IMG/VR virus record: IMGVR_UViG_3300044734_000048
Coordinates: 1 to 58,066 of that record
Reading direction: 5' to 3' (one strand)
Origin: a virus
DNA length: 58,066 bases
Part shown: positions 1 through 58,066 of the stretch, piece after piece
Position numbering within the stretch: the stretch's first letter is position 1
How the letters are laid out: each line of letters opens with the position of its first letter
Notes under the pieces: model-generated
The model's database searches: none
The model's input: only the letters and a program-made list of their open reading frames with translations
What the model was told of the DNA's origin: nothing
Translations under genes and position numbers: made by a program

Positions 1-144
1 ATGAGCGAAAACGTCATATACTACATTACGAATTGCCTGGAGAACATCTTAAGCGCGCCATGCGATAACCTCTACATTCGCAGGCGAGCCGAAGATATAG
101 CACGAGCATTTACTAAAGCCGATATGGGAGGGCTTTGCCTATAA
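1..144 (+). CDS. Small ORF at window edge, unknown
   Basis: The frame is open from base 1 (an ATG) to TAA at 142-144 and would give 47 residues, with the stretch YIRRRAEDIARAF near its middle. The upstream sequence is not visible, so this may be the 3' end of a longer gene or a complete small gene. No family is recognised. It lies in the same direction as the next gene, with about 50 bp between them. Confidence 0.25.
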   Translation: MSENVIYYITNCLENILSAPCDNLYIRRRAEDIARAFTKADMGGLCL

Positions 145-196
145 AGGGTCAGATTCTTAAGCACTTTATAGGCAGGCAGAAAGGTTTTAGGGCAAG

Positions 197-1141
197 ATGC
201 CTGTACAAGAAATAAGTAGAGAGAACAATTCCCTTGATGAAGTGTGCGAGAGGGGCGACAATGCTCTAGAGAACATCAGCCCAGACGAGTACGATCTGAT
301 TAGATTGTTATGCGGCTCGCTGGCTATTCTCTGGAAGGATTGGCCTAGAGATATGAAAGTTAGCGTATTAGATAGCAGCAACTTTCTATTTTCCTTAGTT
401 GGAGAATGCCCCCACTGTCGCAGCAATTCGGTATTTATAAGGGTGGCGCAGCATCATGCTGTAGCCGTTGACAGCTATCAGTGGATGGTTTACACCATGA
501 TGCAATGTCAGGGATGCCAGCAGTTCATATTAGGCATTGTATTTAGACATCGAGAGGATTGGCGATATGTAGAGCATTATCCTCTAGGGACGCCCGATGA
601 TTCTGTTCATGAAAAAGTGCCAACACCTATAGCGGAAGATTTTTCCGAGTCCAAGCGTTGCCTATGGGTTAAGGCATACAGAGCATCGGTTGCGATGTGT
701 AGAAGGGCTGTACAATCAAGCTGCGATGATCTAGGCGCACAGGGGGGTAACTTATTTCAGCAGATAGATGATCTAGCTAAAAAAGGCATCATCACCGAAC
801 CGCTCAGGCAACTTGCACACAAGGTCAGGCTTGTCGCAAATAAGGAATTACATGCTAAGCATGATGATCTAGGAACTATCAAGGAAAGGGATGCCAAGTC
901 TATCATCGCTTTTACTCAAGAGTATTTTCACCATGTTTACGTGATGCCAGCGTTGCTTACTCCGGCTGTCCATACCCAACAACTGTCAGTCTTATTCACC
1001 GCAGCCCAAAAGCGGATGGTGGACGGAGGCTGTCGGCAGGCTTTGCTGCAAAAGATGCCTGCTTGTCTTTTGAAGACAGAGGGACTTCTAGAGAAAGTAG
1101 TTCCACATTTTTTACAGGTACGGACGGCTACAGTCTTGTGA
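197..1141 (+). CDS. DUF4145-type protein with a foreign C-terminal tail
   Basis: The predicted 314-residue protein has two Cys pairs (CPHC at 71-74, CQGC at 104-107) typical of a zinc ribbon. A helical region at about 145-250 follows the DUF4145 pattern: P.PIAEDFSE, then a long helix with RASVAMCRRAVQ, then an N/H-rich motif before residue 222. DUF4145 occurs alone or fused to nuclease or defence proteins and its function is unknown. AGGG lies just upstream of the ATG. The normal DUF4145 end (around YVMPALL, residue 248-254) is followed by about 60 residues that are antisense to a zinc-knuckle HNH endonuclease gene. The C-terminus therefore looks like a product of rearrangement rather than a native domain. 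Confidence 0.7.
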   Translation: MPVQEISRENNSLDEVCERGDNALENISPDEYDLIRLLCGSLAILWKDWPRDMKVSVLDSSNFLFSLVGECPHCRSNSVFIRVAQHHAVAVDSYQWMVYTMMQCQGCQQFILGIVFRHREDWRYVEHYPLGTPDDSVHEKVPTPIAEDFSESKRCLWVKAYRASVAMCRRAVQSSCDDLGAQGGNLFQQIDDLAKKGIITEPLRQLAHKVRLVANKELHAKHDDLGTIKERDAKSIIAFTQEYFHHVYVMPALLTPAVHTQQLSVLFTAAQKRMVDGGCRQALLQKMPACLLKTEGLLEKVVPHFLQVRTATVL

Positions 1142-1257
1142 GCATAAGCGCACGGTCTAGAGCAGTAACGACCGTTGCCCCGTCTTACATCGTAGGAGCG
1201 CGGGGAAAATTCTTTCTTACAAACTTCGCAGTTGCGTGCTATTTTAGAGGTAGCCAT
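937..1257 (-). pseudogene. HNH endonuclease, N-terminal fragment
   Basis: The 106-residue frame starts at an ATG preceded by GGAG. It carries two zinc knuckles (C10-C13/C32-C36 and C48-C51/C70-C74) followed by FWAAVNKTDSCWVWTAG, which matches the start of phage HNH homing endonucleases. The HNH catalytic part that should follow is missing; the frame stops three residues after SNAG. It overlaps the plus-strand DUF4145 gene tail to tail, and both genes lose their natural ends at the same place (about 937-950). I read it as a broken free-standing homing endonuclease. Confidence 0.65.
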
Positions 1258-1390
1258 GATGTGAATCTCCTAGAAAGATTTGCTGAATGGTTAGGCTCAT
1301 TCGGGTGTATCCGCACTCGTCTGAGCCACATTTATTTTACCATATAATCGGAGAATTGAGGCGGATATTTTCTTGAGAAGGGGAATGATT

Positions 1391-2155
1391 ATGAGTAGAG
1401 TTTATTTTCACGAGCAGGAAGGTGATTCAGAGGTTAGAGGTTCGGAGCGTGCCTATGCGAGCTATCTCTGCAATGAGGTGTTCCTTGCCGCACTAAACTT
1501 GAATGACTACGATTCATCGGAACGTCCAAGCGTGCTGCGGAACATTATTGCGCCGTCGCATTACGTTGTGAGGTATAAAGGAAGAGAGTTTGCCCAAAGC
1601 CTTAAGACGGCTTTAGTCGTGCCAACGTCCGACGAGTTGTTGGTAGTAGAAGGCAAGCGGGTAGAAGTCTTTAGTGCTGCTCTTAACACCGCTCTTATTA
1701 TGGGTTCTGACCCAATCAAGTTAATGGCACGCTTACACGGTCAATGCGAAATTCATGCTTACATTGAAGGAAAGAATCGTGATTGGGTAGCAGGTATTAT
1801 TGAGAAGGGGCGCGCGTCTGGAATCATGCGTGCCGATGTGGGATGGGAAGAAACTATCACGATGCTGCGGTCTAACTCTGAAAGGCCAGTGGTAACGAGC
1901 TACAGTGTTTGTGAGCAATTCCCGAACGCCGGTGCAGCCAAATGGACGCCGCCCGTCAATGAAGATGGCGAGGATTGGGATACATGGTATGACTTGCCAC
2001 GTGAAGAAAGATGGCGGCTTGGGATGGAAGACCTACGCGCTGAATCTTTACTTGAAATAAAACCTGACGATTGGGACACGTACTACTTCAGGGATGGTGT
2101 AAATGGATTCAAATTACTAGAAGCGGCTTATGCTTTACAGCCCACAAGCGATTGA
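1391..2155 (+). CDS. Hypothetical accessory protein
   Basis: The product is a 254-residue acidic soluble protein with no signal peptide or membrane segment. The start was placed at the ATG with AAGGGG seven bases upstream, rather than the in-frame TTG at 1373. The C-terminal third is rich in D and W (DWDTWYDLPREERWR, then DDWDTYYFRDG). I do not recognise the family. It lies with two other plus-strand genes outside the structural cassette, the usual place for lysogenic-conversion or host accessory genes. Confidence 0.6.
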   Translation: MSRVYFHEQEGDSEVRGSERAYASYLCNEVFLAALNLNDYDSSERPSVLRNIIAPSHYVVRYKGREFAQSLKTALVVPTSDELLVVEGKRVEVFSAALNTALIMGSDPIKLMARLHGQCEIHAYIEGKNRDWVAGIIEKGRASGIMRADVGWEETITMLRSNSERPVVTSYSVCEQFPNAGAAKWTPPVNEDGEDWDTWYDLPREERWRLGMEDLRAESLLEIKPDDWDTYYFRDGVNGFKLLEAAYALQPTSD

Positions 2156-2314
2156 GCCGTGCTACCTGCGAACACAAGGGAACGAGTAGTGATGAAATAG
2201 GTTCTTTGCAGCATCAAACTTAAATTCTTGATTTAGAGCATCAGGGAAACACGATTAGAGTTATGATTGGCAGGTGTGGAAGCGTTTAGGATGTTGGTTA
2301 AAGGAGAAACGACG

Positions 2315-2668
2315 ATGGTTGACGAACAGAAAAGATTAAACGATGCGATACTGTCGCAGGCTATTCGTGAAGTAAATTCTAATGCCGCCGATACTATACC
2401 ATCAGAGGTGTTAGCTCTTCTTGACCACGAGCAACAACGAAGAAAACCAATTGAGAACTATCGTGAATTACAGGAAGAGGTTCTCAAGGCGCTTCTTTTC
2501 TCACTCGCATTTCAGAGCGAATCTTTCAGGGGCGCAACAGCAGAAGAACTTGAGACGATTAAACAGAGGGCGATTGAAAAGCTTCAGACCGACCCGATGT
2601 TCCGCTATTTCGTAACATCGCAGCTTGCCGCAATCATGCTCGTAATCGAAAGGTATAAGCCGCGATAG
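2315..2668 (+). CDS. Hypothetical helical protein
   Basis: The product is a 117-residue, charged, mostly alpha-helical protein. The start is set by AAAGGAG eight bases before ATG; an upstream in-frame start at 2267 has no such site. The C-terminal half (from ELQEEVLKAL) is predicted as three or four amphipathic helices. The family is not recognised. The transcript probably ends at the hairpin at 2761-2806. Confidence 0.55.
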   Translation: MVDEQKRLNDAILSQAIREVNSNAADTIPSEVLALLDHEQQRRKPIENYRELQEEVLKALLFSLAFQSESFRGATAEELETIKQRAIEKLQTDPMFRYFVTSQLAAIMLVIERYKPR

Positions 2669-2760
2669 GCTCTAATGCAACCTAGAGCCGCACGCCAGCG
2701 AACAAAAGGGATTCAGAGGTTAACGGTTAAGTTCTTATGCCTCGCTAAAACTTAATTCCG

Positions 2761-2806
2761 AAAGGTGCGCTCCCTAGTCGCCAAGCTGAAAAGCGCACCT
2801 TTCTTC
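2761..2806. terminator. Bidirectional hairpin terminator between convergent genes
   Basis: A perfect 11-bp inverted repeat (AAAGGTGCGCT at 2761-2771, AGCGCACCTTT at 2792-2802) has a 20-base loop and is followed by CTTCT. It lies between the plus-strand gene ending at 2668 and the minus-strand gene ending at 2821. With A-tract and T-tract on its two sides it can stop transcription from both directions. Confidence 0.65.
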
Positions 2807-2820
2807 TGCCCCTCCCCACC

Positions 2821-5409
2821 TTAGAACGGACATTTCCAACTGCCGCGCGAACGAAAAGCCCACGCGCCTGAGCCACCGCCTGCACACGTCGTCGCAATAG
2901 CGCAGTCCGTACACCAGCTAAAAGTGCCATCCGCCACGCCCCCAGTTAATTGCGAAAAGGGTATCCCCGACTGATTGATGACACCCTGTCCGCTGATCCC
3001 AAGTGTGAGACTGCCTGTGCCGTTGCCGAATGCTGCCCCCCCCGTTCCCTGGTACTGGTTGAAACGCAGCGCACCTGTGCCTTGTGCTTCCATCCTGAGC
3101 GTTCCAAGCTTCGCCGAGATAACAGTTGATGAGTTGTCGTAGCCCACGCGAAGTTTGTCGCCCTGGATAGTGTTGGTGCGCGGTGTTCCCTCGAAATCTG
3201 TATTAGTGCCGCTGACGGGGAAATACTGAAAATTATTGTCGTGCGCCCCGGCTTCAAGATAGACAGTATAGGTCTGATTGCCGTCCAGATTCACGCCGGT
3301 ACTTCCGCATCCCATGACGCCGCTAGAGACGTACATCGCTGTGTCGAAGCCCTCAATCGAGCCGCCGTAGACGTGGTTGCCGTCGCCGTTTGAGAAAACG
3401 AAGCCGATGCTGCCCGCAACGACTGGCCCGCTCCCGGAGACGTTGCTGTTGACTAAATAGTTATCATTTGCCGCATCAGCCGCCGTGCCCGTTGTTTGCA
3501 TCGCGTACTTGAAGCCGGAGATTAAACCGGTGGTGAAGATGTTGTAGGCTGCGTAGGTAGTACCTGTGCCTGTCCCAGCTTCCACTAGGAATCCCTTACC
3601 GGTGGCCGTCGTGAAGTTTTGCTGCCGGAGCGACGTGCGGCTCACCGTGACGTAGACGCCATTTTTCGCATCTATGCCGCCCCCTGCTGGATTCGTGCAG
3701 AAGATCGCAATGTCTTCGATCAGGATGTCTTTTGTCTGCGACGCGAGGGTCGCATCGCCGATCAAGATTGCGTACCCTGTGCCAGTGTAGGTGAAGCCGG
3801 GTTGCGGCAAACTGTAGGTTGCGCTTGGCAGCCCCCTGCCTTGTGGGACTGTTCCCTTCAAAGAGAAGCCGTGCGCGCCTGCTGCGACCACAATCCTATT
3901 CGTCCCCATGTTAATCGCCGTCGTAGGAGAGGAGTCTACGAGGATACTTACACCCTGCTTACTGATGGTCAGGTCGGACGAAAGACTTTGAGAGCCGGTG
4001 AGCATCCGGGCGTCTATGACGCCCCCCGTGACAGGCAGCGCGGTAATTGCCGCCGCGACTTTCGCGCCCCAATCCGCGCCTGAGTAGCGATCTGCGAAAA
4101 CGACAGGAGGTGTGACGGGGAGACGTGTGTCAGTACCTTCAACGAGCGGGCCGCCGCCCGGACCCACGAGCGTCCCGTCGTTGCCGATCACCAACTTGTC
4201 CACGCCCCCTCGCTGAACCCTGAACGCACCAGCGCCGTTTGCATCCGAGTCGAAGTTAATCACCTCGTCGCCGGTCGCCGCGAAAGCTCCCGAAGTGGCC
4301 GAGCCGACATTCGTGCAGTTCGTACAAGTGACGTTCGCGAGCGTGCCGCCTGTGACGTTGACTTGCCCGGTCATCGTGCCGCCGACGCCGAGATTCCCTG
4401 AAACATTCGTGTTGCCCTGAATGTTACCGAGCAGATTGCCGCTGAAAAACGGTGCCGTGACCGTGCCCGCGAAATTAGGCGAGCCTGGCAGCGTGACGGG
4501 GACATGTGTCAGCCCTGACCCGTCGCCCGTCAGAACGCCTGAGACATTGAGATTGCCGCCGACATTCGCAGTCGAGCCGCTCTCAGTAATAATAGAGTTA
4601 GCGAACGTACTTCCGTTCCAGATAATGTGATGGCCTGCGGTCAGCAAAGGAAAAAGCTGCGCCGTTGTAGCTGCTGCGACCGCTGCTGTCAGTGCGTCCA
4701 CTTCAGCCTTTGAAGCGAAAGTAAATTGAGCGTCGAGATTCGCGTCCGTGATGCGGTGGCCGGTTAAGCTGATCGTAGTAGTTGATGCTGGAATATCATA
4801 AATTCCTATCAACTGTGTATTGCCCTTCTGTGCGTCATCAAACCAGACCTGATAATACTGAGCAGGAGAAACAGCGCGTGACGGATAGAGCGACACGTCG
4901 AACTGGCCGCTGCTGTTAAGTGAAGCTGAGACGCTCGCCTTCGCCGGGATAATCCCTGATGGACTAGTCGCCACCTGTGTGAGAAAGAAGCTCACGCGCC
5001 CGACGCGCGGCGCACCGCTTGGATCGAGCAGGCTATCAATGATGCGCGTCTTCGCAGCCGTCACCGTGAGCGTCACAGTGGCCGCAGCCGTCGTATCGCC
5101 TCCACTTGTGACCGTGTACTGAAAGCTATCTGAGCCTGTGTAGCCCACTGTCGGCGTGTAAACAAGCGCGCCCGTCGAGGTATTCAGATTAGAGAGAGCG
5201 CCGTGTGATGGGCTTGTCGTTGTAGCAAATGTCAGAGCCGTGCCGTCTGCATCACTCCCTTGAAGTTGAATTGCCGATTGCGCTGTAACCGGCACAGCGG
5301 TCGAAAAACTGACTGCGACGGGCGCTGCTGCCAGTGCGGTCAGCGGGAAGGCCACGATTAGCAGAGCCGCCACTAAAACAACACTGAGATATTTTCTATA
5401 AGCTCTCAT
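2821..5409 (-). CDS. Large fibre-like protein with signal peptide and beta-helix
   Basis: The 862-residue protein begins with a clear Sec signal peptide (charged MRAYRKY, hydrophobic core, ALAAA at about 24-28). A cadherin/Ig-like module covers about 30-115 (motif GYTGSDSFQYTV). Residues 116-235 form a second beta domain. Gly/Thr/Asn-rich repeats follow, then a parallel beta-helix-like segment (about 500-760) and a C-terminal Cys-rich end (CTDCA, CAGGG). GGAAGAGGG precedes the ATG. It is the last gene of the tail cassette, where receptor-binding fibres lie. A Sec signal on a virion fibre is unusual; the alternative is a secreted lysogenic-conversion adhesin. Confidence 0.7.
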   Translation of the reverse strand: MRAYRKYLSVVLVAALLIVAFPLTALAAAPVAVSFSTAVPVTAQSAIQLQGSDADGTALTFATTTSPSHGALSNLNTSTGALVYTPTVGYTGSDSFQYTVTSGGDTTAAATVTLTVTAAKTRIIDSLLDPSGAPRVGRVSFFLTQVATSPSGIIPAKASVSASLNSSGQFDVSLYPSRAVSPAQYYQVWFDDAQKGNTQLIGIYDIPASTTTISLTGHRITDANLDAQFTFASKAEVDALTAAVAAATTAQLFPLLTAGHHIIWNGSTFANSIITESGSTANVGGNLNVSGVLTGDGSGLTHVPVTLPGSPNFAGTVTAPFFSGNLLGNIQGNTNVSGNLGVGGTMTGQVNVTGGTLANVTCTNCTNVGSATSGAFAATGDEVINFDSDANGAGAFRVQRGGVDKLVIGNDGTLVGPGGGPLVEGTDTRLPVTPPVVFADRYSGADWGAKVAAAITALPVTGGVIDARMLTGSQSLSSDLTISKQGVSILVDSSPTTAINMGTNRIVVAAGAHGFSLKGTVPQGRGLPSATYSLPQPGFTYTGTGYAILIGDATLASQTKDILIEDIAIFCTNPAGGGIDAKNGVYVTVSRTSLRQQNFTTATGKGFLVEAGTGTGTTYAAYNIFTTGLISGFKYAMQTTGTAADAANDNYLVNSNVSGSGPVVAGSIGFVFSNGDGNHVYGGSIEGFDTAMYVSSGVMGCGSTGVNLDGNQTYTVYLEAGAHDNNFQYFPVSGTNTDFEGTPRTNTIQGDKLRVGYDNSSTVISAKLGTLRMEAQGTGALRFNQYQGTGGAAFGNGTGSLTLGISGQGVINQSGIPFSQLTGGVADGTFSWCTDCAIATTCAGGGSGAWAFRSRGSWKCPF

Positions 5410-5430
5410 CTTTTTTCCCTCTTCCTTTGT

Positions 5431-6483
5431 TTAATTGCCTATGCAAATAACTACGATCACGTCAGAGCCTGTGCCCGTGACAGTGATTAAAGAACCTGAT
5501 GTTTTATCAATCCTGAATCCGTTTGTGGCGCTGAAATTACTTCCCGTGCATTGATATGTCGTGCTGGAGGTAAAGACCGCGCTGCCTGAAAAAGTGAGTG
5601 TTCCCGTTCCCCCTGACAACCCGACGCCTCCTGTGACGATGTGCGCGCCCGTAACCACTGTTCCGTCCGCTGTGTAAGTCACAGGGGCGCGCGCGTCTGA
5701 GAGGCGCGTATCGTCTCCCTTGACGACTTGAGATGAAGAGGCGTTTCCTGATGCGGCCACGTCCTTTGTCGCTGCCGTGCCTAAGCCCAAGTTGGTGCGC
5801 GCCGACGGCACGCTCGCCACATCACTTAAATTGTTCGCAGGATTTAAGGGAGTGTAGCCGAGCGCATTCTGCTTACCATTGAAGATTGACCAATCCGTCG
5901 AAGTCAGATAGCCGTTGTGCGTTGTGTCCGCCTGCGTAATTGAGATTGAATTAACAGAGCGCGTGAGGGGTGCGTTGAATGTCAGCGGGCTTTCACCTGA
6001 AGCCGGAGTAGCCCAGATGGTTGTCCCGCCCGATTGTTTTGTGAGCACTTGCCCTGTTACTGCGCTCGCCGCATCACTTGAACCGATGCCGAGCTTTGCT
6101 TCTAAGGCGAGCATTGCCCCTCTGAGGCCGTTGACGTGCGCCGAAACAAGAGGGAAGTGCACAGTTGAAAAGACAGTGTGTGCGGCGGCTGTAGTGCCAG
6201 TGAAGGCGCGCGTCACAGTGAAGTGAGTAGAGTCAGAGGTCGTATAGGAAAGTAGTTCTGAGTCAATCTGTAGCACGCCAGATGTGGGCACGCTCGCGGT
6301 GGAGTTGACGGTAATGGTTGTTGCGCCTGATGAGGCGGCGGAGGTGAGATAGGTTATCTTAAAATCCGAAGCTTGGGGTAACGTCGTCGTCGTATCAAGT
6401 GACCCTGGATAATTGGTTGCGCCTTGCCCGAGCGCAGTCACCGACAACAATATGAGGAAGGTAGTCAATATTAAATTTCTCAT
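5431..6483 (-). CDS. Tail-fibre-like protein with signal peptide
   Basis: The 350-residue protein starts with a Sec signal peptide (MRNLILTTFLILLSVTALGQ). The middle has fibre hallmarks: WSIFNGKQNALGYTPLN and ARTNLGLGTAATKD, the recurring phage tail-fibre motifs that form trimeric beta structure, then VKGDDTRLSDARAP. The ATG lies two bases from the stop of the upstream gene and has GGAG about ten bases upstream. It is co-transcribed with the tail genes. I infer a short fibre or fibre adaptor that pairs with the 862-residue protein. Confidence 0.72.
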   Translation of the reverse strand: MRNLILTTFLILLSVTALGQGATNYPGSLDTTTTLPQASDFKITYLTSAASSGATTITVNSTASVPTSGVLQIDSELLSYTTSDSTHFTVTRAFTGTTAAAHTVFSTVHFPLVSAHVNGLRGAMLALEAKLGIGSSDAASAVTGQVLTKQSGGTTIWATPASGESPLTFNAPLTRSVNSISITQADTTHNGYLTSTDWSIFNGKQNALGYTPLNPANNLSDVASVPSARTNLGLGTAATKDVAASGNASSSQVVKGDDTRLSDARAPVTYTADGTVVTGAHIVTGGVGLSGGTGTLTFSGSAVFTSSTTYQCTGSNFSATNGFRIDKTSGSLITVTGTGSDVIVVICIGN

Positions 6484-6484
6484 C

Positions 6485-6859
6485 TTAGAATTGCTCCCAT
6501 TGAAGTTGGACGGTCGCCTTCAGAGCATGAGGCAGCCATCGAGGACTGCGCCCGTTCTTTACCCAAGCCATGACGCCCATGAACGTCCTCTCCGTATCTG
6601 CGGTCGTGAAAAGATGGCAGTTTGAATGTCTGGCCTTTTGTTGGGCTTCTATCAACTCAGAAACCTCATTCGACGTTGTCTTATGCTCCGTGATTGTCCA
6701 ATAAGGGTGCGATGCGCCTTCCTCAAGAAAGAGCGCATACACGACGCCTTCAGGGTCGTTCGGTAGTGTTAACAAGACAGGCTCTTTAATACGGTCGAAG
6801 TTGGCAGTAGCCCACATAGCGCCTGTGCGGTCAATAACTTGTCGAACAACTTGGTTCAC
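6485..6859 (-). CDS. Hypothetical tail-region protein
   Basis: The 124-residue soluble protein starts with GTG and overlaps the preceding stop (GTGA), which indicates translational coupling. Helices in the middle (EVSELIEAQQKARHSN) are flanked by beta-rich segments. No family is recognised. Its place between the fibre genes and the tip genes suggests a minor tail or fibre-assembly role. Confidence 0.6.
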   Translation of the reverse strand: MNQVVRQVIDRTGAMWATANFDRIKEPVLLTLPNDPEGVVYALFLEEGASHPYWTITEHKTTSNEVSELIEAQQKARHSNCHLFTTADTERTFMGVMAWVKNGRSPRWLPHALKATVQLQWEQF

Positions 6860-7599
6860 TGGCTAACCTCTCTCTCAATGGCTGCGCGCGAATCATGCGC
6901 GTCGTAAGTAAATGTTGAGATGGCTGTCGAGACCGGAGGCGGCGGCACACTTGCTCCAATCTCGGCAGCGCTTGACTGAGGCGACCACGCAGACCATCCC
7001 CGGCCACCTCCAGCATCTTCGGTGCTCTGGTTGCGCCACCTATAACTTATTTTTGAGGCATAGGGCTTCTGGTCTATTTGATGAGTCGGGCTGTCAGAGA
7101 TAGGCTGGACTTCAAAAATGCTCGCATCATCTGCCTTCTCAATTCTGAGCTGGCCGTCCGTGATGGTCGCACCATAAGCGTCAGGCGCAGGCGTTAAGAC
7201 AATCCACGCATCAGTCGCGCTCGCTTTTGCAATTGTCGGTGCGAGCGTGACAGTAGGGACGTGCTCATCAATGCCGCCAACGGAGACGATATTAGGATTG
7301 ACAGTGAGAGGTCGTGTGTAGGCATCTTCGAGACTTGAGACATCCGGGACATTATTTGCGCTCCATGAGCGAGTCGAGAAGATAAGGTCTCCATCTGTGA
7401 GTGGATTGTAGGGGAGCTTGACGGTTGCGCCCGGCGCGAAACTGCCCACGTGCAGAGCCTCGCCGGGCTTCTGGCCGACTTTTCGCCAGTGCAGGTCTAC
7501 TGAGACAGGGTGAGTGGTCGCAGGCGGGTAGTAGCGCGGTATAGCTTCTTCTCGCGCTACTATGTTGATTCCACCGCTATCCTTAGCAACAATATCCAT
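6856..7599 (-). CDS. Tail protein with fibronectin-III-like segment
   Basis: The 247-residue beta-rich protein has an Ig/FnIII-like stretch in the second half (from TVTLAPTIAKASATDAW to YRWRNQST), a proline run near PPPPVST and a short helical end. Such modules are common in baseplate and tip proteins. ATG has AGGG close upstream. The gene sits directly downstream of the tip gene in transcription order and is coupled to the next gene. Confidence 0.6.
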   Translation of the reverse strand: MDIVAKDSGGINIVAREEAIPRYYPPATTHPVSVDLHWRKVGQKPGEALHVGSFAPGATVKLPYNPLTDGDLIFSTRSWSANNVPDVSSLEDAYTRPLTVNPNIVSVGGIDEHVPTVTLAPTIAKASATDAWIVLTPAPDAYGATITDGQLRIEKADDASIFEVQPISDSPTHQIDQKPYASKISYRWRNQSTEDAGGGRGWSAWSPQSSAAEIGASVPPPPVSTAISTFTYDAHDSRAAIEREVSQ

Positions 7600-7605
7600 A
7601 AGCCC

Positions 7606-7878
7606 TTATGTCGTCGTCGTTACTGCCGACCCCATTCTTAAATCAACACTCCGAACCCAGCCGAAGCGAACCTTTCTACCTACTGCGATAGGTAGCGTTC
7701 CCCCTACTACGTGTCCGTTTGAGTCTGCTGTAAGGTCAGACAGAGCAGTCCCGCCTGCCCCAGTCGTCTCATCAACCACGTCGGTTATATCGCGTACCAT
7801 GACCGTTGCGCCTGGGATAAGAATTGGCATCCCTGTGCCGTTATCAACCTTGACATCAAATCCACCGAAGTTAGACAT
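7606..7878 (-). CDS. Small tail protein, unknown
   Basis: The 90-residue protein is rich in Gly, Val and Thr and probably forms a single beta-sandwich (VKVDNGTGMPILIPGATV). The ATG follows immediately after the stop of the tip protein gene, so translation is likely coupled. Similar small proteins lie next to tip genes in many siphoviruses. No more exact assignment can be supported. Confidence 0.55.
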   Translation of the reverse strand: MSNFGGFDVKVDNGTGMPILIPGATVMVRDITDVVDETTGAGGTALSDLTADSNGHVVGGTLPIAVGRKVRFGWVRSVDLRMGSAVTTTT

Positions 7879-10065
7879 CTAGCAATTCCCCAATTCAATT
7901 TCGATAGTGTCAGACGTGTGATTAAGTACAGTGATAGGAATCGAGCAGGGTCTATCCGTTGGCCCGCCGCCCGGATTAACACCACCCGGTGAACCCGTAT
8001 GGTCAATCACCGTTTCCATGTGCTCGTAGTAATTAACCGGATAAGCCTGCACAGTTAATTCGTATTGCAGATTGCCCTTCCTCTTCCTGCTCATCACGCG
8101 AAAATAGTGGAAGCCTTCAATCCCAAGCTTCGCCCAAAGTTCTTCAAGAGCGCGGATGCGGAGTCTCACTAATTTGTACATCCGAACCTCGAAACATTGA
8201 GAGACCCAGGTCGTAAACTTCACCTGGAAATTATTCTTAGTACCACCCTTATCAAGCGGGCCGAGAGTAAGAACACGGTTCACGAGGCGCATCATTTCCT
8301 GAAAGCTCGTAACGCCGAGGGCAGGAAGGTCTTTATTGATTATCCTAATAGTGTTATCACCCCAAGCAAGGCCCGCCGCGAGTTGCTGACGCATATCTCC
8401 AACCGGAACAGGTATTGAGGTAAAACCGTTGCTGGCGTCGTCAAAGGTGGACGTATATTGATTGATTAGTTCATCGTCTCCCACATAAGACCAGCCAACC
8501 ATCGGCTGACCTTTTGAATCAACGCAAATATTTGCGTCAGGGCCGTAGTCTGTGAAGAAGGGAATCACAGAATCGTCTACTACCTCTTTCTTCAAGGCAA
8601 CGACCATCTTCAGACCGTTGTGTTCAAACGGTGGACTAATGCAGTGAGCCGTGCAGAAATCTTCAATCTGCGTTTGAGTAGCTCGCCCCGTTAGTTCCAC
8701 GTTGCACGTTGCGCGCGTGCCGGTGAAGACATTACCGTTTGGATCAGTGACGCTAACCTCTTCATCGCACCATGCTGCGACATCTATGAAACTCTGAATG
8801 TCGTATCTCGCATAGTCTTCACCGTACCCCCAACGCTTATTCGCGAGCATATCTAGAAGACACCATGCCGGGTTCGTTGTGTACTGCTCTACAAATGTGT
8901 TGATGTCGGTATAGACTCTGACATCGTTATGCCCCTGGGCCAGAATGGTTGCGCTCAAATCACTTGCCGTGACGTTTCTGAAATCTCCTTGAATTCTTCC
9001 GAAGAAATGAGCCGTGCCGCTGTACGTTCCGATGTTAGGCTCATAGCCCGTCGGCGATTGTCCTAGTTGTCCATAGCGAAGCTGGAGATGCTGAAAGCCA
9101 ACGTACTGATTATTGATGGCAGCCTGAGAAAGTGCGTTCATCACACCTTCACCGATTTCAACCAGGCATGCCACGAATCCATGATCCGGATGGTTGTTGT
9201 CGTTCTCAGGACGAAAGCTGAGGATGCGCAAGCCCTTCAGAAGACGAAGACCATAGACGGAGCGGATAGGGTCTGTGAGAGAGTTTTCGTTGCCGATAGC
9301 GGTAGCCGGAAGGTTCGGCCCACTGGTCTGATAGTTAATCAGGGTTTGGATGACGGTTTTGAAGCCGGGAAAGAATCTCTTAGTTGCTAAATGAGCAAAG
9401 CAAGTGGCAACGCTGTCACGCGCGCAGTCGGGCAGTCCGGGCACGCCAATAAGAGGCGCGCCGCCCCTGTCTTCGTCGGTCAAATGCGCGTTGTACGGGC
9501 AACCTTTATGCAGGTTAATCTCCGCTTGGGTTGGAAGCAGGCCGCCATAGATGAACATGCAGCCCGGCACTGGCAAGCGATGAGGCAACAACAGTTTCGC
9601 GCTTCTGAACCCACTGGCTGCCTGAACTTTCAAAGTGATGCCGTTCGCATCTTTGGGAGCGCGTAAGTTGCCGACAAATTCGAGTAAAGCCAGGTCAACA
9701 TCCGGGTAGAATGAATATATTTCCGTTCGTAAACCCTGACCATATTGAAAGCAGATGCGCGACATCTCGCCGTCAATATCAGAGAACGTCATGTCAACCG
9801 AATCATCTGAGATGGCGGTCGTTTTAGGGATGTCGAGAAAGGGGCTGCCCTTGCTCGTAATCAATCGAGCGCGCACGTCAGCGAAAGATGAAATACTTTC
9901 AAAACCCCTGACCTCATTTATTTGGGTAAAGGCAAACCACTGTTCTAGCTCAGGTGCGGGTAGGTTGATTTTCACCAATTCCGCAAAGCGCGGCTTTTCG
10001 CCAGAGCGGATTAGCTCTTCTAGTGCGATTAACTTCGCTCTATCTGCTGTGCTTAATTCTGGCAT
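7879..10065 (-). CDS. Tail tip / host-specificity protein (J-like)
   Basis: The 728-residue protein contains the tip-attachment signature NPAWCLLDMLANKRWGYG followed by DIQSFIDVAAWCDE (about 405-445), as in lambda J and its relatives. The N-terminal third resembles a phage tail hub or minor tail domain (DUF2163-like), with Cys residues that could bind a cofactor. It forms the baseplate hub below the tube and helps host recognition. The neighbours fit: a minor tail protein upstream and fibres downstream. It is shorter than lambda J (about 1130 residues), perhaps because fibre functions are on separate genes. Confidence 0.8.
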   Translation of the reverse strand: MPELSTADRAKLIALEELIRSGEKPRFAELVKINLPAPELEQWFAFTQINEVRGFESISSFADVRARLITSKGSPFLDIPKTTAISDDSVDMTFSDIDGEMSRICFQYGQGLRTEIYSFYPDVDLALLEFVGNLRAPKDANGITLKVQAASGFRSAKLLLPHRLPVPGCMFIYGGLLPTQAEINLHKGCPYNAHLTDEDRGGAPLIGVPGLPDCARDSVATCFAHLATKRFFPGFKTVIQTLINYQTSGPNLPATAIGNENSLTDPIRSVYGLRLLKGLRILSFRPENDNNHPDHGFVACLVEIGEGVMNALSQAAINNQYVGFQHLQLRYGQLGQSPTGYEPNIGTYSGTAHFFGRIQGDFRNVTASDLSATILAQGHNDVRVYTDINTFVEQYTTNPAWCLLDMLANKRWGYGEDYARYDIQSFIDVAAWCDEEVSVTDPNGNVFTGTRATCNVELTGRATQTQIEDFCTAHCISPPFEHNGLKMVVALKKEVVDDSVIPFFTDYGPDANICVDSKGQPMVGWSYVGDDELINQYTSTFDDASNGFTSIPVPVGDMRQQLAAGLAWGDNTIRIINKDLPALGVTSFQEMMRLVNRVLTLGPLDKGGTKNNFQVKFTTWVSQCFEVRMYKLVRLRIRALEELWAKLGIEGFHYFRVMSRKRKGNLQYELTVQAYPVNYYEHMETVIDHTGSPGGVNPGGGPTDRPCSIPITVLNHTSDTIEIELGNC

Positions 10066-10530
10066 TTATATTTGGTCGGGATTACTTGAGTCGCCTAGTG
10101 AGCCATCTGACAAAGTGTTAGTGCCGCGCACAAAACATTGCTCAATCGTTAATCCGGTCGTTCGTAAAAATTGGTCTATCAGCGTGAATGAGAGCGCGTC
10201 TTCTTTGAAGATTCCTAAATAGTCTTTGCTGTCGCGCGGACACGTAAGAATAAAGGGGAGATTTCCACTGCCCTTGCTATTACAAAAAAACTGCCAAATA
10301 TATTCTTCGCGTGACATTGGCTCGCTGCCCGGAAAGTTCAACAGGACATTTTTATGGAGTGCTGTGTACTTGAGTCTCCAGGTTCGCAAGCCATTGGGTG
10401 AGCCGATCACAGCCGTTTCGTGATAGCCACCTGCATAGCGCGCACTCAAAAGGCTCTCCGAGAAATCAATCTCGCAAACGACTTCAAAATTCCCTCGATA
10501 CAGAAGCTTCTTGTATGATTGGTCAGGCAT
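10066..10530 (-). CDS. Minor tail protein
   Basis: The 154-residue protein lies just upstream of the tip gene. The motifs FPGSEPMSREEYIWQFF and GTNTLSDGSLGDSSNPDQI give the look of an L/M-type minor tail protein. The ORF can be extended to a TTG at 10557, but that codon lies inside the stem of a terminator hairpin, so ATG 10530 was chosen. Neither start has a good ribosome binding site. Being directly behind a terminator, this gene may depend on read-through or antitermination. Confidence 0.6.
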   Translation of the reverse strand: MPDQSYKKLLYRGNFEVVCEIDFSESLLSARYAGGYHETAVIGSPNGLRTWRLKYTALHKNVLLNFPGSEPMSREEYIWQFFCNSKGSGNLPFILTCPRDSKDYLGIFKEDALSFTLIDQFLRTTGLTIEQCFVRGTNTLSDGSLGDSSNPDQI

Positions 10531-10548
10531 TACTGTCGTAAAATAAAA

Positions 10549-10578
10549 TATGCCCAAAGCTCTTTAGCTTTGGGCATA
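10549..10578 (-). terminator. Rho-independent terminator inside the tail operon
   Basis: There is a perfect 12-bp stem (10549-10560 with 10567-10578) and a 6-base loop. On the minus strand it is followed by TTTTATTTTA. It lies between the tape measure gene and the minor tail gene and would cut the late transcript unless read through. The moron gene at 10784-11446, on the other strand, lies next to it. Confidence 0.7.
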
Positions 10579-10603
10579 CAATGACGCCAACCGAATTGTT
10601 GCA

Positions 10604-10671
10604 GACCCAAGCTAGTTTTCACTGTAACTTGGGTCCTCTAGGAACCTCTCCGTTAAATTGTCGAGGCGGAG
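10604..10671 (-). other. Two-hairpin intergenic element A
   Basis: Read on the minus strand, a small hairpin (CTCCG/CGGAG, 10648-10671) is followed by an 8-bp hairpin (GACCCAAG/CTTGGGTC, 10604-10635). The small hairpin's loop and 3' side (GACAATTTAACGGAGAGGT) closely match element B at 15348-15407. A related two-hairpin arrangement occurs at 33509-33572. It may be a terminator pair or a cis-acting RNA. Confidence 0.4.
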
Positions 10672-10783
10672 TATAGCATAAGATTATTTCTTTGAAGCTT
10701 TTTTTGTTGGTCTGCCAACTTTCGGCTTGCCCCTCTTTTATTTTGTGGTGTAGATTTACGGGCGACTTTGAAAGGAGTTGCTC

Positions 10784-11446
10784 GTGTCCTCTCCATGTTC
10801 CTACTGTGGAAACATAAATTCGCCAAGCGACACAGAATGCTTGAAGTGCGGTGCTCCATTAAGGCCCACCGCCCCCCTTGCGCCGATTCATGCTTCGCCA
10901 TCTTCTCAACCATCTCCAGCCTATCATTATAGATGTCCGTATTGTGGTTCTCCTTTCCCGCCACAGATCGTGCAAAAGATTTCTACCTTTGGCTGGATTG
11001 TTTTTATTATCGGATTATTCTTTTGCTTAATCGGCGCTTTCTTTTCGCTACTCTTCAAAGAAGAGGTGCGGATATGTCCTTCATGTAAAGGGCATATTGA
11101 TGAATTTCGTCCTGTCAAGCTACCGCGCATTGCATCAAATGGAATTTCACGGCACAAGTGGGATACTAAACATATCTACCTCTGGGCAGGAATTATAGCG
11201 GCTGTGATTATACTGGGCGCGTTCTTTGGCACTACAAGAAATTACGACGCGCCCAACTCTTCACCAAATACGCCAGCGATAGATAGCCCAACTGCCTCTC
11301 CAGTGCCGACATCAACGCCGCGAATAGCTAAACGTAAGCGAAAGCAGGATACAGGCCCGCAAATCATTCAGCGAGCTTCACCTAGTCCGATGGAACAAGG
11401 TAATAATGAATCAACGCCTCTGCCAAAAAACAAGGGGAATCCGTGA
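10784..11446 (+). CDS. Zinc-ribbon membrane protein (moron)
   Basis: The 220-residue protein starts at GTG with AAAGGAG six bases upstream; the TTG at 10778 would overlap that site. It has an N-terminal zinc ribbon (CSYCG ... CLKCG), a second pair (CPYCG ... CPSCKG) split by a hydrophobic segment (FGWIVFIIGLFFCLIGAFF), a second membrane segment (IYLWAGIIAAVIILGAFFG) and a Pro/Ser/Thr-rich basic tail. It is transcribed against the structural cassette, so it is probably expressed in the lysogen. The function is unknown; a host-envelope or superinfection role is possible. Confidence 0.7.
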   Translation: MSSPCSYCGNINSPSDTECLKCGAPLRPTAPLAPIHASPSSQPSPAYHYRCPYCGSPFPPQIVQKISTFGWIVFIIGLFFCLIGAFFSLLFKEEVRICPSCKGHIDEFRPVKLPRIASNGISRHKWDTKHIYLWAGIIAAVIILGAFFGTTRNYDAPNSSPNTPAIDSPTASPVPTSTPRIAKRKRKQDTGPQIIQRASPSPMEQGNNESTPLPKNKGNP

Positions 11447-11467
11447 TCTCTTCAAGCAGCGTAACCA

Positions 11468-14400
11468 CTAAGTCCGCCCCGTCGAACCTAAACTAATCGT
11501 ATCCTTAGTTACCTCGTGATAGGTTCTATAATTCTCTTGCATTGCATCGCCGACCGCAGGAGCATTCTGTCTGATTAGATCGCCCGGTGGATAACTTTCA
11601 ATCCCTGCCATCACCTTCGTATTATAGTTAATAGCCGCTGCCACTTGAGCATGTCCATCGGCAACGCGATTGTTTGAAGCTACAACTTCTTTAAGAACGT
11701 CCGATAGAACAGTCCCAGTGCGCGAGCCTGACGAAGCTGCCTGCGATGCGGAAGGAGTTTGCGAATCATAAGTAAACGGTTTGTATTGTGTGCCCCCGCC
11801 CCCGCCGACCACTCCGTTTACCGCGCCTTGCTGTTGCTGGTCTTGCTTAAACGCATCACCTGCGGCAAGGCGACCAATGGGTACAGCCGCCGCCGCGACT
11901 AACCCAAACATCAAAGCTGCCTGCCCGTGCGCTATCGCGGATTTTAAGAAGCTTGCGTTTCCAGTAAAGTAAAATAGGCCATACATGGCTGCGGCCTGAG
12001 CCGCCTCGAAGATAGCCTGAACAACCGCCATCTGTGCGACACTCGCTATCATTTCGGCAGCCCACTTTCTAAACGAGCCGCCTGTAGAGCCAAACAAAAT
12101 AAAAGCCTTCACTGCATTTCCGGCAGCTTGGCCGATAGCATTAAATGTGGATGAAATTATTTGCCCTGCACCGGCAATTATATTTGCGTTATCGGTGAAT
12201 TGACCAACTAAGGCTCCGAAGGGATTACCGTTCGCTCCTGCAAAGGTAACATCATCATTTCCTTTATCCTGTCGCTCTTTGCGCTGATCGGTGTATCCCG
12301 TCTCCTCCTGAGCTTTAAGGGCTTTATAATGACGGATGATTTCAAGTTGTTCCTCTTCACTAGCCTTTAATCGCTTGGCTTGGGCGATGGCCTTAGCTTG
12401 CTCTGCATCTAAGACGGCCTGATTATGTCTATGCTGCTCTTCAAGCTCAATAAGATCAAACTCTGTGATCTTAGCAATTGCCATCTTTCTTTGATTAAGA
12501 GATGAGTAAGGATTATTGAGTGCCCACTCGTAGAGTTGCCGCTCCTGCGCTCGCTGATTTTCGATGTAACGCTTCCCCAGCGCAAGAATGGTATTAACGT
12601 ATTCTTGTTGGCGTAGTATCTCGCGCGCCTCAGCTTCAGCGATCCTGCGCTCTCTTTCTTCACCCGCCGTTTTTTCAATCTCTTCGAGCCTCTTGATTTG
12701 AGCATTAAGAAGGATTACTTCTTTACTGTTTGCCCCTTCCTGTACATTGGCGGCATGGTTGATAATATCTTCACGTTGAGCTACCAAATCTGCCCACCGT
12801 CGTTGATAAGCTTTGCGTTCTATTTCCGCAATTTGCCGCTCGCCTGCTACTTCGGTTTCTTGCTCGATTTTAATTCGGCCCTGAATAGCATTGATGTTTC
12901 GAGTATCAAAGTCCTCTTGTAATTTAAGAATATCCTCTTGAAGTTTACGCCTTGAGTCGCGCAGAGTTTTAGCGGCATCATCGAAAGCTTTTTGAATAGC
13001 ACCCTGACTTTCATCGTCAAGGTTGGTTAATTCATCGCCAAACTTTTCACGCTCAGAGCCTTTCTTTGCAAGAGCCTGTTTTTGAAGTATTACCGCTCTA
13101 CGCTTGTCGTAGTAATCCTTGATTGCGGCGACAATCTCCTCCGTTTTGGTTTCAATTGTGATGCGTTGAAGCTCATACTCGCGGTTAATATCATCAGTCT
13201 CATTCTTATAGTCGCGCTGAATCTGTTTCGACTGTTCTTCAAATACGCGGATTTGATCTTGTCGTGCCTTGTCTGCGCCGCCGCCACCCTTACCGCCTTT
13301 TGGCAACGCAGGTGCATCCTCACCCGGACCCCGTTTCATCAGACGATCCATCTCAGGGTCGTGCGGGACTGTGCCGCCGATCATCTGAAGTCCGGCATCT
13401 CTCATTCCGGCCATCGCAACTTCAGCCCTACTCCCTCGACTCATGTACTGAGAAAACGTCTCACTCAACCATGTTGGAGAAGCGTTCTTGGTAGCGATTG
13501 CATTTCGCTGGAGATAGCCTGATAAACTTTCGCTGGCAAACAACCATGACATGCCCACGCCTATCGCCGCCTTCGCCAAGAGTCCAACAGCGGAAGCAAT
13601 AGCATCTATAGTTGAAACAATTCCTTCCTTATTATCCTTAGCCCAATCACGCAACTCATTCATGGCGGCGAGAATCTTGGGCATTTCCTGTTGCGCGATG
13701 TCACGTGCCAGCGCGCTAAACGTATTCTGTAAATCTACTAACTGTTCCTCGAATTTATGGCCCGATTCCGCAGCCTTGTCGGTCATCAGGATTCCGGCTT
13801 CACGAAGCTTCTCTTTATAGACATCAAGATTGCCCCCGGCTTCCTTCCACAGTTGGTTCGTTACTTTTAAGAACTCTGCACCCGACCTGCCCATTAAGGC
13901 TTGAGCATCGGCTGCTTTATTTCCACCTTTTGAATAATCGGAAAGCCTCTGAGCAATTTGCACCAACGCTTTTTCGTTGTTGCTGAGATCAATATTCCAA
14001 CTGCGAAGGAGTTTAGAGGCTACATCTGTCCCGGTATTGGCTTTAGATAAATTCTTATCAAGAATCACAAGCCCTTGTGCGAGTTTGTCAACGCTTGAGC
14101 CATTCTTTTCTGCGGCAATATCTAGCGCAGATAGAGTCTCAACACTTAGTTGAGTTTTCTGACTTAATGCATACAGTCGGTTCTCGGCCTCTGCTGTATG
14201 CTTAACCAACTCGAACAGACCTATCCCTATTGCGCCTATTGCTAAAGCTGCAAGCCCCGCCGGGCCAGCAAGAGAGGATAATGCGCCTTTGAGTCCGCCT
14301 GTTTCCTGTTCAGCAGCCCTAACTGCGTTTGTAGTAGTTTGAAGGGCTTGAGTCGCCCCTAACGCAGTTTTCTCAGCACTCGCAATGCTCTTTTGGGATT

Positions 14401-14632
14401 CAGCTATCAGAACATCCGTTGCGCTTTTAAGCTCTGCTTTGTATGTGGTACTCGTGCCCTTTAGCGACTCAAACATCTTCGCATGCTCTGCTTTAAGAGC
14501 GGCGGCAGTCGCTTTGCTGTCGAGAAGAATTTTGTCAAGGTCTGCGCCCATAGCTGCGCGCAGTTCTGTACTCTTAATACGGGCGTCCGTATTGTCACCG
14601 AGAAATTTTAATAAAACATCAAGGTTAGCCAT
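11468..14632 (-). CDS. Tape measure protein
   Basis: The 1054-residue protein is the longest of the cassette. Coiled coils cover much of 1-130 and 440-760, with hydrophobic segments near 125-150 (GPAGLAALAIGAIGIGLFELV), 340-365 and 860-930. The block from ENRLYALSQKTQ through QALMGRSGAEFLK matches the conserved TMP region. It sets tail length and helps DNA entry. It follows the G/GT-like chaperone genes, as in most siphoviruses. At about 1.5 Angstrom per residue its length implies a tail of roughly 150 nm (inference). Confidence 0.88.
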   Translation of the reverse strand: MANLDVLLKFLGDNTDARIKSTELRAAMGADLDKILLDSKATAAALKAEHAKMFESLKGTSTTYKAELKSATDVLIAESQKSIASAEKTALGATQALQTTTNAVRAAEQETGGLKGALSSLAGPAGLAALAIGAIGIGLFELVKHTAEAENRLYALSQKTQLSVETLSALDIAAEKNGSSVDKLAQGLVILDKNLSKANTGTDVASKLLRSWNIDLSNNEKALVQIAQRLSDYSKGGNKAADAQALMGRSGAEFLKVTNQLWKEAGGNLDVYKEKLREAGILMTDKAAESGHKFEEQLVDLQNTFSALARDIAQQEMPKILAAMNELRDWAKDNKEGIVSTIDAIASAVGLLAKAAIGVGMSWLFASESLSGYLQRNAIATKNASPTWLSETFSQYMSRGSRAEVAMAGMRDAGLQMIGGTVPHDPEMDRLMKRGPGEDAPALPKGGKGGGGADKARQDQIRVFEEQSKQIQRDYKNETDDINREYELQRITIETKTEEIVAAIKDYYDKRRAVILQKQALAKKGSEREKFGDELTNLDDESQGAIQKAFDDAAKTLRDSRRKLQEDILKLQEDFDTRNINAIQGRIKIEQETEVAGERQIAEIERKAYQRRWADLVAQREDIINHAANVQEGANSKEVILLNAQIKRLEEIEKTAGEERERRIAEAEAREILRQQEYVNTILALGKRYIENQRAQERQLYEWALNNPYSSLNQRKMAIAKITEFDLIELEEQHRHNQAVLDAEQAKAIAQAKRLKASEEEQLEIIRHYKALKAQEETGYTDQRKERQDKGNDDVTFAGANGNPFGALVGQFTDNANIIAGAGQIISSTFNAIGQAAGNAVKAFILFGSTGGSFRKWAAEMIASVAQMAVVQAIFEAAQAAAMYGLFYFTGNASFLKSAIAHGQAALMFGLVAAAAVPIGRLAAGDAFKQDQQQQGAVNGVVGGGGGTQYKPFTYDSQTPSASQAASSGSRTGTVLSDVLKEVVASNNRVADGHAQVAAAINYNTKVMAGIESYPPGDLIRQNAPAVGDAMQENYRTYHEVTKDTISLGSTGRT

Positions 14633-14648
14633 GAATCTTTACACTTGA

Positions 14649-14870
14649 CTACTCTTCACCCTCGGCAGCAAACATAGATTTAATCACAAGGGAGATGTGC
14701 GGCGGCTCCGTGAGCTTCAAAGCTACATGAGCAGCCATGTCCAGATTTAGAGCGTCTATCTCATCCTCCATCTGTAGAATCTGGGACGGTCTCTGACCGA
14801 ACCTCTCCGCCGTCTGTGCTATGAGCAGAAACTGTTTCGTCGTTACGAAAGCTTTCCATCTGCTCTGTAC
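14649..14870 (-). CDS. Tail assembly chaperone C-terminal extension (GT-like, by frameshift)
   Basis: An open frame lies in the +1 (equal to -2) frame of the upstream chaperone gene and overlaps its last 110 bases. It begins after a TGA at GGGGGTGA and runs to TAG at 14649-14651. It encodes about 70 residues with TAERFGQRPSQILQMEDEI and DMAAHVALKLTEPP, resembling T-domain sequence. It lies between the G-like gene and the tape measure, exactly where GT extensions lie. Candidate shift sites are TTT-C (in AGC-TTT-CGT), GGA-GAG (-2 re-pairing of GAG) or GGG-GTG-A. Independent initiation at an internal ATG is the alternative. Confidence 0.55.
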   Translation of the reverse strand, partial: VQSRWKAFVTTKQFLLIAQTAERFGQRPSQILQMEDEIDALNLDMAAHVALKLTEPPHISLVIKSMFAAEGEE

Positions 14871-15312
14871 TCACCCCCTTTTCGCCTATCCGCATCTCTC
14901 CTTTATTCGCAAGACCCCATTGATAAAGTTCTAACAAATCGTCTCCTGGAATGTCGTGAATTGTAACTTCACCTTCACGAAGAGGTGTATCATCTCCCTC
15001 TTCACGAAAGACCACGCGCGGAGATGTCAGGATGTCGGCAACAAGGGCGTAGATCATCTTAACGAGTCCTACAGCAGCCTCGCCTTCGCTGTCATTATCG
15101 CCTGCGAGGGCTTGTAACTTTTCCGCATCCGAGCCGTTTTGAACGCTTGCCACTTTTGCGACGAGTGAAAGCGGTAAACGGTTGGCATTGATAAGGACGC
15201 CAAGTCCAGGCTTTTTAACTTCGACCTGAGCGCCTGATTTTAATGTTAGGGGGATGTGCGTGCGTGCGCGCCATTGCTCTACTGTTCGACTAGCTATTGC
15301 TGACTCTCCCAT
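14761..15312 (-). CDS. Tail assembly chaperone (G-like)
   Basis: The 183-residue protein has the features of a G-type chaperone: an N-terminal beta region, a helical core (LINANRLPLSLVAKV, GLVKMIYALVADILTSP) and an acidic, low-complexity C-terminus with a repeated STDGG. It lies between the tail tube region and the tape measure gene and binds the tape measure during assembly. A second frame carries a likely GT extension over its 3' end. Confidence 0.7.
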   Translation of the reverse strand: MGESAIASRTVEQWRARTHIPLTLKSGAQVEVKKPGLGVLINANRLPLSLVAKVASVQNGSDAEKLQALAGDNDSEGEAAVGLVKMIYALVADILTSPRVVFREEGDDTPLREGEVTIHDIPGDDLLELYQWGLANKGEMRIGEKGVSTEQMESFRNDETVSAHSTDGGEVRSETVPDSTDGG

Positions 15313-15347
15313 AACAATCTCTCTTTCTCTCTAAGATTAAATACAAC

Positions 15348-15407
15348 AGACCCGCAAGAATTCACTCTCACGGGTCTTCTAATGAGACCTCTCAGTTGAA
15401 TTGTCTC
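15348..15407 (-). other. Two-hairpin intergenic element B
   Basis: On the minus strand, GAGAC/GTCTC (15384-15407) is followed by AGACCCG/CGGGTCT (15348-15377) and then GTTGTATTTA. It shares GACAATTCAACTGAGAGGT with element A (10604-10671) and the same order of a small then a larger hairpin. It separates the small gene at 15430 from the chaperone gene and could be a weak terminator or a cis-acting RNA that tunes late gene ratios. Confidence 0.4.
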
Positions 15408-15429
15408 TACCCAAAACATTTTAGGTAGC

Positions 15430-15654
15430 CTACTTCTTTTTCTTCCTTCTCTTCACTTCAGCAATCATGGTCTCTAAAGCTTGAAGTGGGATAATGTGCC
15501 GATCCTTCTCCTTGCCATGCTCTTTTGTGGTCGAGAGGCCGTCTTCATTTAACCAGGCATGAGGCTTACCGCACTTATCGCCGAGAAAGATAATGTCGGT
15601 ATCCGTTACTTGGATTACAGTCCCGAAGCAGTCATGTATCGCTACAACACTCAT
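15430..15654 (-). CDS. Small tail-region protein
   Basis: The 74-residue protein has a beta-rich start (VVAIHDCFGTVIQVTDTDIIFLG) and a basic end with KRRKKKK. It overlaps the stop of the tail tube gene by four bases (ATGA), so the two are coupled. It was not recognised further. Small genes here are often tail-tube-associated. Confidence 0.6.
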   Translation of the reverse strand: MSVVAIHDCFGTVIQVTDTDIIFLGDKCGKPHAWLNEDGLSTTKEHGKEKDRHIIPLQALETMIAEVKRRKKKK

Positions 15655-16250
15655 GGAGCAACGGGTGTAATAATGCCAGCATAATATGTCTTGCCGTCTG
15701 TCCTGCCCGCATCCTCGCCGACAAAATCAACTGGCATTTTGTGCCAAGCCTTTGAGAGCTTCAAAGCCAGCGCGGCCATGTTCGAGCAAGCGTAAACCGT
15801 CAACTGGTGAAACTTCGTTTTATCGGCTGCCGTCGGCGCGATGGCTGTTATGGAATGGAGCGTGATGGACTGGTCAACCTGGTCTGAAATGCCGGTAGCA
15901 TAAGAATCCGTTTGCACAGACGCGCCTGGAACCAGCTTTGCCAGCGTAGCGAAGTCGTTGACCTGCAAATAGCCGAGCTTCAGATGAGGCTCTTGCTTAT
16001 TGAGAATAGGCAGCACTTCGTGATTACGCTGATCCACTTCTAGCCCCCCGCGCGTTTGATTTAACGTAATCTCTGCACCGTCCTGCGTGAATCCAAGCTC
16101 AACCCCATTGGCGTGATCCGCTGAAACGATAGTGCCGTCAACAGCCAAGTTTTTAACCGTACCATCTGCGTTGAAAGTCAGGTCGAGGAACACGCGAACA
16201 GGAAAGCCGCGCATGATTTTTGTCAGGTCTTGATTACTAATAACTGCCAT
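15651..16250 (-). CDS. Major tail (tube) protein
   Basis: The 199-residue beta-rich protein (AVISNQDLTKIMRGFPVRVF at the start, then GVELGFTQDGAEITLNQTRGG) has the size and strand pattern of siphovirus tube subunits that assemble as stacked hexamers. It is preceded by tail-terminator and tail-completion genes and followed by the chaperones, the standard order. The end of the protein (PVDFVGEDAGRTDGKTYYAG) is also beta-rich. Confidence 0.72.
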   Translation of the reverse strand: MAVISNQDLTKIMRGFPVRVFLDLTFNADGTVKNLAVDGTIVSADHANGVELGFTQDGAEITLNQTRGGLEVDQRNHEVLPILNKQEPHLKLGYLQVNDFATLAKLVPGASVQTDSYATGISDQVDQSITLHSITAIAPTAADKTKFHQLTVYACSNMAALALKLSKAWHKMPVDFVGEDAGRTDGKTYYAGIITPVAP

Positions 16251-16288
16251 CGGTTTGACTCCTTAAACTGGGATTGATCCTGGATGCG

Positions 16289-16549
16289 CTACTTTGTGAT
16301 AATCTCGGGACGATGATTCGCTTCGCGCAAGCGCGTCACGTCATACTGTTTCGCAGCCGCCTCGAAGTAAGTCTTCTCATCAACTTCCTGACCATTCACG
16401 ACAAGCTTCAAGGTGTCGGGCTGTACCTTTGGCGACTGTGGAGAAGCTTGAATTGCGGCAGCACTTCCACTGCCGGTTTGTTGTGCCGAGTTTCCCGGCG
16501 GAGTTTGACTGCCCCCCGAACCTGATTTATTCATATCTGCTTCTGCCAT
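16289..16549 (-). CDS. Low-complexity small tail-region protein
   Basis: The start was placed at the second ATG, which has GGAGG seven bases upstream; the first ATG (16555) is too close to it. The first half of the 86-residue protein is Gly/Ser/Gln/Pro-rich and disordered. The second half is a small folded segment (LKLVVNGQEVDEKTYFEAAA). No family is recognised. It is co-transcribed with the tail genes. Confidence 0.55.
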   Translation of the reverse strand: MAEADMNKSGSGGSQTPPGNSAQQTGSGSAAAIQASPQSPKVQPDTLKLVVNGQEVDEKTYFEAAAKQYDVTRLREANHRPEIITK

Positions 16550-16562
16550 CTTCATGCCTCCG

Positions 16563-17060
16563 TTAAAAACTAACGATTAAAGTTCCTGCTCCAACGATGT
16601 AGTGCTTGCCCCCATTATGAACATTATTGCCATTGACCCATTCGCTGATATTAAAGCTGAGCAGTCCCTTGATTTCATCGTCGAAGCCTTCAAGAAGCGC
16701 GCCGGGACTATCTTCAATAGTGCTCAATAGAATTGTGTCAACCGCATCCTGCCTGACTTCGTTCTCTTCTCTCACGCCGTCTTCCGTGTCAGCCGATGAG
16801 CCAATCTCGATAGCGAATTCAGCCGAAAATGTTTTAGGTTCTCCGACTGACTGGTCAAATATCTGCTCGATCTTCGACGTACGCCTGCGGTAGCATGTAA
16901 TAAAAGGCCAGTGCGGCTCTTTTGGCCTCGCCAGATTGAACTCTATGAATGGCGGCATCGCCTGGCCGCCGTTGGCCTCCTGCAAAGCCGACGCCATGTC
17001 CTCCTTTACAAGCTTCAGGACGTTCACAGGTAAGGTCCGGGTGATGCCGATTATCGCCAT
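16563..17060 (-). CDS. Tail terminator-like protein
   Basis: The 165-residue alpha/beta protein has an N-terminal helix after a short leader (NVLKLVKEDMASALQEANGG) and a beta sheet including PHWPFITCYRRR and FSAEFAIEIG. Length and position fit the U-type tail terminator that caps the tube below the neck: after the gpG-like morphogenesis gene and before the tube gene. The assignment rests on synteny and fold-level resemblance only. Confidence 0.55.
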   Translation of the reverse strand: MAIIGITRTLPVNVLKLVKEDMASALQEANGGQAMPPFIEFNLARPKEPHWPFITCYRRRTSKIEQIFDQSVGEPKTFSAEFAIEIGSSADTEDGVREENEVRQDAVDTILLSTIEDSPGALLEGFDDEIKGLLSFNISEWVNGNNVHNGGKHYIVGAGTLIVSF

Positions 17061-17064
17061 ACTC

Positions 17065-17559
17065 TTAGACCACTCTCAAAGAAATGGAGCGCGCATACTC
17101 GGTGAGTTCCCCCACGGCAATCAAGCCCAACTCTTCGGATTTGAACTCATCAATTATCAAATCATCGTAGACGTGTCGCGCGGGCAGATTGCCCTCCCCT
17201 TTCTGGTGGTAACTAGCAATCTGACCACTTCGCCCTGCTACTCCGACCGTCAATTCGTTTTCAGTTACGAGATAAACGGAGTCGGGGGAATCCTTACCTG
17301 TTAAAGCTTCATCCATTGCGCCCGAGGCTTTTAGGATTGGCTGCTCACCGTATTTTTGAGCCTTGGTCTTTGCGTACTCTTCGGTCAGACCGGGAAAGCT
17401 TCCGCGCCCGCCAGAATCAAGCCAACCCTTCTCTTTAACGTACCAGGCTGTTGAGATGGCCGTGGCAAGAGAGCGCATGTCGCCCGCGTGCTGGGCAAGA
17501 CTTTCGACCGCAGCGTCAACCTCGACGAGTCCTTCTACTTTGATAGTCGTCCCTGTCAT
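17065..17559 (-). CDS. Virion morphogenesis / tail completion protein (Mu gpG-like)
   Basis: The 164-residue protein begins with a VEGLVEVDAAVESLAQHA helix and has GLTEEYAKTKAQKYGEQPILKASGAM, the pattern of the phage virion morphogenesis family (PF05069-like), with RSGQIASYHQKG and LPARHVY afterwards. Such proteins link the neck and tail. It overlaps the adaptor gene by ATGA. Confidence 0.7.
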   Translation of the reverse strand: MTGTTIKVEGLVEVDAAVESLAQHAGDMRSLATAISTAWYVKEKGWLDSGGRGSFPGLTEEYAKTKAQKYGEQPILKASGAMDEALTGKDSPDSVYLVTENELTVGVAGRSGQIASYHQKGEGNLPARHVYDDLIIDEFKSEELGLIAVGELTEYARSISLRVV

Positions 17560-17939
17560 TGATAGAGCTCGTTCTTATCGTAGCCCTGGAATATCCAGAC
17601 TTTAGGCTCGGTAATTGGGCGCGTGATCTTGTCAGGCTCGAGTTTGTAGACACGACCTTCGATCACGTAATCCGTGGCCGCATCATCGCTGTCAAAGAGC
17701 GCTTCAAGAGTAGAGTCAACATCGGCTATTTCGTGAACCGTATAAAACGCTCCGTCAGAGCCTTTGATTCGATTGGCGCGCCAACCCAGATCATATTCTT
17801 TAACGACCTCATAGGAGATAGCGCCTTGAGTATCCTTGCTCAAATATTTCAGCAGGATGAGCTTGCCCACTGGCCCTGCGTATCGGCGCGCCTTATCCAT
17901 CTGCCGTGCTACACTTGCCGTAATTCCTGCACCGTTCAT
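17556..17939 (-). CDS. Head-tail adaptor (head closure-like)
   Basis: The 127-residue, mostly beta protein (KLILLKYLSKDTQGAISYEV, then YKLEPDKITRPITEPKVWIF) overlaps its neighbours on both sides by four bases. Size, order and beta content fit a head-closure/stopper protein. This is inference from gene order. Confidence 0.55.
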   Translation of the reverse strand: MNGAGITASVARQMDKARRYAGPVGKLILLKYLSKDTQGAISYEVVKEYDLGWRANRIKGSDGAFYTVHEIADVDSTLEALFDSDDAATDYVIEGRVYKLEPDKITRPITEPKVWIFQGYDKNELYQ

Positions 17940-18388
17940 GCTGAAATGTCTGTCAAACTCCGATGGCCCACACTTGAATCTTCAAACTTATCCCTTGTGA
18001 AAGCTGGTCGTGTCCTATCCGCATCAATCTCAACGCCCTGCTTATCGCTTTGAGAAATCCCACCGGCGTAGGGCGCAAGACCTGAGAGAGAAGCACGCGC
18101 TAAAAGTTCTGCGGCGCGCTTTGACATCATGTCGAACTGCTCAGTGGCTTTAATGACTCCACCAAGCGATGCCTGTCGTCCTAACTCCGTAGCCGCCTCT
18201 TGTGCGCACCTCGCAGCCTGTCGGTAGATATTCGTGCCGTCTGAAACATTGCCTTCAAGTTCGGCATAAAAGAGAATCTCTTCGTTCGAGAGAATCCAGG
18301 CATTTGAATCAGTGTCACGAATAAGCGCGCGGATTTTGTCTTTCAAAGAGCCAAGCGCGGCATCGTATGTGTACGTTGGAGTAGTCAC
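17936..18388 (-). CDS. Head-tail connector (gp6/gp15-like)
   Basis: The start was set at the GTG that shares one base with the preceding stop (TAGTG); a start at 18466 would overlap that gene by 79 bases. The 150-residue protein is helical: DKIRALIRDTDSNAWILSNEEILFYAELEG is the typical pattern of phage connector proteins that bind the portal ring. A tail of mixed charge follows. Confidence 0.65.
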   Translation of the reverse strand: MTTPTYTYDAALGSLKDKIRALIRDTDSNAWILSNEEILFYAELEGNVSDGTNIYRQAARCAQEAATELGRQASLGGVIKATEQFDMMSKRAAELLARASLSGLAPYAGGISQSDKQGVEIDADRTRPAFTRDKFEDSSVGHRSLTDISA

Positions 18389-18831
18389 TAGACGGTCACG
18401 TATGAAATGTAAGCATTGCCCACTAGCCCTGCGGCTGCGCCGCTCGCTTTTGAGCCTGTAACCCACTTGCCGGAGGCGAGCCGTTGCTGCGCCTTGCCGT
18501 TGGCGTCCGCACCATCGTCCTTGCCAAACACACCGACTGCGGTTCGCACGTCCAAGCCGTCAATCAGGTTATCCGAGAGTGTGGCAGCGCTTGTTGGAGT
18601 CGTACCAACATCAAGCGTGCAGGCGGCATTCGCTACGGTTGTAATATCGAGGATGACACGCAACACAATGATTGCGCCCGACTCCGGGTTCTGCCATGAG
18701 AAAACACCTCCGCCCGTGTCTAAGGCCGCGAGAGCAACCTTAACCATTTTAGGCTGCGCATTGTTTCCGATTTTGATAGCGTTGGCGAGAAGAGTGCCGA
18801 CCTTGAAAGTTCCGCGTGTACCCTGATTCAT
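18388..18831 (-). CDS. Virion-associated beta-rich protein, unknown
   Basis: The 147-residue protein is rich in Gly, Ala, Thr and Val (VLRVILDITTVANAACTLDVG). AAGGAGAG precedes the ATG. Similar proteins occur next to capsid genes in many environmental phages and may be decoration or structural proteins. The function is not established. Confidence 0.55.
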   Translation of the reverse strand: MNQGTRGTFKVGTLLANAIKIGNNAQPKMVKVALAALDTGGGVFSWQNPESGAIIVLRVILDITTVANAACTLDVGTTPTSAATLSDNLIDGLDVRTAVGVFGKDDGADANGKAQQRLASGKWVTGSKASGAAAGLVGNAYISYVTV

Positions 18832-18874
18832 ATCTCTCCTTCACATGCGCGTGAGCGCCCATCCGGTTTGAGCG

Positions 18875-19060
18875 TTAATCCTGTTTCGGTTTTCTGCCCC
18901 TGCGTTTCGGGGCATCCTGTGACTTGTTCTCAAGAGGCTTGAGGTAACGCTGCTCTTCGAGCTTCGCCGTGTTGCGCCATTTTGAGGCATCAACCTCTGT
19001 GCCTGCCTCAAGAGTCTCTCGACCCATTGGCAGCCGACGGGCTACGACGTGTGTGTTCAT
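18875..19060 (-). CDS. Small basic protein
   Basis: The 61-residue protein ends in a strongly basic, AT-hook-like tail (KRRGRKPKQD). It overlaps the preceding gene by four bases (ATGA). The tail suggests nucleic-acid binding, perhaps with packaged DNA. No family was recognised. Confidence 0.55.
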   Translation of the reverse strand: MNTHVVARRLPMGRETLEAGTEVDASKWRNTAKLEEQRYLKPLENKSQDAPKRRGRKPKQD

Positions 19061-19527
19061 GCCTCTTCTCCGAGTGCCTCTTTGATCTTCGCGGCAGTCG
19101 CATCACCGATGCCGGGAATTTCAATCAACGTGCCTGCGCTAATACGCTTGCGAAGCTGCGCGTAAGTGGTAACGCCTTCCGCTTCTAATGCGGCGTGGCC
19201 GGGCAGGTCGTCAGGGAGCTTGCCTTGAGGCAGGGACGCGCCTGATTCTTCAGAGTCCACCTCAGCCTCTTCCGAAGGCTTTACCTCATCATCTCCCAGA
19301 CCCTTCGCTATTGCAGTTTCATCCTGGTCAGGAGCGCCCTTTGATTCCTCGTGGCGCGCATCTTCCGCCTTTGGCGTGCCGTCCCCGATATACTTCCCGT
19401 CGTCGCCCACAAAGACGCGGACGCTCTGTGGAAGCTGTGTCGGGTCAACAACGAAAAGGGGCTGTCCGACCGGACTCACAGAGATTCCATTGTTCGCACA
19501 AAAGGCTTGCACTTCTGCTTCAGTCAT
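19057..19527 (-). CDS. Acidic linker protein with C-terminal helix-hairpin-helix
   Basis: The 156-residue protein has a short N-terminal fold, a long acidic middle (about 60-110, rich in E, D and S), and a C-terminal helix-hairpin-helix (LIEIPGIGDATAAKIKEAL), a DNA-binding motif. AAGGAG precedes the ATG. It lies immediately downstream of the capsid gene. An HhH on a head-region protein could contact the packaged genome (inference). Confidence 0.6.
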   Translation of the reverse strand: MTEAEVQAFCANNGISVSPVGQPLFVVDPTQLPQSVRVFVGDDGKYIGDGTPKAEDARHEESKGAPDQDETAIAKGLGDDEVKPSEEAEVDSEESGASLPQGKLPDDLPGHAALEAEGVTTYAQLRKRISAGTLIEIPGIGDATAAKIKEALGEEA

Positions 19528-19607
19528 TGTCTTTCTCCTTGTTCAGATAATTCCTTCAGCCTTAAAAATCAGAGGCCATTCTTTCTAACCTACGTCTGTC
19601 CCTAAGA

Positions 19608-20573
19608 TTATGCTACCGCCCCATTAAAGAAGTACCCCAAATCTACCCCTAAAATTTTGTGATCGAACGCGTTTTGCCCTTCGACTCTCACCGCGCCGCC
19701 GGTGAGCGGAACAATCTCCTGCTTGACGCCGATGTTGTTATCGCCCATCCCGTAATCAACGCCGCGCCACACGAGCGTGTAGCCGGATGATGGAGTCAGA
19801 AGACCAGGATTGTCAGCCACGTGCAGAAGCAACGCGCTCTTGCCAAAAACGAAGCTATAAGCGGCAGCCTCACCTTCGACGCCCGTGTTCTTAATCGCTT
19901 TCGCAACATAGACGTTCTTGACATCGAACATCGCTGCCAGGAGAGCTTCATTGACCGTTCGGCCAGTAACAGAAGTGGTGTACTTGATGCGGTCAACGAT
20001 GTCCGGGTGATCTAGGAGTTGGTCGTAAACATCGTAGCCAAGCACCAGCGCGTTGGCGGGTTGACCTGTGATGGAAAGAATGGTTCGTTTAGCTGCTCGC
20101 ACGTCGCTGATGGGGTTGGAATTGCCGTAATCATTCCACAAATTCGCGGGCGTCGCATCCGTACCCCAGATGCCTGTTCCGAAGACATCGGAGACGAATT
20201 GAATCTCGCGCCGGAGAAGCATTCGCTGTGTGATGAAACGGGTGGCGTCTCTCTCAAGATCAACCTGCGGATCGGCGGTTGCCCTGATCTGCGGGCCGAT
20301 GTCCTTATGAAGCGCGAAGACATCGCAGCTATAGCCAACCGTACTCAGCCCGTAGCCGGAACCGGCAGATTCCGTAGCGTCTGCGCGCGGCTTTGCCTCA
20401 TCACGAAACCAATCGGCTTTGTTGTAGGTGAAGATTTTTCCCGTTGGCTTATCCACCGGAACAATCGGAAAAACTTTGGTGGCGATGAACTGGTCATCCG
20501 CTTGTTGATACGCCGTGCTGACATTAGTGAGCGCGGTGTCTATATGAACCTGTTGTAGGGTTGGCTGTGCCAT
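19608..20573 (-). CDS. Major capsid protein
   Basis: The 321-residue protein has the N-arm/E-loop layout of HK97-fold subunits in the E-like group: QQADDQFIATKVFPIVPVDK and then LVLGYDVYDQLLDHPDIVDRIKYT, followed by the VWRGVDYGMGDNN beta region. AAGGAG lies nine bases upstream. It follows the protease/scaffold and cement genes. No large N-terminal prodomain is apparent, which fits the use of a separate scaffold. Confidence 0.85.
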   Translation of the reverse strand: MAQPTLQQVHIDTALTNVSTAYQQADDQFIATKVFPIVPVDKPTGKIFTYNKADWFRDEAKPRADATESAGSGYGLSTVGYSCDVFALHKDIGPQIRATADPQVDLERDATRFITQRMLLRREIQFVSDVFGTGIWGTDATPANLWNDYGNSNPISDVRAAKRTILSITGQPANALVLGYDVYDQLLDHPDIVDRIKYTTSVTGRTVNEALLAAMFDVKNVYVAKAIKNTGVEGEAAAYSFVFGKSALLLHVADNPGLLTPSSGYTLVWRGVDYGMGDNNIGVKQEIVPLTGGAVRVEGQNAFDHKILGVDLGYFFNGAVA

Positions 20574-20594
20574 TTAGAATTCTCCTTGTTCCGC

Positions 20595-20987
20595 TTACGC
20601 CAGAGTGCGCTGGGAAGCGCAGTTGATGGCAGCAGTGATGAGTCCACCCGCAGCCGTGTTATCAATCAATACCTGGCCGTTAATGTATTTCGTAGTGTCG
20701 GCTGCGGTGTATGCGGCTGCCTGGCCGTCATTCGACGTGCCGATGGAATCGCCTGGCGCTAAGTCAGCATCACCCTCAAGTTTGGTAATCCCAACGATGC
20801 AGACATTGAGTCCGGCGGGCGCTCCGGCTCCGGTTGCCGGGTCTTGTGAAACGCCAATAGCCTTGTCAGTGACAGCCGAACATTCGACAATGGTATTAGC
20901 TGCGGAGAGCTTGACGTACCTGTACTGGCGAATCACGCCGCCGGGAACGAAACTCCAATTAAGTGGTTGTGCGCCTTCGACTGCCAT
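20595..20987 (-). CDS. Capsid cement / decoration protein (DUF2190-like)
   Basis: The 130-residue protein has VIRQYRYVKLSAANTIVECS, AIGVSQDPATGAGAPAGLNV and VITKLEGDA-type segments, as in DUF2190 and lambda gpD-like cement proteins that trimerise on mature capsids. The ATG overlaps the protease stop by one base (TAATG) and has GAGGAG upstream. Confidence 0.72.
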   Translation of the reverse strand: MAVEGAQPLNWSFVPGGVIRQYRYVKLSAANTIVECSAVTDKAIGVSQDPATGAGAPAGLNVCIVGITKLEGDADLAPGDSIGTSNDGQAAAYTAADTTKYINGQVLIDNTAAGGLITAAINCASQRTLA

Positions 20988-21673
20988 TATTTTGCTCCTC
21001 TCGCCTCTTCGCGGTACTGCTGGCGAAGTTCTGTCTCAGTTGTGTAAACGTGGTCATAAGCCAGCGCGTAAGTCGGATAGGTCTGCGGGTCAAAGGCTTG
21101 GAGAGCTTTCGCCTTCGCATCTAACTGTGCCTGTGCGCTGCTACTCGCGCCATCACCGCCACTACGCCCAACCTCATCGAAAAGGCCGCTCTTTCTCACC
21201 TGCTCGGCATGAGCGCGCTGCTGTTCGACGTATTTCGTCATGCGGTCGGATGTTTCGCCGTCGTGCTCCGCGATGAACTCCATAAACGACAGATGATCTT
21301 CTGCTCCGCCGATGAAGCGTTTCGCGCCATTGCCGGTGGCATCATTGATGGTGTCAGAAAAGCGCTTAGTGCGGAGTTCCTTCTCGACTGCCGCCGTGCG
21401 CTCAGAAAGTTTGCGGCTTCCCTCTTCACTGGCCTTGCGCGCGGCGCGCTCTGTCTCAAGCTCGGCCTTTAACTCGGCAAAGCTCTGTGGCTCCGTTGCC
21501 TTCTTAGCCAGTGGGTTGCCGTCCGCATCGAACATGCCCGGACGTTTCTTGCCCTGCGCGTCAAAATGCGAATTATCGGTATCGCCCGTAGCAGTGGTGT
21601 CGTCGTCGCCACCACCATCCGGGTCTTTGGTTGTGGCAGCCTGACGCAAATCTTCCTGTTGTTTCGATGGCAT
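20987..21673 (-). CDS. Nested scaffold protein from internal start
   Basis: Within the protease gene and in the same frame, an ATG at 21673 has a perfect AAAGGAG eight bases upstream (21682-21688). It would give a 228-residue protein that begins with MPSKQQEDLRQA and contains only the acidic linker and coiled-coil part. Lambda C/Nu3 and Mu I/Z use the same layout to make scaffold in excess over protease. This is the strongest ribosome-binding site in the gene. Confidence 0.72.
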   Translation of the reverse strand: MPSKQQEDLRQAATTKDPDGGGDDDTTATGDTDNSHFDAQGKKRPGMFDADGNPLAKKATEPQSFAELKAELETERAARKASEEGSRKLSERTAAVEKELRTKRFSDTINDATGNGAKRFIGGAEDHLSFMEFIAEHDGETSDRMTKYVEQQRAHAEQVRKSGLFDEVGRSGGDGASSSAQAQLDAKAKALQAFDPQTYPTYALAYDHVYTTETELRQQYREEARGAK

Positions 21674-22750
21674 CGAATTTGCTCCTTTTGAAATTGGCGC
21701 AAGCGCCGTGAAGATGACAGTCTGTGAATTAGGTAAATCCTTTGGCTCTGTCTCAGTTGCTTCTAGTCCGCGCTCACTTGCGACAAGTGGTCTTAAGGCT
21801 TTTTCTTTGAAGAAAGGTCGGGTCGTGAGTGCTCCGCCAACTGCGACATCGGAATGTTTTTCTTCAGTAGCGGGGTCAGTCCATTCCTCAAACCATTCAG
21901 GCGAGAAATACTTGAAACGATCATTCTCAATTAACGTCGTGCCTCTATCCGTCCACTCCGCTTTCGCATCCACAGAGCCATCCGTGTTGACTCTCATCTC
22001 AGTAATCCAGCCCAATGCTCCCGATAACTTAGTCTCGTGCTCGGCATCTATCGGCAACTTTTCCTGATAAACCTTGTCATCGAAATTCTTGACGAAGTTC
22101 TGGATGCGATCTTCCGTAATGTTGATTTCACCGTATCGCGGTGAGTTGTACTTTCCGGGTTTAGGCAGATAAGGAATCCAGTCGGGCGGCGTGGCAAATT
22201 CCTGCAACTCGTTGAAGAGACGCACGCCGTGACCATTAGCGCAGAGGTCAATGATGTTGATGCCTTCGCTCGCATTGACGGGCGCAAAGGTCTGCTCGAC
22301 TTCTACGGGGTCGTCAAACTCAACCTCGTCATCGGTAATCGTGTACGCAATCTGGTAATACTTCCCATCATCATTCGAGCAGACAATCACGTAAGCCGGA
22401 TAGATTTCTCGCGCCCAATAAAAATAGGATTCGTTTGAGAAAGGTTTCTTGAAGGATTCGCAAAGCGCAGAGTTGACCATCTCAATCATGCGCGTGTAGC
22501 TCATCTCTGCCATCGCAGGCTTGGCGTTCAAGCCCTTCGTCTTCCCACCCGCATGAGAGCGTGCGTAACGAACTGCTGCGCTGAATTGATCTTGCGTGAA
22601 GGTCTCGCCAGCCGTCTCTTTCATCTTTTCGTAGAGCTTGTTGAGAAACAGGTCGCCCGGCCCCTTGCGCTTCTTCTTGAGCGAAGTCGGTACACTGACC
22701 TCTGCGGATGGTGGCTGTTCAGCGATAAGTGATTCTTTCGCAGTCGGCAT
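20987..22750 (-). CDS. Capsid maturation protease with scaffold domain (Mu gpI-like)
   Basis: In the 587-residue protein an N-terminal region (1-200) precedes the Mu gpI-type protease core at about 200-300 (PDWIPYLPKPGKYN, YGEINITEDRIQNFVKNF, IDAEHETKLSGALGWI, FKYFSPEW). A linker and a charged coiled-coil scaffold (about 360-587) follow. The ATG at 22750 has GGAGG six bases upstream; a TTG one codon earlier was rejected. An internal start yields the scaffold alone (next entry). It lies between the portal and capsid genes, separated from the portal by inserted moron genes. Confidence 0.82.
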   Translation of the reverse strand: MPTAKESLIAEQPPSAEVSVPTSLKKKRKGPGDLFLNKLYEKMKETAGETFTQDQFSAAVRYARSHAGGKTKGLNAKPAMAEMSYTRMIEMVNSALCESFKKPFSNESYFYWAREIYPAYVIVCSNDDGKYYQIAYTITDDEVEFDDPVEVEQTFAPVNASEGINIIDLCANGHGVRLFNELQEFATPPDWIPYLPKPGKYNSPRYGEINITEDRIQNFVKNFDDKVYQEKLPIDAEHETKLSGALGWITEMRVNTDGSVDAKAEWTDRGTTLIENDRFKYFSPEWFEEWTDPATEEKHSDVAVGGALTTRPFFKEKALRPLVASERGLEATETEPKDLPNSQTVIFTALAPISKGANSMPSKQQEDLRQAATTKDPDGGGDDDTTATGDTDNSHFDAQGKKRPGMFDADGNPLAKKATEPQSFAELKAELETERAARKASEEGSRKLSERTAAVEKELRTKRFSDTINDATGNGAKRFIGGAEDHLSFMEFIAEHDGETSDRMTKYVEQQRAHAEQVRKSGLFDEVGRSGGDGASSSAQAQLDAKAKALQAFDPQTYPTYALAYDHVYTTETELRQQYREEARGAK

Positions 22751-22810
22751 CAATGGCCTCCATGCGAAAGTATGAATGATGAAAATTGTCTATTTACGGT
22801 GAAGTGGAAG

Positions 22811-22826
22811 TGGTATAATCAGGGCA
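22811..22826 (+). promoter_or_regulatory. Extended -10 promoter, leaderless start
   Basis: TGGTATAAT (22811-22819) is an extended -10 element with a perfect TATAAT. No good -35 lies 17 bases upstream. The ATG of the next gene is only six bases after TATAAT, so the expected +1 falls at or next to the start codon and the mRNA would be leaderless. Confidence 0.55.
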
Positions 22827-23098
22827 TGAGTGTACAACGTGATTTTCTCTTCGTAGGCGGAAGCAAAGACGGCGAGTGGATGCCCCTGCCCGACACACGC
22901 TCGGTGTGGCGCGTTCCTATTGTGGAAAAGCAATCTATTGCCGAGCCTGCCCTAACGACAGGCATCCGCTACGAGCAATATTATTTGGAAAGGCTGCGCG
23001 CGACGCACGACTATCTTATTTACAGACACGAAAGCCTGACAATTGACAACGTAATAATGAGACTTCTTAAACACTACAAATCCGAATTAAGCGAATAG
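22826..23098 (+). CDS. Small moron protein, unknown
   Basis: The 90-residue protein begins with SVQRDFLFVGGSKDGEW, a 'GG-DG' motif seen in many small phage and actinobacterial proteins, and ends in a helix. The first gene of a plus-strand unit inserted in the structural cassette, it has its own extended -10 promoter. The short in-frame extension to 22772 lies upstream of that promoter and was rejected. Confidence 0.6.
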   Translation: MSVQRDFLFVGGSKDGEWMPLPDTRSVWRVPIVEKQSIAEPALTTGIRYEQYYLERLRATHDYLIYRHESLTIDNVIMRLLKHYKSELSE

Positions 23099-23142
23099 CT
23101 CTTTCAAGCTGTTCCGCACACACCAAAAATTGGGGGTTAAAG

Positions 23143-23454
23143 ATGCCATACGTTATTCCAACATCTAACGGTTACTTTGTCATCAATGATGAGAAACGCC
23201 ACACTCTAGCCATCGCTTATACGAAGGAAGAGGAAGGATTCCTTTTTGAGAAGCGTAGACTAATGGTGAGACAAAACAGTGGTGCACTAGTCGGTCTGGA
23301 AATTGTTTGCGAAGAGGAACGAGAAGAAAAGTCAGGCATTAAGGTGCTAACCATCTACTTCGCACATCCCGGCACGTTTCGATTCGTGTCAGGGGAAAGC
23401 ACTGAAGCGGAACGCTATCGAATAGTCAGGGAGAGATTAGAGGCAATAGGATGA
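23143..23454 (+). CDS. Small moron protein, unknown
   Basis: The 103-residue beta-rich soluble protein has EEEREEKSGIKVLTIYF in its second half. The ATG follows a G-run (GGGGGTTAAAG). It overlaps the next gene by ATGA. No family was recognised. It is part of the 22.8-23.9 kb plus-strand unit. Confidence 0.55.
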   Translation: MPYVIPTSNGYFVINDEKRHTLAIAYTKEEEGFLFEKRRLMVRQNSGALVGLEIVCEEEREEKSGIKVLTIYFAHPGTFRFVSGESTEAERYRIVRERLEAIG

Positions 23455-23657
23455 GTAAAACCTCAACATTCTCCGAAGCCATGAACGACCTTATCATCAA
23501 GGCGATTGAGCTTAACTTTCCAGAAGCAAGGCAAAACAACATAGACATTGTGGACGGGCGTGGCGTGTCTATTTTAAGGCGAGAATACCAGGCACGGATA
23601 ATGCAGCAATGTGTTGATGAGACTCTTGGTTTACATTCAGCTGTAGAAGAGCAATGA
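23451..23657 (+). CDS. Small moron protein, unknown
   Basis: The 68-residue helical protein starts in the ATGA that closes the previous gene and ends in the ATGA that opens the next, so three genes are translationally coupled. The motif NNIDIVDGRGVSILRREYQAR is conserved-looking, but no family was recognised. Confidence 0.5.
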   Translation: MSKTSTFSEAMNDLIIKAIELNFPEARQNNIDIVDGRGVSILRREYQARIMQQCVDETLGLHSAVEEQ

Positions 23658-23917
23658 GCATTCAAATCAAACTTGAAGGCGGCGCGTTTGACGGACTTAC
23701 TTACACGGCTAAAGCAGGCTGCGCCGAACTACTGCTTGAGACATTAAGTCCCTCGCCATACGGCATACCGTTGCCTGACGATAAAGCCACGCTTAGGCAT
23801 GCAATTCGCAAAGGAACACACCCACTGCACGCGGCAACTTCACGCTACCACACAAGACGAACAGGTAAACAAGAATTATTAACGCGGCCATACGATCAAA
23901 CCACAACCGCTATTTAA
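23654..23917 (+). CDS. Small moron protein related in motif to the 22.8-kb gene
   Basis: The 87-residue protein starts with SIQIKLEGGAFDGLTY, again the 'GG-x-DG' opening seen in the gene at 22826. The last gene of the unit, it overlaps the convergent minus-strand gene by eight bases. The function is unknown; the shared motif hints at a duplicated small fold. Confidence 0.5.
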   Translation: MSIQIKLEGGAFDGLTYTAKAGCAELLLETLSPSPYGIPLPDDKATLRHAIRKGTHPLHAATSRYHTRRTGKQELLTRPYDQTTTAI

Positions 23918-24164
23918 GAATTGGGTCGCGGCTCATCTCAACATTCTTAATCTCAAAGGCCAGCTTCTCAAGTCCCGCAAGCACCAGGTCAGTGGCGGTG
24001 TCAACTGAACCGGCAATCGTGTACCGAATCTTACTTACTTCAGCTTCACCCTTTGCGGTTTTAGGCACTTCCACGCCTACCAGAACAAAGCCCTGCAACT
24101 TTCCAGAGCGAGCGTCCTTCATTAAACTCTCAAGCTGCTTTGTGACGTTTGCGTTTTTCTTCAT
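23910..24164 (-). CDS. Small conserved phage-type protein
   Basis: The 84-residue protein has a basic helical start (MKKNANVTKQLESLMKDA), a middle strand pair (GFVLVGVEVPKTAKG) and SVDTATDLVLAGLEKL, a typical small alpha/beta phage protein. GAGG lies five bases upstream. Its ATG overlaps a TGA that ends a minus-strand frame with no start (24161-24275), a probable remnant of a gene cut by the 24.3-kb cassette. Confidence 0.55.
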   Translation of the reverse strand: MKKNANVTKQLESLMKDARSGKLQGFVLVGVEVPKTAKGEAEVSKIRYTIAGSVDTATDLVLAGLEKLAFEIKNVEMSRDPILK

Positions 24165-24275
24165 CCGAACCTCGCAGGAGACTGCGCGCCTTCAGGCCGC
24201 AGAGGAATGCGTAGCCCCACGCGCAGGCTTTCAACTGCGCGTTCTACCTCAACTAATTTGCCCGCTACGCCAGCA
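24161..24275 (-). pseudogene. C-terminal gene remnant
   Basis: A minus-strand frame without a usable start ends in a TGA overlapping the next ATG (ATGA), the same coupling seen between real genes in this operon. Its last part reads GVAGKLVEVERAVESLRVGL and then RPEGAQSPARFG. I infer that the plus-strand HTH/transposase cassette displaced the 5' part of this gene. Confidence 0.3.
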
Positions 24276-24318
24276 AAAATGAGGCTAAAAATAATTCGTA
24301 GAAAAGTGAAAATAACTA

Positions 24319-24358
24319 TTGACAGATACAACGTGACGTAGTAATATCTTCTCACGTT
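24319..24358 (+). promoter_or_regulatory. Promoter with palindromic operator for the HTH/transposase operon
   Basis: TTGACA (24319-24324) and TAATAT (24342-24347) are separated by 17 bp. A perfect inverted repeat AACGTGA / TCACGTT (24330-24336, 24352-24358) straddles the -10 element. This is the expected layout for autorepression by the HTH protein encoded by the operon. Confidence 0.7.
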
Positions 24359-24394
24359 AGCAATAACGAATTTGACAGAGAAGAGGAAAAAACA

Positions 24395-24610
24395 ATGACA
24401 TTCACAGACATCAACGACCGAACGGGATTTGCGAACGGCGACAAGTTCACGAGCGACGAGCAGGTGAGAGAATATTTTACGCAACAGAACATCCGCGACA
24501 TGATTGGTAGCACCTATGACGATGAGGGCACGATGCCGAGTCAGGATGAACTTGACCAAATGGCCGAGACGGTGATTGAGAATCGTTGGCACTATGCGGA
24601 GAGCAAATAA
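24395..24610 (+). CDS. Small acidic protein, first gene of HTH operon
   Basis: The 71-residue acidic protein (DERVREYF-like helix EQVREYFTQQNIRDMIG, then DELDQMAETVIENRWHY) follows the strong promoter, with GAGAAGAGGA upstream. Its TAA overlaps the ATG of the HTH gene (TAATG). The size and arrangement resemble small regulator pairs, but no family was recognised. Confidence 0.6.
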   Translation: MTFTDINDRTGFANGDKFTSDEQVREYFTQQNIRDMIGSTYDDEGTMPSQDELDQMAETVIENRWHYAESK

Positions 24611-24810
24611 TGACGGGCGCGGAACTGAAAGCGCGACGCGAAAGGTTAGGGCTGAGCCAAACAGCCCTAGCCAATCTTTTAGGAACGACTCAAAACACGA
24701 TTTCTCGTTGGGAGCTTGGCACACTTCAAATCGAGAAATCACAGATGCTGGAATTGGCTTTGGAGGCACTAGAAAAACGTGGGACTCGCAACACAAAGCG
24801 GCGCGCATAG
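24610..24810 (+). CDS. XRE-family HTH regulator
   Basis: The 66-residue protein is almost entirely a helix-turn-helix: GAELKARRERLGLSQTALA, then LGTTQNTISRWELG, the classic Cro/CI recognition-helix pattern. It is coupled to the gene upstream and overlaps the transposase gene by 32 bases. It probably binds the AACGTGA palindrome at its own promoter and thereby also limits the transposase. Confidence 0.78.
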   Translation: MTGAELKARRERLGLSQTALANLLGTTQNTISRWELGTLQIEKSQMLELALEALEKRGTRNTKRRA

Positions 24811-25186
24811 CATTCACGCTCTCGCGTATCACTTGGTTTGGTGTGTCAAGTATCGCCACTCGATTCTGACTCACGAAATCGGAGATAGAGTCAAGGCGAT
24901 TATTGAAGACCTTGCCCTTGAACTCGGTTGCGAGATAATTGCTATCGAGACAGACGTTGACCACGTTCACATCGTTGTCAGGCTCAAGCACACGCACACG
25001 CTCTCGAAAATCGCCCACAGGTTCAAAGGCAGAACCGCTTACATGATTTTCAGAGAGTATCCGCAACTTAGAAATAGACTGTGGGGCGGCCATCTCTGGT
25101 CGCCCTCTTACTACGCTGCGACTGTAGGAGGCGCACCGCTTGAGACGATTAAGAAATATGTTGAAAGTCAACGTGAACATGAATAA
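24779..25186 (+). mobile_element. tnpA: IS200/IS605-type Y1 transposase gene (TnpA)
   Basis: The 135-residue protein shows the TnpA signatures: HSIHALAYHLVWCVKYR at the start, the HUH motif HVHIVV (about 61-66) and the catalytic Tyr in IKKYVESQ near the end. Such enzymes move single-stranded DNA. The only start (GTG) lies inside the HTH gene, because TAG blocks the frame just upstream. There is no TnpB. The right side has a hairpin and ATTCAC typical of such ends (25223-25246). A free left end cannot be seen, so this may be a captured transposase or an IS whose left end lies within or before the HTH gene. Confidence 0.8.
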
Positions 25187-25222
25187 TGTCTAACCCTTAC
25201 CTCGCACGGTTTGTAATAGAAG

Positions 25223-25240
25223 CCACTTCTTTGAAAGTGG
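25223..25240 (+). repeat. Probable IS200-type right-end hairpin
   Basis: CCACTT/AAGTGG with a six-base loop is followed by TGGAGCATTCAC, the usual subterminal hairpin plus cleavage-site layout of IS200/IS605 right ends. It lies 37 bases after the transposase stop. The same ATTCAC occurs near 24397 and 24813, possible left-cleavage sites. Confidence 0.5.
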
Positions 25241-25270
25241 TGGAGCATTCACACTTACCCTACCTTTCAA

Positions 25271-26638
25271 TCACGCTTCATTAGGATTAGACGGCACAGG
25301 CTGTACAAGCGGCTTTGCTTGCGGTGCTGTTGGCTGGCTAACAATTTCGTTCACGGGAAAACTATCATCCACCTGTTGCAAGATATAATTGACCTGCTCA
25401 TCCGTGAACACGATTCCAGCTTGCGCCGCATTAACGATGAAAGTTCCGAATGATGCCAAATCAATCTGGTCAATCTTGCCATGCTCTAGCGTTGGCACTC
25501 GCTCTGTAGAATAACCGTTGAGTTTTAAGAGTCGGGGAATCGCGTGACGATTTACCACGCCACAAATCGAATCCATCCAAGCGCCGATTACGGTAGAAAA
25601 CAGTTCGGTCTTATCGGCTGAGAGCGCGTAAGAGCCTCGCCCGGATGAGCCTGCGCCTAAAATCAGAAAGTCAGAAAGCGTGGTAATCAAAAGATCGTGC
25701 TTGTAGCGGTCAATGACTGTGCTCGTGTCAATCAGCCTTCGGCTGTTCGTGCCGGAGAGTTTAAAGTCATACAGCTTGTTATGATTGTTGTCATAGACAA
25801 GTGGGAACATTAAACACGCTTGCTCATCGTTCCGAACATTTTGACCCACCTTTATCCAAGCTGCTTTTGCTGCTCTGTCATCATCCGTCTTCGGATTGGC
25901 GATATTTGGCGGAACCCACAGTTCGGGTATTCCCGCTAAATCCCGCTCAATGCCTATCGCTTCTATACGAGCGATATTCTTCATGTAGTAATAGGCTTCG
26001 TATCCGCGCCTGAAAATACTCTCGCCCTCTGGATTGCCCTTGTGAACAGTCGTTCTAAACAGTAAAGATTTCTCTATTGGTATCACACGAGTCTTGAAAT
26101 CAGGCGGCGGCAGTTGGACAAGCGCAGAGATTCCCCCTTCATCATCAAACTGCCAGCGCAACAAACTCTCTTGGGAGCGAATCGCCCACTTGCGCCAGCC
26201 GATCTTTCCATCATTGAAATTGCTTTGCGGTAGTTGTTTCTCAACGCCTGAGCTATCCTTATAAGTTCCGGGATTATCGCCACGCCGTTCTTTGTAGCAC
26301 TCCTCGAACCAACTCCAACCCCAGGGCAGCATGGTCAGGATTTCCGCCACGAGGTCAGGCCAGGCCGTTGACATGTCGCTATGGCAGCTATCTATAAAGT
26401 CTGCCGCTTCCTTGTCTTTATTTTCTTCACTTGCTGACTTAACCGTAAATTCTGTTTGTCTAATCAACATCTCGACAGCAAAGAGGATGGCCCCGCAAAT
26501 GGCGTTGGTGAGCATCCGGCGAATAGTGCGGGTCTTAAAGAGTCCTTTCCATTCCGGCGTGTTGTCTTCATAGATATATCCGCCGGACTGGTTAAGTCCG
26601 GTGCGTCCGATTTCTTCGAGAATGATAGGTTCAGCCAT
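25271..26638 (-). CDS. Portal protein (Mu gp29-like, DUF935 family)
   Basis: The 455-residue protein contains TIRRMLTNAICGAILFAVEMLI near the start, ILTMLPWGWSWFEECYKERR, the helical stem region (IFRRGYEAYYYMKNIARIEAIG) and GSSGRGSYALSADKTELF, all typical of the gp29-like portal family. It forms the dodecameric channel at the capsid vertex. It lies downstream of TerL and upstream (in transcription) of the protease/capsid block. Confidence 0.85.
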   Translation of the reverse strand: MAEPIILEEIGRTGLNQSGGYIYEDNTPEWKGLFKTRTIRRMLTNAICGAILFAVEMLIRQTEFTVKSASEENKDKEAADFIDSCHSDMSTAWPDLVAEILTMLPWGWSWFEECYKERRGDNPGTYKDSSGVEKQLPQSNFNDGKIGWRKWAIRSQESLLRWQFDDEGGISALVQLPPPDFKTRVIPIEKSLLFRTTVHKGNPEGESIFRRGYEAYYYMKNIARIEAIGIERDLAGIPELWVPPNIANPKTDDDRAAKAAWIKVGQNVRNDEQACLMFPLVYDNNHNKLYDFKLSGTNSRRLIDTSTVIDRYKHDLLITTLSDFLILGAGSSGRGSYALSADKTELFSTVIGAWMDSICGVVNRHAIPRLLKLNGYSTERVPTLEHGKIDQIDLASFGTFIVNAAQAGIVFTDEQVNYILQQVDDSFPVNEIVSQPTAPQAKPLVQPVPSNPNEA

Positions 26639-26689
26639 TTTGTTAGATTATGCTTTCAGAGGTTTGCTATTTACGGATTCAATACACGT

Positions 26690-26947
26690 TTAACTGTCAG
26701 TGCTATCCAAATCTGGTAATTTAGACCACTCCGCACCGCCACCATTGATCGCTTTCAGAGCATCTTCAAGCGTGGTTGTGATGAAAATATCTTCGTCATA
26801 ATGCTGTACGGGAATGGATAGTTTCGGTGCGCGATGCTCGCTGCACATCTTACCTATCATGGAACGCGCCTGCTTTAGCCGCTCAGTTAAAGGTGTCTCC
26901 CTGATTCGCGCCTGTAATTTCCTATAACCCTCAAGTCCATCGTTCAT
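26690..26947 (-). CDS. Small protein between terminase and portal
   Basis: The 85-residue protein is helical in its first half (GYRKLQARIRETPLTERLKQA), with EDIFITTTLEDALKAINGG in its second. The ATG overlaps the previous stop by four bases. The function was not recognised; its position suggests a packaging accessory. Confidence 0.55.
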   Translation of the reverse strand: MNDGLEGYRKLQARIRETPLTERLKQARSMIGKMCSEHRAPKLSIPVQHYDEDIFITTTLEDALKAINGGGAEWSKLPDLDSTDS

Positions 26948-27708
26948 ACTAAGTAATACTCTCTCTCTTTATTATGCCGATTCCCTTCTCGAACCATTGG
27001 CGCGCGTTCACAAATAACCTTCTCAGCAATCAAGTAATCAATCGCATGGTGAATTCTTGAGACCGAGAGCATATTGTCGGTGTATTCCTGAATCTCATAC
27101 ACCTTGCTGCAACCGTTTTTAATTGCTGTTACAACACGCTCACGGTCAGTTGCAGGCGTGGAGTTAGCATCCCTCGCAATAATCGAAATAATAGGCGATT
27201 GATGGTGTGCGAATTCGGGAAACACCTCGCACCACTGTTGGAGCTTTTCAACGGCTTCGTCTGCGCGGTGCTGGCGCTTACTGTTGATGGAGACAACCGA
27301 TGTGCCCTTACTTTTTTGAACGGAAATCCACAATTTCAAGTCGCGGGATGCGAGGTTGTCTTTAACCGCGCGGCGAATGGCCTCATGCGGCTCAGGCGCG
27401 CAAGCAGCAATGGCATAGTGTTCAAACGAGAGATTGTCAAAGCGCTTTGACTTTCCAAAAATACGGTAAGTTGAGGCAAGGCGGTAGATGCGCCACCGCG
27501 CGCAACTGACCTGCGCCGCAAAGTCTGCCACGTCGCCCGCGCCATACTGCGCCTCGTCACAGATAGATGCGGCAATGGATGCCAACCGCCACAGATCGCC
27601 CTCAATGCCGGATTCAACTTCACGCCACGCCTCAACGTGGTCATCAATAGATTGGCCTCTGAATACTGGCAATCGCTCTTCCATGATTGTTATTGGATTC
27701 ACGCTCAT
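26944..27708 (-). CDS. DNA-binding-like protein with C-terminal winged helix
   Basis: The 254-residue protein starts in the ATGA that ends TerL; an in-frame ATG three codons earlier is less likely. Its N-terminal helical domain has FAAQVSCARWRIYRLASTYRIF and FDNLSFEHYAIAA, as in plasmid/phage replication-type helical proteins. The C-terminal winged-helix-like part is VYEIQEYTDNMLSVSRIHHAIDYL. It may act with terminase in site recognition or as a regulator. Confidence in the specific role is low. Confidence 0.6.
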   Translation of the reverse strand: MSVNPITIMEERLPVFRGQSIDDHVEAWREVESGIEGDLWRLASIAASICDEAQYGAGDVADFAAQVSCARWRIYRLASTYRIFGKSKRFDNLSFEHYAIAACAPEPHEAIRRAVKDNLASRDLKLWISVQKSKGTSVVSINSKRQHRADEAVEKLQQWCEVFPEFAHHQSPIISIIARDANSTPATDRERVVTAIKNGCSKVYEIQEYTDNMLSVSRIHHAIDYLIAEKVICERAPMVREGNRHNKEREYYLV

Positions 27709-29291
27709 AGATTCCACGTGCTCGCTTGCTCTGTCCCGTCCGGCGTGGCAGTACCTACATCAAACATCAAAACCTCTGATGCGCGCTTGGCCGCCATGCT
27801 TAAAGCTACCGCTAAGTCAATCTTTAATGAATATGACCGCTTCACAATTCTCAGCTTCCGGCTCTCTACGTCCAACTTCCTGTCCGCATTCGCCAGATGT
27901 TGCTTCAAGTCTGCGTTGCCATCGTGCGCAACCTGGCGTTGGGTGATTAAATCAAACAACCCCTTGTCGGCTTCCAACCTGGCAGCACCTTGTGGGAATG
28001 GCACATAATTAGTCACTGGCTTTTGCTTCAGCCTTCTAATCATCTGACCTAACAACATTGGATCATAGGCCAATTCCTGCACGGCGTATTGCTTACACAA
28101 ATCTCTAATGTCCTGCTCGATTGAATCAAAGTCTAAAGGTTGGCCCGCAATCGGAACGTATGGACGAACGTAGCGCACAGCAAGCGCGTTTTGTCTTTGT
28201 GGGTGACGGCTGACAACCACAGTGGCAAAGGTGTCGTTACTTTCTCCGGCATCAACACCTAAGACACAGGGAGTGTGAGCGTCAAGAGTAGGCAACTTCT
28301 CTTCGCACGCATCCCACAATGCAATGGAAGGTAGAAACTTTTCTATACCTCCCTCAGACCAAATGTTTCGATGAACGCGATCAAACTCTTCCGGCATCGT
28401 GGCTAAGGCAGAGCGCTCCTGTGCATAATATTCTTCGCTTTGCCAGGAGAGGCGGGGCTGGGTATTCCAGAGCGCAAACAGCCTTGCGGGTCGGTTGGCG
28501 TACATCTCCACATCTTCGTCAAGCCTCAACTCAGGCATGACAGCCTGCTCGTATAAACTCCACAACAGTTCAGACGTATCACGATAACCAGCGTAAGTTT
28601 CAATCCAGCGAAAAGACTTACCAAATTTAGTCGGGCTAAGAGTCATCTCAGCCCACATTTGCATCATGGATTTACCGTGCGCGCCCCACAGTTCCGAGAA
28701 GATTATGCCGTCGGCATTGCTTCCGGCTTCACCCGATGGGTCTATCGGGATGGCTTCAATAAAAGTCTGATTAGGCAGCGTAATTTTATAAGAGCCTGTG
28801 CGAACATGGCAGACTGCTCGGAGTTCAGGGTTAAGCGAGATAGCGCGTCTCAGGTAATAGGCGACGCGAGAATCAGCCTGCTTCAAATCGTTGGCGATAA
28901 TGTAAAACGATCCCCAGCCCGTCTCGGCATCCACCTGAAAGGCGCTCCAAAGAACAACCGCAGCGGCAATGCAGGATTTGAGAGATTTCTTGATGTCGCC
29001 CCAGACGATGATTGAGAAGTTGAACAACCCGTTTTCATCTCTGGATAAAGCTTCTCTTAAAGCTTTCTTCTGATACTGGTCTAATTGAATTGGGCCTTTG
29101 AGTTCCGGCACGTAGAAATATTTCTCTATCCAAGCGATGGGGTCGGGGTCAATAAATCCCTGAACTTTTTCGGTCTGGCTATCTTCCTTTTCCTGCATAC
29201 TGAATTTGAGGCGGACAGCTTCTATCCGATCTGCTACAGGCCAGAGATGTTTCAGTTCCTGTGACAGGGGAAGATTAAGATTGCTACTCAC
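27705..29291 (-). CDS. terL: Terminase large subunit
   Basis: The 528-residue protein has an N-terminal ATPase with the P-loop region FSIIVWGDIKKSLKSC (about 92-107), a Walker-B-like GIIFSELWG and an arginine-rich neighbour. The C-terminal nuclease begins at CVLGVDAGESNDTF. In the P-loop the usual Gly of GK[ST] is Leu (KKSLKS). It packages and cuts concatemeric DNA. It overlaps TerS by eight bases. Confidence 0.85.
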   Translation of the reverse strand: MSSNLNLPLSQELKHLWPVADRIEAVRLKFSMQEKEDSQTEKVQGFIDPDPIAWIEKYFYVPELKGPIQLDQYQKKALREALSRDENGLFNFSIIVWGDIKKSLKSCIAAAVVLWSAFQVDAETGWGSFYIIANDLKQADSRVAYYLRRAISLNPELRAVCHVRTGSYKITLPNQTFIEAIPIDPSGEAGSNADGIIFSELWGAHGKSMMQMWAEMTLSPTKFGKSFRWIETYAGYRDTSELLWSLYEQAVMPELRLDEDVEMYANRPARLFALWNTQPRLSWQSEEYYAQERSALATMPEEFDRVHRNIWSEGGIEKFLPSIALWDACEEKLPTLDAHTPCVLGVDAGESNDTFATVVVSRHPQRQNALAVRYVRPYVPIAGQPLDFDSIEQDIRDLCKQYAVQELAYDPMLLGQMIRRLKQKPVTNYVPFPQGAARLEADKGLFDLITQRQVAHDGNADLKQHLANADRKLDVESRKLRIVKRSYSLKIDLAVALSMAAKRASEVLMFDVGTATPDGTEQASTWNL

Positions 29292-29691
29292 GAATATTCA
29301 AAGCCTCTGCGAATTTTGCCAAGTCAAGTTTGACGCCATCCGTTTCACTCTGCGCGTATTTCAGCCAGTCAAGTAAATCCTTTTCCGTGATGGCGATTTT
29401 AGTTTTCGTCATCTGCCTCACAACCCGCATGGCGATGCGAAGACGTTCTGCTCGACTGGAGATGCCGATCATGTTCGAGAGCGTGTCAACTTCAGCAGAG
29501 AATTCGTCCGCCGCCAAATAATCTCTGATAGTTCTTTCCGCAACTCCGGTCTCGCGCCTAATTTCTTGTTGCGTCTTGCCTTGCGCGAGAGCGAGCGCAA
29601 CCTCTTTCTTTTTAGGCGTCCACTGAAAAACGGCGGATAAGCGGCGGGCGCGGGCGACCTTGATGTCCTTTTTAACTGGCATTTTGCTCAT
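29284..29691 (-). CDS. Terminase small subunit-like HTH protein
   Basis: The 135-residue protein has a helix-turn-helix (WTPKKKEVALALAQGKTQQEIRRETGVAERTIRDYL) similar to phBC6A51-type terminase small subunits. A helical tail (LRIAMRVVRQMTKTKIAITEKDLLDWLKYAQ) is likely for oligomerisation. It is the first gene of the packaging pair. Confidence 0.75.
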   Translation of the reverse strand: MSKMPVKKDIKVARARRLSAVFQWTPKKKEVALALAQGKTQQEIRRETGVAERTIRDYLAADEFSAEVDTLSNMIGISSRAERLRIAMRVVRQMTKTKIAITEKDLLDWLKYAQSETDGVKLDLAKFAEALNIRE

Positions 29692-29854
29692 TCGCCAACA
29701 ATCTCTCCAAAAAGCTCAAGCATCTTCTTGTCCTCTTCGCCACACAACTGCTCGAATGTTTGATGAAGTCCTTAGTGACTTCTATTCCAAACCAGACTAT
29801 CAGGGAGTCGTTCCCCTTCTTTCGAGTGAGCGTGTTGAAATTAGGGATAGACAA
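29672..29854 (-). pseudogene. Possible frameshifted small gene upstream of TerS
   Basis: The 150-bp gap between TerS and the next upstream gene holds two partial frames. One gives TKDFIKH from a weak TTG start. The adjacent -1 frame gives QTFEQLCGEEDKKMLELF and ends GEIVGE with TGA overlapping the TerS ATG (ATGA). Joined, they would form one small protein. I infer an old frameshift, a programmed shift or a sequencing error. Confidence 0.3.
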
Positions 29855-30257
29855 TGATAGTAATTAACTGTCCCGTTAAAACATCATCTTGCGGAAAATC
29901 CCCCATCGCGCCCGTCATCAGCGTCCACGTATTGTTGTCGGTGCGCGAGCCAAAATAAGCAAAGTTGTTGCCCAGGTTCACAACGCCGCTACATGGCGTT
30001 GTCTTGTTGGCCGGGAAAGCACCTGACAGGGTAGCTGTGTAAATACCCCCATCTGTGCGCGTCCACACAATCGCCCCTACGCTATTCTCTAAAACTGCCG
30101 CTGTCGGCGCATCAGTCCCACTCTGACTAAGTAGCGCAACATATCGTTTGACACCATGCAGACGATTTACTTCTGCCGCCGTCGCCGTGACATCTGTTAC
30201 TTGAGAGAGAGTGGTTGAGCCGCCGCCACCCGAACTTCCACCTGATGTGCTAATCAT
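29841..30257 (-). CDS. Structural-type protein, unknown
   Basis: The 138-residue protein has a Gly/Ser-rich start (GGSSGGGGSTTLSQVTDVT), the fibre-type motif TDVTATAAEVNRLHGV and a beta-rich body (ATLSGAFPANKTTPCSG). Such 'TAAEVN' motifs occur in phage fibre or head-fibre proteins. It overlaps the upstream gene by four bases. Its position before terminase is unusual for a fibre; a head fibre is possible. Confidence 0.6.
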   Translation of the reverse strand: MISTSGGSSGGGGSTTLSQVTDVTATAAEVNRLHGVKRYVALLSQSGTDAPTAAVLENSVGAIVWTRTDGGIYTATLSGAFPANKTTPCSGVVNLGNNFAYFGSRTDNNTWTLMTGAMGDFPQDDVLTGQLITIIVYP

Positions 30258-30907
30258 TTAATCACCCCCGTAAAGAAGCAATCCGCACTCCCAATAGTCT
30301 TGCTTGCCGCCGTCGAGCTATTGCACACAACTATTCCAGCGGTGAACGGAAGGCCAGTGATAGGCACGTCCACAGAAAAGTTGCTCGATGCCGGAACGGT
30401 AAACACCAGTGCGGGTACTGCTGCATCAGCGGGCAAAGTAGCCGAATCAAGTAGTTGGATGAACTGAGCAGAGCCTTTGGAGTTATAGCCCATCAATGAG
30501 ATTAGAGTGCCAGGAGATGCTTTCAGAATATGACTTGCTTCTAGTGCAGAGGAGTTGACGCGGGACGCCCCTGCCGCTGCTCCACCTGAAAGTAAAGCTT
30601 CTATCCCATCAGTGAAGCCTTCCAAGCCATCCGTCTGAGCAAGCAAAGCAGTTAATTGTGAAATAAGAGTATCTTGCTTGGCAGAGGTAGCTGCACCTGT
30701 AGGCAGAGGAGAGGTATTTTGAGTGACAACTAAAGCGTTATCAGTGCCATCAGTTTTGACTTTTACTCGTGTATCGGTAGCAGCGTCTTTAATCTCTGCC
30801 GCGCCTATCTCAAAATCCCCGGGACTAACCGTTACCGAGATACTTGCATTTTGGATGGCAGTAAGAATTGCTTGTAACTGTTCCGGGTCTAGTTGCGCTT
30901 TTGACAT
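30254..30907 (-). CDS. Virion-associated beta-rich protein
   Basis: The 217-residue protein has an N-terminal helix (LDPEQLQAILTAIQNASISV) and the motif LPTGAATSAKQDTLISQLTALL, found repeatedly in phage structural proteins, then a beta-sandwich-like end (VFTVPASSNFSVDVPITGLPF). The exact role is unknown. It is coupled to the next gene. Confidence 0.6.
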   Translation of the reverse strand: MSKAQLDPEQLQAILTAIQNASISVTVSPGDFEIGAAEIKDAATDTRVKVKTDGTDNALVVTQNTSPLPTGAATSAKQDTLISQLTALLAQTDGLEGFTDGIEALLSGGAAAGASRVNSSALEASHILKASPGTLISLMGYNSKGSAQFIQLLDSATLPADAAVPALVFTVPASSNFSVDVPITGLPFTAGIVVCNSSTAASKTIGSADCFFTGVIK

Positions 30908-30981
30908 CTCGTCTTCTCCTTATTCCCGCTCAAAACTTATTTTGGATAATCCGCTCTCACTCGCTACCTGCTCTAATAATT

Positions 30982-31569
30982 CTAAGTGCGCTCGTGCGGT
31001 CTCCTGTTCAATCTACCCTCAATACCCTTGAGTTGTCCGACCACATTTTTAACCATCGTGGCAGCTTCCGCGCGATGGCCTGTGATTTCATCCTTTAGCT
31101 CTTTGAGCGTTGCTGTGGTCTCTTTCAAAGACTCGTCTATACTTCTGAAAATCTCTTTATCGCTCTCGCCGTGCTTCTGAATTAAATTCGCTATCGAGAG
31201 ATTGGTCTGTGAGTTTTCACGGTCAAACTTTCTTGATAGCTCAACACTCTCCCTTGTCAAAGAAATAGTATCGGAAAGCATGGTCAGCACTGCCGAGAGG
31301 TCAGTCTTAGAAGTCAATTCGCCGATCCTCTGATTCGCCTCTGCCAATTCTTTAGACTGCCGCTCGGCGCGCTGGCGGTAGACGTTCATCTCCGTTTCGG
31401 TCGTGTGCAGTGCCTGATCGAGACGCTCTACGTTTTTGGCTTTGTAGAATTGGTAAGTATTGAGTGCGGCCAGAACAAGGAGGATTACACCTAAGATAAT
31501 CGTCCCTGTCTGGCCTAGCACCACAGGAGTTTGCTGCAATTCGACTTGCAGGAAAATAAGTAGCCACAC
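30982..31569 (-). CDS. Membrane-anchored coiled-coil protein
   Basis: The 195-residue protein has a single membrane segment near the N-terminus (TGTIILGVILLVLAALNTYQFY, about 21-42) followed by a long coiled coil (from VERLDQALHTTETEM to about 185). It starts with GTG in the only suitable frame. Located next to the lysis-type genes, it might be a spanin-like or membrane-organising protein, but this is inference. Confidence 0.6.
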   Translation of the reverse strand: MWLLIFLQVELQQTPVVLGQTGTIILGVILLVLAALNTYQFYKAKNVERLDQALHTTETEMNVYRQRAERQSKELAEANQRIGELTSKTDLSAVLTMLSDTISLTRESVELSRKFDRENSQTNLSIANLIQKHGESDKEIFRSIDESLKETTATLKELKDEITGHRAEAATMVKNVVGQLKGIEGRLNRRPHERT

Positions 31570-31596
31570 TCGCCATCACCCGTTTACCTACCCGTT

Positions 31597-31698
31597 CTAC
31601 TTCTTCACCGATGCCTTAAGCGCATCAACCTTCGCCTTCAAATCATCAACTTTCCCACTCGGTAAATCCTTGACATTGATAATCGTATTAGGCGACAT
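31597..31698 (-). CDS. Micro-protein, 33 residues
   Basis: The short ORF MSPNTIINVKDLPSGKVDDL... ends with a Lys-rich helix. It lies between two real genes on the same strand, 14 bases after the upstream stop, with GGAAG just before the ATG. It is too short for family recognition. Confidence 0.4.
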   Translation of the reverse strand: MSPNTIINVKDLPSGKVDDLKAKVDALKASVKK

Positions 31699-31711
31699 AT
31701 CTTCCGCCCCA

Positions 31712-32161
31712 TCACTTGCTCAACTTATCAACCTTTTTTTCAAGTCGTCTGAACTTGTCTTCAAGCTCTTGTTTCGCTGCCGCCGTCAGAGGCTCATCCG
31801 ACATAGCGCCTTCGGCACGGCCTACCGTCAGGCGCGCGAATATGTCTCTCCCAAGCTGCGCGACTTCAAGAACGCCAGGTGAAAGAGTTGTATGACGCGC
31901 TAAGACGGCATCAAAAGAGGCAAGCGCCTTCTGGTAATTATCGGCAGATGGATTGCTCTGAAAAGCTGAGACGCCAGCAAGGATGTCATTGAGAGTAGAA
32001 TTATTTGCACGGGTCAGAATCCGTGTCAGGCTGGCGAGCGAGATGTCAACAACTGCCTTTTGTGTTGGTGAGCATTTCGCTCCCGTAAAGCCGCTGGTGA
32101 CTATAGCGAGAGTGAGAATAAGTGAGAGAAGTGTGGTTGTGCGAATCTGATGTCGTTTCAT
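31712..32161 (-). CDS. Secreted helical protein
   Basis: The 149-residue protein starts at the ATG preceded by GGAAGGA. It has a signal peptide (MKRHQIRTTTLLSLILTLAI) ending near SGFTGAKC; the Cys could be lipidated although the box is not canonical. The mature part is helical (PTQKAVVDISLASLTRI) and ends in a coiled coil (KQELEDKFRRLEKKVDKLS). It is possibly a periplasmic lysis-related protein such as an outer spanin subunit; this is inference only. Confidence 0.55.
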   Translation of the reverse strand: MKRHQIRTTTLLSLILTLAIVTSGFTGAKCSPTQKAVVDISLASLTRILTRANNSTLNDILAGVSAFQSNPSADNYQKALASFDAVLARHTTLSPGVLEVAQLGRDIFARLTVGRAEGAMSDEPLTAAAKQELEDKFRRLEKKVDKLSK

Positions 32162-32582
32162 ATATTCCTTCCGTCTGCACACTAGGGGCATTCCCTTCTG
32201 CGTGCGTGATAAAGTACGCCTCAAAAGCGGCAAACCGTAATATTAGCCAGAGCCGATATTATTTATGATTCAAGGAGTTGGCTTATACTTTGCCGTGACC
32301 TGCAATCACGGTTGACTTCTATCTCTCACTAAGAGAGCGCAAGCTGCGACCAGGACGTATGCCCCGTTGCTACATCTAGTAGTAGCCCGTTGCCTGGTAA
32401 GACCCGCTGTGGCTTTTGGCTCACAATCGGTAGAAGCAATTTCGCCATCCTTCGTCCATCCCCTTCAAGAGCGGTGTGTCTATTCCACTCTCTACTCATA
32501 CATGGAACACTTGAATCGGTTGCCGTCTTCAACCTTAGCGGTGATTTTTAGGTACTCGCCGCTGCCACATGAACCCTGTGTT

Positions 32583-32634
32583 ACTTTTGGTGACATTAAA
32601 TAATTTGCCACTTTTGGTAACACTGTGCTAGAAT
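32583..32634 (+). promoter_or_regulatory. Promoter with two direct-repeat boxes
   Basis: TTGCCA (32605-32610) and TAGAAT (32629-32634) are 18 bp apart. The box ACTTTTGGTRACA occurs twice in the same direction (32583-32595 and 32610-32622, 27 bp apart), the second between -35 and -10. This spacing fits a direct-repeat operator for a repressor or activator not identified here. Confidence 0.5.
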
Positions 32635-32640
32635 CCATTT

Positions 32641-32706
32641 GTCCAATAAATCCTAGCCTCTGGCTGACGGTTTGGGCGGTTCTTAACTGAGCCGCCCTTT
32701 CCTTTG
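32641..32706 (+). ncRNA. Probable small RNA (about 66 nt)
   Basis: The predicted start is seven bases after TAGAAT. A GC-rich hairpin (GGGCGGTT/AGCCGCCC, 32674-32697) followed by TTTCCTTTG is a good plus-strand terminator. No ORF lies between. The RNA would be antisense to a minus-strand late or lysis transcript reading through this region. Confidence 0.45.
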
Positions 32707-32728
32707 TCAAATTGAAACGTCTTGCGCT

Positions 32729-32911
32729 TCAATGCGCCGATAACGCCGCACCCTTGCGTATTACTACACCCCACGCCGCTTTCACTTTATGTCGTAGCTG
32801 GCACGGAAAGCAGAACCAGATAAACCACTGCCCTACAGGAACTAGAGCCACGCGCCGTTGCTTGCCGCAATTTTCACAAAACGTGCAAACCGAAACTTTA
32901 ATAACTGGCAT
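32729..32911 (-). CDS. Small zinc-ribbon protein
   Basis: The 60-residue protein has Cys pairs at SVCTFCENCGKQ and FCFPCQL, a compact zinc-ribbon. The start is the ATG with AAAGG eight bases upstream, rather than an earlier start at 32971. The second half is hydrophobic and basic. Many small phage proteins of this type bind nucleic acid or host proteins; the role is unknown. Confidence 0.5.
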   Translation of the reverse strand: MPVIKVSVCTFCENCGKQRRVALVPVGQWFIWFCFPCQLRHKVKAAWGVVIRKGAALSAH

Positions 32912-33052
32912 TTTCTTAGCCTTTCTAAAATCTTCTCCACAAAAAATACTAAGGTCGAACCTTATCTCCACTGCGCCGCTGCCGTGAAATCTTGGCTATC
33001 CGAACTCCATAAATGGAATCCAGATGCCAGATACCTTTTCGTTTGCCTATTT

Positions 33053-33334
33053 TCATTTGCTCGAATCCTTTTCTTCAGTAACCTGCTTGTTCTGTAAAAT
33101 CATCTGAGGCTGTGCCACTGCTGCCGCTTTAATCAGACTCCGACCCTTCGCATAGGCCGCTGGTAGATAAGTCCAGCACGCGCCCGCAAACGCGAAGATG
33201 GCTATCTTCTGCAACTCTGTTAGAGTGAGAACATTGAACGCGGCGAGTAGAGCCAGAAGAGCCGATAGAGTCATACCGGCTCCGGTCAGCATAAACTCTG
33301 AAGTCGAAGTACCTGTTTTGATTTCTTCTGCCAT
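33053..33334 (-). CDS. Holin-like membrane protein
   Basis: The 93-residue protein has two hydrophobic segments (GAGMTLSALLALLAAFNVL and IAIFAFAGACWTYLPAAYA) joined by a short polar turn, a charged C-terminal tail and Lys/Arg clusters. Such size and topology fit class II/III holins. The ATG at 33334 has AAAGGA five bases upstream and overlaps the stop of the preceding gene. No endolysin is recognised nearby, so the lysis role remains inferred. Confidence 0.55.
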   Translation of the reverse strand: MAEEIKTGTSTSEFMLTGAGMTLSALLALLAAFNVLTLTELQKIAIFAFAGACWTYLPAAYAKGRSLIKAAAVAQPQMILQNKQVTEEKDSSK

Positions 33335-33495
33335 CATTTTCCTTTCAACTTCTCGTAATCTTCCCCGACTCGCTGAGCCTCTTCTGCAATCCGCACTGCC
33401 CGTTTATTCAGTGAGTCCAGATCGTTTTTAAGTTCTTCTATAACGATGAAGAGCTTTGCTTGACGCTCGAAGATGTCTGTTTCTGTTTCGGGCAT
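33334..33495 (-). CDS. Small coiled-coil protein
   Basis: The 53-residue protein is one amphipathic helix (FERQAKLFIVIEELKNDLDSL). Its TGA overlaps the downstream ATG. Small helical partners often precede holins as antiholin-like or assembly factors, but no direct evidence is available. It starts just after terminator-like element C. Confidence 0.5.
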   Translation of the reverse strand: MPETETDIFERQAKLFIVIEELKNDLDSLNKRAVRIAEEAQRVGEDYEKLKGK

Positions 33496-33499
33496 AGGA

Positions 33500-33572
33500 C
33501 AAATAAAAAGCCCGCCGATGGACTCTAATTAAGAATCCACCAACGGGCTGGAACGATCCTGCAATGTCGTTC
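33500..33572 (-). terminator. Two-hairpin element C with rho-independent terminator
   Basis: On the minus strand, GAACGA/TCGTTC (33551-33572) is followed by AGCCCG...CGGGCT (33509-33549) and TTTTATTTG. The second hairpin with its T-run is a good terminator for the gene at 33584. Its order (small hairpin, then larger hairpin) repeats elements A and B. Confidence 0.6.
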
Positions 33573-33583
33573 TTGACCTGTTA

Positions 33584-33823
33584 TTAGTTAATTATCAATT
33601 CCAAGACACGCTGCGCGAGGACAAAGTGTTTTTGACGATTTTCGTAAAGTAGCTTTCTCAGCTTATCGTCTGCCTGTGCCAGGGCTAATAGCTCTAGCCT
33701 GATAGCTGTTAATTCTTCCTGACGAGCAAGGGCACGCTCTCCCGTTTCGCGCAAGGATATATTACCACGATTGTTAGCCTGTGGCTCAATAGAATTTTGT
33801 AGGGTTTCTTCTGCCACGCTCAT
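33584..33823 (-). CDS. Small helical protein
   Basis: The 79-residue protein is helical in its second half (ALARQEELTAIRLELLALAQADDKLRKLL). It lies upstream of the terminator of element C, so it ends an operon. No family was recognised. Confidence 0.5.
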   Translation of the reverse strand: MSVAEETLQNSIEPQANNRGNISLRETGERALARQEELTAIRLELLALAQADDKLRKLLYENRQKHFVLAQRVLELIIN

Positions 33824-33860
33824 CTAATCCCTGATAGCCTGATAGGGCGTCTAATATGTG

Positions 33861-34064
33861 TTAGACCGCTACAGGTATCCGTTTCTGCGTCCAACAGCCT
33901 TGATTGCAATAGTACATATCAACGTCGCGTCCGAAGTCTTGGGAATACCCACGCCCCTTGTAGTCCATTGGCTGCTTGCAAATTGGACACGCCTCGCGCG
34001 GTCTAACAACCACATCAACCTGACCCGCAATAACATCCTTGCCATCATTCTTTTCTGCGCTCAT
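33861..34064 (-). CDS. Small zinc-finger protein
   Basis: The 67-residue protein starts at the ATG with AAAGGA four bases upstream. It has CPICKQPM and YYCNQGC, giving a four-Cys zinc-binding site with an acidic/aromatic linker. It overlaps the preceding gene by four bases. The function is unknown. Confidence 0.55.
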   Translation of the reverse strand: MSAEKNDGKDVIAGQVDVVVRPREACPICKQPMDYKGRGYSQDFGRDVDMYYCNQGCWTQKRIPVAV

Positions 34065-34345
34065 ATTGTCCTTTCTCGCTCGGCGCGGGTTAATTCCAGC
34101 GTTATGTCGCTTTGCTGGCGATTCCATTCACTAATCGCCACTTCTAAATGTGGGTAGTGCGCCCCGCGTTGAGCTTGGCCGTCTGGACATCTGTGGCCGA
34201 TGTCATAGTTGTCAACTATGCCCCTCTCAACAGCAATCACAGGTTGAGCGCCACATCGTTTGCAGGGCTTGAGTTTTTTCGACGCGCTGTCTAGCGACTC
34301 ATTCAACTCACTCCGCAATTCCTCTATAGTTTCGGCTCTTATCAT
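34061..34345 (-). CDS. Lar-like / restriction-alleviation-type zinc protein
   Basis: In the 94-residue protein LKPCKRCGAQPV is followed by HRCPDGQA and AISEWNRQ, the layout of the phage Lar-like family (PCPFCG...WNRR). Lar in Rac prophage eases host type I restriction; many relatives have unknown roles. It is placed next to the replication genes. Confidence 0.62.
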   Translation of the reverse strand: MIRAETIEELRSELNESLDSASKKLKPCKRCGAQPVIAVERGIVDNYDIGHRCPDGQAQRGAHYPHLEVAISEWNRQQSDITLELTRAERERTI

Positions 34346-34744
34346 CTATCGCGATCCCTTCACTAAACTTTGAATCTCAATTTTCACTCGATACTGTCTT
34401 TTACCCATCGCCTCTTGTTTATATTCAAACTGCGCGGGGCTTGACGGGCTATCATCTACACCTAAGAGGGCTGCAATCTCGTCAACAATTCCCTTCATCG
34501 CGCTTCTGAGATTGTCGCCCTCGTCAAGCAACTTGGGGCCAATGCGGGTAAGAATCACACGACAAGGCAGGGCAATCTTGTTCACGCCTAAAGCGTTTCG
34601 CCATTCCATGCAGACCTCAAGCCGTTGCGCTGCGCGGCGTTTATGAACTGTTCGCCAGTGGTCGCGTCTATTAAGTTCGCTCACCGTCCTAATCGGTAAA
34701 TCAAGAAATAATGTTTTGATTGTCTTGCTCAAACTTTCGCTCAA
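34346..34744 (-). CDS. RusA-like Holliday junction resolvase
   Basis: The 132-residue protein has EGDNLRSAMKGIVDEIAALL followed by GVDD, the acidic D-x-N-L...K...D...DD pattern of RusA nucleases, preceded by the LNRRDHWRTVHKRR basic region. It resolves branched DNA formed during phage replication before packaging. It overlaps the helicase gene by four bases. Confidence 0.7.
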   Translation of the reverse strand: MSESLSKTIKTLFLDLPIRTVSELNRRDHWRTVHKRRAAQRLEVCMEWRNALGVNKIALPCRVILTRIGPKLLDEGDNLRSAMKGIVDEIAALLGVDDSPSSPAQFEYKQEAMGKRQYRVKIEIQSLVKGSR

Positions 34745-36132
34745 TGCAAAAATGTTTTAGGTTCAGCCTGCACATAGCTTTGATGGCCTTGCCACTCGTC
34801 TCTCCACATGTTTTCAAAGCGCGTAAACTCACGAATGAACGACAATTTAATTGTTCCGGTCGCGCCGTTGCGTTGCTTGCCAACAATAATCTCCGCAATG
34901 CCCGCGTTCTCTTCCGTGCGACTGTACATCTCTTCCCTGTAGATAAAAGCCACCACATCGGCATCGTTTTCAATCGTGCCGGATTCTCTTAAATCGGAAA
35001 GCTGTGGCCGCTTGTCGGCTCGCTGCTCGGTGGCGCGCGAGAGTTGAGCCAAAGCCAGAAGCGGCACGTCAAACTCTTTCGCCAATCCTTTCAGTTCCCT
35101 GGAAATCTGCGAGACTTCCTGCAACCTGTTTTCCGCTTTGGGAACTCGCATCAGTTGAAGATAGTCAACGATGATGAGGTCAAGCCGCTTCTGAGAAGAG
35201 AGAAGCCTGCGACACTTGGCGCGGAGTTGCATCACGGTTAGCCCCGGCGTGTCGTCAATGAAAAGTGGATAGTTGCTCAAGGCTCCGCGCGCACCCGCGA
35301 TCCGTGCCCATTCGTCGCGGTTGAGCATCCCCAGACGGAGCCGGTGGGCGTCCACCCGCGCCATGCTCGAAATCAATCTATCGGTTAGCTGCCCCTTGCC
35401 CATCTCCAAAGAAAAAAGTCCAACGCAAGCGCCGCCGCTCGCGGCGTTCTCCGCGATGTTCAGCGCAAGGCCGGACTTGCCCATTGACGGGCGCGCGGCA
35501 ACAACAATCAAGTCAGTTTTTTGCAATCCCGCCGTGATGTGGTCGAGGTCAATGTAGCCGGTCGTTAAGCCAGTGATTGATTTGCCGCTCTCCCGGCGAG
35601 CTTGTGCGGCCTCGATTCGTTCATCCGCAAGCTGTGAGATTTTGGAGAGACAATCTTTCGCTCCCGCGTCACGAATGGAAAAGATTGCGCTCTCCGCACG
35701 ATCAAGCAAAACATCCGCTTCATCCTCGGCGTCCAATGCCTCGCTCGTGATCTGGCTCGCTGCGCGGATTAGTTGACGAAGTTTCGCCGTCTCCGTCAAA
35801 CGATCCGCAAAGTTTTGAATGTTGACGAAGTGTGGAAGGCCAACCACCAAGCTGGTGATAAACGAGAGTCCGCCAACCGACTCAACCTCACCTTGTTTTT
35901 CGAGTTCCGCACGAATTAAGACCTGGTTAATTTCAGAGCCTTTCTCGAACAGCGCGCACATGGCAAGATAAATTTTGCGGTGCGAAGGGACGTAGAAATG
36001 CCCTGGTAGCAAACGCTCTACAGCCTCGGCTATAAGGGCGTTGTCGAGCAAGATTGCGCCAAGAGTCGCGCGCTCGGCTTCTGCGTCGTTAGGCAGCGGT
36101 CGTTCCAACATTTGATCTCTGTCTACGTTCAT
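34741..36132 (-). CDS. dnaB: Replicative DNA helicase (DnaB family)
   Basis: In the 463-residue protein an N-terminal helical domain (NDAEAERATLGAILLDNALI) is followed by a RecA-type core with Walker A ARPSMGKSG, LFSLEMGKGQLTDRLI, Walker B LDLIIVDYLQLM and the C-terminal QRNGATGTIKLSF. The start was set at the ATG with AAGGGG upstream. It unwinds the phage replication fork and probably works with the initiator-like protein encoded just upstream (44-base overlap). Confidence 0.92.
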   Translation of the reverse strand: MNVDRDQMLERPLPNDAEAERATLGAILLDNALIAEAVERLLPGHFYVPSHRKIYLAMCALFEKGSEINQVLIRAELEKQGEVESVGGLSFITSLVVGLPHFVNIQNFADRLTETAKLRQLIRAASQITSEALDAEDEADVLLDRAESAIFSIRDAGAKDCLSKISQLADERIEAAQARRESGKSITGLTTGYIDLDHITAGLQKTDLIVVAARPSMGKSGLALNIAENAASGGACVGLFSLEMGKGQLTDRLISSMARVDAHRLRLGMLNRDEWARIAGARGALSNYPLFIDDTPGLTVMQLRAKCRRLLSSQKRLDLIIVDYLQLMRVPKAENRLQEVSQISRELKGLAKEFDVPLLALAQLSRATEQRADKRPQLSDLRESGTIENDADVVAFIYREEMYSRTEENAGIAEIIVGKQRNGATGTIKLSFIREFTRFENMWRDEWQGHQSYVQAEPKTFLH

Positions 36133-37057
36133 CTTCAGCCCCTTCATGGTTACATTTCGCTAGAAATCGCTTGCCGTCTTTCCAAACTTCCCTTTGACCG
36201 CTGGAGTCGCAGAGCGCACAGGCGTCAATGTGGGTGAGTTTTGCTGGTGGTGAGTTTACGGACGGCGATCCGCGCGCGGCGCGGCTGCGCTGCTCCGCGT
36301 ACATTCGGCAGATAGTCCCGACGTTTTTCGCAGGCGTGAGGTTGGCGTGGCACTGTTTGACGACGCTGCGGAAGAGTACAAGATCGTCAACGTCCGTCGC
36401 CTCAATCTCCGTCTGACCGGGAATGTGGGGAGGGTGTCCGTAGATTTCAGAAAAAACCGCAATGGCGGCGCATGCGCGTTGTTCTCTCTCTGAGGTAGTT
36501 TCTGAAGTAGTCTCTGAATCCTTATATTCGGGATTGAGATTGTGCATCTCCGTAGATTGAGATTCTTCATTTACGTAGATAGAGGTTGTTGATTTACGTA
36601 TATTAGATTTCTTAATCTCTGGAAGCTGAAGTTTATCGAGTTCGGCATCAACTAATTCATGGTTGCGGAAGTAGAGCGTAATGCCTTTTATCTTGTCGTG
36701 GTAGCTGCAATAGAATTTCTGCTTTACCTCTCCCAACTCGTTGACTTCAAAAAGTACGTTGCTGGCTAGCGCCTCATCGTATTGCTTTTTTGAAGTGTAA
36801 CGAACGCCAATAGAATCAAAGGCTGTGCGAAACTCTGCTGTGCTAAATCCTATTTCTTCAGTCCACGAATCGCCCTCTTTGTAGTGTGGTGAGTTCGGGC
36901 AAGGCTCCAAGAATTTGAAGAATCCCTCTGGATGCTTGGCAAACCAATAATCTAGTTGTTGCATGAGAATGCAGCCCGTCACGCTGCCCGCAAGTGCGCG
37001 TAGCGACTTGACGTAAGGGATAGAGTCTCGCGTGATCTGTAGTATCTTATTTTTCAT
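36089..37057 (-). CDS. Phage replication initiator-like (O-type) winged-helix protein
   Basis: The N-terminal part of the 322-residue protein (LRALAGSVTGCILMQQLDYWFAKH, then GFSTAEFRTAFDSIGVRYTS) is the winged-helix pattern common to phage replication proteins. A Ser/Thr-rich linker follows and a C-terminal zinc-type site is formed by CALCDSS and KCNH. Gene order with DnaB supports a helicase loader/initiator role like lambda O or P. An AT-rich stretch inside the gene could be an origin; this is not shown. Confidence 0.68.
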   Translation of the reverse strand: MKNKILQITRDSIPYVKSLRALAGSVTGCILMQQLDYWFAKHPEGFFKFLEPCPNSPHYKEGDSWTEEIGFSTAEFRTAFDSIGVRYTSKKQYDEALASNVLFEVNELGEVKQKFYCSYHDKIKGITLYFRNHELVDAELDKLQLPEIKKSNIRKSTTSIYVNEESQSTEMHNLNPEYKDSETTSETTSEREQRACAAIAVFSEIYGHPPHIPGQTEIEATDVDDLVLFRSVVKQCHANLTPAKNVGTICRMYAEQRSRAARGSPSVNSPPAKLTHIDACALCDSSGQREVWKDGKRFLAKCNHEGAEDERRQRSNVGTTAA

Positions 37058-37761
37058 CAGATAAGATGTCTGCCTGTATATCGTCTGTAATTCGCACCCG
37101 CAACCTTCTTGTTGCGCCTCATTGCATAGAAGCGTAGTCTGCCCCTGATAACTTCCCTGCCTTCAAAATCATTGATAGCCACTACAGAAAGACATTTAAT
37201 GCGCTCGTTTGACAACTCAAGATCGAAAACATGCTTCTTTAGGTATCGGTTAAGCTGTTTGATTTGCTTCTCGTCGGATGTCAGAGTGAGGGCTTCGCGG
37301 ATTTTAGCAACCTTTTGTTGCACGCCACCATTGCAAATAAATTCTTGGGCGACTCTACGTAAAATGTGATTTTCTAGTTCATGTTTGTGAAAGTCGTCTA
37401 TAATTTTTACAAGCTTCTCGTCAAGTGCGTAATACTCGTCTAATGTAGAGACTTCAAATAAAGTAATGCGCTGCTCTACACACAGTTTTCGCTTGCAAGC
37501 GTCTCGGCGTACTTGGTCTCGAAAAGCGAAGGTTGTTCTGTGAAAGTGTGGGACATAGCGGTAGTGTTGCGCGCCCTGTATTTCAAAGGCGATTCGTAAT
37601 TCAGGAAGGTAGAAATCTAGCTCTAGCCGCTCGCCTTCTGGCGACGTTAACCATGCTGGCCTAATGTTCCGCTTAATACTAAACCCGCCAAATTGTTCTA
37701 AGATTACTTTACCGACATTGCTCTCAAGTTTTGATGGCATAAAAGAGTCAACCCCCCGCAT
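37057..37761 (-). CDS. Vsr/PD-(D/E)XK-like endonuclease
   Basis: The core of the protein reads ERLELDFYLPELRIAFEIQG then QHYRYV, the D...ExQ/K active-site signature of restriction-like and Vsr/DUF559 nucleases, followed by RDQVRRDACKRKLCVEQRITLFEV. The frame is open up to 37944, but a promoter and a 121-bp palindrome lie at 37784-37940, so I place the start at ATG 37761 (or 37740). The product would be 234 residues. It overlaps the initiator gene by one base and could act in replication, repair or exclusion of other DNA. Confidence 0.65.
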   Translation of the reverse strand: MRGVDSFMPSKLESNVGKVILEQFGGFSIKRNIRPAWLTSPEGERLELDFYLPELRIAFEIQGAQHYRYVPHFHRTTFAFRDQVRRDACKRKLCVEQRITLFEVSTLDEYYALDEKLVKIIDDFHKHELENHILRRVAQEFICNGGVQQKVAKIREALTLTSDEKQIKQLNRYLKKHVFDLELSNERIKCLSVVAINDFEGREVIRGRLRFYAMRRNKKVAGANYRRYTGRHLI

Positions 37762-37783
37762 CAACCATTCCGCGTATCGCGTG

Positions 37784-37904
37784 CCTGCCAAGGTCACACG
37801 GTCGTTTGAAAACGTTGATGCGGAGGGTTCGCCCCTCAGATAAAAGCCATCTGACTGACACGCTCCGCTAAAAACGGAAAACGCCGTGTCGTGACCTTGG
37901 CAGG
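37784..37904 (-). repeat. 121-bp imperfect palindrome in early leader
   Basis: Perfect 14-bp outer arms (CCTGCCAAGGTCAC at 37784-37797, its complement at 37891-37904) continue inward through ACACGG, GCGGAG and CAGAT/ATCTG pairs to a seven-base apical loop. The two arms are about 57 bases each. The whole unit begins at the predicted transcription start. It may be a structured mRNA leader, a separate RNA or a DNA hairpin used in replication. Confidence 0.6.
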
Positions 37905-37912
37905 TAACTCCG

Positions 37913-37940
37913 ATTATACTCTTTCTGAGGGAAGTTTCAA
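37913..37940 (-). promoter_or_regulatory. Early promoter for nuclease/replication genes
   Basis: On the minus strand TTGAAA (37935-37940) and a perfect TATAAT (37913-37918) are 16 bp apart. The expected start (about 37906) coincides with the outer edge of the palindrome at 37784-37904. Confidence 0.6.
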
Positions 37941-37955
37941 TCACAGTCTACCTTT

Positions 37956-38642
37956 TCAAAAGGGAATTTCATCGTCTTCAATCCCCTCGTCTTTTGTGTC
38001 GAGTTGCTTGAAGTCTTTACGCATCCGTGCTAGTTCCGCGTCGGCAGGCGCGCCTTCAAGTTGTGGCATTAAATTTCCGGCTTCTTGTACGGCTGGGATA
38101 ACGACATTCTCCATGCGCTCAAGTAGAAACTCTTCCTGAGCATCGAAATTCCACTTACCTAGTTTGTTTTGCGTGGGAGGTGGACATTCGCCCGGATCAT
38201 CTCGCGTATAGACCTGTCGAACGCTTTCACCACCTTGCTTGACATTGAAGGCTGTCGCGTCGCCTTTCGCGTCGTACCACGCGGAGAACTCTATGGGTTG
38301 TGTGAAATCAAGATTCTCCGCTAACTTCATAAAGCGGTTCCCGGCGCGCGAGTTAAATGGAAGATCAAGCACGCACGGCACGCCAGCCGCATCAAGGTAG
38401 AGCTTCCAACCCTTGTAATGCGTGCCCTCATGTTCGCGTGCGTACCATTCGATTTTGCAAACGAGTGCTTCTACGCTTTTGTATCGCTTGATAAATTTGG
38501 CGATCTTCTCTTTTGAGCGCGGATGTTCAACCGTGATGGGTTGATAACCTTCGCGCTCTGTTTTTGATTCCGTGCAAATTGAGTTATGTTTGACTACTAG
38601 GAAAGTGGTTCCTGCGCTTGTCTGCTCTTGTAAGCCTTTCAT
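37956..38642 (-). CDS. Single-stranded DNA-binding-like protein with acidic tip
   Basis: The start at ATG 38642 has AAAGG seven bases upstream; the longer frame to 38699 lacks such a site. The 228-residue protein has a mixed alpha/beta body (LVCKIEWYAREHEGTHYKGW, RAGNRFMKLAENLDFTQPI) and ends in EGIEDDEIPF. A terminal D-D-x-I-P-F is the partner-binding tip of bacterial SSB. The body is not an obvious OB-fold match, so this may be a divergent phage SSB. Its place in the replication block agrees. Confidence 0.6.
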   Translation of the reverse strand: MKGLQEQTSAGTTFLVVKHNSICTESKTEREGYQPITVEHPRSKEKIAKFIKRYKSVEALVCKIEWYAREHEGTHYKGWKLYLDAAGVPCVLDLPFNSRAGNRFMKLAENLDFTQPIEFSAWYDAKGDATAFNVKQGGESVRQVYTRDDPGECPPPTQNKLGKWNFDAQEEFLLERMENVVIPAVQEAGNLMPQLEGAPADAELARMRKDFKQLDTKDEGIEDDEIPF

Positions 38643-38777
38643 AGATGAACCTTTCTTTTGTTGTTGGGTTGATTGAAACTCGCACGAGCTTCGCTTCATA
38701 AAATATTCAACTCTTATTTCGTCTCTGCAAACATCCCACTTTCAAGAACTACAATCCCGCAAAATTCAGCCAAGAAT

Positions 38778-39119
38778 TTAGCTGCCAAGTCCTAGCTCCA
38801 AAGCCTGCCCGGCCTGCTCGTTGACTTTCGTTCGCGGGTCTAGCACGGCACACTTCAAAGTGATGTGGGCTTGCTCGTGCGTAATAGATGGATCGCCGTA
38901 CTCAGCTTTAAGCCACTGATGAAATGGCACGACAAACGCCACATGGTAATAACCGTTTTGGCCAAGACTTCGCGTTCGTTTCCGCGCCTTCATCTTGACT
39001 TCCCACAACCCCGACAGCGTGCCGATGTGGGTCATTAGCTTTCGCTTCTCTTCCACAATGGAGAGATTTATGACCATCGGTGACTCACGATCAATGTTTT
39101 GTTTTCTAGCCTCGCTCAT
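38778..39119 (-). CDS. NinB-like recombination protein
   Basis: The 113-residue protein contains KARKRTRSLGQNGYYHVAFV, FHQWLKAEYGDPSITHEQAH and TLKCAVLD, which resembles the NinB family (R-x-x-x-QN, then helix, then H-x-x-LK). NinB binds single-stranded DNA and helps recombination in lambda. It lies between SSB-like and small early genes. Confidence 0.55.
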   Translation of the reverse strand: MSEARKQNIDRESPMVINLSIVEEKRKLMTHIGTLSGLWEVKMKARKRTRSLGQNGYYHVAFVVPFHQWLKAEYGDPSITHEQAHITLKCAVLDPRTKVNEQAGQALELGLGS

Positions 39120-39321
39120 TACGTCTCAGTTGCGCTCCCCCTTTGGAGATGTTGTGGAAAGTTGAAAGCTGAGAACGAATCATCCAGCGGACTCGCTCCC
39201 AGGAAAGAAAATTCAAGACGGTAGTTGCGGCTACCGCGACCCTCCGAAACGTTCAAACTTCCAGCGGCTTGCTTCGTCGCTTTAGGTCAGCTAAGTGTGC
39301 GTCGTTTATAGGATACGAACT

Positions 39322-39681
39322 TCAAAAATCGTCGTGGTCGGTATAACCATCCGACTCGTCGGGAATGTGCGCCTCCGATTCTGCGTCTGCTTCTGGTAGA
39401 GCTTTCGGCATCTCCCACGATCTGGCCGGTGGAGTGTCGTTGTATCTGGCAACGCCAAAAGCTACGGCCTGGGAAACGGGAGTGATGCCGTACAAAGCAT
39501 TGAGATGGAAGTAGCGAGTATTGAACTCCTTCCATTCAACGTCTTTCGGAATGTCTATGCGAATCATTGGCACGCCGAAAACCTGTTCCTCTCTCACACG
39601 ACCGCCCAAGCGGACTTTGCCCATCAGTTCAAGAATGGCGAACTGATCGAATGACGATTTAGCTTCTGCTGTCTCTGGCAT
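39322..39681 (-). CDS. Early protein, unknown
   Basis: The 119-residue protein starts at ATG with AAGGAG five bases upstream. It has a beta region (GVPMIRIDIPKDVEWKEFN) and an acidic C-terminus. The 200 bp downstream hold a hairpin (CGGTAG/CTACCG near 39221-39238) followed on the minus strand by TCTTGAATTTTCTTT, a likely terminator, and a short sequence GTTGC-TCCC-TTTGGAGAT that recurs upstream of this gene. Confidence 0.5.
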   Translation of the reverse strand: MPETAEAKSSFDQFAILELMGKVRLGGRVREEQVFGVPMIRIDIPKDVEWKEFNTRYFHLNALYGITPVSQAVAFGVARYNDTPPARSWEMPKALPEADAESEAHIPDESDGYTDHDDF

Positions 39682-39804
39682 ATTTTCTCCTTGCTCTGTT
39701 GCTCCCTTTGGAGATGGAAAGATTTTCAAAATAGATAACGAGAGCTTTTATGAGGCGGATATTTTCTATGCCGCTTCGCTCGTCTGCTCTAATCCAATGC
39801 GCCG

Positions 39805-40086
39805 TCAATCCTGTCCGATGCTGGCGTCAAACTTCTTTAGAGCGCGACGTGCCGCTAGAAAAGCATCGTGACCAACGGGATGACTGCCCTCTATTTGGCG
39901 CACGACAGTGCGAAGAGCATTAACCGGCTCAACTAACAATGCGACAAGTTTCTCCCGCGCATGACACCGGGCGCAGTTTTCAGGGTGTCCGCCATGTGGG
40001 TGCGGGTGCGGCACTGAAATCAACGCGCGGTCAACCGCTGCCTCTATCGCTATTCTCCGCTGTTCTTCCAAAGTTGGTTTAGCCAT
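39805..40086 (-). CDS. Small His-rich early protein
   Basis: The 93-residue helical protein has a His/Pro run (VPHPHPHGGHPENCARCHAR) that contains two Cys and could bind metal. GAGG lies five bases upstream. Between this gene and the next in coordinates (40087-40357) there is a possible 22-codon ORF on the same strand at about 40229-40297 but nothing firm. Confidence 0.55.
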   Translation of the reverse strand: MAKPTLEEQRRIAIEAAVDRALISVPHPHPHGGHPENCARCHAREKLVALLVEPVNALRTVVRQIEGSHPVGHDAFLAARRALKKFDASIGQD

Positions 40087-40357
40087 TGTTACCTCGCTCC
40101 AGCGCGGAGCATGACTACCGCCATCCGTGCAAATCTCCGAATGGGCGACAGCCGTTTACAGGGAGCAGCCACCGCCCTTATTGACCCAGGAAGCGTTTCC
40201 CTGCCCGCATCCCCAGGCTGAAGCTACTTAATCCCTCAAAAGGCGTATGGTCATAGATGCTTTCGTACCCTTGCGGGCAGTGGAGTCAACACGCATGACC
40301 ACCGTAGCCTTGAGCCGGGTGTTTCGCTTCCGTGAATATCAATTCGTGCCAATACAG

Positions 40358-40756
40358 TCAGCGGTCTTTGTCGTCGTCGCTCAGTTTGCGGAGAGCGTCG
40401 TTAACGAGCGGCAACATGCCTTGCAGTTCTTCGTTAGTCATGCGCCGACGGTCGCACTCGGTATTGTTGTCGAGTCGGATTGTTACCATCACACCCTGCT
40501 CGTAGTCCGGGTGGAGGTAACACTCAATCTCACGCCTCTCGCGCTTCTCAAGGACGATCTGCTTGAGTTCGCTAACGACATTGCTCGCTCCTTCGAGCCT
40601 GCCCTTGTAATCCTTCTTGGCGGCCTCAAACTCGCTCTCGATTTTTTCGCGTTCCTCCATTTTGGTCGCCAGTTCCGAGCCTCGCGCCTGAATCTCCGGT
40701 GCGGTTAGGTCACAGTAGAGCGACCTCATAAATGTTTCACCCGTTGCTGTACTCAT
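40358..40756 (-). CDS. Coiled-coil early protein
   Basis: The start is at ATG with AAAGGAG five bases upstream. The 132-residue protein has a coiled coil (ATKMEEREKIESEFEAAKKD) and a strand-rich part with ECYLHPDYEQGVMVTIR. This resembles a common small phage protein found near recombination genes; the function is unknown. Confidence 0.58.
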   Translation of the reverse strand: MSTATGETFMRSLYCDLTAPEIQARGSELATKMEEREKIESEFEAAKKDYKGRLEGASNVVSELKQIVLEKRERREIECYLHPDYEQGVMVTIRLDNNTECDRRRMTNEELQGMLPLVNDALRKLSDDDKDR

Positions 40757-40889
40757 ATATGCTCCTTTCAAAGTCCGCCGAGAGGCGGCTCTCACACCTA
40801 CTTAAAATAGAAGGTTCTACGGCCTCGCTTCCCCTTCCAAAATGTTTACTGAGCAATCGCTTTCATCCGCTTCACATGCTCCACCAAAA

Positions 40890-41441
40890 CTACTTCGGCT
40901 TACTCGTTACATCGGCGTACATCTCGTCCAGGGTCTTGAGGTATGCCGCCACACGTCCGCGCTCCGTCTCATCTGGAAATTCAGGCAGGAGTTTACGCAG
41001 GCTGGAAATCTGTTCGCGGATAGAGAAGCGGAGTCTTTGCTCTCGCGTCATAGAGTCTCTGTTACCATCTCCGCATTGGTCATGTATTGCCAATCCAGCG
41101 ACTTGCTCCGGTGTCGGGTGAAGCAGCTTATCTTTTTCGTTGATCTCGCGCAGAGCATTAAAAATCCGGTCGGCGACTTCGCGGGTGATGCTCTGAGGGT
41201 GACTTTCTATCTCGTCATACAAATCATTTAAGACTTTGACGGCGGCTCTTACTTCCTTCTCTGGCGCATCAAGGGCATAATTGACCGCGTTGTCTAGTGA
41301 GGCTTTACATTGAGGCGAGTGAAAGTTTTCGACTGCACATGAGCGACTCACTAATATGCAGACCGAAGTGGATTGTTGAGCGTAGCCGGTTAAGGTCAAT
41401 GCAAAAAGTGTTAAGAGGAATGTTATTTGAAATTGCTTCAT
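40890..41441 (-). CDS. Secreted helical protein
   Basis: The 183-residue protein has a Sec signal peptide (MKQFQITFLLTLFALTLTGYAQ) and a helical mature part with four Cys residues (CILVSRSC, QC, QC), suggesting disulfides in the periplasm. No family was recognised. One of at least five exported proteins in this prophage, it may act on the host envelope. Confidence 0.6.
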   Translation of the reverse strand: MKQFQITFLLTLFALTLTGYAQQSTSVCILVSRSCAVENFHSPQCKASLDNAVNYALDAPEKEVRAAVKVLNDLYDEIESHPQSITREVADRIFNALREINEKDKLLHPTPEQVAGLAIHDQCGDGNRDSMTREQRLRFSIREQISSLRKLLPEFPDETERGRVAAYLKTLDEMYADVTSKPK

Positions 41442-41524
41442 TGAAATGTTCCTTTCATTAGTTTGAGCGAGGTGTTAGAACCTCACCTGTTAGCGTTTGA
41501 ATCCCTTGTGTTCGCAGTAGTGAC

Positions 41525-42772
41525 TCACAGATTTGCCTCTACTATCCTCTGCATTAAGAGAGGACAAACTGCGTTTCCTATCACCCTGCATGCCAGACTG
41601 TTCTTAATCGGTAGAGCGTAAGAGTCCGGGATAGATTGAAAGCGTGCGAGAGCGCGGGGTGTCATTGAAACAACTCTGCCCTGCGAGAGCCATGCTCTGA
41701 ACGGATGCCTTGTCTGGCTCGCGGTGGTAGTCACAACGGGACTATCACCATCCATCACTGCCAACTCGCCTTCGTAGTTCGCAGGCTTGCCATCCACGAT
41801 GAACGCTCTAACCTTGCGCGCGTCTCTAGTGTCCACCGTGAAGCACGGGCTTTTGTCTTCGCGTTGTGTCACCTTTGCGCCTTCGCTGTTTGTCTGGTCT
41901 GAAAGAATGAAAGCTCTTGGTATGCCGTTACCGTTGACCTTGATAGTGAATACCGGCTCGGCTTCGCCTCTGACAACGAACCTGTCATTGTCGGCATTGG
42001 GATGAGCGATGAAGGCGCGGGGCATGTGCGCCGGTCGCGTTATACTTGTAACCGTAAAGGCTGGCTCGCTTCGCGGTCGCCGAAGTTGAGCTTTTTGGAC
42101 ATTCTGGCTATCGTAAATTCCTTCCGCGTTCGTAATGCTTTCCGGCAGTCTCTTTAGTTGCCACTCCGCAAATTTCGATTCAGGCAGTGTGTGAATCAAA
42201 TCCTCAATAGCCGCATACCAGCCATTCCACGCAGGCAAAAACATGTCGCCATGCTGCCTGTGTGTGGCCTGTGGCTTCTCTACTTTGCGAATACGAGAGG
42301 CGACAAGGATTAAGCGTTTACGAGTCTGAGGCACGCCGTAATCGGCGCTGTTGAGATGCCAGAAGCGGAAGTTATACCCCTGAGATTCAAGCGCAGCGCA
42401 GATGATGCGGAATGACTCAAACTCACGATATTTCCAGACGTTTTCCAGGGAGAACACCGGAGACTGTAGGGCAGTAATCGCTCTTGCTGTGGCCTTCGCA
42501 GTTTCAATATCTGTGAACTCTTCTCTGGCATCCGATTTAGCGACAGAGGCATTGACACAGACAGGCGAGGCATGAAGCCAGTAGGGTGATTGAAGACGAG
42601 AGTAGTCAACGTCGCAGACGCTTTTGACGATGACATTTTCAAGACCGTTCATCTCTGCGACCGCCGCTATCTCAGCACCAATCTCAACTCCCCAGATTGG
42701 CTCAAGGCCAGCCATCTGCGCGCCCGTGCCCGCTAAGTCTCCACCTGTAAAAAGAGATGCAAAAGTCTTCAT
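41525..42772 (-). CDS. C5-cytosine DNA methyltransferase
   Basis: The 415-residue protein has motif I FTGGDLAGTGAQ, motif IV ASPVCVNAS (PVC in place of the usual PPC, catalytic Cys kept), motif VI SLENVWKY, motif VIII PQTRKRLILVA and motifs IX/X FQSIPDSY ... ACRVIGNAV. The target-recognition part has four similar modules, each with SP/EP-x-FTV and RAFI. It probably methylates phage DNA against host restriction. It is followed in transcription by the small secreted protein gene and preceded by the PP-loop enzyme. Confidence 0.85.
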   Translation of the reverse strand: MKTFASLFTGGDLAGTGAQMAGLEPIWGVEIGAEIAAVAEMNGLENVIVKSVCDVDYSRLQSPYWLHASPVCVNASVAKSDAREEFTDIETAKATARAITALQSPVFSLENVWKYREFESFRIICAALESQGYNFRFWHLNSADYGVPQTRKRLILVASRIRKVEKPQATHRQHGDMFLPAWNGWYAAIEDLIHTLPESKFAEWQLKRLPESITNAEGIYDSQNVQKAQLRRPRSEPAFTVTSITRPAHMPRAFIAHPNADNDRFVVRGEAEPVFTIKVNGNGIPRAFILSDQTNSEGAKVTQREDKSPCFTVDTRDARKVRAFIVDGKPANYEGELAVMDGDSPVVTTTASQTRHPFRAWLSQGRVVSMTPRALARFQSIPDSYALPIKNSLACRVIGNAVCPLLMQRIVEANL

Positions 42773-42827
42773 AATTCCACTTGCTTGGTTTGTTATCTCC
42801 GCGTACCCGCTTCCTTAAGAGGTGCGG

Positions 42828-43613
42828 TTATGCCGCTTGGCACATTGGCCCACACTCAATATCTTCATCTGGAATTTCTAGCCCGACATCTGGCGGCAAC
42901 TCGTCAAGAAAGGTTCGCTCACCCTTCAGTTGAACCAAGCGCACGCCCAATTTACGACTCTGCTCACAACGCCTTTGAAATACATCTGGAAAATGAATGC
43001 GCGTTCGATTCCAGTAGCCAGGAGACTTAGATTTCACGCAGCCTTTACAATTCGCATTGTCGAATCCAAGCGAGTACATAGCAGAAGGGGCAATGCCCGC
43101 CTTCGCCAGCACGTCAAAGCAAATCTGCTTAGTAACTCCCAAGTCAATCAATATCCACTCAACAAACAATTCTGGATTTTGCTGCTCAAACCTCCTTGCC
43201 CTGGCAATCTCTTTAGGGTCTGCCGTGTAGCCAAAGATGTGAACGTCTGCCACATCTTGAAAGTCAAATCGAGGAATCTTTTTCATCTCAACCGTGCAAC
43301 GCGCGCCGCCTATGCCTGCCATGTAGCGGGTCTCTTCAAATACTTCGTCAATGTCCTGGTAGAGTTTTGAGCGAATCTGTTTGATGGGTCGTCCATACCA
43401 GCGTTCACAGTCCTTTAAGAATCTGGCGTTGTCCTCGTGTTCTGTTGAAAGCGTGTCACAGTTGACCACTTCGCAGCGGTCGCCGTACTTCTCAATAGTC
43501 AGCTTCGCAGCCACAGCACTTGCCTTGCCACAAGAAAACCATGCGACAATCCGACCTTCCCACAACGCGGTTTGTTTTGCTGTCTTGTTAACCATTTTTC
43601 TACGTCGGCGCAT
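42828..43613 (-). CDS. PAPS-reductase-like PP-loop enzyme
   Basis: The 261-residue protein has the PP-loop-like WFSCGKASAVAAKL near the N-terminus, ARCTVEMKKIPR and NCKGCVKSKSPGYW, typical of the phage branch of the PAPS reductase/adenylyltransferase (DndC-related) family. Further Cys residues lie near the end (ECGPMC). Its direct neighbour is a DNA methyltransferase, so a role in nucleic-acid modification is possible. No Dnd partners are seen. Confidence 0.72.
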   Translation of the reverse strand: MRRRRKMVNKTAKQTALWEGRIVAWFSCGKASAVAAKLTIEKYGDRCEVVNCDTLSTEHEDNARFLKDCERWYGRPIKQIRSKLYQDIDEVFEETRYMAGIGGARCTVEMKKIPRFDFQDVADVHIFGYTADPKEIARARRFEQQNPELFVEWILIDLGVTKQICFDVLAKAGIAPSAMYSLGFDNANCKGCVKSKSPGYWNRTRIHFPDVFQRRCEQSRKLGVRLVQLKGERTFLDELPPDVGLEIPDEDIECGPMCQAA

Positions 43614-43620
43614 TCCCCAC

Positions 43621-44190
43621 TCATGACCCTCTGCTTGCCTGCCAGCACCTCATCAGAGTTTCAACTGCTCTATCCTTCGCGCCCGAATCGAAGTAAAACC
43701 ACAACAGGGTCAGGGCTGAATAGGCCGCACCGCATGCCTCGGTAAACTTGCCTTGCATGAAATAGACATCGGCTCTGGTCAGACGAGTCTCGCCTAAATT
43801 CGCATCATCGTTTGTCTGGCTGAAATACTCTTCGGCGTGGTCAAGAAATGCGTGAGCCTCTTCAAGCTGATTAAGGTCAACCAAGGCGTAAGCGATGTTG
43901 CACTCGATTGAAGCGCAGACTTGCCGCCCTTCCTCATCCGTTGGCTCTAGGCGCAACGCGGTCTCGTATTGCCTAATAGCCTCTACATTCCTTCCCAAAA
44001 GCCTGTACGTGCGCCCCAGGCCGCAATAGAAGTGCCTTCTGTACTTCGGCTCTGCTTTATCAAAGACGGGCTGTAGCCGTAAGTGTCTCCGTAGTGCCAG
44101 CTCATATTTGCCTTCGGCGCGAGCGGTGATGCACCGTCTGACAGAGCGGTTGAGCTTTAGCTCGACTTTGGTTTGGTTAATTACGTGCAT
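43621..44190 (-). CDS. TPR-repeat protein
   Basis: The 189-residue protein contains at least three tetratricopeptide units: CGLGRTYRLLGRNVEAIRQY, CNIAYALVDLNQLEEAHAFL and TRADVYFMQGKFTEACGAAY. It has no helix-turn-helix, membrane segment or enzyme motif. The start is uncertain (ATG 44190 or TTG 44244); neither has a clear binding site. It lies head to head with a small secreted protein gene 65 bp away. TPR proteins such as Rap and AimR sense peptides; whether this one does is unknown. Confidence 0.7.
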   Translation of the reverse strand: MHVINQTKVELKLNRSVRRCITARAEGKYELALRRHLRLQPVFDKAEPKYRRHFYCGLGRTYRLLGRNVEAIRQYETALRLEPTDEEGRQVCASIECNIAYALVDLNQLEEAHAFLDHAEEYFSQTNDDANLGETRLTRADVYFMQGKFTEACGAAYSALTLLWFYFDSGAKDRAVETLMRCWQASRGS

Positions 44191-44255
44191 ACGGATTTCA
44201 GACCATGTAAACTCTGCGCGCCGGAATTGCCCGGCCAATTTCAAGGAGATTAACG

Positions 44256-44444
44256 ATGAGAAGAGTCAAGCATCTTGTAATCGCTCTAGCCCTCGCACTG
44301 AGCGTGGTTTCGTCTGTGAAAGCAGGAGAGATAGAAGTTGGCGGCTTCTGTGATTCGCCGGAATGCGCCCAAGCTAATCCTGCCCCACAGGGATACTCGT
44401 GGACGTTTGTTGATGGCCTGTATTGGTTAATGTCCATCGTGTAA
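44256..44444 (+). CDS. Small secreted peptide precursor
   Basis: The 62-residue protein starts at ATG with a perfect AAGGAG seven bases upstream. It has a Sec signal peptide (VKHLVIALALALSVVSSVKA) and a 38-residue mature peptide with two Cys and an aromatic end (WTFVDGLYWLMSIV). It is divergent from the TPR gene. A hairpin (GTAGCGGG/CCCGCTAC, 44453-44489) after the stop may end the transcript. The role is unknown: bacteriocin-like, envelope-acting or signalling peptide are all possible. Confidence 0.62.
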   Translation: MRRVKHLVIALALALSVVSSVKAGEIEVGGFCDSPECAQANPAPQGYSWTFVDGLYWLMSIV

Positions 44445-44535
44445 CTTTCAGTAGCGGGCAGAGCCTTCAAAATGTCCACCCGCTACCTTCCTCGCGCGAG
44501 TGCTTTCAAAATCGCGCATTACCTCTGACTGCCGC

Positions 44536-44976
44536 TTAGGTACAATTACAAAAGGTGCGCTCTAACACAATGAGTTTTGAGAGCGGATTCTCAGCGAGCC
44601 ATAAGCCGCGATTCTCACAAGGTTCTAGGTAAGAAAGCCGCAAGAGCATTGCTATACCGAACCTTGCATGTGCAAGCGCATGAGGCACTATTTGAGCCGC
44701 AACATTGAAAGGCGGATTCGTCACAATCCACTCAACACTAGGAAGCCGCGCCCATGAAGAACTTAAAGAAACATCTTCGGAATAATCACACTGTCGCAAA
44801 GGGTCAATGTCGTTAGTTTGGACTCGCACCACGCGGGGAGATTCAATCAAAGCAGGGAGCAGCGCGCCGCTGCCCGCGCAACATTCAAGTACGCGCCCGC
44901 TAATGGGTACGCGAGAACAGAGCGCGCGAGATGCCCATTCAGGAGTAGCGTAAAAATCGTTAGGGCGTCTTGCCAT
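44536..44976 (-). CDS. N6-adenine DNA methyltransferase, C-terminally truncated
   Basis: The 146-residue protein has DFYATPEWASRAL, the SAM-binding VLECCAGSGALLPAL and the catalytic IVTNPPFN, as in phage N6-adenine methyltransferases. Usual relatives continue about 30-40 residues past the LIVLERT strand, where this frame stops. It may be inactive or a shortened active form. Confidence 0.7.
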   Translation of the reverse strand: MARRPNDFYATPEWASRALCSRVPISGRVLECCAGSGALLPALIESPRVVRVQTNDIDPLRQCDYSEDVSLSSSWARLPSVEWIVTNPPFNVAAQIVPHALAHARFGIAMLLRLSYLEPCENRGLWLAENPLSKLIVLERTFCNCT

Positions 44977-45014
44977 AGTTCAAAAGGAATCTGCGCTTTT
45001 CAAAGCGCGAGACT

Positions 45015-45521
45015 TTATTCGTTGACCGCTTTTCGTAAACCCTGACCGCCAATCTCATAGCCGCGCGGCTTATTAGCTTTTCTCGCATCAACCGCTGTTT
45101 TACTGATTCGTTCGGTTTCACTTTCTATTTCTGCAACACAGGCGAGTGCTTCGGTCTTGCCGTCTGCGCTCATTTTGCCGATAGCTTCCGGTGTGATTCT
45201 GCGAAGTCTGTCTCTAGCCATCTGTAAAATGCTGACAGGCTCTTCGTCGAGAAGTTCCAATTCCAGAGCGTGTCTCCAAATGATTCTGAATATCTTTTTG
45301 GCAATCTTTTTCTTGTGGCGTCTTGCGCCGTACATCAAAGCTACCGTCTCGCTCACGGTGTTGGTGGTAGGGTCGTCAACTCTGAGCATGGCCGTGAGTC
45401 TGGAATATTTGATTCCGCTGAACCTTGCCACTGGCCCCGCATCGCCATGTTGAAAAAGGTCGTCAACCTCTTTATCAATCGCGTATTCGTCCGGCGGCAG
45501 GATTTCTTTTGAATTTTCCAT
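45015..45521 (-). CDS. Early protein, possible regulator
   Basis: The 168-residue protein has an N-terminal acidic part (DEYAIDKEVDDLFQHGD), then FSGIKYSRLTAMLRVDDPTT, then helices (KIFRIIWRHALELELLDEEP). It lies near the start of the leftward early operon, a position held in many phages by CII-type or replication-control proteins. There is no strong motif; the start at ATG 45521 was chosen over 45542. Confidence 0.5.
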   Translation of the reverse strand: MENSKEILPPDEYAIDKEVDDLFQHGDAGPVARFSGIKYSRLTAMLRVDDPTTNTVSETVALMYGARRHKKKIAKKIFRIIWRHALELELLDEEPVSILQMARDRLRRITPEAIGKMSADGKTEALACVAEIESETERISKTAVDARKANKPRGYEIGGQGLRKAVNE

Positions 45522-45656
45522 ATAGCGAAAACTTTCTTTCAAATTTCCTTCTCATCACTACCCGCTGCTGCTACTCTTCTCACTGTCGGTAATCACTACC
45601 GATTAAGGCGAACAGTTCGCTGATGCGCGGCTCTAAAAGCCAAAGATTTTTGATAG

Positions 45657-45941
45657 TTAAATAACGAGAGATTCATTAGCTGTGGAATCCCCGCTTCCCA
45701 CGCTGGCAAGCCGCTCTTCAGTTCCTAGCCGGATGGTGACTTTCAACTTGTCATCATCAATCCACTCAAACACCCGAACCTTCACGGCATCTGTTGTAGC
45801 AACTTCTGCCGCAATATCTTTCACGAATCGAGCGGTATAAAGCATGATGCCGAACTCTTTCAGACACCGCTCCACCCTGTCCGCTGGCACTTGAAAGAAG
45901 TCCTCGACTGTCTTGATAAGGTAATGCTTTGGCTGTTCCAT
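45657..45941 (-). CDS. Small early protein
   Basis: The 94-residue protein has a helical first half (TVEDFFQVPADRVERCLKEF) and a beta-rich second half (VKVRVFEWIDDDKLKVTIRL). GGAAAGG lies before the ATG. Its leader contains the pseudoknot-like element at 46038-46090, about 100 bases upstream. Confidence 0.55.
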   Translation of the reverse strand: MEQPKHYLIKTVEDFFQVPADRVERCLKEFGIMLYTARFVKDIAAEVATTDAVKVRVFEWIDDDKLKVTIRLGTEERLASVGSGDSTANESLVI

Positions 45942-46378
45942 CTTTACCTTTCCAGCGCGTTTAAGCGGGGAACTCTGCCGTTAATGAATCTCTTCGTTAT
46001 TACCAAAACCGTTCCTTGAAAACTGAAATAATTGCTTGCGGCTAGTCAGGAGTTAGAGGCACGGCACTAGCCGCTTTGTATTAGCCGTGCGAGCAAATCG
46101 AACTGGACTGTAGAGCTATGACCGATCCCTACTATCAATTTCGGGCACTGGCTTTCCATAGCTGCCCAAGCCTCCGAGCCGATACTTTGCTACAGCCCAT
46201 AAATTGTCAAACTTACTCAGGGTCAGAAGTCTCAGGACGTAATACCCACCGCTTCAACCTTAGCTTTATCGTGGTTCCGACCCTGAAAATTAAAAGAACT
46301 TTGTGAGAGCGAAGCGAAAGAAACTTGCTTGTTATCGCTTAAGTGGTTGCCCGCTAAAGCGAGGCTGAAAGTTTCGCT
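45942..46378. other. 437-bp gene-poor early leader region
   Basis: It contains the pseudoknot-like element (46038-46090), an 8-bp inverted repeat TCAGGGTC/GACCCTGA (46217-46224, 46279-46286) and, on the minus strand, a TTGACA with a weak -10 17 bp away. A 62-codon plus-strand frame at 46118 has no binding site and was not annotated. This is probably a promoter/leader region for the left part of the early genes. Confidence 0.4.
46038..46090. promoter_or_regulatory. H-type pseudoknot geometry
   Basis: GCGGCTAGT (46038-46046) pairs with ACTAGCCGC (46066-46074), nine base pairs. GCACGGC (46059-46065) lies in that loop and pairs with GCCGTGC (46084-46090), seven base pairs. The two stems abut with no spacer and have 12- and 9-base connecting loops. 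Because both pairs are palindromic the same fold forms on either strand; the minus strand is the likely transcript. Overlapping operators are the alternative. Confidence 0.5.
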
Positions 46379-46642
46379 CTAACCGCACCCATGGTCGCCT
46401 TCTTCGGTATTGCAGCCGTGTTGTGCTGCACGCCTTTTCCATGAAGCGGCTTCGCTGGCACTTAATGCCGCGCTGGTGTAGTCAGCCTGCATTTGGATAT
46501 AGGTTTTGTAGTTGATAACCACGCTGACGGGTTTATCGCCGTCAAGTAAAATCGTAACTGGCGAAAGCTGTTCTATCTTCTCTACGCTTAGTCGGGTGAA
46601 CTTACTCGCACTGAGATAGCCAACATCTTTTAGGTCAATCAT
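46379..46642 (-). CDS. Phd/YefM-like antitoxin-type protein
   Basis: The 87-residue protein contains YLSASKFTRLSVEKIEQLSP and GDKPVSVVINYKTYIQMQ, the layout of Phd/YefM antitoxin N-domains. No RelE/Doc-like toxin lies next to it, so it may be an orphan regulator or an anti-toxin used against host systems. GAGG lies upstream of the ATG. Confidence 0.6.
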   Translation of the reverse strand: MIDLKDVGYLSASKFTRLSVEKIEQLSPVTILLDGDKPVSVVINYKTYIQMQADYTSAALSASEAASWKRRAAQHGCNTEEGDHGCG

Positions 46643-46694
46643 CTTTTACCTCGTGGAAGCGATTAAACGGAGACCTAAGATTTAATCGGCACGG

Positions 46695-46811
46695 TCAGTC
46701 GTCTCTCCTTAAAATCAAATTCCTAAACACTTGTTTCCCTATCCAATACAGACCATAGCCTGCTAAGAGAGGGACAATGACAGCAGTAAAAATGAGTGCC
46801 AGTTGAATCAT
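46695..46811 (-). CDS. 38-residue membrane micro-protein
   Basis: MIQLALIFTAVIVPLLAG begins a single membrane segment, followed by YGLYWIGKQ and a basic end. The ATG overlaps the stop of the upstream gene by four bases (ATGA), which supports translation. The function is unknown; small early membrane proteins often modify host envelope or block superinfection. Confidence 0.6.
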   Translation of the reverse strand: MIQLALIFTAVIVPLLAGYGLYWIGKQVFRNLILRRDD

Positions 46812-47029
46812 TGATTCTTCATTAGCCCATTGATAAGTTCTAGCTTTTCAAGTGTAGTTAAGTATGCTTCTTCGTAGCCTTCGCCAAAGTTTTTACCGAG
46901 AGCATTTCTGACCGAGGGTGTTAAGGAGCGATAGCACCAACGGCAAAATGATTGCCGACTTAACTTTGACTTTCCGCACTTGCAGATCGTTGAATTAAAT
47001 TCACTCCATATATCGCTTAATTGAGACAT
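46808..47029 (-). CDS. Small zinc-finger early protein
   Basis: The 73-residue protein has a four-Cys site (CKCGKSKLSRQSFCRWCYRS) followed by two helices. It is a common type of phage early protein. It is coupled to the micro-protein downstream. Confidence 0.6.
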   Translation of the reverse strand: MSQLSDIWSEFNSTICKCGKSKLSRQSFCRWCYRSLTPSVRNALGKNFGEGYEEAYLTTLEKLELINGLMKNQ

Positions 47030-47035
47030 TGATTT

Positions 47036-47206
47036 TCACCCAAACAGATAATGAAACACCCTTTTCCATCGAGGCATCCGGCATTCTCTGCAATCACAAA
47101 CAGGATCGAAGTTATATGTAGAATGCAGAGATGAATTTAACTGCGCCAAATTGATGTAGCCTCCGCGACGGTGGTTTGAGCCGTTGATTGTTTGTTGAGT
47201 CAACAT
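47036..47206 (-). CDS. Small Cys-containing early protein
   Basis: The 56-residue ORF ends in VCDCRECRMPRWKRVFHYLFG, with three closely spaced Cys in a basic/aromatic context. It has no strong binding site. It lies between two coupled small genes on the same strand with short gaps, which supports it. No family was recognised. Confidence 0.45.
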   Translation of the reverse strand: MLTQQTINGSNHRRGGYINLAQLNSSLHSTYNFDPVCDCRECRMPRWKRVFHYLFG

Positions 47207-47214
47207 GAGATTTA

Positions 47215-47409
47215 TTAACCTACAAGGCTCAAAGTCAGTGGCTCATTCAAACATTGAAATTCACGCTCAAATTTCTCACGAACCTCAATGCCTCGCTTTT
47301 GTGTGCGGAGGTCTTCTATCTCTCCCGCTAAACGATCACGGTCAGTATCCAGGCGTGATAGCTCGTCTATTCGAGAGGAGATGATTTGTGATAGCTGTTG
47401 AGAGTTCAT
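47215..47409 (-). CDS. Small coiled-coil early protein
   Basis: The 64-residue protein is nearly all amphipathic helix (IDELSRLDTDRDRLAGEIED). CAGGAA lies before the ATG. No family was recognised. Confidence 0.5.
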   Translation of the reverse strand: MNSQQLSQIISSRIDELSRLDTDRDRLAGEIEDLRTQKRGIEVREKFEREFQCLNEPLTLSLVG

Positions 47410-47443
47410 AGAAAGTTCCTGTTTTGCGCTGTCAAGCCATGTG

Positions 47444-47647
47444 CTATTGACCGGAAACGCTCACCCAAGCAATCGGCTTCCATTGCATTGGTTCAATGAG
47501 TCCCTTTTTAACAAGATCGTGAAAAGTGATAACTCGAACCTCTTGTTGATTGTCGGACATGCGTAATTTGCCGCTTGCATCACGATAGATAGTTGCGCCG
47601 CTTCTCAAGCGTCTGAGTAATGCCTTTTTATGAGAGTTCAGTTTCAT
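47444..47647 (-). CDS. Small early protein
   Basis: The start was placed at ATG 47647 because earlier starts would overlap the gene at 47674. The 67-residue protein begins MKLNSHKKALLRRLRSGATI and has a beta-hairpin-helix (IYRDASGKLRMSD, ITFHDLVKKGLI) that looks like a small winged helix. DNA binding is possible. Confidence 0.5.
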   Translation of the reverse strand: MKLNSHKKALLRRLRSGATIYRDASGKLRMSDNQQEVRVITFHDLVKKGLIEPMQWKPIAWVSVSGQ

Positions 47648-47673
47648 CAAAGCTTCGGCGGAGACTCCTGCTT

Positions 47674-47913
47674 TTAAGCGCCCGCTCTTTTCGTTGGCAT
47701 CGAGTGGACATGATCTATAAATGCGCTCGTGTCTGCCGTGCGACACCATCTATAACCAGCCCCGTTGCCGGGCCGAGACGAACCGAGCTTTACGCCGCAC
47801 GTCTCGCACCACGTTTGTTTCCTGCCGCCCGCGACTTTACGCACCATGCGGCACCCGTTCGGCGCGGTGTACTCGTCAAGGTAGTAAAGGTCTGTTTGGT
47901 TTAAGTCAGCCAT
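47674..47913 (-). CDS. Small zinc-binding early protein
   Basis: The 79-residue protein has a Cys pair (WCETCGVK) and single Cys residues on either side, with a basic body (CRMVRKVAGGRK). It is part of the series of tiny early genes between the ParB-like gene and 46.4 kb. Confidence 0.5.
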   Translation of the reverse strand: MADLNQTDLYYLDEYTAPNGCRMVRKVAGGRKQTWCETCGVKLGSSRPGNGAGYRWCRTADTSAFIDHVHSMPTKRAGA

Positions 47914-47948
47914 TTTGATTTCACTGTTTCCAGAGATGGAGAGAGCTT

Positions 47949-48779
47949 TTATGCCGTCTCTCTTAAATCATCGAAGAAATCCGTTAGCTCGTTGACGAAC
48001 CTTTCTAGCTCGTCTCGACAAGACGCAAGATCGTCTCTGAAATTAAATTGCTCTTGTTGAGTCATTCCAGCGGAGAATGAAACGGCTCCGCCTTTTGTTT
48101 TAATTTGATAAATAACTTCCTGGATAGGTGATAGTTGGCTACGTTTACTAGGCTTTGGTAGTGGAGCTTTCTTAATTGATGAAATGTTTGAGCGTACTGT
48201 TTCTCTTTTCTTCTCAGGAAGAGAGTTGAGAGTCTTGGCTGTTTCGATAGCTTGCTTTTGTGGAGCGTCTTTTAGTTCTGGATAAGTTTCTACTGCTTTG
48301 ACGTGGGCTTTAGCGTTGTGAACAGTGGAGCGCGGGATGCCTACTCGCTCGGCTACCTTTTCCTCGCTGATGGCCTTCTCAGGTCTGCCGATTTTAGGGG
48401 TATCCGACTTTTCGTCAGACTTTGACGGAAATTCACTTTGGATAATCTTTTCAGCAACTTGCGTTAATCGGACTAAATTTTTAGAGACTTCAAAAGGTGT
48501 TAAATCTTTGCGCTGTAAATTCTCTTCTAATTCAATCTCGTGTCGCTCATCTTCGGTCAGATCGGAGTACGGGCGACAATCTATTTCAGTCCATCCGAGA
48601 CTTGTACAAGCGACTAGTCTTCTCTCACCTGCTACTAGATTATTTTTATCATCCACTATCAGGGGATGGAATAATCCGTACTTGGCGATGCTGGCGGCCA
48701 GAGCTTCGATATTGCCGAAGTCTTCTCTGCGGCGAGTGCCTACGTTTATATCGGAGACTGCGATTGATTGGACGTTCAC
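47949..48779 (-). CDS. ParB/Srx-domain protein
   Basis: The 276-residue protein has an N-terminal ParB-type domain with IEALAASIAKYGLFHPLIVD, LVAGERRLVACTSLGW and EIELEENLQRKDLTPFE. A helix-turn-helix (EEKVAERVGIPRSTVHNAKA) and a C-terminal helical region follow. In phages such proteins act in partition, transcription control or as nucleases. It overlaps the Cro-like gene by four bases, so it is the second gene of the leftward early operon. Confidence 0.75.
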   Translation of the reverse strand: MNVQSIAVSDINVGTRRREDFGNIEALAASIAKYGLFHPLIVDDKNNLVAGERRLVACTSLGWTEIDCRPYSDLTEDERHEIELEENLQRKDLTPFEVSKNLVRLTQVAEKIIQSEFPSKSDEKSDTPKIGRPEKAISEEKVAERVGIPRSTVHNAKAHVKAVETYPELKDAPQKQAIETAKTLNSLPEKKRETVRSNISSIKKAPLPKPSKRSQLSPIQEVIYQIKTKGGAVSFSAGMTQQEQFNFRDDLASCRDELERFVNELTDFFDDLRETA

Positions 48780-49012
48780 GCTGTTAGCCTTTCCTCGTCT
48801 TCAATGCTGGCAAAAGGGCGTCCGACCTCCGATACAGAAACGTCCAAGTATTTAGCTAACTTGATTCTGACTTCTGGATAGACGAATGGCTCACGGCGAT
48901 TAACAACTCGGCTTATGACGCCGGGCGTTGTTTTCCACTTGCGCGCCAGTTTCACAAAGTTGTCGCCGTTCTTCATTACAGAAATCTTGATGTCTAGCGG
49001 TGAAAGTGGCAT
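48776..49012 (-). CDS. Cro-like HTH repressor
   Basis: The 78-residue protein starts at ATG with a perfect AAAGGAG five bases upstream. The HTH is FVKLARKWKTTPGVISRVVN. The first gene transcribed from the leftward promoter, it stands divergent from the CI-type repressor gene, which is the lambdoid Cro position. Confidence 0.72.
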   Translation of the reverse strand: MPLSPLDIKISVMKNGDNFVKLARKWKTTPGVISRVVNRREPFVYPEVRIKLAKYLDVSVSEVGRPFASIEDEERLTA

Positions 49013-49054
49013 AGTCACTCCTTTATCTAGCCTGCTCTTGCAGGTGTAATCTAA

Positions 49055-49083
49055 GGATAATGCAACTAGGTTGCAATTGTCAA
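49055..49083 (-). promoter_or_regulatory. Leftward early promoter with repressor operator in the spacer
   Basis: On the minus strand TTGACA (49078-49083) and TTATCC (49055-49060) are 17 bp apart. The spacer contains the 15-bp palindrome TGCAAC-TAG-GTTGCA (49061-49075). The same palindrome occurs in the same place in the rightward promoter at 51809-51837, so both should be closed by the same repressor. Confidence 0.75.
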
Positions 49084-49095
49084 GAAGAAAATATT

Positions 49096-49938
49096 GTGTC
49101 TGAGAATTTGCCTCACAAATCAGGTAGGAAACGGCAACACAAGCCCGTATCGGAAGAGGCTGCACGGGTAGGCGCACGGATTACTCAAGCGCGCGGCAAA
49201 ACACCGCTCACGAAAGTAGAGCAGGACTTATCTATTTCGCACCAAGCTTTGTCGAAGATAGAAAGCGGTAGGTCTAACCCTAGCGATCCTAGAACCAAGC
49301 GAACGCTGATGCGTTTGGCAGAATATTATAGAGACGATTTTGATCTTGACTGGCTAACGCCCTACGCAAGCGGCAAAAAGCCAGCGCAAGATAAAAGACC
49401 AAAGGACAATCTTCTAAAGTTCCCTGACGCACAGCAGGTCAAGGCACTTCCTATTCCTATCATCGGACGGATCGCAGCCGGAGAGCCGATTGAAGCCATA
49501 GAGGAAGATAAAGATAAGGTTGTCTATATAGCCGAAACAGAGCTAGAAGGTATTAACAATCCTCGCGCGTTGCGCGTTGTAGGCGATAGCATGAAAGGTC
49601 TGTATATTTTGCACAATGACCTAGTTATCATCGGAGATAGCTCTATCTATCAAAATCGTATTGTTGCTGTGTATGTAATTGAGAACGGCAATTATTCCGG
49701 CACACTCAAGAGATGGAAGCGGAGAGGCAGAAAAGTTGAATTGCAGCCTGCTAATCCTAAATATAAATCCAAAACATTCACCTCACAGTCAAAGATAACA
49801 CTTGAGGTCTTTGGAGTAGTGTTCAAGCTACTGCGAAATTATGACTACTCAAGACCTTTAGACAGCGAGGCGTTTGGGGCGGCAGTTGGAGTACCGGGCG
49901 CAGAGGGAGCAAACGAGGATGACCTGTTTGTGGTGTAA
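49096..49938 (+). CDS. CI/LexA-type repressor with S24 autoprotease domain
   Basis: The start was set at GTG 49096; the ATG at 49060 lies inside the operator. The 280-residue protein has an N-terminal HTH (LTKVEQDLSISHQALSKIESG) and a linker. The S24 domain has Ala-Gly cleavage motif GRIAAGEPI and nucleophile GDSMKG, with a candidate Lys in TLKRWKRR. It should bind the TGCAAC palindromes and be inactivated during SOS. The last 20 bases overlap the PAS gene. Confidence 0.85.
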   Translation: MSENLPHKSGRKRQHKPVSEEAARVGARITQARGKTPLTKVEQDLSISHQALSKIESGRSNPSDPRTKRTLMRLAEYYRDDFDLDWLTPYASGKKPAQDKRPKDNLLKFPDAQQVKALPIPIIGRIAAGEPIEAIEEDKDKVVYIAETELEGINNPRALRVVGDSMKGLYILHNDLVIIGDSSIYQNRIVAVYVIENGNYSGTLKRWKRRGRKVELQPANPKYKSKTFTSQSKITLEVFGVVFKLLRNYDYSRPLDSEAFGAAVGVPGAEGANEDDLFVV

Positions 49939-50347
49939 TAAAGAATTAAAAGTCGGAGAGTTTGAGCGGGGGAATCTTTGTTCGGAATGTGAGCAGGTTT
50001 CTACAGGGATACCGAATTTATCAAGTGAACAGCTTGACTTGCTGCCCTTTGGGTTAATCGAACTTGATAAGACCGGAACTATTGTTGCATTCAACGAATC
50101 CGAAGAAAGGTTATCGCTCCGATCTAAAGATGAGGTTATCGGAAAGAACTTCTTTGCCGACGTAGCACCGTGCGCGGATGTGCAAGACTACAAAGGTCGG
50201 TTTGATGAATTTCTGAGAGGGTCAAAGCTATCGGAACAGTTCGATTATATTTATTACTTTGGCGCTCGTGCTGTGAAGGTTCAGCTTACTTTCCTGCGCG
50301 TCAATCAACGCCTTGCTCTTGTTTTAAGTAAAAGAAATGAACGATAA
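49919..50347 (+). CDS. Zinc-ribbon + photoactive-yellow-protein-like PAS protein
   Basis: The 142-residue protein has an N-terminal zinc ribbon (C3, C6, C21, C24) joined to a PAS domain (about 42-138) that aligns without gaps in its core to photoactive yellow protein. VIGKNFFADVAPC carries C85 at the place of PYP Cys69, the p-coumarate attachment residue. E62, S66 and R68 stand at PYP Glu46, Thr50 and Arg52; F58 replaces Tyr42. The gene overlaps the repressor gene by 20 bases, so the two are co-translated. A sensor that modulates the repressor is inferred; chromophore binding is not shown. Confidence 0.8.
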   Translation: MTCLWCNKELKVGEFERGNLCSECEQVSTGIPNLSSEQLDLLPFGLIELDKTGTIVAFNESEERLSLRSKDEVIGKNFFADVAPCADVQDYKGRFDEFLRGSKLSEQFDYIYYFGARAVKVQLTFLRVNQRLALVLSKRNER

Positions 50348-50360
50348 AGGAGTCCTCACA

Positions 50361-51107
50361 ATGAAGAGATTGGTAACGCTATTTATAGCAATCTCAATCT
50401 GTAGCTTGTTCGTCTTTGCTCAAGAGCAGGAACATCCGGCAGTTGCCATTAACTTTAAGGACTTCAATAAAAAGCCGATCAACGGCACGCTTGTCAGTTT
50501 GGACTTGACGCAAATTTCAGTTGAGACGGATGATATTCACCACCTCGGACTAAAGATTGATTTACGACAAGTGGCAAGTATCATCTTCTTCGATATTCCT
50601 CTTACTCTCAAAACTGATAAGCCAATTTCCGATAGCAACTCGAAAATGGTTACTTGCGGTGCAACATCTGTAAAGAGGCCGGAACTGCGCGGGCTTAGGC
50701 TGGGGATGAGCATCAGCGACGTGAAGACGGCAAAGCCCGAACTGCGCCTCGTCATTGATGCCCCTGATAGCGTAGGCCAGCAGACCGCTTTCGTTGTAGG
50801 CGCGGAAGAAGGAGTCCGTTCACTTGATTTAGAGTTTTTAGATGGTAGCCTTACATCCATCAAAGTAACCTATGACCATTCTGTTTCGTGGAATAATGAG
50901 CAAGAATTTCTTTCACGATTAGCAGACGCTTTCGGATTGCCTACGCCCTGGAATGGCTATTTGAAGTGTGAGGGCTTGAACTTAGTTGCTGACTATAGCT
51001 ACGGGATTGCGCCGAAAATCCGCTTGTACGACCCAAACTCTAGCCAAATAATTAAGAAGCGGCGCGCGGATACTGAAGAGAAGAAACGGCGGGAATTTAA
51101 GCCTTAG
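50361..51107 (+). CDS. Secreted protein in the immunity operon
   Basis: The start is at ATG with AAAGGAG eight bases upstream. The 248-residue protein has a signal peptide (MKRLVTLFIAISICSLFVFA) and a beta-rich mature region (NFKDFNKKPINGTLVSLDLT, GLRLGMSISDVKTAKPEL). The GLRLGMS...V segment resembles small repeat folds seen in exported proteins. Expressed in lysogens, it is a lysogenic-conversion candidate. Confidence 0.62.
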   Translation: MKRLVTLFIAISICSLFVFAQEQEHPAVAINFKDFNKKPINGTLVSLDLTQISVETDDIHHLGLKIDLRQVASIIFFDIPLTLKTDKPISDSNSKMVTCGATSVKRPELRGLRLGMSISDVKTAKPELRLVIDAPDSVGQQTAFVVGAEEGVRSLDLEFLDGSLTSIKVTYDHSVSWNNEQEFLSRLADAFGLPTPWNGYLKCEGLNLVADYSYGIAPKIRLYDPNSSQIIKKRRADTEEKKRREFKP

Positions 51108-51199
51108 CCGCCAGCGGTTGGATTATATAAGAGAGATGCGTTCTCTAATCTTTTCTAAACCAATTCCAGATAGATAAAATCCAGAGGAAGCCTAATACA

Positions 51200-51673
51200 A
51201 TGCAAGTACTGATGTTGATCGCCGCAGTGCTTGGGCCATTGCCATCGTTAATTAAAGTGGTAAGAAGCTGGCGTGCAGAGAAGCCACTTAGAAAAGAGAA
51301 GGCAACTGTTAGGAAAACTGGTAAACGAACTTTCTTCCAAGCATACTGGTTGCAACTATTATTCATTGCCTTATCTGCCTCTTTGTTGATTTGGGAACTT
51401 TCCAGACCCGGCCTGCCTGATAAGTTCTCTGTTCTAGTCATAGTCATTAGCGTGGCCTCCATACTCTTTCAATGTGTAATTATCTTGATCTTCCAAGCGG
51501 TCGCTGCTATCCGACGCGCGCTCATTAGACAATTAGACGTAAACGATACTGTACTTATAGCCTTCAAATCAGTCTCAACAGCGATAGAAGAAATTGTTAC
51601 TCATATTCCCGATGAGCCTCAAGGCATAACCAGCAAGCTCCGATCCACTCTAAAGAATTTGCTTGGTGACTAA
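51200..51673 (+). CDS. Membrane protein in the immunity region
   Basis: The 157-residue protein has three hydrophobic segments (VLMLIAAVLGPLPSLI, LLFIALSASLLIW, FSVLVIVISVASILFQCVII) and a soluble C-terminal helix region. AGAGGAA precedes the ATG. A 105-codon frame on the other strand also looks membrane-like; the plus-strand gene is longer and follows the operon direction. It may be a superinfection-exclusion protein (inference). Confidence 0.5.
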   Translation: MQVLMLIAAVLGPLPSLIKVVRSWRAEKPLRKEKATVRKTGKRTFFQAYWLQLLFIALSASLLIWELSRPGLPDKFSVLVIVISVASILFQCVIILIFQAVAAIRRALIRQLDVNDTVLIAFKSVSTAIEEIVTHIPDEPQGITSKLRSTLKNLLGD

Positions 51674-51808
51674 AGCCCTTTCTCGCTGAATTAAAAGTTC
51701 CTCTATAGTCCGCTTCGGACTCCACATCTGCCGCGTTAGAGTTCTCGTCTTTCAAAAGCTCAATAAATCTGAGCCTCCTAATTATTTTCGCATTTTATAA
51801 AATAGTGC

Positions 51809-51837
51809 TTGCTATTGCAACCTAGTTGCATTATACT
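51809..51837 (+). promoter_or_regulatory. Rightward promoter with repressor operator in the spacer
   Basis: TTGCTA (51809-51814) and TATACT (51832-51837) are 17 bp apart. The spacer holds TGCAAC-CTA-GTTGCA (51816-51830), the complement of the operator at 49061-49075. The promoter drives the operon that begins at 51909 and ends in xis-int. TTGCAAGAG occurs twice in its leader. Confidence 0.75.
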
Positions 51838-51908
51838 GCCTTTGCACTTGCAAGAGAAAGACAGCCACTAGCAAGTAATGTTTCGCAAAAGTCTTTGCAA
51901 GAGGCCAT

Positions 51909-52151
51909 ATGACCAACATTCCACAAGAGCATCAAGGAGATGGCACCGTGACAATTATTAAGACAGATAGTCAGGATGGCACCACGCAGGAAGTTGATGT
52001 TCACCGCTTCAAAGATTCTGTCAGACCCTACTACGCCGACCCCGAGAAGGCGTTGTCAGCGTTAATGGACGGACAGACGGTGCCAACGCCCTTTGCCTAC
52101 TTTGAGATTGCCAACCACCCTGTAGTTCCCTGCAAAAGAGGCCAACAATGA
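51909..52151 (+). CDS. Small protein, first gene of rightward operon
   Basis: The 80-residue acidic protein has the segment VRPYYADPEKALSALMDGQT. AAGAGG lies before the ATG. It overlaps the next gene by ATGA. No family was recognised. It is the gene most directly exposed to the CI-controlled promoter. Confidence 0.55.
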   Translation: MTNIPQEHQGDGTVTIIKTDSQDGTTQEVDVHRFKDSVRPYYADPEKALSALMDGQTVPTPFAYFEIANHPVVPCKRGQQ

Positions 52152-52348
52152 GCGCGAATCAACAGATAACAAAGACGGTGAAGAATGATGGCAGCGTAGC
52201 GACTATAGAAATGCGTCAGGCTGTCCGTGAACTTGAGTCTGAGCCGGGCTACTCAACCGACTTGGTCAAGACGTGGCTTAAACAGGGAATGGTACTGAGG
52301 ACAAAGGATGCAACTTATCAGCTTCAGTCTGATGAAGAAACGTTCTGA
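52148..52348 (+). CDS. Small protein in rightward operon
   Basis: The 66-residue protein is predicted to be helical (MRQAVRELESEPGYSTDLVK) with a short beta hairpin at the end. It is coupled to the previous gene. The role is unknown. Confidence 0.5.
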   Translation: MSANQQITKTVKNDGSVATIEMRQAVRELESEPGYSTDLVKTWLKQGMVLRTKDATYQLQSDEETF

Positions 52349-52371
52349 AAATAACCTTTGGAGAATAAGTT

Positions 52372-52614
52372 ATGAGAGCCACTCGCCACTTACCAATCGC
52401 AACCGAGCAGAGACTTTCTGACCGCTACGCTGATCGTCGTATCTGGAACATTGATGAAGTAGGGATAGGGCAGAAGGTGGAGCAAATTGCGACGGGGCGC
52501 ATCGTGACAGTCCTGGATAAGCGACATGATTGGTTGGAAGTTAGAAGGGCAAGGGGTCAAGCGTTCATCAGAAAAGTCTCCTGCTTTGCGCGATTAGAGG
52601 CGGTGGCGGCATGA
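52372..52614 (+). CDS. Small basic protein in rightward operon
   Basis: The 80-residue protein contains a beta-barrel-like segment (VGIGQKVEQIATGRIVTVLD then RHDWLEVRRARG) resembling small SH3-like folds. TTTGGAG lies upstream of the ATG. It overlaps the next gene by four bases. Confidence 0.52.
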   Translation: MRATRHLPIATEQRLSDRYADRRIWNIDEVGIGQKVEQIATGRIVTVLDKRHDWLEVRRARGQAFIRKVSCFARLEAVAA

Positions 52615-52850
52615 CGACATTAAGCCAGGCGCATTACGTCGAAATTAAATGTCCACGCTGCGAAGCATGGCTCAATTTCCTTGTCGGCGTCGAACATGAC
52701 GGAGACGAGAACGGCGTCTATTCAAACCTTGCGGCTGAGTTAGAAGCTCAGAGTTGCAACTGTGATTTAGACGACGAAGAGATCGAAGAAGCAGGGCGGA
52801 TTGCAAAGGACGAGTACGAAACACCTGAACGTCCCGCCTTTCCCGTGTAA
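52611..52850 (+). CDS. Small Cys-pair protein
   Basis: The 79-residue protein has CPRCEAWL near the start and CNCDLDDEEIEEA later, giving a probable zinc site, with an acidic C-terminus. It is coupled to the gene upstream. The function is unknown. Confidence 0.52.
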   Translation: MTTLSQAHYVEIKCPRCEAWLNFLVGVEHDGDENGVYSNLAAELEAQSCNCDLDDEEIEEAGRIAKDEYETPERPAFPV

Positions 52851-52899
52851 CGCTGGCGCGCGGCAAACGCCCTTTTCACCTGCGGAGGACTGTATAGCA

Positions 52900-53766
52900 A
52901 TGAAAACAATCACAATTAAAAATCAATCCGAACTTGATGCCCTGCCAGATCGCTTTGAAGAGTACACCGTAATTCATATTAAGGGTACACAGAGGGTGAT
53001 TGTCCGACGGGCATGGGAGAACTCGTCTGTCGTGGCACGGGGGAACTCGTCTGTCGTGGCACGGGAGAACTCGTCTGTCGAGGCATGGGAGAACTCGTCT
53101 GTCGTGGCATGGGGGAACTCGTCTGTCGTGGCATGGGGGAACTCGTCTGTCGTGGCATGGGGGAACTCGTCTGTCGTGGCACGGGGGAACTCGTCTGTCG
53201 AGGCATGGGAGAACTCGTCTGTCGAGGCATGGGGGGACTCGTCTGTCGAGGCACGGGGGAACGTTTGCGTTCGTCTCTATTCCGACGCCGCTACTGTTTT
53301 ATTGTTCGCCTTCGCCGTTTGCTTTGCGATGGTCAAAGCGAAGATTCAAAAGAAATCAAAGACCTGCACTGTGATCGTTCCCACCATCGCAGAAGGGCTA
53401 GAGGGTTGGCTAGAAAACAACGCTGTAGCACCGAGCGGTAAATCTATAATCCTCTACAAACGAGTTTCCAAAGATTTCAAAACCCAAGAAGGGGCTGAAA
53501 GAGAAACCCTGTGGGCGATTGGCGCAACACTAAAGCACCACAGCCCTGATCTTGAAAGCGCAGAATGTGGTGGCGGTAAATTTCACTTCTGCTCACGTCC
53601 CTACTTCTGCGATGAGTTTCGCTCAACCGCTGGCGATAAACACATAGCCTGCCAAGTGCCACTCAAGGCGTTGTACGCATGGCCGCGCCCGACCTATCCG
53701 CACAAGATCGGCGGCACAGAGGCGAAGGTCTTATATGTGTGTGATCGCTTCGGAAAGAAAAACTAA
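52900..53766 (+). CDS. NSSV octapeptide-repeat protein with C-terminal DUF7666-like domain
   Basis: The start was set at ATG with GGAGG upstream. The 288-residue protein has a short N-domain (KNQSELDALPDRFEEYTVI), ten perfect-length octapeptides of the form A-[WR]-[EG]-[ND]-S-S-V-[VE] (residues 38-117), then a hydrophobic segment and a C-terminal domain with SIILYKRVSKDFKTQEG and ESAECGGGKFHF, typical of DUF7666-type phage proteins. The repeats should form a small beta-helix. The repeat number may vary by slippage. Confidence 0.7.
   Translation: MKTITIKNQSELDALPDRFEEYTVIHIKGTQRVIVRRAWENSSVVARGNSSVVARENSSVEAWENSSVVAWGNSSVVAWGNSSVVAWGNSSVVARGNSSVEAWENSSVEAWGDSSVEARGNVCVRLYSDAATVLLFAFAVCFAMVKAKIQKKSKTCTVIVPTIAEGLEGWLENNAVAPSGKSIILYKRVSKDFKTQEGAERETLWAIGATLKHHSPDLESAECGGGKFHFCSRPYFCDEFRSTAGDKHIACQVPLKALYAWPRPTYPHKIGGTEAKVLYVCDRFGKKN
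53011..53262 (+). repeat. 24-bp tandem repeat (10.5 copies)
   Basis: Unit GCATGGGGGAACTCGTCTGTCGTG is repeated in frame from 53011, with variation almost only at three positions (T/C, A/G, T/A) that switch W/R, E/G and V/E. All reading frames stay open across it, which explains several long antisense frames. Confidence 0.9.
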
Positions 53767-53807
53767 GCCCGTACTTTTCTCCCACACTCTAAAGGAACGC
53801 TAAACAA

Positions 53808-54179
53808 ATGAGTTCTCTTTTCATCCACAAATCAGACGAGAGACTTTTCAAACTCTGGAAAGAGAGTGAACGCCGGAATCTACAATCTCGGCAAGTAGAA
53901 GAGAATACTTTTGAAGTCTCATCTTTCACAAGGAAAAGTCTCTGGCATCGTGTGGAAGTAGTAGGCGATGAAGCACGATGCTCATGTGAATCAACCGTTC
54001 CACAATGCACTCATATCTCATTAGTATTTTCTATTCTCTTCCCTGCCACTTGTTATCTAGCTTGGGTAAATCAGGAGCATGCGGAGTGGGCAGAGAAAGA
54101 GTTTAAGAAGAGGATGAAATTAACTTCCAGGCTTCGCGGGCAGTGGAAAACTTTTGGACTAGAAAAGGTAGTAGCGTAA
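53808..54179 (+). CDS. SWIM-type zinc-finger-like protein
   Basis: The 123-residue protein has the pattern C-x-C-x(n)-C-x-H (CSCESTVPQCTH), as in SWIM zinc fingers, which bind DNA or proteins. A helical C-terminus (HAEWAEKEFKKRMKLTSRLR) follows. It overlaps the broken methyltransferase frame. It could be a small DNA-binding protein in the excision operon. Confidence 0.6.
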   Translation: MSSLFIHKSDERLFKLWKESERRNLQSRQVEENTFEVSSFTRKSLWHRVEVVGDEARCSCESTVPQCTHISLVFSILFPATCYLAWVNQEHAEWAEKEFKKRMKLTSRLRGQWKTFGLEKVVA

Positions 54180-54199
54180 GGGAGCAATCCGAATCTAAA

Positions 54200-54556
54200 A
54201 TGATTGAACCAACAATTAAAACAGAATCTTTGACGGTCTATCACGGCGACGCTTTTGAGGTCATACAACAACTCAGAGGTGGTCATGTAGATTGCATTAT
54301 CACAGGCCCGCCCTTAACTCTGCTTTCCATAGTTAAGCGATTTGCAGGCAAGATAAAGCCTTTCACATTCGGCAACGTAGTCGTCCGAAAGGCAATGGAT
54401 CGGCGTGATTATTTTAGTGCCGTGCGGATTGGTAATTGTCTTGAATCCTGTTTCCTTAGTCTTATACTTTCGCCACTGAGACTTCAAAAAGCGAACCTCT
54501 TTAATTATTTCAGCCTGCCTTTTCTTTACACGCAAGAAAGGCTATGCAGAACGTGA
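54200..54556 (+). pseudogene. DNA methyltransferase N-terminal fragment
   Basis: The frame opens with ESLTVYHGDAFEVIQQL and DCIITGPPLTL, which matches the start and catalytic motif region (GD...[DNS]PPY) of N4/N6 DNA methyltransferases. Beyond about 54310 the frame is antisense to another ORF and the SAM-binding remainder is absent. The D/N of the catalytic motif is Gly. I read it as inactivated by insertion of an inverted gene. Confidence 0.55.
54314..54535 (-). CDS. Small basic phage-type protein inserted in reverse
   Basis: The 73-residue Lys-rich protein (QAEIIKEVRFLKSQWRKYK, then HGTKIITPIHCLSDDYVAE) has natural-looking composition, unlike a chance antisense frame. Only a TTG start is available because TAG lies just upstream, so its 5' end may be lost. 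Its stop lies where the methyltransferase homology ends. It is the only minus-strand gene in this operon. Confidence 0.42.
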   Translation of the reverse strand: MRVKKRQAEIIKEVRFLKSQWRKYKTKETGFKTITNPHGTKIITPIHCLSDDYVAECERLYLACKSLNYGKQS

Positions 54557-54695
54557 AGGCGCAAGAAGATTCTTTGAAGGTGGCTATTCAGATGTTTTTC
54601 CATCTCTCATTGAAATGGTGAAAGCGCGTGATCCTGAAACTTTAGCAACAGAGTTTTTTACTCAGCTTGAACGGCTGATGCCGCAGGAGTTTTGA
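54546..54695 (+). CDS. Small helical protein
   Basis: The 49-residue protein begins MQNVKAQEDSLKVAIQMF and ends TEFFTQLERLMPQEF, amphipathic throughout. AAAGG lies just before the ATG. It overlaps the following small frame by four bases. No family was recognised. Confidence 0.45.
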   Translation, partial: AEREGARRFFEGGYSDVFPSLIEMVKARDPETLATEFFTQLERLMPQEF

Positions 54696-54772
54696 ATCTG
54701 GAACTGCGAACCGTTGAATTATTTGAAATGTTAGTTGACGCTCTCAAGTCTGATGTGGAGTGTGTGGTATGA
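54692..54772 (+). CDS. Micro-ORF, 26 residues
   Basis: The TTG start overlaps the previous stop (TTTTGA) and its TGA overlaps the next ATG (ATGA). The product is NLELRTVELFEMLVDALKSD plus a short end. Tight coupling on both sides argues for translation; length and TTG start argue for caution. Confidence 0.35.
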   Translation: MNLELRTVELFEMLVDALKSDVECVV

Positions 54773-54978
54773 GATGTTTTATCGGCTGGCATAAGTGGGA
54801 TTACTTCATAGCTAACGGGAATAGCGGTCTTGAGGTCGTTCGCGTCTGCTCTCGCTGCCAAGATACCCAGGCATGGTTTGCTGGAAGAAAGCGATGGAGT
54901 TTCACACTTGAGTGCGGCGACATCGTAGCTCAGTCAATCGCAAAACGGATTCTGACAAGTGGAGTACGGAAATTTTAA
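54769..54978 (+). CDS. Small zinc-type protein
   Basis: The 69-residue protein has MRCFIGWHKWDYF followed by VCSRCQDTQAW, a pattern found in a family of short phage/bacterial proteins whose opening is like a degenerate zinc ribbon (C...H.W....C.RC). The ATG overlaps the micro-ORF stop. The function is unknown. Confidence 0.55.
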   Translation: MRCFIGWHKWDYFIANGNSGLEVVRVCSRCQDTQAWFAGRKRWSFTLECGDIVAQSIAKRILTSGVRKF

Positions 54979-55021
54979 CCATCGTAACGTCGCGTCCACC
55001 CCTACTACTTAAGGAGCAGTA

Positions 55022-55306
55022 ATGAGCGAACTATTAAATGAAAAGTTACTTGAACAGAAGATGCGGGCTATCGCAGAAGAGGTTTATCGTGAGAGCGCGT
55101 TTATACATCCGCCAGCGCCCGTTGCGAAGAAACTTCTGACGGCTCAAGAGGTCAGCGAAATCACGGGCTGGCACATCAATCACATCTACAGACTTATTCG
55201 ACAGAACCGACTACCCAAAGTGCCTAACCTGGGGCGGGTTGTTCGCTTTGACCCGGAAGTAATTGAGAAAATCAAGGAAAATGGTTTGCAAGACTTGGCG
55301 GCATGA
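55022..55306 (+). CDS. xis: Excisionase-like MerR-type HTH protein
   Basis: The 94-residue protein contains KKLLTAQEVSEITGWHINHI then YRLIRQNRLPKVPNLGRVVR, the HTH_17/excisionase pattern. AAGGAG lies before the ATG. It lies 16 bp upstream of the integrase gene in the same operon, so a directionality factor is likely. Confidence 0.75.
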   Translation: MSELLNEKLLEQKMRAIAEEVYRESAFIHPPAPVAKKLLTAQEVSEITGWHINHIYRLIRQNRLPKVPNLGRVVRFDPEVIEKIKENGLQDLAA

Positions 55307-55322
55307 AAGATAATCCACGCTC

Positions 55323-56456
55323 ATGATAAAGCGTCTTGGAAAAGAGAAATACCTGGTCAGAGTGTCGCTTGGCACGATCAATGGCAAGGTCAAACTCCAC
55401 AATCGAACCATCTATGGCAAGCGCGAGGAAGCCGAATCCTATGAGCGCAAGATTATCTCCCAACGTAAACAAGGACTGCCGATCACACCAACCAAGCTAA
55501 CTCTTGAGGTTTATCTAAAAAGGTGGCTTGATAATCGCATCTCCAAGAAAGTGATTCGCCCGAACACGGCAGAAGAGTACGAGAATGTTCTAACACGTTA
55601 TGTCATTCCGCGATGCGGCTCAACTAAATTAGCTGACATCCGTTCTTCTCATGTAGAAGACGTGATGGAATCCATGACCGAGAAAGGCTTAAGTCCTAAT
55701 ACGATTCGCCATTGCGTCACGGTCTGGCACTCAGCCTTGAAACGAGCTATCAAGCAGGGATTGATTCACGCCAATCCGATAGACGCGGTAGAACTTCCGG
55801 CCAAACAGCGACCACAGGTTCGAGCGTTTAATCGAGATGAAGCATTGAAGTTTTTAGATAGCTCGCGGGAAGACCGCTACCATGTTCTTTTTAACCTTGC
55901 CCTCTATGCCGGGATGAGGCCGGAGGAATTGGTAGGACTTCAGAGAGCGAATGTTGATCTCAAGGCTTCTATTATTAAAGTCAGAACCGTTATTGTTTGG
56001 CTCAAAGGCTCTCGCTGGGAATTTTCGACACCTAAAACCAAGCGAGGCTATAGAGATATTCCCATTCCGAGATTCGTCTCTAATCTATTAAAGGAACACA
56101 TGCGCCAGCAATCGGAGCAGAGCATGAAGGTCAGGCGGTTCTACCGGGACGATCTTGACTTGGTTTTCGCAGACCGTCTTGGGCTTCCCCTCAGATATGA
56201 GCATATCAATGAAGACCACATTAACCCGATCTGCGCTCTTGCGGAACTAGGGCACGCCAGCCTCTACACCTTTCGTCACACGTTTGCCTCCCTACTGTTA
56301 GAAGCCGGAGAGAATGTCAAGGTAGTAAGTGAAATGTTGGGACATGCCAGCGTCGTTATCACAATGGATGTATATCAGCATGTCTTACCTTCTATCAGCG
56401 AAGGCGCTAGTCGTAAGCTCGAAAAACTGTTGGAAGTCTCAGCACCTTTGCACTAA
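55323..56456 (+). CDS. int: Tyrosine integrase
   Basis: The 377-residue protein has an N-terminal arm-binding domain (YLVRVSLGTINGKVKLHNRT), a SAM-like core-binding domain (EVYLKRWLDNRISKKVIRPN) and a catalytic domain with Arg in YAGMRPEELVGL, Lys in TPKTKRGYRDIPI, FRHTFASLLLEAG (the first His of HxxR is Tyr) and LGHASVVITMDVYQHV with the nucleophile Tyr. It is the last prophage gene, so the attachment site should follow. Confidence 0.92.
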   Translation: MIKRLGKEKYLVRVSLGTINGKVKLHNRTIYGKREEAESYERKIISQRKQGLPITPTKLTLEVYLKRWLDNRISKKVIRPNTAEEYENVLTRYVIPRCGSTKLADIRSSHVEDVMESMTEKGLSPNTIRHCVTVWHSALKRAIKQGLIHANPIDAVELPAKQRPQVRAFNRDEALKFLDSSREDRYHVLFNLALYAGMRPEELVGLQRANVDLKASIIKVRTVIVWLKGSRWEFSTPKTKRGYRDIPIPRFVSNLLKEHMRQQSEQSMKVRRFYRDDLDLVFADRLGLPLRYEHINEDHINPICALAELGHASLYTFRHTFASLLLEAGENVKVVSEMLGHASVVITMDVYQHVLPSISEGASRKLEKLLEVSAPLH

Positions 56457-56845
56457 TTTTGCACTTTCAGCAATGGGCAGCGATTAAAGAGTAATGAAAC
56501 ACAGGTTGACAACAAGGGGGCGCGCAATATTTATACTTTTCCCTGCCACACTGCTATAATGCGAGCCAGCTAAGGCCAGCCCCGCTTAAAGCCAGAATTT
56601 GATTGCAAGGAGTTTCGACCGGAGGCGCAACCCTCCCGGCGCGAGCAGGCATCAAAGCCTTGCCGCCGAAAAGATAGCCTGAAGCAATCTGCTTTGACCA
56701 AACGGCGTGCGCGCCCCTCTTGATCATTTGAAGATTTCCAGCCTTGCTCGATGCGCGGCAACGAGTAAGAGCACAAACTCCTCTTAGCGAGCGGCAACTT
56801 CTCAACCGCCCAAGTATTAACGTAAGTTTTTGGAGGCTTTTCACC
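56457..56845. other. 389-bp prophage-host boundary region and long leader of the protease gene
   Basis: It should contain the right attachment core, but no tRNA gene is present and no matching repeat was found at the left. Two plus-strand promoters are visible (listed separately). The 270-base stretch from 56570 to 56845 is a GC-rich leader with several possible hairpins; a riboswitch could not be assigned. Confidence 0.4.
56512..56559 (+). promoter_or_regulatory. Promoters of the host metalloprotease gene
   Basis: TTGACA near 56507-56512 is followed 16 bp later by TATTTA. A second, perfect TATAAT lies at 56554-56559, with TTATAC 18 bp upstream. Both point at the M48 gene. If attR is downstream of the first, integration would place prophage sequence next to a host promoter. 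Confidence 0.45.
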
Positions 56846-58066
56846 ATGAATAATCGCTTCTCCCGCTTTATGACAGCCCTTGTCCTGGCCCTTAGTCTGT
56901 GGACGAGCGCTATCAACGCCGTTGCTGTTCCGGCTCGTAGTCAGCAACAGGATCAGCAGACGACCGCAGCGCAACAGGATTCTAAAAATAAGCAAGACAA
57001 CAAGACGACGCAGACTGCCGCTCCTGCTCCGCCGAGCAACGGCAACGGCAAGCCGCTCGCACCCGATGAAGACCCCGCGCTCATAGGCAAGCGCAAGATC
57101 AACGGCGGCTTCTTCTCGTGGATGGCAGGCGGGATGGAGAAAGAGGTCGCGCTGGGTCGCTACCTGGCAGCAGAGATAGACAGAGAGGCGAAGTTCATAG
57201 ACGACCCTGTGATTACGGAGTATGTCAACCGTGTAGGCCAGAACATCGTTCTACATTCGGACGCCAAAGTGCCTTTCACCATCAAGGTGATTGACACCGA
57301 TGAAGTCAACGCCTTTGCGCTGCCGGGCGGATTCTTCTACGTCAACAAGGGATTGATTCTGGCCGCAGACAACGAGGCGGAACTCGCGGGCGTGATGGCG
57401 CACGAGATTGCCCACGTCGCTGCGCGCCACGCTATGGAGAACCAGGCCAAGGCCACGCTCGCACAGTATGGACTGCTTGCCGGTTCGATCTTCCTGGGCG
57501 GCATTCCCGGACTAATCGTCAACAACGCGGGGCCTTTCGCCGCGCTGCTGGGCTTTATGAAGTTTAGCCGGAGTGCGGAGTCTGAGGCAGATAAGCTGGG
57601 CGTGCAGTATCTCTACGCAGCCGGTTACGACCCGAACGCGCTGGCGACGATGTTTGAGAAGCTATCGGCGCAGAATAAGAAGAAGCCCGGCACTATGTCC
57701 AAGCTCTTCGCCTCGCACCCGCAGCCACCGGAGCGGCGCGCTGCTTCGCTCTCGCTCGTGGCGCGTTTCCCGGAGCGCGATGAGTACATGATTAGCACTT
57801 CCGAGTTTCAGAAGGTCAAGGCTCGATTGATGAGACTGTCTAACGCGCGTGCCACGACAGCCGGTAATATCGCATCCGACGATGATGGGACGCCCGGACG
57901 CCCGACGCTCAAGCGCCGCCAGCCGCCTGCGCCTGACTCAACCGGAACTTCCGACAGCGGCGAGACTCCATCCGAGCAGAAGCCGTCGGACCCGCCGAAG
58001 CTGAAGCACAACACGAGTGATGCGCCGACGACCCAACCTTCGACGCAGCCTAAGTCAACGCCTTAA
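56846..58066 (+). CDS. Secreted M48-family zinc metalloprotease
   Basis: The start was set at ATG with GGAGG nine bases upstream. The 406-residue protein has a signal peptide (MTALVLALSLWTSAINAVA region), a Gln-rich disordered part, then the M48 domain: KEVALGRYLAAEIDREAKF, ALPGGFFYVNKGLI, the zinc motif HEIAHVAARH and the third ligand region ESEADKLGVQYL. The Pro/Ser/Thr-rich C-terminal tail is disordered. Relatives such as BepA/LoiP act in periplasmic protein quality control. This type, with GMEKEVALG and SDAKVPFTIKVID, is common in Acidobacteriota. Confidence 0.88.
   Translation: MNNRFSRFMTALVLALSLWTSAINAVAVPARSQQQDQQTTAAQQDSKNKQDNKTTQTAAPAPPSNGNGKPLAPDEDPALIGKRKINGGFFSWMAGGMEKEVALGRYLAAEIDREAKFIDDPVITEYVNRVGQNIVLHSDAKVPFTIKVIDTDEVNAFALPGGFFYVNKGLILAADNEAELAGVMAHEIAHVAARHAMENQAKATLAQYGLLAGSIFLGGIPGLIVNNAGPFAALLGFMKFSRSAESEADKLGVQYLYAAGYDPNALATMFEKLSAQNKKKPGTMSKLFASHPQPPERRAASLSLVARFPERDEYMISTSEFQKVKARLMRLSNARATTAGNIASDDDGTPGRPTLKRRQPPAPDSTGTSDSGETPSEQKPSDPPKLKHNTSDAPTTQPSTQPKSTP

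Follow-up and report, generated by a model that had tools for sequence, protein, structure and literature searches.

A photoactive yellow protein family member encoded beside the repressor gene in six phage genomes, a candidate sensor in prophage immunity

Organisation of the immunity region

The stretch of viral DNA analysed here, referred to as the window, is 58,066 nucleotides in length (IMG/VR virus record IMGVR_UViG_3300044734_000048). At 49 kb it carries a gene for a LexA/CI-type repressor composed of a putative HTH and an S24 peptidase domain (49096-49938, plus strand, GTG start, 280 amino acids), and inside the end of this gene starts a second open reading frame on the same strand (49919-50347, ATG start, 142 amino acids), 20 bases being common to both. 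The latter encodes a zinc-ribbon-like head (residues 1-25) joined to a PAS domain of the photoactive yellow protein (PYP) type, and we call the protein ZnR-PYP. The S24 domain of the repressor aligns to LexA including the Ala-Gly cleavage site (Ala128-Gly129), Ser165 and Lys205, and the N-terminal domain matches HTH_3 with an E-value of 0.00087, which is below the curated cut-off. Divergently to the repressor gene, a Cro-like small HTH protein is encoded (48776-49012, minus strand), being 59% identical to the protein at the same place in another phage, L088, followed by a ParB-like protein (47949-48779, minus strand). Both genes (47949-49012 of the window) are kept in L088, and the phage L086 keeps at least the Cro-like gene.

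Between the repressor and the Cro-like gene we found a putative operator, the inverted repeat AATGCAAC-tag-GTTGCAAT with one mismatch (49059-49077), which lies in the spacer of a leftward promoter-like site, TTGACA-18-TATCCT (49054-49083, minus strand); this site is a consensus match only (10/12), such matches being no more numerous in the region than in shuffled sequences. The upstream gene is a real repressor and the region around it a real immunity region. Downstream of the ZnR-PYP gene follows a gene for a predicted secreted protein (50361-51107, plus strand), which is not conserved in the other phages described below. Around the overlap of the repressor and ZnR-PYP genes no RNA structure was detected (z 0.29). 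As the ZnR-PYP gene is co-directional with and overlapping or adjacent to the repressor gene, it is most likely expressed in the lysogen.

ZnR-PYP is a member of the PYP family

The head of ZnR-PYP reads CLWC...LCSEC and contains the four-cysteine motif C3-x2-C6 ... C21-x2-C24 (49925-49990, plus strand), all four cysteines being invariant in 15/15 aligned ZnR-PYP proteins. On this sequence pattern the head may bind zinc, and the corresponding head of the protein from the phage L089 matches zinc-ribbon models with scores below the cut-off. The PAS domain starts at about residue 35, and a search for an HTH domain within the 142 amino acids gave none.

Comparing ZnR-PYP to all PDB sequences using phmmer resulted in an E-value of 1.9e-19 for 1otd, gap-free over 99 residues (query 25-123), and of 4.4e-19 for the PYP domain of Ppr; 33/33 strong matches are PYP, Ppr-PYP or PYP-derived tags, and the next family follows at an E-value of 0.41. 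The NCBIfam model photo_yellow (TIGR02373) matches with an E-value of 1.4e-26 and 93 bits, under its equivalog cut-off of 143, a model which according to the 2022 survey covers only 20% of PYP homologues (PMC9664959). Pfam PAS_4 and PAS are above their cut-offs. An AlphaFold2 model based on a 50-row alignment (pLDDT 82, pTM 0.74) gave PYP structures as the top 39 Foldseek matches in the PDB (2phy: E-value 2.8e-12, rmsd 1.6), the Y42F mutant 1f9i being among the first three, and a viral structure library returned generic PAS proteins only, with 10-18% identity. By sequence, profile and predicted fold, ZnR-PYP is a PYP-family PAS protein rather than a generic PAS protein.

These results bear out an earlier note made from the sequence alone, which had described 142 residues with a zinc ribbon and a PAS domain, the 20-base overlap with the repressor gene and a gap-free alignment to PYP, had proposed structure prediction, and was right in all details that we checked. 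Its residue mapping holds as well: Cys85 (codon 50171-50173, plus strand) is at the position of the chromophore cysteine Cys69, the codons 58 to 62 (50090-50104, plus strand) span Phe58 at PYP Tyr42 to Glu62 at PYP Glu46 in the PDB and family alignments, and Ser66 and Arg68 correspond to positions 50 and 52. Residue numbering is based on a sequence that we take to be that of Halorhodospira PYP, also used as its row in the tree below, and which agrees with the PDB alignments over the overlap.

The pairing with a repressor gene recurs in five further phages

Scans of 2.9 million viral contigs revealed five further phage records with a head-plus-PYP protein (L086-L090). Four IMG/VR contigs were found by a DNA motif for G[KR]NFFx[DE][VI]APC and the fifth by profile-type scans, while a looser motif scan of the viral contigs added no phage with such a protein. 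A single-sequence scan of the viral contigs (query P0001) gave no match, the phages being picked up by motif and alignment searches instead. Among 50,697 phage records there was no other PYP match apart from one in a 735-kb record of an 'uncultured phage', which we rejected as a histidine kinase with several PAS domains that lacks the APC cysteine. Matches in plasmids were bacterial PYPs, 'PAS' or 'phosphonate transporter' proteins, and the contigs of additional motif matches (L114 and L116-L120) do not encode the head-plus-PYP protein; these were also set aside.

The five other phage proteins have the same architecture and are 29-59% identical to ZnR-PYP of the window. In 6/6 phage records the gene is the next one after a repressor-type gene on the same strand, the two genes overlapping in four records (by 20, 11, 4 and 4 bases) and being separated in the other two (by 25 and 9 bases). 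The repressor-type proteins themselves differ. While the window has a putative HTH joined to S24, L086 encodes an HTH with an M78 (ImmA/IrrE-like) peptidase, L087 an S24 domain fused to a short head that weakly matches Arc/RHH, L088 an HTH-like protein without S24 that is related to the N-terminal half of the window repressor, L089 an S24 domain with a head lacking an assigned family, and L090 an Arc-like protein. The repressors of L087 (7373-8002) and L089 (7333-7995) thus carry the LexA-type S24 domain on a head other than a recognised HTH, and S24 of L089 is 42% identical to that of the window repressor. Operator-like palindromes are present in five of the six phages, window included, each being different (in the other phages ACTTAAC-tag-GTTAAGT, ATTGCA-t-TGCAAT, TGGTTATT-a-AATAACCA and GTATACAG...CCGTATAC); the same search in L090 found none. 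The different repressor types show that the pairing outlasted swaps of the repressor, and the differences in repressors and operators together show DNA-binding heads, S24 domains and operators to be reshuffled around a PYP protein that is retained.

Codon positions 1/2/3 of the ZnR-PYP genes of the window and L086 are 65/78/35% identical, other pairs being alike. Third positions near saturation in combination with a conserved protein indicate that ZnR-PYP is under strong purifying selection. The recurrence with the same architecture and at the same position in five other phages is more than chance. The repressor-PAS pair was thus found by the search of phage genomes that the earlier note had proposed, and being tied to a repressor gene in 6/6 phage records makes the link with phage immunity more than a guess. 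This adjacency supports the part of the earlier claim concerning immunity, whereas the part concerning light and a chromophore is weakened by drifted pocket residues and histidase-only lyases, as detailed below.

The position of the gene also fits the main alternative explanation, according to which ZnR-PYP would be a lysogenic-conversion or exclusion gene transcribed in the lysogen from the repressor promoter. As a phage copy of the Acidobacteriota zinc-ribbon-PYP signalling protein it would alter host behaviour or exclude other phages, with no feedback on the repressor. Accessory genes of this kind are classically located immediately behind the repressor, as rexAB is behind lambda cI, and the gene is retained while the repressor type changes; moreover, outside phages its closest relatives are chromosomal genes of hosts that do not lie near repressors. 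However, defence-system models gave nothing relevant and matched no known defence family, and the tight translational overlap in 4/6 records and absence of any other location in phages argue for a link with the repressor itself. We regard the accessory-gene explanation as rather unlikely.

Origin in Acidobacteriota

One scan of 84,980 species genomes revealed head-plus-PYP proteins in chromosomes of Acidobacteriota, among them Holophagae (Geothrix). Further ones came from surveying 396 genomes of Acidobacteriota. Where inspected, their neighbours are housekeeping genes or genes of unknown function and not repressors. These chromosomal proteins (L006-L014, L020, L103, L104, L111) have the same architecture as the phage protein and, with 35-42% identity to it, are its nearest relatives outside phages, but they keep Tyr42 and Phe96 unlike the phage proteins. 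We found them described nowhere in the literature searched.

In a tree computed from the PAS core (head left out, 115 columns, few characterised PYPs included, fine branching not resolved), the six phage proteins and 14/16 chromosomal head-plus-PYP proteins form one group with a support of 96/84, separate from the group holding Halorhodospira PYP. The phylogeny against PYPs proposed earlier consequently places the window protein with the Acidobacteriota ZnR-PYPs. A single origin of the six phage proteins has a support of 81/21 in this tree, or 93/76 when the long-branched L090 is omitted, and they may descend from one capture event.

Related arrangements occur in genomes of Blastocatellia. Two of these (L153, L155) have adjacent genes for a zinc-ribbon protein and a Cys-less PYP-like PAS protein, i.e. 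the parts of the phage protein split. Seven loci (L156-L161, L165) encode a PYP-like PAS protein with APF for APC beside Crp-family regulators and mostly also response regulators; this APF replacement led us to leave them out of the PYP set, and they are possibly PYP-derived sensors without the chromophore cysteine.

The window is a prophage of a probable Blastocatellia-type host

At its right end, the window encodes an excisionase/AlpA-like HTH_17 protein (55022-55306, plus strand) and a tyrosine integrase (55323-56456, plus strand), followed by an M48 peptidase gene (56846-58066, plus strand) that is host chromosomal DNA beyond the prophage end. As the terminase gave only distant matches in Acidobacteriota, we traced the host by this flanking gene. 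The M48 protein, whose closest relatives are in Blastocatellia, is 64-68% identical to proteins of five genomes of the Blastocatellia sample (G458, G088, G386, G039, G207), and the same genomes are rich in relatives of an L086 TPR protein, a family found in 30/118 Blastocatellia genomes versus 0/81 Holophagae. The M48 gene marks the right end of the prophage and puts the host inside Blastocatellia or close to it, and the order of integrase and M48 gene together with the distribution of the TPR family indicates that the window is a prophage residing in an Acidobacteriota host of Blastocatellia type.

In Blastocatellia a single genome can have as many as 8 scored copies of the TPR family, and TPR proteins are encoded near the immunity region in the window (43621-44190), L086 (3589-4560), L087 (5222-5839) and L089 (4630-5478). 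The window further contains a transposase-like ORF of the IS200/IS605 type within the structural region of the prophage (24779-25186), and an ORF with tandem NSSVVA(R/W)(E/G) repeats and a non-repetitive tail (52900-53766).

Pocket residues and the question of light

The PYP family is defined by homology and the presence of Cys69, as given in the survey by Xing, Gumerov and Zhulin 2022 (PMC9664959). The relatives of the window protein are the reverse of an unrelated PAS group lacking a conserved cysteine, which the earlier note had named as an outcome that would refute its claim: Cys69 and Glu46 are invariant in 94/94 PYP-type sequences compared, 6/6 phages included, and Phe62, Ala67 and Pro68 are likewise invariant in this set. 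Other pocket positions have changed in the phages. Position 42 is Phe in five of them and Val in L090; position 50 is Ser in all five Phe42 phages and Ala in L090; Arg52 is present in the window only and lost in the five others; position 96, Phe in PYP, is Tyr in 6/6; and Met100 and Trp119 are lost. The combination of Phe/Val42 and Tyr96 occurs in 0/88 other sequences of the set, the phages being one lineage and perhaps one event. Ser or Thr at position 50 is present in 10/10 Phe42 sequences versus 47/77 Tyr42 ones (p about 0.01, uncorrected for kinship).

The drift at positions 42, 52, 96 and 100 would fit a protein that keeps the PYP fold and has lost sensing, acting in the repressor complex as a chaperone or structural partner. 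An unchanged pocket core of Glu46, Phe62, Ala67, Pro68 and Cys69 in proteins sharing 29-59% overall identity with that of the window is, however, not what is expected of a dead pocket, making this explanation improbable.

The strongest reading in the earlier note was that of a true blue-light photoreceptor carrying p-coumarate on Cys85 and coupling prophage induction to light. Conservation of Cys69 and Glu46 in 6/6 phages is in line with this, as is the appearance of the Y42F mutant 1f9i among the best structural matches. Furthermore, Y42F occurs naturally in about 9% of PYPs, where a hydrogen bond of Thr50 can serve as replacement (PMC9664959, PMC12826048), and all five Phe42 phages have Ser50. 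Against it stand the exchange of Phe96 to Tyr in 6/6, the loss of Trp119 and Met100, of Arg52 in five phages, the presence of Val42 and Ala50 in L090, and the position of the phage proteins in the tree, outside the group to which Halorhodospira PYP, characterised as photoactive, belongs.

The supply of the chromophore has to be considered as well. Where the motif was readable, aromatic lyases in Geothrix-type and Blastocatellia genomes are of the histidase type (Ser-His, SHACG/SHAAG) only, no lyase of the tyrosine-ammonia-lyase type being found in these relatives of the likely host, and the search for an aromatic lyase in the six phages gave none. In the PYP-bearing Halomonas, Idiomarina and Pseudomonas, the histidase is accompanied by a second aromatic lyase, which is of FHGCG type; Marinospirillum, another PYP bacterium of the sample, has no such second lyase. 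With relatives of the likely host showing only histidase-type lyases, it looks unlikely that the host produces p-coumarate by the usual route. According to Dohmen et al. 2025, tyrosine ammonia lyase genes are rarely present in pyp operons and uptake of p-coumarate from outside is possible (PMC12826048). Taking both sides together, we consider the photoreceptor explanation improbable. The same low standing applies to its more specific form, a light-gated lysogeny switch in which a blue-light PYP would be made with the repressor, its pocket retuned by Phe42, Ser50 and Tyr96 and the hydroxycinnamate derived from plant matter. Due to the pocket changes and histidase-only lyases we keep light as a minority reading of the input, a covalent or non-covalent small-molecule or thiol signal being more likely.

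Discussion

The best reading of these data is that ZnR-PYP is a co-regulator sensing a signal beside the repressor, with light as one possible input. We propose, with a probability of roughly 0.45, that a PYP-family sensor from the Acidobacteriota ZnR-PYP family was built into a phage immunity operon and modulates prophage repression. According to this model, temperate phages of Blastocatellia-type Acidobacteriota took the gene from the chromosomal zinc-ribbon-PYP family into their immunity operon, and in the lysogen ZnR-PYP would be made together with the repressor. The PAS pocket with its reactive Cys85 and buried Glu62 would take up the signal, either a covalently bound hydroxycinnamate-type ligand, with or without the use of light, or another thiol-reactive or phenolic molecule. 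The signalling state of PYP is partly unfolded. By analogy, occupancy of the pocket may change the head or the exposed N-terminal region in ZnR-PYP, and the state of the pocket would be passed on via the zinc-ribbon head to a partner, setting prophage repression up or down. As the repressor folds differ, the partner might be something common to all hosts, such as a host protein or RNA polymerase; alternatively, each repressor and its PYP may have co-evolved.

Several observations weigh against this sensor model. The model requires the PYPs of the various phages to act together with repressors of unlike fold, accessory genes expressed in the lysogen are often what lies behind a repressor, the chromosomal sisters are not located beside repressors, and only six phage records, perhaps from one capture event, are available. 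In its favour, a phage PAS sensor setting lysis-lysogeny is known from phage VP882. Our data suggest that dormant viruses with this pairing read an undescribed signal, light or a small molecule. If true, a new input would join the signals for dormant phages, i.e. DNA damage, arbitrium peptides and quorum-sensing molecules, and the domain family reading it would be one that is known above all for sensing light and has so far been reported from bacteria only.

The pairing of PYP with a repressor is not reported in the open literature searched (PYP with prophage, bacteriophage or Acidobacteria, and phage PAS domains), and the main text of two PYP surveys (PMC9664959, PMC12826048) makes no mention of phage, zinc or repressor. 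This is consistent with the statement of the earlier note that no PYP-like protein had been described in a phage immunity operon. Among known systems, rexAB and other genes behind cI resemble ZnR-PYP in position and expected expression in the lysogen, no sequence relation being recognised. The upstream gene of the window is one of the LexA/CI-type S24 repressors and ordinary apart from the linked PYP gene; differing from ordinary S24 repressors, related phages join a 42%-identical S24 domain to a different head. VqmA of phage VP882 and its relatives, also phage-encoded PAS sensors, are the closest precedent in function and can be compared in the way they work only: VqmA steers lysis-lysogeny on a small molecule, carries a DNA-binding domain of its own and switches on the antirepressor gene qtip (PMC12802170, PMC8284805), while ZnR-PYP has no HTH and its gene lies inside the repressor operon. 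With the PYP family, finally, the window protein shares the fold and a gap-free alignment, keeping Cys69, Glu46, Asn43, Gly29, Gly59, Phe62, Phe63, Ala67 and Pro68, whereas the phage proteins differ by Phe or Val42, Tyr96, the loss of Trp119 and Met100, the added four-Cys head and their presence in phage genomes. Many pyp genes adjoin a regulator gene as ZnR-PYP does, and the phage pairing offers a way into the question of the partner proteins of PYPs, for which the repressors are obvious candidates, their genes being fixed neighbours in six phage genomes.
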